From a virus, in IMG/VR virus record IMGVR_UViG_3300042879_001279, positions 1 to 22,770 of that record: 22,770 nucleotides of DNA, one strand, 5' to 3'. Under the pieces are notes generated by a model. That model was given only the letters and a program-made list of their open reading frames with translations, did no database searches and had not been told where the DNA came from. Positions 1 through 22,770 of the stretch are shown in pieces; the stretch's first letter is position 1; every line of letters begins with the position of its first letter. The translations under genes were made by a program, and so were the position numbers.

Positions 1-3000
1 CTCCGTTTGCAAGTAGCTGTTCATGCGCTGCGCCAGCCAACGCAATGGCTTCAAGTTGTATGTCAGATATTCCGACGTAGATCCCGTCTTCATTAACATA
101 CCCAGAAAAAACCCCTGGCATCAAATCGACTTCATACTGAATGTTCGGTGCATCTACTGCCGCCATAGCAGCAGACTCTACGATTGGAGCAGGGTGAGGT
201 CTGGAGCCTTCTGATGAAATAGAAGGAACGTAAACCTCAAAAGTGGAGTCCGTCAACTCGCCTTTTTTAGACAAGGACTTAGGTCTAGTCTTTGCCGAGA
301 ACTTCGTCACTCCTCCTCGGAGTGCGTCATCAGGCTTTCCAGCAGGAGCAGGACTAGGCTCCCCTTTTCTGCCTGAACGGATAGACTTTCGAGACGATCC
401 TCCACCGCCTCCCCCTCTCCTCCCGCTGCGAGTATTACGGCCTGTTGTCCCGGTTCCAGAACGTGCATCTGCATCGCCGTCTCCTCGATCGTTTGAAGGT
501 TGTGGAGCCTCAACCCCTCCCTTTTCTCCGCTGGAAGACTCAGGAACTCCTGTATCAATTGCGTCGCGTGCATCATCTGAGGGTTTGGTTCCACCCCCAT
601 CTTCTTTAGTTCCTTGCTCGCCTTCTTGTTGATCGCGAGTTGATTCCACGTTTGCATTTTGTCTTGCATTTCGCACCTCTGTTGCGATATCAATAAGCTG
701 CTCTAAACCACCAGCCATTCCAGTGATTGTCTTTGTGTTAGCCCTCGGAACCTTGTCAATCACCAGCACCCTGGTAGGAAACTCGGTTCCGTATCCACGA
801 TAAACCTCTCTTGCCACTTCGATGTTTGCAGTCAGTTTGTATGGAAGATCATCCATCCATTGGGTCATCTTCTTGCCTTGCCCGTGCAAGCCCGCCCCGA
901 TGATAGCTACAAGCCGACCTCCGTCAGGAAGCAACGACAGCGCCTCATCAATGTGCTTCCGGTCTGTCCCTTGGATCATCTTGTCACCCATTCTCTTACC
1001 TGCGCGGCTAAAGGGTGGGTTCATAATGATTACAGTCAAGCCTGGAGTTTTCCCGGCTAATATCGCTCCGATTTGCTCCGCATCTTCAGTGAACACCTTT
1101 TCTATTGGAAGTTCTCGCAGACCATTTGCTCTTGCTTCGTCTAACTCGTTTGCGTAAACCGTAGCGCCTGAGTTAGCGGCATGTATAGCCAATCCACCCA
1201 TTCCAGCGCTGGGCTCAAGAACAACGTCATTCGAAGTGACGTTTGCTATCCAATTAACTGCGTAAGCATAAGCAGGAGGAGTAGAGAACTGTTGCATCGT
1301 CTCTTTGTTTCCCGTTCTACCCCTATGTCTCGGAACAAGTTGCATGACTTGCCTGATCTGCTCCAGGATCTCCTTTGCTTCTAATGGGGATACATTGGCG
1401 TTTGTTTTTCCCTGCAAGTACATGTTTACGCCAAGCTCAAGGGCATCTGTAGCCTCCGAGTCACCGTATTCGTTGTTTGACCTCTTTCCACCGAACTCCT
1501 CGTCTGCCATGGCGAAGAATGACTGTCCAGTTAAAGCCTCTCCGTTCTCAAGGGCGCTCATTACCCTTCTTGCTAGCCTTGATTGCGGGGTGTTGTTAGA
1601 CTCAATGACATTGCCTTGGTCGTCCACCAAAACATCGCTGCGGATCGTCTTGCTTGCCGGCCAATTCGTCCTTTTGCCGTTCTTCCTTACTATCAAGTTG
1701 CCGTCCTGCCCGACGCCCTCGTATCGACCGATATCAGTTGCGTCATCTGTTCTGACTACTGCATCGCCATACTGGAACTTGGGCTTCTCGGTGCCGTCTT
1801 CCGTTTCCTTTTCTTCCAGTAGAGCCAAAACACTCTGCGATTGATCGAGTCGATCGTCAAACTCAGCCTTCTTGTTCCAACCCGCCTCAAGGTACTTTGC
1901 ATAGCTTCTGGCGTTCTGTATGCCGACAAGTTCCACTACCGATTCAATGAAGTCGACAAATTTGTATTTGCCAGCCTCAATCAGACCGTCAGCCATCATT
2001 CCAAGACCGCGAGCGATCTTTTCATTCATCGGGATGTTCGCAAACGGAGTGTTGCCTTTGGCAGCGTCCTTGATACCCTCGATAAACAGCTTGGCTCCCT
2101 CTTTAGCCTTGTCCAGACCCTCTTTAACGCCTTCTTTCGGCTCTTTTTTGAGCGTCCTTGGTTTCTTTGGCGGGACTGCCTCCGTAGGTTTTACGTCCTC
2201 GTACTTACCCTCTAGTAGCGCGGTGAGGTATTTGTCCTCTTTGTCTGCCGTCATAGGCATAAGCACACCTACGGGCTCGCCGTCGACCGTGTAAAGAACC
2301 GCTTGCTTGATCGCTTGCCCCTTGTCCTCGCTACCCCATATCTTAGCTGTCGGGTGACGCTTCATAATCGTGTCATGGTACGCCTTGTCTACAATTGCGT
2401 ACTGACCAGTCTTGTTTTTCAATACGGCAGTCCTTATGGACAATTCGCCCCCGCGATAACCAGCAGGAGACATTTCGTTGTCGCTGTAACTGGAAAGCTT
2501 TTTAGCGGAATCGATGACTCCCTGGATTTGAGCAGGAAATGTCTCTCCAGACAATTTCGAGCTTTTTAGTATCGCATCCCTGTCCTTCTCAGAAACCTTG
2601 ATCAGTACCCTGCCATCGGTGTAGAAACCAGTATCTCGCAGGGCGGAAACAAAACGCATCGCCCTTCCAGCGTCGTCCCACAAGCTTGCAAGCTTCTGGT
2701 TCGAGTAGGCTAAACTCTGAGTGTCCGTGATGGTGAATCGCTTGTCTGCTTCGCTGTCAAACGTGCCTGCAAAGATTCGTTCGGCAACATTCTTTGCGCG
2801 TTTAAGATCGGTTATTCCACCGGCAATGTCCTGCTTGGATTCAACGTTCCTAATTGACCATGTGTAGTAATGCTTGCTGTATTCAATTAACAGGACATCC
2901 TTGCCTTTGATGGCTCGAATCGTTCTGGCGATGCCTGCCACATTCTGCTTTAGCTCACTGTATTCCGTTTTTTCCTCTGCTACTGGCTCTGCCTTAACAG

Positions 3001-6000
3001 GGGTAGGTTTCTTGCCTTTTTTGGGCTCAGGTTGCTTTGTTCCAGCAAAAGCATTAACGAAGTCCTCAACGCTCATCTCACCTTCTGCTTGAGGCTGCTC
3101 TGCGGCTGGCTTCTTTTGTGATGCTCTTTCAGCGAGTATTTCATTAGATGCTTCGTTGATTTCTCCGGCCAGATCCGGACGCCTCCTGATCAGCCACCAC
3201 TCGAAATAGCCAGCTCGCTCGATGGGGACTTCCGACAGCAATCGATAAATATCTTGCTTGCGTATCTTGGAAACGTCATCGGCTACAATTTTAATGAAGT
3301 TCTCGCTAAACAAGCGGGCTTCCTCTGACTCATCAAGACGTTCGTCTCGTTTTTGAGCAGGCGACTTCTCAGTTGCCACTGGCTTGGATTCATTTCTTCC
3401 AAGGTAAGATCGCACCATGCCGGTGAACTCACTGGAGTTAAAACCGTTGATCCAGTCTCGCAACTCTGGAGAAATGTCTCCAGCGTAGGCGACTTCGGTG
3501 GTTAAAGCGCCAAACTCAGCATCAACGGCGGTTTTGATCACAGCGGTAATGCCAGTTTCGTTCCAGTTTTTCGTGTCATACATTGGCTGTACTTTTTCGA
3601 CGACACGTTCCCTCAATTCAGCTTCCATTTCAGATGGCGTTGATGGAACCTTTGCTTGCGTTCTACCTCCCTCCGATGGCAGATCTTTTGAGTAGCCAGG
3701 AATGCGATCGAGGTGAGAACTGAAAACCTCGATGTAATCACCAAACGCAGGGTGCTTGCCTCTGGTAAACGGAACGCCCTCGGGAATCACCGTATCGGGA
3801 GCAAATCGCACCGCATTCTTGAGTCGCTGCTTGACTACCAAAGGTTTAGTTGATTGAGACGCTGCTTGCGGCTTTTCGCCGGTCTCTGGCTTTGCCGCCT
3901 GTTCGGTTGAGGCATAAGCTGACTTGACCTTACCCCAATCGATCTTGCCTTCTGGACTCAAGGCACCAACCTTCTCAAGCCCAGATCTCCAATTTGCGGA
4001 CACCATACCCTTGAACTTGTCGGTGTCTCCTTCAAGGAAATCAGAAAGAGCATTACGGTTATAGTCGTTTATCACACCGCCGAATGTCTCTGTAATCCAC
4101 GACGCAGACTTTCGGCTATCAGCCTTTTTCTTGCGCTCTTCATCAGCTTTACGGCGATCCGCTTCTTGTTGTGCTTTAGCTGCCTTTGCCTTTTCGTCCT
4201 TGACTCCAGCAGCACCGTACATGGAGATGTCCAAGCGTTTGCCAGATGGATCGAGAACCTTGATTCCAGTTGGCGTGACGTTTGAAACCGAGAAACCTTG
4301 TGACTTTGCCCAGTCCGAGATCGACTGCATTTGATCCGGCAGGAACTTTACGCCGACCTTATTAGGAACGATCTTCCCTGAGTTTCTTGCTGTCGAGTTA
4401 AACCTCCAGTCTCGATACGACGGTAGATTCTTAGATCGTTCCTCAGCAGCAGCGGATTCCTGCTCGGCTTTCTTCTGAGCAGCTTCGATAGCCGCTTGTT
4501 CCTGAGATCTCTTGGATTCTGCTTTTTGCGAGGCTTCCTCGAAAGACTCATACAACTCGTCGCCACCTCCCCTTCGCCCATCTCCTCGAATGGCGATGTA
4601 GTCTTTGCCTTGAACGGTAGTTTTATAAATCGAGAACTTTGGAAGCGATTCGACTTCCTCCGCCGACTTGGGTTCTGGAAGATCGCCTACTTGTGCTTCC
4701 GCTTGTGCTGGAGGCTTGGCTTTTTCTGCCCTGCGACTATCTTGTCGCCTCTTTCGCTCCGGCCACAAGCGTTCAGGATCAACACCTTCGTAGGTTCTGC
4801 CGTCGCCCTTGGAGATGTTTTGAACCAACCCCGCATTGCGAAGCGCGTCTCGTTCCTCTTGGGTGAATTGGTTTACAGAAATGTAACCTTCTGCTGTATT
4901 TAGCATGTCAGGAAACGCGCTAAAGACGCTATCAGGAACTTGCTCTATTGATACTTCCGCTTGTGCTGGAGGCTCTTGGCTCTCTGGCTGCGCTGGTACT
5001 TGCTCTTGCCCAGACCCACGTAGATCTGCGCCGCCTTGCTCTTGTCGTACTTCCTCTTGAGGGCTTCGTATTGCGCTGGCATCGGGGATTTCTCCTTGTG
5101 GTTGTGAAACTCCAGGTTCAAACGGGTTTTGTGCGGCTGGTGGTTGCGGCTGCCCTTCCGTAAAAGGATCTCCGGCTGCAGGCGGCACGACTTGAGGTGC
5201 TTGCTGAGGACTTCCGATCACATTGAATCCGATGTAATTAGTCCCACCTTCTGTCGTCTGCTTTACATCATCAACCTGATAACCTTTAGCCTGAACCGCT
5301 TTTTGAATCTCCCTCATCATCAGAGCATCAAGCGTTGGGTTGTCGGTCACAAAAGCTGTAGAACGACCCATTTTGATTGCGTAATCTGCGTGCCCATCAA
5401 TTGTCTCGCGTAGGCTTTGTATAGTCCTCGCCTGTAAAGGTTTCGGTTCTGTTCCTCGCGACCTCGCTAGATTTTGACTCCACGCATTTGCGTACTCCGT
5501 GAACGTATCAGTAGGTTCCGGTGCAGCTTGAGGCTGTTGTGGCAACCGAACCGTATCGGCGTGCTGCTTTGCTTGCTCAAACGTCGGGAAGATGTTTGCA
5601 GTAGGAAACACCTCACCGGAGTCTATATCCGTGAGGTTCACCAAGAACCCTTGAGGATTCTGCCAAACCCTAGCCACCATGTTTTCATCGCCAGCGACCT
5701 CGTAAAGCGGGGTAGGTGTGATCGGTGCTTCGACTTGCGGTGCCTGCGGAGTTGGTGATCCAGTTTGCTGTCTGGCAAACTCATCGTCAGATTCACCCTC
5801 AGAAATCATTCCGTCGATCATAGATGCGATCTCTGGATCTGGGGTGTCCTGAACCTGCATTTCCTGCTCGATACGATTGATTTCGGACTCAACGTTCGCC
5901 ATTCGCTCTCTGCGGCTGTTCCCTTCGATACCAGCCTCAGTCGCATCCTCCTCAGAAATGAAGCCCTTCTCCTTCAGTTTCTTCAGTCTCTCAGCCCTGT

Positions 6001-7225
6001 CCTGCAATGCCGAGGAAGCAGCACCAGCCGCACCAAAACCAGCACCGGCGAGCGCACCGGCAGCACCAGCCTCAGCCCACTGCATGAAGTTCTCTTTAGT
6101 CAGCAGCTTCTTCTCGGGCTCGTTAATCGTCTCGTTGACACTACCAAGAAACTCTTGAAAGCCTTCCTGGACACCTTCCTCGCCAGTGTTCTTTACCGCA
6201 TCCCAAATGTAGCCAGCGGCAGTTCGAGGATCGGCGTTTTTGATCGCCTCTCCAGTATTACCTCTACCAAGAAACTTCCTAACAACAAGCGGCATGTTAC
6301 CAAGAGCTACTTCAGATAAGCCTGATGCTTGACCTAAAGCCATAGCCGAAAGCGGATTGTCGTACCCAGCCTCTCTGCCTTCGGCATACATGCCGCCGCC
6401 TTCTTGCAGGGCTGTGATTTGCTGAGCCGCAGCCAACCCACCAACTCGCTTCGCCAAGACGTTGTTCACCGCTTGCCGACCCATGCGATCGGCAATCTCC
6501 TTGGCTACGCCCTTTTCGACATACTTTTGCGCTGCTTCAGCCATCGCCTTCTTAATTGCAGCACGACCGAACACGCCACCAAGGAATCCGGCTGGAACCG
6601 TCACAACGTCGCCTGGATCCGGCGCAGGCACAATCGCACCACCAATAGCCGCACCAGCGACACCAGCAGCACCAGCCTCAACCACAGATGGAATTAGACT
6701 ACCACCCGTACCGGCCACCCAAGTGCCGAAGTTGCCAACGCTTCCAAATGCACCCTTTTGCGGATCGGTGGAGAAAAACTGGTCTACCGTCGCTGGATTC
6801 TCCGATGCCTGACGCATCTGCTCCTGATACTGCTGGAACCTTCTGTCGGCAGCCTCAGTGTCGCCCATAGCAGCACTGTACATCCCGAGCCCGCCGTAAA
6901 AAGCCGCTTGAGTGGTGTCAATGCCACGATACAAGCCTCGCATAAACTCGTTGCGAGTGGCTAGATTTTGCTTTGCTGCCGCCTCTGTCTCTGCCGGGGT
7001 CTTTGAAACTTCTAAAGCAGGCGGTGTCTCTACGGATCCTTGTTTCACCTTTTTGAAAAGGCTAATCACATCGTTGTCGGCTGGAGTCAGTGATTCTGGA
7101 TCAAGAAATGCACCGCTTTGATCCTGATTGTAAACCAAGGACTTTTCCTCGGCAGGCTGAAACGCCCCGGCTGTAGATTCCGCCTTTACTTTTTTGATGA
7201 TATCCAGGATGTCAGTTGTGCTCAT
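1..7225 (-). CDS. Giant phage polyvalent protein: DNA methyltransferase plus strawberry-notch-type helicase (partial, 3' end off the left edge)
   Basis: The frame starts at ATG 7225 and stays open to base 1, giving at least 2408 residues; I checked all codons and found no stop and no cysteine codon. Residues 90-435 are Ala/Gly-rich hydrophobic stretches with a GVQEGFQEF motif, resembling N-termini of large phage ejection proteins. Residues 440-1590 are mostly low-complexity linkers around small domains. Around 1756 is a FVDFIESVVELVG segment usual in this family. The N6-adenine methyltransferase follows: QFSTPP (from 1979), EPSAGMGG (from 2004), NPPF (2069-2072). After a Gly/Arg/Lys linker, HPAPIVESAAMA (from 2344) and ISDIQLEAIALAG (from 2386) match the entry to strawberry-notch-type helicases; their Walker A motif would lie just past the edge. 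Known relatives include virion-packaged P1 DarB, which protects injected DNA from type I restriction. Packaging and antirestriction here are inferred. Confidence 0.88.
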   Translation of the reverse strand, partial: MSTTDILDIIKKVKAESTAGAFQPAEEKSLVYNQDQSGAFLDPESLTPADNDVISLFKKVKQGSVETPPALEVSKTPAETEAAAKQNLATRNEFMRGLYRGIDTTQAAFYGGLGMYSAAMGDTEAADRRFQQYQEQMRQASENPATVDQFFSTDPQKGAFGSVGNFGTWVAGTGGSLIPSVVEAGAAGVAGAAIGGAIVPAPDPGDVVTVPAGFLGGVFGRAAIKKAMAEAAQKYVEKGVAKEIADRMGRQAVNNVLAKRVGGLAAAQQITALQEGGGMYAEGREAGYDNPLSAMALGQASGLSEVALGNMPLVVRKFLGRGNTGEAIKNADPRTAAGYIWDAVKNTGEEGVQEGFQEFLGSVNETINEPEKKLLTKENFMQWAEAGAAGALAGAGFGAAGAASSALQDRAERLKKLKEKGFISEEDATEAGIEGNSRRERMANVESEINRIEQEMQVQDTPDPEIASMIDGMISEGESDDEFARQQTGSPTPQAPQVEAPITPTPLYEVAGDENMVARVWQNPQGFLVNLTDIDSGEVFPTANIFPTFEQAKQHADTVRLPQQPQAAPEPTDTFTEYANAWSQNLARSRGTEPKPLQARTIQSLRETIDGHADYAIKMGRSTAFVTDNPTLDALMMREIQKAVQAKGYQVDDVKQTTEGGTNYIGFNVIGSPQQAPQVVPPAAGDPFTEGQPQPPAAQNPFEPGVSQPQGEIPDASAIRSPQEEVRQEQGGADLRGSGQEQVPAQPESQEPPAQAEVSIEQVPDSVFSAFPDMLNTAEGYISVNQFTQEERDALRNAGLVQNISKGDGRTYEGVDPERLWPERKRRQDSRRAEKAKPPAQAEAQVGDLPEPKSAEEVESLPKFSIYKTTVQGKDYIAIRGDGRRGGGDELYESFEEASQKAESKRSQEQAAIEAAQKKAEQESAAAEERSKNLPSYRDWRFNSTARNSGKIVPNKVGVKFLPDQMQSISDWAKSQGFSVSNVTPTGIKVLDPSGKRLDISMYGAAGVKDEKAKAAKAQQEADRRKADEERKKKADSRKSASWITETFGGVINDYNRNALSDFLEGDTDKFKGMVSANWRSGLEKVGALSPEGKIDWGKVKSAYASTEQAAKPETGEKPQAASQSTKPLVVKQRLKNAVRFAPDTVIPEGVPFTRGKHPAFGDYIEVFSSHLDRIPGYSKDLPSEGGRTQAKVPSTPSEMEAELRERVVEKVQPMYDTKNWNETGITAVIKTAVDAEFGALTTEVAYAGDISPELRDWINGFNSSEFTGMVRSYLGRNESKPVATEKSPAQKRDERLDESEEARLFSENFIKIVADDVSKIRKQDIYRLLSEVPIERAGYFEWWLIRRRPDLAGEINEASNEILAERASQKKPAAEQPQAEGEMSVEDFVNAFAGTKQPEPKKGKKPTPVKAEPVAEEKTEYSELKQNVAGIARTIRAIKGKDVLLIEYSKHYYTWSIRNVESKQDIAGGITDLKRAKNVAERIFAGTFDSEADKRFTITDTQSLAYSNQKLASLWDDAGRAMRFVSALRDTGFYTDGRVLIKVSEKDRDAILKSSKLSGETFPAQIQGVIDSAKKLSSYSDNEMSPAGYRGGELSIRTAVLKNKTGQYAIVDKAYHDTIMKRHPTAKIWGSEDKGQAIKQAVLYTVDGEPVGVLMPMTADKEDKYLTALLEGKYEDVKPTEAVPPKKPRTLKKEPKEGVKEGLDKAKEGAKLFIEGIKDAAKGNTPFANIPMNEKIARGLGMMADGLIEAGKYKFVDFIESVVELVGIQNARSYAKYLEAGWNKKAEFDDRLDQSQSVLALLEEKETEDGTEKPKFQYGDAVVRTDDATDIGRYEGVGQDGNLIVRKNGKRTNWPASKTIRSDVLVDDQGNVIESNNTPQSRLARRVMSALENGEALTGQSFFAMADEEFGGKRSNNEYGDSEATDALELGVNMYLQGKTNANVSPLEAKEILEQIRQVMQLVPRHRGRTGNKETMQQFSTPPAYAYAVNWIANVTSNDVVLEPSAGMGGLAIHAANSGATVYANELDEARANGLRELPIEKVFTEDAEQIGAILAGKTPGLTVIIMNPPFSRAGKRMGDKMIQGTDRKHIDEALSLLPDGGRLVAIIGAGLHGQGKKMTQWMDDLPYKLTANIEVAREVYRGYGTEFPTRVLVIDKVPRANTKTITGMAGGLEQLIDIATEVRNARQNANVESTRDQQEGEQGTKEDGGGTKPSDDARDAIDTGVPESSSGEKGGVEAPQPSNDRGDGDADARSGTGTTGRNTRSGRRGGGGGGSSRKSIRSGRKGEPSPAPAGKPDDALRGGVTKFSAKTRPKSLSKKGELTDSTFEVYVPSISSEGSRPHPAPIVESAAMAAVDAPNIQYEVDLMPGVFSGYVNEDGIYVGISDIQLEAIALAGAAHEQLLANG

Positions 7226-7229
7226 TTGC

Positions 7230-7242
7230 TTTAAGTCTTAAA
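7230..7242. promoter_or_regulatory. 13-bp perfect palindrome just before the giant gene
   Basis: TTTAAGTCTTAAA reads as an inverted repeat of six bases around one central base. It ends four bases before the start codon of the giant gene, inside a 47-base spacer. It could be an operator, part of an AT-rich promoter or a small mRNA structure over the ribosome binding site. No clear -35/-10 pair is visible and the start has no strong Shine-Dalgarno sequence. It may be chance in AT-rich sequence. Confidence 0.25.
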
Positions 7243-7272
7243 TAGTGATGGCGAGTTTGTAACCGAAAAACA

Positions 7273-9768
7273 CTAGGAATTTGGAGCCATTTTTTCCAAG
7301 TCAATTCCCCTGGAAAGCAAAAACCTAACTGCATTCTCTCTGAGCCTATCGCTCAATTTCGTGTCGTAAGCATCCCTGATAGCATCTTGAACATCAGATG
7401 GTTGTTTGCTTGCAAAGTCTTTTATCGCTTTCGACATGACTGTCTGTTGCGATGTTGGCTTGCCTGCCTTTGGCGATTCTTTTGGTTTCTGAGCCGAAGT
7501 CGGAGGCGAGTAGCTTCCAGCCGCACGCCCTGTACCTCCAAGACCTATTCCACCCATCGCCCTATTCTGATCCATGCTTCTTCGCATCTCCTTGAGCTCT
7601 TTAGTTGTCGGCAGCCCGAGTTCTTTTTGTTTCTCGTCGCTCATTGGCACTGGTGGTGGCGCTGTCGCACCCTGAAACGCCTGCTGTTGCCCAATAGCCT
7701 GTTCGCGAGCAGCCAATTCCTCGCCAGCTTGCATAGCTGCTTCAACTTCCCTACCAGCAGGACTGGTAAGCGAAGAACCTCCGTATTTTCTTGCAGGAGT
7801 CGCAGATTGAGGTGCGGTTGCGACGGACTGAGCGATTGGGCTCTGATACTGATAGTCAGCACCGGCAGCAGGAGCAGACGGGGAAACCACTGGAGCCTCT
7901 GGCAATGCGTTGTAAGCCGCCTGCTGCTCTGGCGTTGAAGCACCGGGGGAAACCTCAGCGGCAGGTTTCTTTTTGCCACCCATGATCGTAACGCTACCCT
8001 TGCGACCGCCCATAGCCGTCCCGGGCTTTCCGACTGGTTCATCGAACTCAAGTCCTCCTCCTGGTCGGATCGAAGCCGTGACGCGATTACCAGTTGCAGG
8101 ATTGATCCCGTAGTCAACGCCACCAAGCCCATAGCGACCCTTGAACTGACCGACGTTGCCAGTGTTTTGCTGCGGTGCTGGAGCTCGCATTGCGGCATAC
8201 ACGGGATTTTCCGGATTCAAAATGTTTGTTCCAGGGCTCCTGTCCATATTGGCAAGATCGTAAGCGGTATCCATATTGCTACCCATCGCAGCATCGAAGC
8301 CAGCTTTTCCAGTCAAAACTGGCTGCGCAACAGCACCTTGGGCACCAGCAGCTTGCTGACGGATGTAATCCGCACCTTGGCGATCGTACAAGCCTGGATC
8401 ACCAACAAACTCCCCTCGCTCGTTGTACATCGCATTTCTGCCAAGAGCAGTCACGCTCTGCCCCTGTGGGCTTATCGAAACATAACCTCTCGCCCCTCTT
8501 TTCTCTGGAGTTGTGGTAGGGGCGGTTTGCGGAGTTGCAACAGGTGTCGCCGGTGCGGCTTGTTGCGATGCTGCCTGCTGAGCCAACACTGGCTGAACCC
8601 CAAACACTGGTTTGCTACTGTAGTCTCCGGTAGGTTGATACGCCGACTGACCGACTGGAACTCCCATGCCGCCTTGTGCGTTGGATTGCGGTTGATAATC
8701 ACTTGGACCACCTAAGCCAGCTATAAGGTTCGGGATCCCCGGTTCACCGACAAGACGCATGGAGTTTTGCTGAATCTCACCTTGTGCGTTTGGTTGCCGT
8801 TGACCGCCGTTGAGCATCATCGAACGCGGACCAGTTTGGTCTATGTCAGGAACCCACTGTCCGTTTTCCCATTTGGAGTCTACTTGTGTGCCATCATTCA
8901 ACACATACTGCGGCGGCATAGACGCCAACACCATCTTTACGCCTTTTGGATTTTCCGGCCCCTGTCCTGGAAACCTGAAACCAGGTTGTATTTGCGTATG
9001 GCTGAATCGCGGATCGGATGACTGTGGTGGCATCTGCCCTTGCGGTTGCGGTGATCCGAAACCACCTTGTGCCAGCACCGTAGACGAACCAAACACCTGC
9101 GGCGAGGTGATCGACGCTTGCGGTTGACCAGCAGGAGGAGCACCTTGCTGCTGCTGACCTTGAGGTTGACCGAACAGGATTTTTTCGCGTGCGTCGCGAA
9201 TAGCTAAGGCTTCTCGTAGCCTTTGCTCGTATGGCTTTGGGCTTCCATCCGGATTGTTCGGGTCTACAAAACCCATAAATTTTTCTTCCAGCTTCGGATC
9301 GGCAGCAAACGCCTGAGCTGAGGTCATGGGTTGGCGAGGGCCGCTAGGCACCTGGCTTCTAGCCTCAACCATTTGCTGAGGATACCCCATGGACATCGCA
9401 ACTCGCATCTGGGCATCAAGTTGAGCCATGGCGTCTGCCATTTGTTCTGCGTTTAGCGATTTGTCTCGCATTACCGCGCCTTGCTCTTTCTCAATGTCGC
9501 GAATGTTTTTGATCATGGCAGGAGAAAAAGCACCGCTCCTAATCGCCTGATCGCGGAACTGCATCTGCTCGGCTCTTGATGGTTCGACTCTTTGAGGCTG
9601 GGCATTAAAATTGCGCATGGCTCCAAGCTGGCTTATCCTTGCTTGGTCGTTGCGCTGATCCAGGTCGTACTTGCGCTGTTGCATCAGCATTTGACCGCCG
9701 TACTTCTTCAGTTCGTTACTGCTCGGGGGCGCTACCGCCGCTGCGTCATACTGGAATCTAATTGGCAT
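7273..9768 (-). CDS. Pro/Gln/Ala-rich putative internal virion or structural protein, 831 aa
   Basis: Function not recognised. The N-terminus (about 1-130) is charged, Gln-rich and predicted helical (for example LKKYGGQMLMQQRKYDLDQR). Residues about 200-720 are low-complexity Pro, Gln, Gly, Ala and Ser sequence with short conserved-looking islands. The C-terminal 65 residues are Lys/Asp-rich and helical (SKAIKDFASKQPSDVQDAIR). I see no cysteine, no signal peptide and no transmembrane segment. ATG 9768 is preceded by a strong AAAGGAG at 9778-9784 with nine bases of spacing. It lies between the glycosyltransferase fusion (47-base gap) and the giant polyvalent gene (47-base gap). Position before the giant gene, composition and lack of cysteine suggest a virion component, perhaps internal or ejected. 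That is inference from context; a scaffold or assembly factor is an alternative. Confidence 0.75.
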   Translation of the reverse strand: MPIRFQYDAAAVAPPSSNELKKYGGQMLMQQRKYDLDQRNDQARISQLGAMRNFNAQPQRVEPSRAEQMQFRDQAIRSGAFSPAMIKNIRDIEKEQGAVMRDKSLNAEQMADAMAQLDAQMRVAMSMGYPQQMVEARSQVPSGPRQPMTSAQAFAADPKLEEKFMGFVDPNNPDGSPKPYEQRLREALAIRDAREKILFGQPQGQQQQGAPPAGQPQASITSPQVFGSSTVLAQGGFGSPQPQGQMPPQSSDPRFSHTQIQPGFRFPGQGPENPKGVKMVLASMPPQYVLNDGTQVDSKWENGQWVPDIDQTGPRSMMLNGGQRQPNAQGEIQQNSMRLVGEPGIPNLIAGLGGPSDYQPQSNAQGGMGVPVGQSAYQPTGDYSSKPVFGVQPVLAQQAASQQAAPATPVATPQTAPTTTPEKRGARGYVSISPQGQSVTALGRNAMYNERGEFVGDPGLYDRQGADYIRQQAAGAQGAVAQPVLTGKAGFDAAMGSNMDTAYDLANMDRSPGTNILNPENPVYAAMRAPAPQQNTGNVGQFKGRYGLGGVDYGINPATGNRVTASIRPGGGLEFDEPVGKPGTAMGGRKGSVTIMGGKKKPAAEVSPGASTPEQQAAYNALPEAPVVSPSAPAAGADYQYQSPIAQSVATAPQSATPARKYGGSSLTSPAGREVEAAMQAGEELAAREQAIGQQQAFQGATAPPPVPMSDEKQKELGLPTTKELKEMRRSMDQNRAMGGIGLGGTGRAAGSYSPPTSAQKPKESPKAGKPTSQQTVMSKAIKDFASKQPSDVQDAIRDAYDTKLSDRLRENAVRFLLSRGIDLEKMAPNS

Positions 9769-9815
9769 TTCGCAAAACTCCTTTGATTTACATTGTCTTT
9801 TTAGAGACTTACCAC

Positions 9816-11648
9816 CTAAATCGCAACCCCGTCGCTAAACGGCCTGTCTTTCCTCCAGGACTCCCAATACGGGTGCTCAACTGGAACTTTGTACTGCTGA
9901 TGCAGCATTTCCCTGCCAATTTGCAGGGATTCCTGTTTCCAGTGAACTGGGTGCGACTTATGGAAGAAAAACGGCTCGCCAATCCAACGTATTTTGGCTT
10001 TTATGCTCTCTAAGTGAATCGGAACCCACCAATCCCACATTGTCTGCCCGATCGCAAAATCCAGGTCTGGGAATGATTCTACATCCTCTGGGAACAATAA
10101 AAACGCATCAATTCCCCATCTTTCGATGTTTGTTTCAAATATCCCGTGATCGTAATTGTGCCGAAGTCCTATCAGTCTTTCCCTGGATTTTAACGCGTCG
10201 AGCAGTATCGACTGCGATCCGTGCATCTCAATGTCTGAATTTATCAGCAAAAACGCTCCGGAAACAATATGCAAAAGATCGTAAATCCTCGTAGTCGGTC
10301 GATCGTAAGAACTAGACTGTCGGCAAGGTACAAAATTGACATACGGATAGATCTCCCGCAACTGAGCAATGTCTCTCTCAGAGTTTCCAGCAACAACCCT
10401 CAATCCCATATCCACCCAAGACTGCAAACATCGCTCTTGAACCTTGATGTGATGCGGCAGAAGCGACAATGATGTCACGGCAGTAAGTCCGCTTATCGGA
10501 GGCTGAGGATTCTTGATCGAAAGGTGGTCAGAAACCCTCTTGACCGTCGAAAGCTTTTGCGTGCTGGCTGAGGCGTGTACTATCCATGCGCCACGAACAC
10601 CATCCTCAAATGGCGTTATTGGCTGGCTGTGCTTTCCGTACCAATACTGCCAATTGGCTTGGTGCGGTAGCGCGTCAACGCGGAAATTGTTGCGATTGAT
10701 GTGACCTTCAATCCACACTTGTTCGGCGAAGCGAGACGTTCCTATTTCAACAGTCGGTCGTATCCAAATGTGCTTTGCCTCTCCGCGAGTGATCACCACG
10801 CCAGTGTTGAAGGCGGTTTCCAATATCGGGATATCCACGCCAGAGAGCCTGGACACTCTCTTGCGCTCTTCATTGATGATCGACGGGGATCTCAAAACAC
10901 CGTAATCGTCATGGATCACAACCTCGCCTTTGAACATGCTGAACAAGTCTGGGCAGTTATCAGTGATGATGCAGTCGGCATCCACAAACATCACTTCGTC
11001 GTACTGCTTGGCAAACTCGTAAACCCTAAACTTCTCCATCGGCCCCCAAGTCTCAGTATCGTTGTCCAGGTCGATCAGATCGGCGTTTACCCTGTCAGCG
11101 TAAGCCTGCATGTGCGATCTGGTGGTAGCAAGTATCTGCGAAAACTCCACGCCGTTTGCCACGGTGATGACAGCTCGGGTCTTTCCGGTGCTAGGTCTTC
11201 GATTGCGCCAAAGCATGTAGGCTCGATCCAGCGATACGGTAGGCTTGTCAAGCGTTAGGTTCACCTCGTTGTGAAACTCGACTGTAAACTCAAACCACTC
11301 CTCTGGTGATCCGTAGCGAGGCGGAATCTTCTTGAGTATCGCATCAACTTTCTTCTTGCACTCGCACCCGTTGGGCATGTACTTTTTGAAATCTTCGAAT
11401 AGTTCAGGCGTTCCATGCTCGATCCGATGCAACTTCGACCAAGCCTTTCGACCCTCTATGGCTTTCCTTGTCTGGTAGTCATGCAGACTTTTTTTCGTGT
11501 TTCGCTTTACGGTAATGGTCGTCACCCACCCGTTCTTCCCAAAAACGGCACCGCACGCGCAGACGTAGGGTCGTATGTCATTCGAGCAATACTGATCGCA
11601 ATGCGGACATTTACAAGTTCCTACAGTCTTTTCCTGAGCAGCAATCAT
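9816..11648 (-). CDS. Multidomain protein: zinc ribbon, Erv/ALR-like fold, GT8-like glycosyltransferase, second glycosyltransferase-like domain
   Basis: Domains in order for 610 residues. (1) Residues 12-36: zinc ribbon with CPHC (14-17) and CAC (30-32). (2) Residues 65-147: GRKAWSKLH (66-74), GCECKKK (94-100), LKKIPP (105-110) and HNEVNLTLDKP (126-136) follow the order of Erv/ALR sulfhydryl oxidases, but the cysteine pair is CxC rather than CxxC. (3) Residues 155-365: nucleotide-sugar transferase fold of GT8 type, with the metal-binding DAD motif (223-225, in VMFVDADCII) and NTGVVI (281-286). (4) Residues 385-575: a second glycosyltransferase-like domain with LLINSDIEM (467-475), WDWW (538-541) and FFFHKSHPVHW. 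ATG 11648 overlaps the upstream gene by 38 bases; GGTGAG precedes it and no later start keeps the zinc ribbon. Likely role: glycosylation of virion or host components. Acceptor and sugar are unknown. Confidence 0.8.
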   Translation of the reverse strand: MIAAQEKTVGTCKCPHCDQYCSNDIRPYVCACGAVFGKNGWVTTITVKRNTKKSLHDYQTRKAIEGRKAWSKLHRIEHGTPELFEDFKKYMPNGCECKKKVDAILKKIPPRYGSPEEWFEFTVEFHNEVNLTLDKPTVSLDRAYMLWRNRRPSTGKTRAVITVANGVEFSQILATTRSHMQAYADRVNADLIDLDNDTETWGPMEKFRVYEFAKQYDEVMFVDADCIITDNCPDLFSMFKGEVVIHDDYGVLRSPSIINEERKRVSRLSGVDIPILETAFNTGVVITRGEAKHIWIRPTVEIGTSRFAEQVWIEGHINRNNFRVDALPHQANWQYWYGKHSQPITPFEDGVRGAWIVHASASTQKLSTVKRVSDHLSIKNPQPPISGLTAVTSLSLLPHHIKVQERCLQSWVDMGLRVVAGNSERDIAQLREIYPYVNFVPCRQSSSYDRPTTRIYDLLHIVSGAFLLINSDIEMHGSQSILLDALKSRERLIGLRHNYDHGIFETNIERWGIDAFLLFPEDVESFPDLDFAIGQTMWDWWVPIHLESIKAKIRWIGEPFFFHKSHPVHWKQESLQIGREMLHQQYKVPVEHPYWESWRKDRPFSDGVAI

Positions 11649-12834
11649 CAGAACTCACCGTGATGTAGTATTCGCAAGACCCTGTTCCAAAATAGACATT
11701 GCGACAAAAACAAGCCAAATCGCTATCTGCGATCCAATACGGCCCAAACAAAAAGCAAGCTTCTCCGGTTTCGCTCGAGCAGTTGTAATCTGTTGCGTAC
11801 CGAGTGCTTGGCCCCTCTCCACTTTCCGTGCAACCGCCAGTGTTTGCCAAAACGTACTTTTCGTTGCCTTCCCCGATAGAACAAGTAAAGCTAACGACAA
11901 AGAAGCCGCAGCATTTTGTGCCTTCGTGCTTCCACGTATCATCCACTCGATCATACTCGATCTCGAAGCAACATGGTTCCAAGTTTTCAAGCCTAGCGCA
12001 TCCAGTTGGATCTGTCCAAATGCAAACATTGAGCACGGGAGGTAGTTCTATTCCGTCATTTGTTCCATAGGTCGTGTTGTCATCACAAAGGCACAGTCCA
12101 CACCGAGGACAATTCAAGTCTCTGGTTTTAGGTGGATTACTATTATAGTGTCGATAGAACTCAAAGTCGTCCGCAAGCATATCCTCTTCGCTCATGCCAA
12201 AACCGCTATACCAGCCGTTTTCAAACAACCCTTGAGACTTCATCGAGATGGATCCAAGTATCGAGTCCTCAACACCAGCACAGAAACTATCCTCGTCGAT
12301 CGCTGCGTAGAACCTCCTAGACGTTCCTGTCTCCGAAAATATCTGCAACTCCTTTAGTATCGTTTCGTTCCCGCCGCTTCCGATACCAAGCCTTATCCAA
12401 CTTCGATCAATTGGGTCGGGAGATCCGCCAAAAACACCACCGAGCCTCTCATACTCTGCGAAATAGTAGGATGTCGGCTCGCACACAACAGGATCGCCAG
12501 AGTCGGTCTTTACGACATTCAAGTAGAGTCGCCACTTCTGACCGCTGGAATACTCAGAGTATGCTCTTGGTTCTTCCTCTTGCGTAACGATCGACACGTA
12601 CATCGACCCAACTTCATCTGGGTGCTTCACGCTACAGACAGCTATCGCGTCTGGCACCTCGCAGCGAGCTCTCCAAGTCGGCACATCAACCGTGTAGTAG
12701 TCGCCTGGGTTGTCGCACCAGCCTTTACCAGAAAAAGGGGCTGACACTCGCTTCCCTAGAGGAGTTCCCGGCTCGTCTCTCGTGAAATCATCCGAGAATA
12801 TCAGGCATTCAACGCAACAGCATCTTCGTGACAC
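11611..12834 (-). CDS. Cysteine-rich protein with jelly-roll-like N-terminal region, 407 aa
   Basis: About 29 of 407 residues are cysteine, starting with CCC at 5-7. Residues 11-230 begin FSDDFTRDEPGTPLG and continue W-x-GDYYTVD, which recalls LamG/concanavalin-like jelly-roll domains of the DDFxR...LGxxW type. The C-terminal half (240-407) is dense in cysteine, with CPRCGLCLC (242-250), CC pairs near 284, 304 and 400, and a pattern I associate from memory with planctomycete and phage-like proteins. It could be a disulfide-stabilised or metal-binding appendage. The start is GTG at 12834, preceded by GAGG at 12841-12844 with six bases of spacing. It lies 16 bases after the preceding gene and overlaps the next by 38 bases. 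There is no clear signal peptide, so any disulfides would have to form in the virion or with a dedicated oxidase. Exact function unknown. Confidence 0.72.
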   Translation of the reverse strand: MSRRCCCVECLIFSDDFTRDEPGTPLGKRVSAPFSGKGWCDNPGDYYTVDVPTWRARCEVPDAIAVCSVKHPDEVGSMYVSIVTQEEEPRAYSEYSSGQKWRLYLNVVKTDSGDPVVCEPTSYYFAEYERLGGVFGGSPDPIDRSWIRLGIGSGGNETILKELQIFSETGTSRRFYAAIDEDSFCAGVEDSILGSISMKSQGLFENGWYSGFGMSEEDMLADDFEFYRHYNSNPPKTRDLNCPRCGLCLCDDNTTYGTNDGIELPPVLNVCIWTDPTGCARLENLEPCCFEIEYDRVDDTWKHEGTKCCGFFVVSFTCSIGEGNEKYVLANTGGCTESGEGPSTRYATDYNCSSETGEACFLFGPYWIADSDLACFCRNVYFGTGSCEYYITVSSDDCCSGKDCRNL

Positions 12835-12844
12835 CTAGTACCTC
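12835..12844 (-). promoter_or_regulatory. Ribosome binding site supporting the GTG start at 12834
   Basis: GAGG on the minus strand at 12844-12841, then six bases, then GTG. The next in-frame ATG lies about 77 codons inside and would remove the CCC segment and much of the jelly-roll, so the GTG is preferred. Confidence 0.5.
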
Positions 12845-12850
12845 GACAGC

Positions 12851-13636
12851 CTATTCTTTGCACTCACAATCATCCTCCCCTTCTGGTTCGCACTCGCACG
12901 GAAGAATTTCATCCGGATCACACTTGGCATCAATTATCCAATACTTACCCTCTTGGAACAAAACCAAACCTTTCGTCCCAGCCACCATTTCATCCGATGC
13001 GCCAGTCGGGTCGTATATGTCTGCTAGGTGCGGCCACTTGCCTGTCATTTGACGCACGCAAGCCGAGCACTTCCCTTCTCCAGTGTCAAAATCTTCCTGC
13101 GATTGGAATTGGAACAGCTTAGTTTCTGTATGGACTAGCATCCAGTTGATCACTTTTCCATTGTGATCCATTAGTATCGATATCTCGTCCTCAAGGCATT
13201 TCGGATGACCACCATAAGGGGATGCGTCAACGACACCTGAGTTTTGCCCTACTCTCCATTTAACCTCAATCGGAGACGGGGGGACATAATGCACATCAAC
13301 ATCTGCAATTCCCTGCGTTGGCAAAAACGCTGGAAACACTTCCCCAATGCGATATCGCTTCGCACCACCCTCGGTGACTCTGCATCCAAACGGCTTTGCT
13401 ACTGAAATTCCAGGCTTCTCGGAATTGTTTTCTGCGTAATCAATGAATTTGAGTATTCTCGGGTCGAATCCCCGACATACGACATGATTCTCGTATTTGT
13501 CCTCGCATGCAATCTGAACCATTGCGCAATAAGGCCACTCTCCGTGCAACTGCAAGTCGTCATGATCACCACGCATCGCATTGAACGGCGAGGGGATCTG
13601 AAAACCTGGAGTTGGACGGCGCTTCTTACGAAACAT
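12851..13636 (-). CDS. Hypothetical virion-associated protein with acidic Cys tail, 261 aa
   Basis: Not recognised. The N-terminus is basic (MFRKKRRPTPGF) with no membrane segment. The middle is predicted mixed alpha/beta. A CSAC motif lies at 190-193. The last 25 residues form an acidic tail with five cysteines (PCECEPEGEDDCECKE), a possible metal-binding or disulfide knot. It has about 12 cysteines in total. ATG 13636 follows the stop of the coiled-coil gene by one base (TAA-G-ATG), which suggests translational coupling; no strong Shine-Dalgarno sequence is visible. With the Cys-rich gene 16 bases downstream it forms a cysteine-bearing pair between the fibre genes and the glycosyltransferase fusion. 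Probably a structural or assembly protein of the tail region, by context only. Confidence 0.7.
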   Translation of the reverse strand: MFRKKRRPTPGFQIPSPFNAMRGDHDDLQLHGEWPYCAMVQIACEDKYENHVVCRGFDPRILKFIDYAENNSEKPGISVAKPFGCRVTEGGAKRYRIGEVFPAFLPTQGIADVDVHYVPPSPIEVKWRVGQNSGVVDASPYGGHPKCLEDEISILMDHNGKVINWMLVHTETKLFQFQSQEDFDTGEGKCSACVRQMTGKWPHLADIYDPTGASDEMVAGTKGLVLFQEGKYWIIDAKCDPDEILPCECEPEGEDDCECKE

Positions 13637-13637
13637 C

Positions 13638-15650
13638 TTAGTTCGGCGTTAGCCAGCCTCCACCACTGTCGCCAAGACCGGCAATCATCTTCGCCATGTC
13701 GTTCCACTGAGGCCCGATATCTTCGCGTCGTTCGACAAACGCATAGACAGCCATAAGCAACTTGTTTCGCTCGTCGAGTTGGTATGTCATAAGCCGCATG
13801 TTTTCGGCAGCCACCGACTTCCACCCTTCAAGACGCTGAACCTTGGTGTTGACCATCTCGGCAATCGCTCTGTGCTTGTGCTCCGCAAGAGCGTTGGCGT
13901 TTTGCATGAGAAGGACAGCGTATCGCTCCTTGCCACTCATTAAGGCGGTCAGAGCGTTCTGAATCTGCCCGAGTAGCGTGTGTTTCTCAGCCATTTCAGT
14001 CTTTGTGATATCCTGGGAAGCAACATACTGACGCTGGGTGCTTTCCAGGAATTGCGCTTCGATCTGCTGAATCCTTTCGTAACGCCTGTTGGCTTCCTCG
14101 GTGTCCCACTTGGCAAAAACGTCTCGAAGCTGATAAATGCGATCTATTGAGTCGATCGTTCTTTGTCTAACATCCTGCAACTTGCCGTAGAGATTAGAAC
14201 TGACCTCAATCCCGTATTTGTTGTTTGCGTCTTTGGAGGCGAAAACAGCCTGCCTTCCCGCCAAGATCCTGTTGGTCGCATCGGTTCGAAGCGAGTAGAT
14301 GTTATTGACGAATGTTGCTTGATAGCGTAGCACTTCCTGGCGAACAGCGTGTAGCCTGTCCACGCCATCAAGTTTCCTTGCTCGCATGGCAACCTGCTGC
14401 TCGTAAAGGCGGTGCTGGTTGTCAAGCTTCTCGCGATTCAATCGGTCGTTGAGAATCTGAATCTGCTCATCTTTATCCCTCTGGTTCCTTGCTGTGACAT
14501 CGATGGGCATTGTCGCCATTGACAAACCCCTACTTACAAGCATCTGCAATTGAGACGAAAGGCTCGACGCAAACTGCTCGTTTATTCTTGCTAAGTCGGT
14601 CTGCCCGAGATTGGTCAAGAAGCCTTTTGCTAGTTGAGCGTGAGTGGCGTAATCGGTTTCTAGCAGACTAAGGATTGCGTTGTAATCACCAGCATACTGA
14701 GACAGCGTGCTACCGAAACCGTCGTTTGCTTGCTCAAGATCCAATGCAACTTTTTGGTAATCGTCCTCAAGTTGCACAAGTATCGCTTCAACCTGATCCA
14801 CATAGACATCAACATCCGACGAAACCTTAGCCAACTGCGCATCGATGCTTGCTGCATGCGCCGTGTAATTGCCGGAAAGTATCGCAAACGCTTGATCGTA
14901 TTCTGCTATGTGGTTATCCAGGGTGCTGTCGAGAGAAGAAATCTTCGAAAGCACATCACCCAGGTAAGCCGCGAAGTTTTGATCCAACTCAGCAAGCCTG
15001 CTGTTGTAGTTGTTGACATAAGTCGCAAGGTTTGTGCTTTGCTCAGCGAAAAGAGCTTCGATATCCGCAGCGTTGTCGCTGGCATTAGTTTCCAGGTCGC
15101 CAAGCCTCGTAAGCATTTCATCAAGGGCAATCTTGGCGTTGTTTGCATCAATGACAACCTGAGCCTGATTGTCTGTAATCATTGTCTCGATCGCTGTCAT
15201 GTATTCGTCGAGATCTGTCAGAAACACTCCAGACTGTGCATTCTGCTCGTCGATTTGTGCATCAAACTGCTGATGGGAGCTATCCACCATGTTTGTCATG
15301 CTTGCCAAAACATCGTTGTAACGTATCTGGTTTGCTGTCCTGGCGTTATTCGCTTCGAGCGTGAATGAATTGCACAAGCTCAGCAAAACACCAGATGGAG
15401 TAAGACCCTCCTTTTTAACTGAGAAATAGTTAGTCGGAGGGACAGTGGTGTTGTCCTGACGGATATTGGTAATCTCGAAACCCTGGGCAACAAGCCAACC
15501 CATGACGTTTTCTGGAACGTCGCTGATTGTTTGAGTAGCAAACCATTGCGCAATCGAGACGAAGGGGTTTACGACTCTCGGCACAACGAGAGGCAGAGTT
15601 TGATTTGGGTTAATCTCTGGTACTTTGTTAACGTCGTTTTCTGTCGACAC
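13638..15650 (-). CDS. Long coiled-coil virion protein (tape-measure, internal or fibre-like), 670 aa
   Basis: Residues about 100-620 are almost wholly alpha-helical with heptad-like spacing and no proline stretch. The Asp/Ala/Leu-rich first half (for example NHIAEYDQAFAILSGNYTAH) is followed by a more basic second half rich in Arg, Gln and Glu. The N-terminal 95 residues are globular and proline-containing (LPLVVPRVVNPFVSIAQWF). The C-terminus is short and Gly-rich, ending WLTPN. One cysteine is visible, near residue 93. The start is GTG at 15650, with AAAGGG at 15658-15663 and seven bases of spacing; the next ATG is 49 codons inside and would cut the conserved-looking N-terminus. It lies 15 bases after the tail fibre gene. 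Candidates are a tail fibre shaft or tail-needle-like coiled coil, an internal virion protein, or a tape measure. The short-tail context argues against a classical tape measure. Confidence 0.75.
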   Translation of the reverse strand: MSTENDVNKVPEINPNQTLPLVVPRVVNPFVSIAQWFATQTISDVPENVMGWLVAQGFEITNIRQDNTTVPPTNYFSVKKEGLTPSGVLLSLCNSFTLEANNARTANQIRYNDVLASMTNMVDSSHQQFDAQIDEQNAQSGVFLTDLDEYMTAIETMITDNQAQVVIDANNAKIALDEMLTRLGDLETNASDNAADIEALFAEQSTNLATYVNNYNSRLAELDQNFAAYLGDVLSKISSLDSTLDNHIAEYDQAFAILSGNYTAHAASIDAQLAKVSSDVDVYVDQVEAILVQLEDDYQKVALDLEQANDGFGSTLSQYAGDYNAILSLLETDYATHAQLAKGFLTNLGQTDLARINEQFASSLSSQLQMLVSRGLSMATMPIDVTARNQRDKDEQIQILNDRLNREKLDNQHRLYEQQVAMRARKLDGVDRLHAVRQEVLRYQATFVNNIYSLRTDATNRILAGRQAVFASKDANNKYGIEVSSNLYGKLQDVRQRTIDSIDRIYQLRDVFAKWDTEEANRRYERIQQIEAQFLESTQRQYVASQDITKTEMAEKHTLLGQIQNALTALMSGKERYAVLLMQNANALAEHKHRAIAEMVNTKVQRLEGWKSVAAENMRLMTYQLDERNKLLMAVYAFVERREDIGPQWNDMAKMIAGLGDSGGGWLTPN

Positions 15651-15663
15651 GATTAAACCCTTT
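15651..15663 (-). promoter_or_regulatory. Ribosome binding site supporting the GTG start at 15650
   Basis: AAAGGG on the minus strand at 15663-15658, followed by seven bases and GTG. It lies partly over the end of the upstream spacer, next to the fibre gene's stop. Confidence 0.5.
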
Positions 15664-15665
15664 CA

Positions 15666-17804
15666 TTAAGCAGTAGTAGCTCGAGCTGTCATGTCAAAAA
15701 CCGTCCATGTGTCTGCCGCCGAGCAAAAGCAACGAACACCCTTGCTTGCAGGAATAACCACCGCAGCATTTGTAGACAGCCCATTGATCGCTCCGTTTAG
15801 TGCTGGATATAGCTTTGCAGCGATCGCACTGTTGTTGATCACCTCCATGATGTCTCCAGCAGCACCAGTTGGCAGCTTCACACCCTTAGCCGCACTATCC
15901 GATGTTATAAACGTCGTGTTGGTCGCCGACAAAGCCGCAGCGTCCAGGTGCGTACTTCCAGTTGCAGCCGTAGAGACCGCCGTAACGCTAGCGTATGGAG
16001 CCCACGTACCGTCACCTCGCATGAACTGCCTTGTGTTATTGCTCAACTTCGGCATCAATCCATGATAGGTCGATGTTGCGTTCAAGTCGGTGTTGTCATC
16101 CGGTGTTGCAAAATCATCAAGCTTGATAGCCTTAGCGTCAGCTAGGAATCGCGTGTCCCACAAATCTCCTACCGTAAGCTTTAGCGGAGCAACTCCATTG
16201 ATCAGATACAAGACATCTGTGTCTGCCGCTGAAACCGCACCAGTAAGACCATTGACGTATATTAAAAACTCCGACCAAAAGTGCGATCGAAGATTTGCGA
16301 GCGTCACCTTTGTGTTTGTCGCCCCTTCGTCAACGAGGAACAGATCGCTGTCGGAGAGAGACGCGCTGCTCAAACTACCCACATCAATGCTGCTCGTAAC
16401 AATGCCAGCCACATAGGTCGCCAATGCCCCGACATCCAACTTGTAGCTTGTCGTCGATCTGCGCATCCAAAGGTCGTCGCCAGCTTGAACCGCTGGACTT
16501 GCATCCAGCTTGTCCCACATCTCCGTTTCGACATAAGCGGCGATGTTTGCGCCGGTAATCTTCTTTGGTGTAGTCCCTTCGATCACGTAAAACGTGTCAG
16601 CGTCCTCGAGCGTTGTGAGTGCCGTCAAACCAGAGACGTAAGTTTGGTAGTCCGTCCAAAGCTTCGTTTCGAGCTCTGCCAATGTCGCTTTCTTAGGTGT
16701 CGTGCTATCCCCAACCAGGAAAAGCGATCCAGATGCAAGAGAAGCAGAGGAAAGACCTGTGAGATCCAAAACGCCAGCCTGAACACCCGCGCTGACAAAC
16801 GTCTTGAGTTGATCCACTGTGACACTGTAGGTAACTCCGCCGCGACCAATGATCACCTTGTCGCCAGTAGCGACTGGATTCCCGCTTGTAGCCGACCACC
16901 CAGAAGCCAGGACATAAGTCGAAAGTAGACCAACGTCCAATTTAAGCTGGGTTCCCGATCGGAATATCAAGAAACTGTCGCCAGCAACCGCCGCCACGGC
17001 ACTGGCTGCACTGTTTTGCGTTCCGACCACATACGAGGCGATATTCGCACCCGTAGCTGTCCTGCCAGTACCGCTTCGCTCGAGCAAGAACACATCAGTA
17101 GCGTTTGCTGCCGCCCCCAGCGCCGAGTAGGTATCCCAGGCGCCAGATACAACATCAGCACCAACCTTGCCTTGCACGTAGGTGGCAATCGTCGAGGCAG
17201 TAACCTTGCTCGCTACACCACTGTCGCTCGCATAGAAGGTGTCACCGTCTGCGAGGGTTGCGATGGCCGGCAAGCTAGCCGTGTAAGCCAGGAATTGAGA
17301 GTGGACGCGAGCTGCGATCGCTGAAAATGTAGTCTTTTTCGCTGTCGTCGACTGAGCCACGACATACTGATCCGAATCAGCCAACGTAGCCGTAGCAAGA
17401 CCAGCGATCTCAGCCCCAAGAGCCGTTACCGATGAATCAAGAAACGCCTTGACGTTATCGATGTCGATTTGCTTGAGGATCCCGCCATCGTTGAATACGA
17501 TTTTGTCGCCCGAGACGATAGTTGTACTTGTGTCGATCGCTTCGAGCTTATCAACCACCCAATTGAAGAAATTCTGCGCTGTAAGGATCTTTTCCACATC
17601 CGACTGAAAGGCGACTATCTCATCGGTGTCGGCGAGGGTTGTGATCACCGATGCTTGGTGAAGCTGATCGACCGCAAAAGCAGCAAGCAAAGCCGCAGTG
17701 GCATGACGCGACGAGGTTCCGTCGAGCAACGGGATCTTTTCTGGGCCTGTGAGCGTATCGACCGCAAGACCAGCCACCCAATCTGCAAAACTTACATCAG
17801 GCAT
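15666..17804 (-). CDS. Tail fibre protein with about twelve degenerate 42-residue repeats, 712 aa
   Basis: Residues 56-564 hold about twelve degenerate units of 40-45 residues with the pattern LADxDxFYVxxGTTPKKITxANIAAYV, a layout common in phage tail fibres. Residues 565-602 contain DNTDLNATSTYHGLMPKLSN and FMRGDGTWAP, a typical fibre segment close to the distal domain. The last 90 residues (AAKGVKLPTGAAGDIMEVIN, then LYPALNGAINGL and a W-ended strand) match the beta-sandwich tail-protein C-terminus that follows such shafts. I chose ATG 17804 (MPDVSFADW) because GGAG lies six bases ahead and the preceding gene stops two bases before it (TAG-AC-ATG). An upstream ATG at 17861 would add 19 residues inside the previous gene and has no support. 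Likely role: trimeric host-recognition fibre. Confidence 0.85.
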   Translation of the reverse strand: MPDVSFADWVAGLAVDTLTGPEKIPLLDGTSSRHATAALLAAFAVDQLHQASVITTLADTDEIVAFQSDVEKILTAQNFFNWVVDKLEAIDTSTTIVSGDKIVFNDGGILKQIDIDNVKAFLDSSVTALGAEIAGLATATLADSDQYVVAQSTTAKKTTFSAIAARVHSQFLAYTASLPAIATLADGDTFYASDSGVASKVTASTIATYVQGKVGADVVSGAWDTYSALGAAANATDVFLLERSGTGRTATGANIASYVVGTQNSAASAVAAVAGDSFLIFRSGTQLKLDVGLLSTYVLASGWSATSGNPVATGDKVIIGRGGVTYSVTVDQLKTFVSAGVQAGVLDLTGLSSASLASGSLFLVGDSTTPKKATLAELETKLWTDYQTYVSGLTALTTLEDADTFYVIEGTTPKKITGANIAAYVETEMWDKLDASPAVQAGDDLWMRRSTTSYKLDVGALATYVAGIVTSSIDVGSLSSASLSDSDLFLVDEGATNTKVTLANLRSHFWSEFLIYVNGLTGAVSAADTDVLYLINGVAPLKLTVGDLWDTRFLADAKAIKLDDFATPDDNTDLNATSTYHGLMPKLSNNTRQFMRGDGTWAPYASVTAVSTAATGSTHLDAAALSATNTTFITSDSAAKGVKLPTGAAGDIMEVINNSAIAAKLYPALNGAINGLSTNAAVVIPASKGVRCFCSAADTWTVFDMTARATTA
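16113..17639 (-). repeat. Degenerate coding tandem repeat, about 12 units of roughly 126 bases
   Basis: Units begin at about residues 56, 98, 141, 184, 234, 274, 313, 356, 399, 441, 483 and 527 of the fibre protein. Each has a D-x-aromatic/hydrophobic strand, a basic turn (for example TPKK) and a short helix ending in YV or FV. Similarity is clear at protein level and weak at DNA level, so the expansion is old. Units at 98/141/184, 313/356/399 and 441/483/527 resemble one another position by position, giving a higher-order period of three units. Confidence 0.7.
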
Positions 17805-17814
17805 GTCTATCTCC
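17805..17814 (-). promoter_or_regulatory. Ribosome binding site deciding the fibre start at 17804
   Basis: GGAG on the minus strand at 17814-17811 with six bases to ATG 17804. It lies in the last codons of the upstream gene, whose TAG is at 17807-17809. It supports MPDV rather than the longer upstream start. Confidence 0.65.
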
Positions 17815-19054
17815 ACGCCCCAGAGGGCTCTACCACTGCGTTTGCACCTTCCCACGCCCAATTCCCACTTGGAGCAGACAAAAGAAGGATCATGTATTTT
17901 CCCCTGGCTCTTGGGTAGCTACGGTGATTTACTCCCGCAGTCCAAGTTCCGCTACTGTGGACAGCCGCAGGCGTAGTCCCTGCAATCAATGCCTCAATAG
18001 CCGCCTTGGCGTTGATGCTGACCTGCTCAGCCGTGTCAGCAACCATAACTCTCCAAGTCACGTTCACACTACCAGAGGCGGTGATACCGTGCAATTGGAT
18101 CAGTCTTCCATAGGTGCTTCCGTTTCCCATCAGCACCGGCCCGATCGCGACATAGGATCCTGAGTGCCCAACCTTGAACGGCCAGAACTCCTGCCTTTCC
18201 GTGTCAAACATCCAGGACACCGCTGCAGACGGTATGTGAATGTAAACGGCTCTCGATTCGTGATCGTACTCGAGCACCGTATTAACGTTCGTAACGTTCG
18301 TCAGATGCTCAGGAATCGCATCCTCGGACAACGCCTGCAAGCCGTCGCCAGAAGCCGACACCGTGTAAAGACCATGCGACGAAAGGAAGTAGTATCGATC
18401 GAGATGATCACGGCACCAAGCCTTTGCACCGACCATGCCGACTTCCCGCGAGATGTTTCGAAGCGTTCCGTCTGCAACCGGATCACCCTGGACAACCCAT
18501 AGTGAACCGCTTGTTGCCGCCAGCAAATAGGCATCTTTGTGTGGAATCAGCGAAACCACATCAGACCCTAGTTCACCAGCTTCGGACAACTGCATGACGA
18601 ATGGACGCATCAAATCGCTGACATCAGCGCTGAGCGACCAATCGGTATGGTTTGATTGCCGACTAGCGAAAATCGCCCTTCCAGAAGGACGAATGAAGCG
18701 ATCTCGGTAGATGCACTGCGAAGGATGGCTATTTGGAGCGTTAGCACCTGGAGTCACGTAAACCGTACCACCACTGTGAACAGCCGCAACACCTGTACTA
18801 ACGACAATCCTGTTGCCGCTTGAGTCGGTTATCTTATTACCAGCGCTATCGGTCAAATACCGATCTTCGGTTGCAGGGACGGTCGAAGCACCAGCCTGAA
18901 CCCAAGAGCCACCGCGAAGGCGACCTTGGAAATCTTCCGTTCTGCAATTCACGGCCCAAGGACAAAAATACCTCTCCCGCCTGCCTGCGCTTTGGCGAAA
19001 AGACAGGCGACGATTAACGCCCGATGGGAAAAGTATCTCTTTGCTTGTAGCCAT
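17807..19054 (-). CDS. Putative tail nozzle / beta-propeller protein, 415 aa
   Basis: The sequence has the features of podovirus tail nozzle or DNA-stabilisation proteins (T7 gp12 or P22 gp10 type): a basic N-terminus (LSFRQSAGRRERYFCPWAVN, residues 17-36), then blades with the recurring pattern of a hydrophobic strand plus Gly-aromatic turn. Examples are RFIRPSGRAIFASRQSNHTDW (119-139), IPHKDAYLLAATSGSLWVVQ (170-189) and RYYFLSSHGLYTVS (220-233) followed by ALSEDAIPEHL. A short tandem pair, LTDSAGNKITDSSGNRIV, lies near 67-84. The C-terminal 100 residues are another beta region ending PSGAWR. ATG 19054 is eight bases after the 131-residue gene; its Shine-Dalgarno sequence is weak. It follows the adaptor-like gene with two small genes between, which fits an adaptor-nozzle order. 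The family call rests on pattern resemblance, not on a search. Confidence 0.65.
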   Translation of the reverse strand: MATSKEILFPSGVNRRLSFRQSAGRRERYFCPWAVNCRTEDFQGRLRGGSWVQAGASTVPATEDRYLTDSAGNKITDSSGNRIVVSTGVAAVHSGGTVYVTPGANAPNSHPSQCIYRDRFIRPSGRAIFASRQSNHTDWSLSADVSDLMRPFVMQLSEAGELGSDVVSLIPHKDAYLLAATSGSLWVVQGDPVADGTLRNISREVGMVGAKAWCRDHLDRYYFLSSHGLYTVSASGDGLQALSEDAIPEHLTNVTNVNTVLEYDHESRAVYIHIPSAAVSWMFDTERQEFWPFKVGHSGSYVAIGPVLMGNGSTYGRLIQLHGITASGSVNVTWRVMVADTAEQVSINAKAAIEALIAGTTPAAVHSSGTWTAGVNHRSYPRARGKYMILLLSAPSGNWAWEGANAVVEPSGAWR

Positions 19055-19062
19055 GTCATCAA

Positions 19063-19458
19063 TTACGCGGCAGCTTCAAGACCCGCTACGGTTCCGTTGC
19101 TAGCGATCGTTAGCGCCTTCCACGAGGTAGCAGACTCGCAAAACAGAACGACCATCTGGTTTGCCGCGACTGCTGACTCAGCGTTAGCACCAGAACCACC
19201 GTTGATCGCGATCGTTGCCGGATCCGTCGTTCGCAACTCACCGCCAGTGGCAGCGCCAGCGACAATGACAATCCTACCGGGAACCGGAGCAGGCAAAATG
19301 AGAATGTTATTCGCGTTACCCCAAGTCGGGATAACCATCTGAATGAAAGCCTCATCCGACATCTTGGTTCCGGTGGCAGAAGCGACCAAAGGCACTCTAC
19401 CTGGGCCTCCAGGCATAAACGCCATGAGCAATTCGTGTAAATCGTTATGAGCCGACAT
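19063..19458 (-). CDS. Small beta-rich hypothetical virion protein, 131 aa
   Basis: Not recognised by name. It is a short protein rich in Ala, Gly, Val and Ile with alternating hydrophobic strands, for example NNILILPAPVPGRIVIVAGA (49-68), followed by GGELRTTDPATIAINGGSGA and a strand ending SATSWKALTIASNG. The pattern suggests a single beta-sandwich domain like fibre-tip or decoration domains, and it resembles the C-terminal domain of the fibre gene downstream (residues 625-705 there). The N-terminal 40 residues are different and contain LHELLMAFMPGGPG. ATG 19458 has AAGGGG at 19465-19470 with six bases of spacing. It lies 21 bases after the 107-residue gene and eight bases before the nozzle-like gene. 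Probably a virion accessory protein. Confidence 0.65.
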   Translation of the reverse strand: MSAHNDLHELLMAFMPGGPGRVPLVASATGTKMSDEAFIQMVIPTWGNANNILILPAPVPGRIVIVAGAATGGELRTTDPATIAINGGSGANAESAVAANQMVVLFCESATSWKALTIASNGTVAGLEAAA

Positions 19459-19479
19459 GATTTTCCCCTTGGAAAAAAA

Positions 19480-19803
19480 CTAATCCTTCAACGTAACCCC
19501 AACAACGCCAGCGGCATTGCCTGTGATCTTCAAGAACCTTGCACCAGCCAACGCTTCTGGGATCGGATACGATCGACCAGCCGCAACCGTTGTGGTGATA
19601 GCAGAGTTAGACTCGGTGTAAGCTGCAAGGTAAGTTCCAGTTGCGCTGATGCTGGAATACCAAGTAAGTGTCGTCAGCGAGGATCCGGAGGGTATGTGAA
19701 CCATACCTCTTTCAAAGTCGCCGTAGATGATCTCATCGCTTGCGGAAAGAGTGGTGCCAATGTCCAGATTTTCGATTGAATTGCTGTACCGTGCGGTTGT
19801 CAC
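19480..19803 (-). CDS. Small hypothetical virion protein, 107 aa
   Basis: Not recognised. It is Ser/Thr/Ala-rich and predicted all-beta: SNSIENLDIGTTLSASDEII, then LTTLTWYSSISATGTYLAAY and a C-terminal RFLKITGNAAGVVGVTLKD. This looks like one small carbohydrate-binding-like or decoration-type domain, but no family can be named. The start is GTG at 19803, overlapping the TGA of the adaptor-like gene (GTGA), with a strong AAGGAG at 19811-19816 and seven bases of spacing. Translational coupling with the adaptor-like gene is likely. Position between adaptor-like and nozzle-like genes suggests a small tail component. Confidence 0.65.
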   Translation of the reverse strand: MTTARYSNSIENLDIGTTLSASDEIIYGDFERGMVHIPSGSSLTTLTWYSSISATGTYLAAYTESNSAITTTVAAGRSYPIPEALAGARFLKITGNAAGVVGVTLKD

Positions 19804-21053
19804 TGCGGATCTCCTTCGATTGTCAGTCTGCCTATGCGTTGCTCGCGACTGCGGTAATTGTAATCGAAAACGCTGAATTTGCTATAAGTTCCACGAGGCA
19901 TATCTTGACCCAAACTCGTAGGGCTCGACCTGTCCTGATCATTCCTGATCGCCAGAGCAATCATTTCCAAGTATCTTTTCTCGTGGACATGCTCTCTTTC
20001 CTCGTAATTGTGCTCTGCGGCAGCCAAGCAAGCCTCCAGGAACACTTGGCTGAGCATTTCCCCCCCAATTGGGTACGGATTTGCATCGCTCAGGTCTACG
20101 GGACGCAAAATCATTGGAACTCGGAGCACGTAAGCCGCATCCGGAGCCGGATAAAACGCCAGCGATTTGCGACTCCCGACGTTTGGGTCGAATCTGTCGG
20201 TTCTGACCGAGTAATAAGCGGGACGACCAAACTCAGGGTTTGTTGTCTCAAGCTTCCTGATTGTCGCGTCATGCCGATTGCAAACAGACGGAAACCACTG
20301 GTCTGGCCCTGGGTAGTACGTCAACTCGCTGTCATTGGCGACCGAATCAAACGCAACATCCATCGGGATATCGGTTCTGGCGATCTGGTACGCCGATGCA
20401 CTCGATACCGTAACGGTCGTGTCATCCAGAGATATTTGAGAGTTACTCAGCCGACTTGCTACCGAGTAATACTTGTTGTTTATCCTAAGAATGCTATTAG
20501 CCGCCCATGAAGGGAAAGTCCCGCCGACGAGCGTTACCACGCCCGAGGCGATCGTTACCGTCCCAGTTGCATACGGGGCAGTGGTCGTGACATCGACCAG
20601 AGGCTTGAAAAACGACCAATCATGCGCTGCGTAAACACGACGAAGACCGTCAGTGATGCAATAGCCGATCCTGGTAAGCTGCTCCTGAGTGAAGGATGCA
20701 CCTGCCTCTGCGCCGAAAAGATAGTGCCCGACCCTGTTTACCAAGATCGAATAGTTAATCGGGCCGCCACCTGTCGCGCTCGTTCTAGCTGGGAAGTCCA
20801 ACTCAAAGTGATAAGTTGCGCCGTCGTAAACAAACTCGACATACGCCGTGTAAGCGACATTCACCGCATCAGTAAACTCATACTGGTAGGTTCCAGTAGA
20901 CACTAGAGTCATTGCTGTCCCGTCAGCAACAACAACAGCGTTGGTGTCGTTTCGCTTAACACCATACGTCCCGGTTGGATCGGAAAGCAACGCTGACGTT
21001 ACGTTAGTTGGAACGCCGTCAACCTTAAAAACTTTTCTTATGACGCGAGACAT
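19800..21053 (-). CDS. Putative tail adaptor (head-tail connector) with fused N-terminal beta-sandwich, 417 aa
   Basis: Residues 1-90 form a beta-sandwich-like region: VIRKVFKVDGVPTNVTSALL, then VVVADGTAMTLVSTGTYQYE and FVYDGATYHFELDF, similar to N-terminal domains in phage baseplate or fibre proteins. Residues 100-417 resemble podovirus tail adaptors (T7 gp11 or similar): an N-terminal helix with RIGYCITDGLRRVYAAHDWS (128-147), a beta insert (151-226), then LAFYPAPDAAYVLRVPM and the helical PIGGEMLSQVFLEACLAAAE, ending with repeated YLEMIALAIRNDQ helices. The IGGEMxxQxFLxxCLAxAE pattern is typical of these adaptors. ATG 21053 has GGAG at 21059-21062 with five bases of spacing. It starts two bases after the TAA of the 515-residue gene, and its TGA overlaps the next GTG. 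Likely role: dodecameric connector between portal and nozzle (inference). Confidence 0.65.
   Translation of the reverse strand: MSRVIRKVFKVDGVPTNVTSALLSDPTGTYGVKRNDTNAVVVADGTAMTLVSTGTYQYEFTDAVNVAYTAYVEFVYDGATYHFELDFPARTSATGGGPINYSILVNRVGHYLFGAEAGASFTQEQLTRIGYCITDGLRRVYAAHDWSFFKPLVDVTTTAPYATGTVTIASGVVTLVGGTFPSWAANSILRINNKYYSVASRLSNSQISLDDTTVTVSSASAYQIARTDIPMDVAFDSVANDSELTYYPGPDQWFPSVCNRHDATIRKLETTNPEFGRPAYYSVRTDRFDPNVGSRKSLAFYPAPDAAYVLRVPMILRPVDLSDANPYPIGGEMLSQVFLEACLAAAEHNYEEREHVHEKRYLEMIALAIRNDQDRSSPTSLGQDMPRGTYSKFSVFDYNYRSREQRIGRLTIEGDPQ
19804..19816 (-). promoter_or_regulatory. Strong ribosome binding site for the GTG start at 19803
   Basis: AAGGAG on the minus strand at 19816-19811, seven bases before GTG. 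It lies within the 3' end of the upstream gene and decides the choice of a GTG start in a four-base GTGA overlap. Confidence 0.6.
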
Positions 21054-21055
21054 AA

Positions 21056-22603
21056 TTACTCCAGCGTTATGCTTCTATCTTCAACCGTGATATTAGTGAC
21101 ACCCCCAGCACCACCACCGCCAACTCCACCAACGTCACGGATCGCTTCGAGCGAATCGGTCGTCTCGTTGTAACTTGCCCCCGCTGGGGTCAAGTTGATT
21201 TCGCCTCGGGTGGTCGCATCGGCAGTCTTGCCTGCCAATACTCCTAGCCATTTGGCTAGCGATGTAATCCCTGCAAACAGGGTTTCGGGGATTCGATTAA
21301 CTAAGGCTGTCACGTTGGTCGCCACGGCGGCCAACGCTGTGCTAGTAGCCAAGCCCGACTGAATTTCACTCACTGTGAAGGTCAGGTTCGGAATCATCAT
21401 ATATGCCGATGTCGCGTCTGGCACAGTCGCCCATTGACCTGTCGCCGATCTTGTTCGGATCGTTGCAACTTTTGTTGAGCCGACATAATCCTCGACAAGC
21501 CCAACTTGATCCTGACCGGTTCCGCTGCGGATAAACACTAGCTGCCCGTTGTAAGCATCGTCACTTGCTGATGCACTTGCGTTAAGCGTTATCGTGGTCG
21601 TCGACCCACCTTGTGCTAACCCTTCATTCACCGAGTTCCGGCCTGCATCTGCAAGAATAACAAATTCGCTGGTATTGTCGGGATTGATTCGCCAGTCTCG
21701 ATCGACTGTCGCAACCTTGGTCGAGCCGTTGTATTGCAAAATGAGCCGAGCCTGCCCTGCACCTGTTCCAGTCTCGATAAATATCAATCCAGGATCGTAC
21801 TCGCCATTAGTCGCACTTGCGCCCGCATCAAGCTGGATTTGATTATTGCCCGTCCCTGGCCCCTGTGCTGCCCCGGCCCGAACAATGACATTAGCAAGCT
21901 GTCGCACTCGTCGCCCGGCTGAGGATGCAATGTTGTGAGTCGCGCCGGTCAGCACTTCATCCCATACAATATTCGCTATCGGAGCCCCTGCTTCGTTGGC
22001 CGTCAATGCACCAGCGTCCAACTCGTCGACCAGCGTGACCCGCGAAATGCTACCGCTGTTATCAATCACAAGTAGATTGAAGTTAGCCGGAAATGCCACA
22101 ATCAAATCGGTTTTAGCCTTAATTGCCGCCACTTCGGTATCTACAAAATCATCGATCGCGTCAACGCTGGTTTGCGTCGCTCGGCTTCCGATTGTCTGAT
22201 CGATCCTCGACAACCCAAACGCCGTCGCATCCTGGTAATCGACCGCATCAAGCTCGATCTCGATGTCAACTGGGTGCATGTTTGCAGCACCCCTCAGGCA
22301 TACCTCGACCATCCGAGCACCCGCCGCGATAGCTGCGTCAGGTATATCAATCTCGTACCGTCCCACCCTAGATCCACTGGCGACGATACCCCCTGAGACG
22401 TAACTCCCAAGCGTCTTTGAAACCAGGCCAGTACCGACGCCAAGCTGCGTCCAGGACGACTGGCCCTGTCTTCGATATTCAAGAATAAGACCGCTTGTCG
22501 TATGCGTCAATCCGCTCAAGCCACCACCCGTGGTTGATGTGGTATCGTAGACGATAACAGGAAGCGAAAGCGATGTTAAACCAGCCTTGATTTTACGTCT
22601 CAT
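21056..22603 (-). CDS. Tail fibre / baseplate-type structural protein with two beta repeats, 515 aa
   Basis: Residues 1-130 match the phage BppU-like N-terminal pattern: SLPVIVYDTTSTTGGGLSGL, YEIDIPDAAIAAGARMVEVC, HPVDIEIELDAVDYQDATAF. Residues 130-245 include a helical stretch with IVWDEVLTGATHNIASSAGR, a common connector in such proteins. Two related beta repeats follow, 253-319 and 335-406, both with ITL/IQLxASASA, LVFIxxGTGxxQ and YxGSTKVAT. The end (441-490) has LAKWLGVLAGKTADATTRGE and YNETTDSLEAIRD, again usual in fibre or baseplate proteins, then a Gly-rich stretch and a short strand. ATG 22603 has GGAGGG at 22612-22617 with eight bases of spacing and overlaps the upstream stop by four bases (ATGA). 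Probably a tail or baseplate component located near the head-tail genes. Confidence 0.75.
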   Translation of the reverse strand: MRRKIKAGLTSLSLPVIVYDTTSTTGGGLSGLTHTTSGLILEYRRQGQSSWTQLGVGTGLVSKTLGSYVSGGIVASGSRVGRYEIDIPDAAIAAGARMVEVCLRGAANMHPVDIEIELDAVDYQDATAFGLSRIDQTIGSRATQTSVDAIDDFVDTEVAAIKAKTDLIVAFPANFNLLVIDNSGSISRVTLVDELDAGALTANEAGAPIANIVWDEVLTGATHNIASSAGRRVRQLANVIVRAGAAQGPGTGNNQIQLDAGASATNGEYDPGLIFIETGTGAGQARLILQYNGSTKVATVDRDWRINPDNTSEFVILADAGRNSVNEGLAQGGSTTTITLNASASASDDAYNGQLVFIRSGTGQDQVGLVEDYVGSTKVATIRTRSATGQWATVPDATSAYMMIPNLTFTVSEIQSGLATSTALAAVATNVTALVNRIPETLFAGITSLAKWLGVLAGKTADATTRGEINLTPAGASYNETTDSLEAIRDVGGVGGGGAGGVTNITVEDRSITLE

Positions 22604-22770
22604 TCGCTCATCCCTCCGCTCATTCCTGGCCGGAAAAATATTCCGCCGCCGCCACCAAACGCAGGCCCGTCAAACTCAAACAACTGCAAGACCCGAGTTA
22701 TGTAAGCTGCTGATGTAGTCACCGTTGTATTTGCTGCCGACCAGTTGCTCAGTTGGCTCGCGTTCGTGTC
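22600..22770 (-). CDS. Unidentified structural gene, C-terminal 56 residues only (5' end off the right edge)
   Basis: An open frame enters from the right edge and ends at TGA 22602-22600, overlapping the next ATG by four bases. The visible 56 residues include NWSAANTTVTTSAAYITRVL, then LQLFEFDGPAFGGGGGIFFR and end PGMSGGMSE. The Gly-rich tail and context suggest a virion protein upstream in the same operon. The fragment is too short to name a family. The frame agrees with the tight coupling seen at the other junctions. Confidence 0.6.
   Translation of the reverse strand, partial: DTNASQLSNWSAANTTVTTSAAYITRVLQLFEFDGPAFGGGGGIFFRPGMSGGMSE

Follow-up and report, generated by a model that had tools for sequence, protein, structure and literature searches.

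A phage protein joining an Erv/ALR-like domain with a CxC pair to predicted glycosyltransferase domains, encoded beside a cysteine-rich gene

The closest described relatives of the protein reported here are the Erv/ALR FAD-linked sulfhydryl oxidases (PF04777), which include enzymes of nucleocytoplasmic large DNA viruses. Known Erv enzymes carry a CxxC pair adjoining the flavin (PMC10598087, PMC4721541), viral Erv/ALR members can bear extra fused domains (PMC3509050), as is the case here, and disulfides form in the cytoplasm of E. coli when yeast Erv1p is combined with a disulfide isomerase (PMC3022669). The window, by which we mean the whole stretch of DNA analysed, is a virus record of 22,770 bases. 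One of its genes encodes a protein that shares with the Erv/ALR family the predicted fold, the helix order, the GR--W---H and HN-VN--L-KP motifs, the final tryptophan, and the spacing from the flavin-side cysteine to the histidine. It departs from that family in having CxC in place of CxxC and valine at the position of yeast C159. The window protein and its relatives also differ in being found on phage contigs, fused to glycosyltransferases, and beside a cysteine-rich gene.

The gene is a 610-residue open reading frame (ORF) on the minus strand (11648-9816) with an ATG start codon, and its product contains a zinc-ribbon-like motif, an Erv/ALR-like domain, a GT8-like domain, and a second glycosyltransferase (GT) domain, in that order. 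A preliminary description had listed a series of motifs along this protein, and all of them were found in the order that it gave: CPHC (residues 14-17), CAC (30-32), GRKAWSKLH (66-74), GCECKKK (94-100), LKKIPP (105-110), HNEVNLTLDKP (126-136), DAD (223-225), NSDIEM (470-475), and WDWW (538-541). The active-site pair, however, is CxC where known Erv enzymes have CxxC, a difference that had gone unremarked. The cysteine-rich neighbour gene had also been overlooked. The features of the locus are as follows.

9816..11648, minus strand: Erv-GT protein, 610 residues (ribbon-like motif, Erv/ALR-like domain with CxC, GT8-like predicted GT-A domain, second predicted GT-A domain)
11553..11609, minus strand: zinc-ribbon-like CxxC...CxC, residues 14-32 (C14, C17, C30, C32)
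11193..11486, minus strand: Erv/ALR-like helix bundle (predicted), residues 55-152, with GR-W-H at 66-74, CxC at 95-97, HN-VN at 126-130, K135, and W147
11358..11366, minus strand: CEC (C95-E96-C97), the CxC that replaces the Erv CxxC
10515..11207, minus strand: predicted GT-A domain, GT8-like, residues 148-378, with the D223-A-D225 motif
9819..10496, minus strand: second predicted GT-A domain, residues 385-610, with NSDIE at 470-474
11611..12834, minus strand: cysteine-rich protein, 407 residues, 29 Cys (7.1%), GTG start, N-terminal CCCxxC, proposed substrate

Compared with the near-identical genes of L002, L003, and L004, the window gene shows dN of 0.013-0.020 and dS of 0.126-0.169 by a simple count over the whole gene. 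The dN/dS ratio is about a tenth for the whole gene and nearer 0.2, about a fifth, for the Erv part. Since dN is well below dS, the ORF is a real gene under purifying selection. Elsewhere in the window, a minus-strand gene at 2-7225, cut by the window end, encodes at least 2408 residues, none of them cysteine, and includes a methyltransferase-like part and an AAA_34 (P-loop NTPase) part.

Homology and active site of the Erv/ALR-like domain

The Pfam family Evr1_Alr (PF04777) matched residues 87-143 of the window protein with an E-value of 9.7e-6 and 26.3 bits, just below the cut-off of 27.6. In a genome-level search the window reached 29.8 bits, above the cut-off, and none of the 14 control genomes gave a match. 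All 13 members scanned singly, the window included, matched the family at E up to 1, the best at 3.3e-9. Scores above the cut-off were obtained for four of six relatives in one scan (L036 and L016 fell below), for four of five in another set (L116 reached 42.2 bits), and in a further pair for L107 (36.0 bits), with L076 just below at 27.5 bits. The divergent member L118, the fifth of the set with L116, had no Pfam match, yet it was matched by the family profile. When a profile of 13 family members was searched against the PDB, all 16 sequences retrieved were Erv-family sulfhydryl oxidases, with a best E-value of 2.9e-7.

The AlphaFold (AF2) model of residues 1-154, built from an alignment of 27 sequences with the window's, had a mean pLDDT of 81.6 and a pTM of 0.59, and pLDDT was 85-97 per ten-residue block across residues 61-150. 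In a Foldseek search of the PDB with this model, the top 25 matches were Erv, ALR, or QSOX chains, and only one of the 44 matches had an E-value below 0.001. Structural alignment (VIA) gave ALR a Z score of 10.3 over 101 residues (rmsd 3.4), and the first chain outside the family had a Z score of 4.6. A Z score of 10.3 is by itself not decisive for a helical bundle, but the predicted fold agrees with the sequence evidence. The preliminary description had proposed an Erv fold for this segment and had named a structure of residues 65-147 without the Erv bundle, or matches to an unrelated fold, as what would refute it. Neither was encountered, as the model and the Foldseek matches are both of the Erv type. 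The profile, PDB, and fold matches rule out a chance resemblance of motifs, and by these matches the Erv part is truly homologous to the Erv/ALR family.

Searches for described phage counterparts gave little. No Erv-like family was found in PHROGs with the window protein, L036, L020, and L042 as queries, or in NCBIfam with the window protein, L036, L078, L076, and L107, and the Erv segment had no match in the reference phage collection. Among the best 50 of 164 matches in BFVD (predicted viral structures), every named match to rank 47 was a eukaryotic-virus sulfhydryl oxidase, and one named phage protein stood at rank 50 with an E-value of 1.2; 12 of the first 49 rows are unnamed, which leaves room for a phage protein among them. 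In the open-access PMC literature, no fusion of a phage Erv-like domain with a glycosyltransferase appeared among the matches listed, and most subscription papers and bioRxiv lay outside that scope. Bacterial counterparts were also looked for in genome contigs with two alignments as queries: the first gave no match, and the second gave one short stretch, L067, which was discarded, as only 22 residues matched in a 55-residue open frame and the remainder of the domain was missing.

Relatives were gathered by scans of viral contigs. The CxC pair is present in all 34 distinct Erv domains and CxxC stands at the site in none of them, the middle residue being E, G, S, A, D, P, N, or T. These domains were collected by profile searches whose seed was the CxC family itself, and a distant CxxC relative could have escaped them. 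The Erv enzymes in the alignment of the family profile with the PDB carry CxxC. In yeast Erv1, the flavin-side Cys133 lies 29 residues ahead of His162 (PMC4721541). C97 of the window protein lies 29 residues ahead of H126, the same spacing, and therefore corresponds to the flavin-side cysteine; across the family the spacing is 29 in 27 of the 34 domains, 26 in four, and 28 in three. By this mapping, the partner cysteine is one residue closer than in yeast, with G94 at the place of Cys130 and the cysteine at position 95.

Thirteen FAD-contact residues of yeast Erv1 are given in PMC4721541. When they were mapped by spacing, eight were identical in the window protein (G66, R67, W70, C97, H126, V129, K135, and W147) and five differed (Y128, F137, C159, F174, and R182 in yeast; P92, V101, V123, V138, and L146 in the window). 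One of the differing contacts is an arginine; at the equivalent position, ALR carries a disease mutation (PMC4721541). Over the 34 domains, W70, C97, H126, N127, and V129 are conserved in all, W147 in 33, G66 and R67 in 30, and K135 in 29. The position of yeast C159, which belongs to the structural CX16C disulfide, is V123 in the window and is cysteine in only two of the 34 domains. Many, though not all, Erv enzymes have a shuttle disulfide outside the core; possible counterparts here are the ribbon-like cysteines or the cysteine-rich tail found in many members, while L019, L020, L078, and L104 have neither. In three of the 34 domains (L045, L048, and L064), tryptophan replaces the histidine of the W---H motif (H74).

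Judged from these residues, the flavin pocket looks largely kept and the redox pair changed, and flavin binding is inferred. Because CxxC was looked for and is absent, we do not class the window protein among the canonical Erv sulfhydryl oxidases; it has an Erv-superfamily domain that probably works like one, its oxidase activity being an inference. CxC disulfides are regarded as stronger oxidants than the usual CxxC ones, and this would fit a substrate rich in disulfides.

Glycosyltransferase domains and their exchange among relatives

The preliminary description had assigned the C-terminal part to a GT8-like domain followed by a second domain, and both segments are indeed predicted to have GT-A folds. 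Residues 148-610 were modelled with 20 relatives, and the 463-residue model had a mean pLDDT of 84.9. In structural alignments (VIA), residues 148-378 resembled the PBCV-1 capsid-glycosylating enzyme (2p73, Z 16.9) and glycogenin (Z 14.6), the latter of which we take to be a GT8 enzyme. The likeness extends to the DxD motif, D223-A-D225, in which both aspartates are at least 90% conserved in the family alignment (A8). The domain differs from these two enzymes in its identity of only 12-20%, in a score under the Pfam GT8 cut-off, and in its position behind an Erv-like domain. Pfam GT8 gave 12.2 bits for the window, below the cut-off of 24.3, and exceeded the cut-off in one of six relatives scanned (L036, 26.4 bits).

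For the second GT domain, residues 385-597 (238-450 of the model) are predicted to share the GT-A fold of the fucosyltransferase WrtF (Z 13.6, 192 residues, rmsd 3.1), from which they differ in having 10% identity and NSD where DxD is expected; few rows of the structural alignment bear on this domain. No Pfam or NCBIfam family matched it above the cut-off, no PHROG matched at E < 0.1, and it had no match in the reference phage collection. With the full protein as query, the only matches in that collection lay in four records of Synechococcus phage S-CAM7 and covered a GT-like stretch, residues 170-286. The GT pair had its best Foldseek E-values to LH3, COLGALT1, LARGE1, and chondroitin polymerase, which are likewise tandem-GT enzymes, but the rmsd over the pair was 12-23, so the same two-domain arrangement is not shown. 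To our knowledge, none of these four enzymes has an Erv domain. The GT-A fold of both transferase domains remains a prediction from the models, and glycosylation is inferred.

The zinc-ribbon-like motif is present in many, not all, relatives, and C14, C17, C30, and C32 are kept in those that bear it. Structural-alignment rows for the Erv model start at residue 44 or later, past this motif. A different ribbon, matching a rubredoxin-like family below the cut-off, is found in L107 and L122. Several architectures include a GT8 domain: ribbon-Erv-GT8, Erv-GT8 (some with a cysteine-rich tail), the window type ribbon-Erv-GT8-second GT, and, on weak matches only, ribbon-Erv-GT8 with a phosphoribosyltransferase-like and a HAD-like part behind it (L036:3863-5893 and L069:3812-5824). 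Other members join the Erv domain directly to the second GT domain, with or without the ribbon, and in L147 alone (L147:5914-7422) a ribbon and an Erv domain with CxC precede a GT-B domain (Pfam Glycos_transf_1, E 3.3e-20), a fold class unlike that of the window transferases. The Erv domain stands alone in L099 and L102. In L076:3587-4282, L089:3587-4294, and L090, a protein with an HExxE stretch, which we take to be zincin-like, ends in an Erv CxC domain and has no transferase. The joining of one Erv-like module to different transferases suggests that the partnership with sugar transfer matters.

Some smaller observations concern individual members. L045, L047, L048, L049, and L036 share, at their C-termini, a cysteine-rich tail some 20 residues long that might serve as a shuttle disulfide. 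In L077:3893-4966, the Erv and second-GT pieces lie in different frames, as if a fused gene had been broken or misassembled. L119:3566-4690 and L123:3626-4732 have another cysteine-rich stretch ahead of the second GT domain, replacing the Erv-like domain.

The cysteine-rich neighbour gene and its setting

Directly upstream of the Erv-GT gene, and overlapping it by 38 bases, is the cysteine-rich ORF of 407 residues. We picked 32 representative loci and selected their ORFs by a simple length rule; L019, whose locus starts some 240 bases ahead of the ORF, and the near or cut-off copies L014, L015, L064, and L066 were left out. The upstream gene was cysteine-rich in 30 of the 32 loci, with 6.2-10.0% Cys (17-47 residues), and in those 30 it was the highest-Cys same-strand ORF among ORFs of at least 100 residues. 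The exceptions are two zincin-like-fused loci, L076 (3.6% Cys) and L089; the gene of the latter was flagged as top-Cys at only 2.3% and counted as not cysteine-rich.

The 30 cysteine-rich proteins fall into four groups (16, 11, 2, and 1 members) that BLAST does not join. A CCC motif lies within the first 60 residues of 11 of 14 divergent proteins; in 2000 shuffles the mean was 0.39 and the maximum 3. In two group alignments, cysteine accounts for 17 of the 53 invariant columns of one group and 12 of the 19 of the other. No match was found to Pfam (five proteins scanned), PHROG (two), or NCBIfam (two), each at E up to 1, and the window protein of this kind had no match in the reference phage collection.

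A search from the cysteine-rich side covered 28 loci. An Erv domain is encoded next in 25 of them, and the other three end at a sequence edge. This count is weakened because earlier finds through the Erv or GT parts had already included 24 of the 28 contigs; of the other four, only L147 allowed a judgement, and there the Erv domain is present. The count of 30 in 32 does not depend on it. Nine loci that carry the second GT domain without the Erv domain served as a control: their upstream genes had 0-5.9% Cys, none reaching 6%, the closest being L119 (5.9%) and L123 (4.5%). These nine are distant relatives and therefore an imperfect control. The loci also share descent, and some are near copies (the window, L002, L003, and L004), so the 30 loci represent far fewer independent events.

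The proposal of a virion operon in the preliminary description is supported in part. A tail tape-measure match was found in seven of 13 relatives tested (L020, L047, L049, L078, L102, L104, and L114), where the tape-measure ORF lies upstream, with two or three genes between it and the cysteine-rich gene; no such match was found in the other six (L036, L065, L069, L107, L116, and L118). In the window itself, no neighbour gene matches a virion family, so its virion operon is inferred from gene order. Two large-terminase families matched three of 12 related records.

Proposed function and alternative explanations

We propose that the protein is a cytoplasmic maturation enzyme that forms disulfides in a cysteine-rich tail protein and probably glycosylates it as well. 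We put the probability of this reading at about one half. The homologies of the domains, the CxC pair, the retained pocket residues, the pairing with a cysteine-rich gene, and the nearby tape-measure gene of seven relatives are established, whereas FAD binding, the oxidase activity, the substrate, and the glycosylation are inferred. The enzyme would be made in the host cytoplasm as a phage protein-maturation enzyme. Its Erv-like domain most likely binds FAD, with C97 beside the flavin and C95 facing outward, and the CxC pair would most likely oxidise the thiols of the protein from the overlapping upstream gene, with the flavin receiving the electrons and handing them on to oxygen or a different acceptor. 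The GT-A part, whether one domain or two, would most likely add sugar to the same cysteine-rich protein, and the zinc-ribbon-like motif, or the cysteine-rich tail in other members, may hold or shuttle the substrate. The result would be a tail or tail-tip protein that is braced by disulfides and glycosylated, and whose place in the virion is an inference. The proposed phage case is like the yeast Erv1p and isomerase set in having a cytoplasmic oxidase that makes disulfides in a bacterial cell, and unlike it in that the set is engineered, consists of two proteins, has CxxC, and has no glycosyltransferase (PMC3022669).

Several points stand against the maturation reading, among them the five differing FAD contacts, the tryptophan in place of H74 in three domains, the absence of a virion-family match beside the gene in the window, the common descent of the loci, the imperfect control, and the weak Foldseek E-values of the Erv model. 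In addition, the CxC domain may be redox-inactive, since the aligned Erv enzymes have CxxC, and the zincin-like-fused L076, L089, and L090 are without a transferase, the two that were tested (L076 and L089) also lacking a cysteine-rich neighbour. An Erv-like domain inactive as an oxidase could serve for docking, tethering or recognising the cysteine-rich protein and presenting it to the glycosyltransferase, perhaps through mixed disulfides or a metal at CxC. The lack of CxxC in all 34 domains, the five differing FAD contacts, and the fusion of the domain to a transferase beside a cysteine-rich gene at nearly all loci would fit such a role. However, both cysteines and the flavin-stacking tryptophan and histidine are retained in all 34 domains, down to about 31% identity with the window, and a pure docking domain is not expected to retain the flavin pocket. 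We regard docking as unlikely, while keeping it in serious consideration.

The targets may also be general or belong to the host (DNA, glycans, or other virion proteins), with the cysteine-rich neighbour being a coincidence of inherited gene order. The shared descent of the loci, the members with a weakly matched phosphoribosyltransferase-like and HAD-like part, and the two zincin-like-fused members without a cysteine-rich neighbour all leave room for this. Against it stand the four BLAST-unjoined upstream groups, which retain position and cysteine content, and the nine Erv-less GT loci, which stay below 6% Cys upstream, and we consider it improbable. More improbable still is that sugars are attached to cysteines of the neighbour protein, with the Erv-like domain determining which thiols stay free by oxidising or isomerising the rest. 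S-glycosyltransferases acting on peptide cysteines are known (SunS, glycocins), which counts for this explanation, as does the finding of an Erv-like domain with GT partners of different types next to a cysteine-rich gene, but the acceptor atom cannot be read from sequence.

A broader claim built on the maturation reading would be that phages own a cytoplasmic oxidative folding system, in which an Erv flavin enzyme with a new CxC pair and the interchangeable transferases physically attached to it cross-link and glycosylate a cysteine-rich tail-tip protein within the reducing interior of a bacterium; we offer it only tentatively and with less assurance than the maturation reading itself. If true, phages would oxidise proteins of their own virions inside the cytoplasm, a compartment in which disulfides do not normally form, using an Erv-type enzyme whose redox pair is unlike that of the known members examined, and the giant DNA viruses of eukaryotes, with their Erv enzymes, would offer a parallel. 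As the proposed substrate is encoded next door, the idea is directly testable with two genes. A natural fusion of an oxidase-like domain with glycosyltransferases could also serve in making disulfide-rich glycoproteins in bacteria.

One further gene lies just before the cysteine-rich gene in the window, at 12851-13636 on the minus strand. It encodes 261 residues, 12 of them cysteine (4.6%), and a similar-sized cysteine-bearing gene is found in the same place in L042, L107, and L122.
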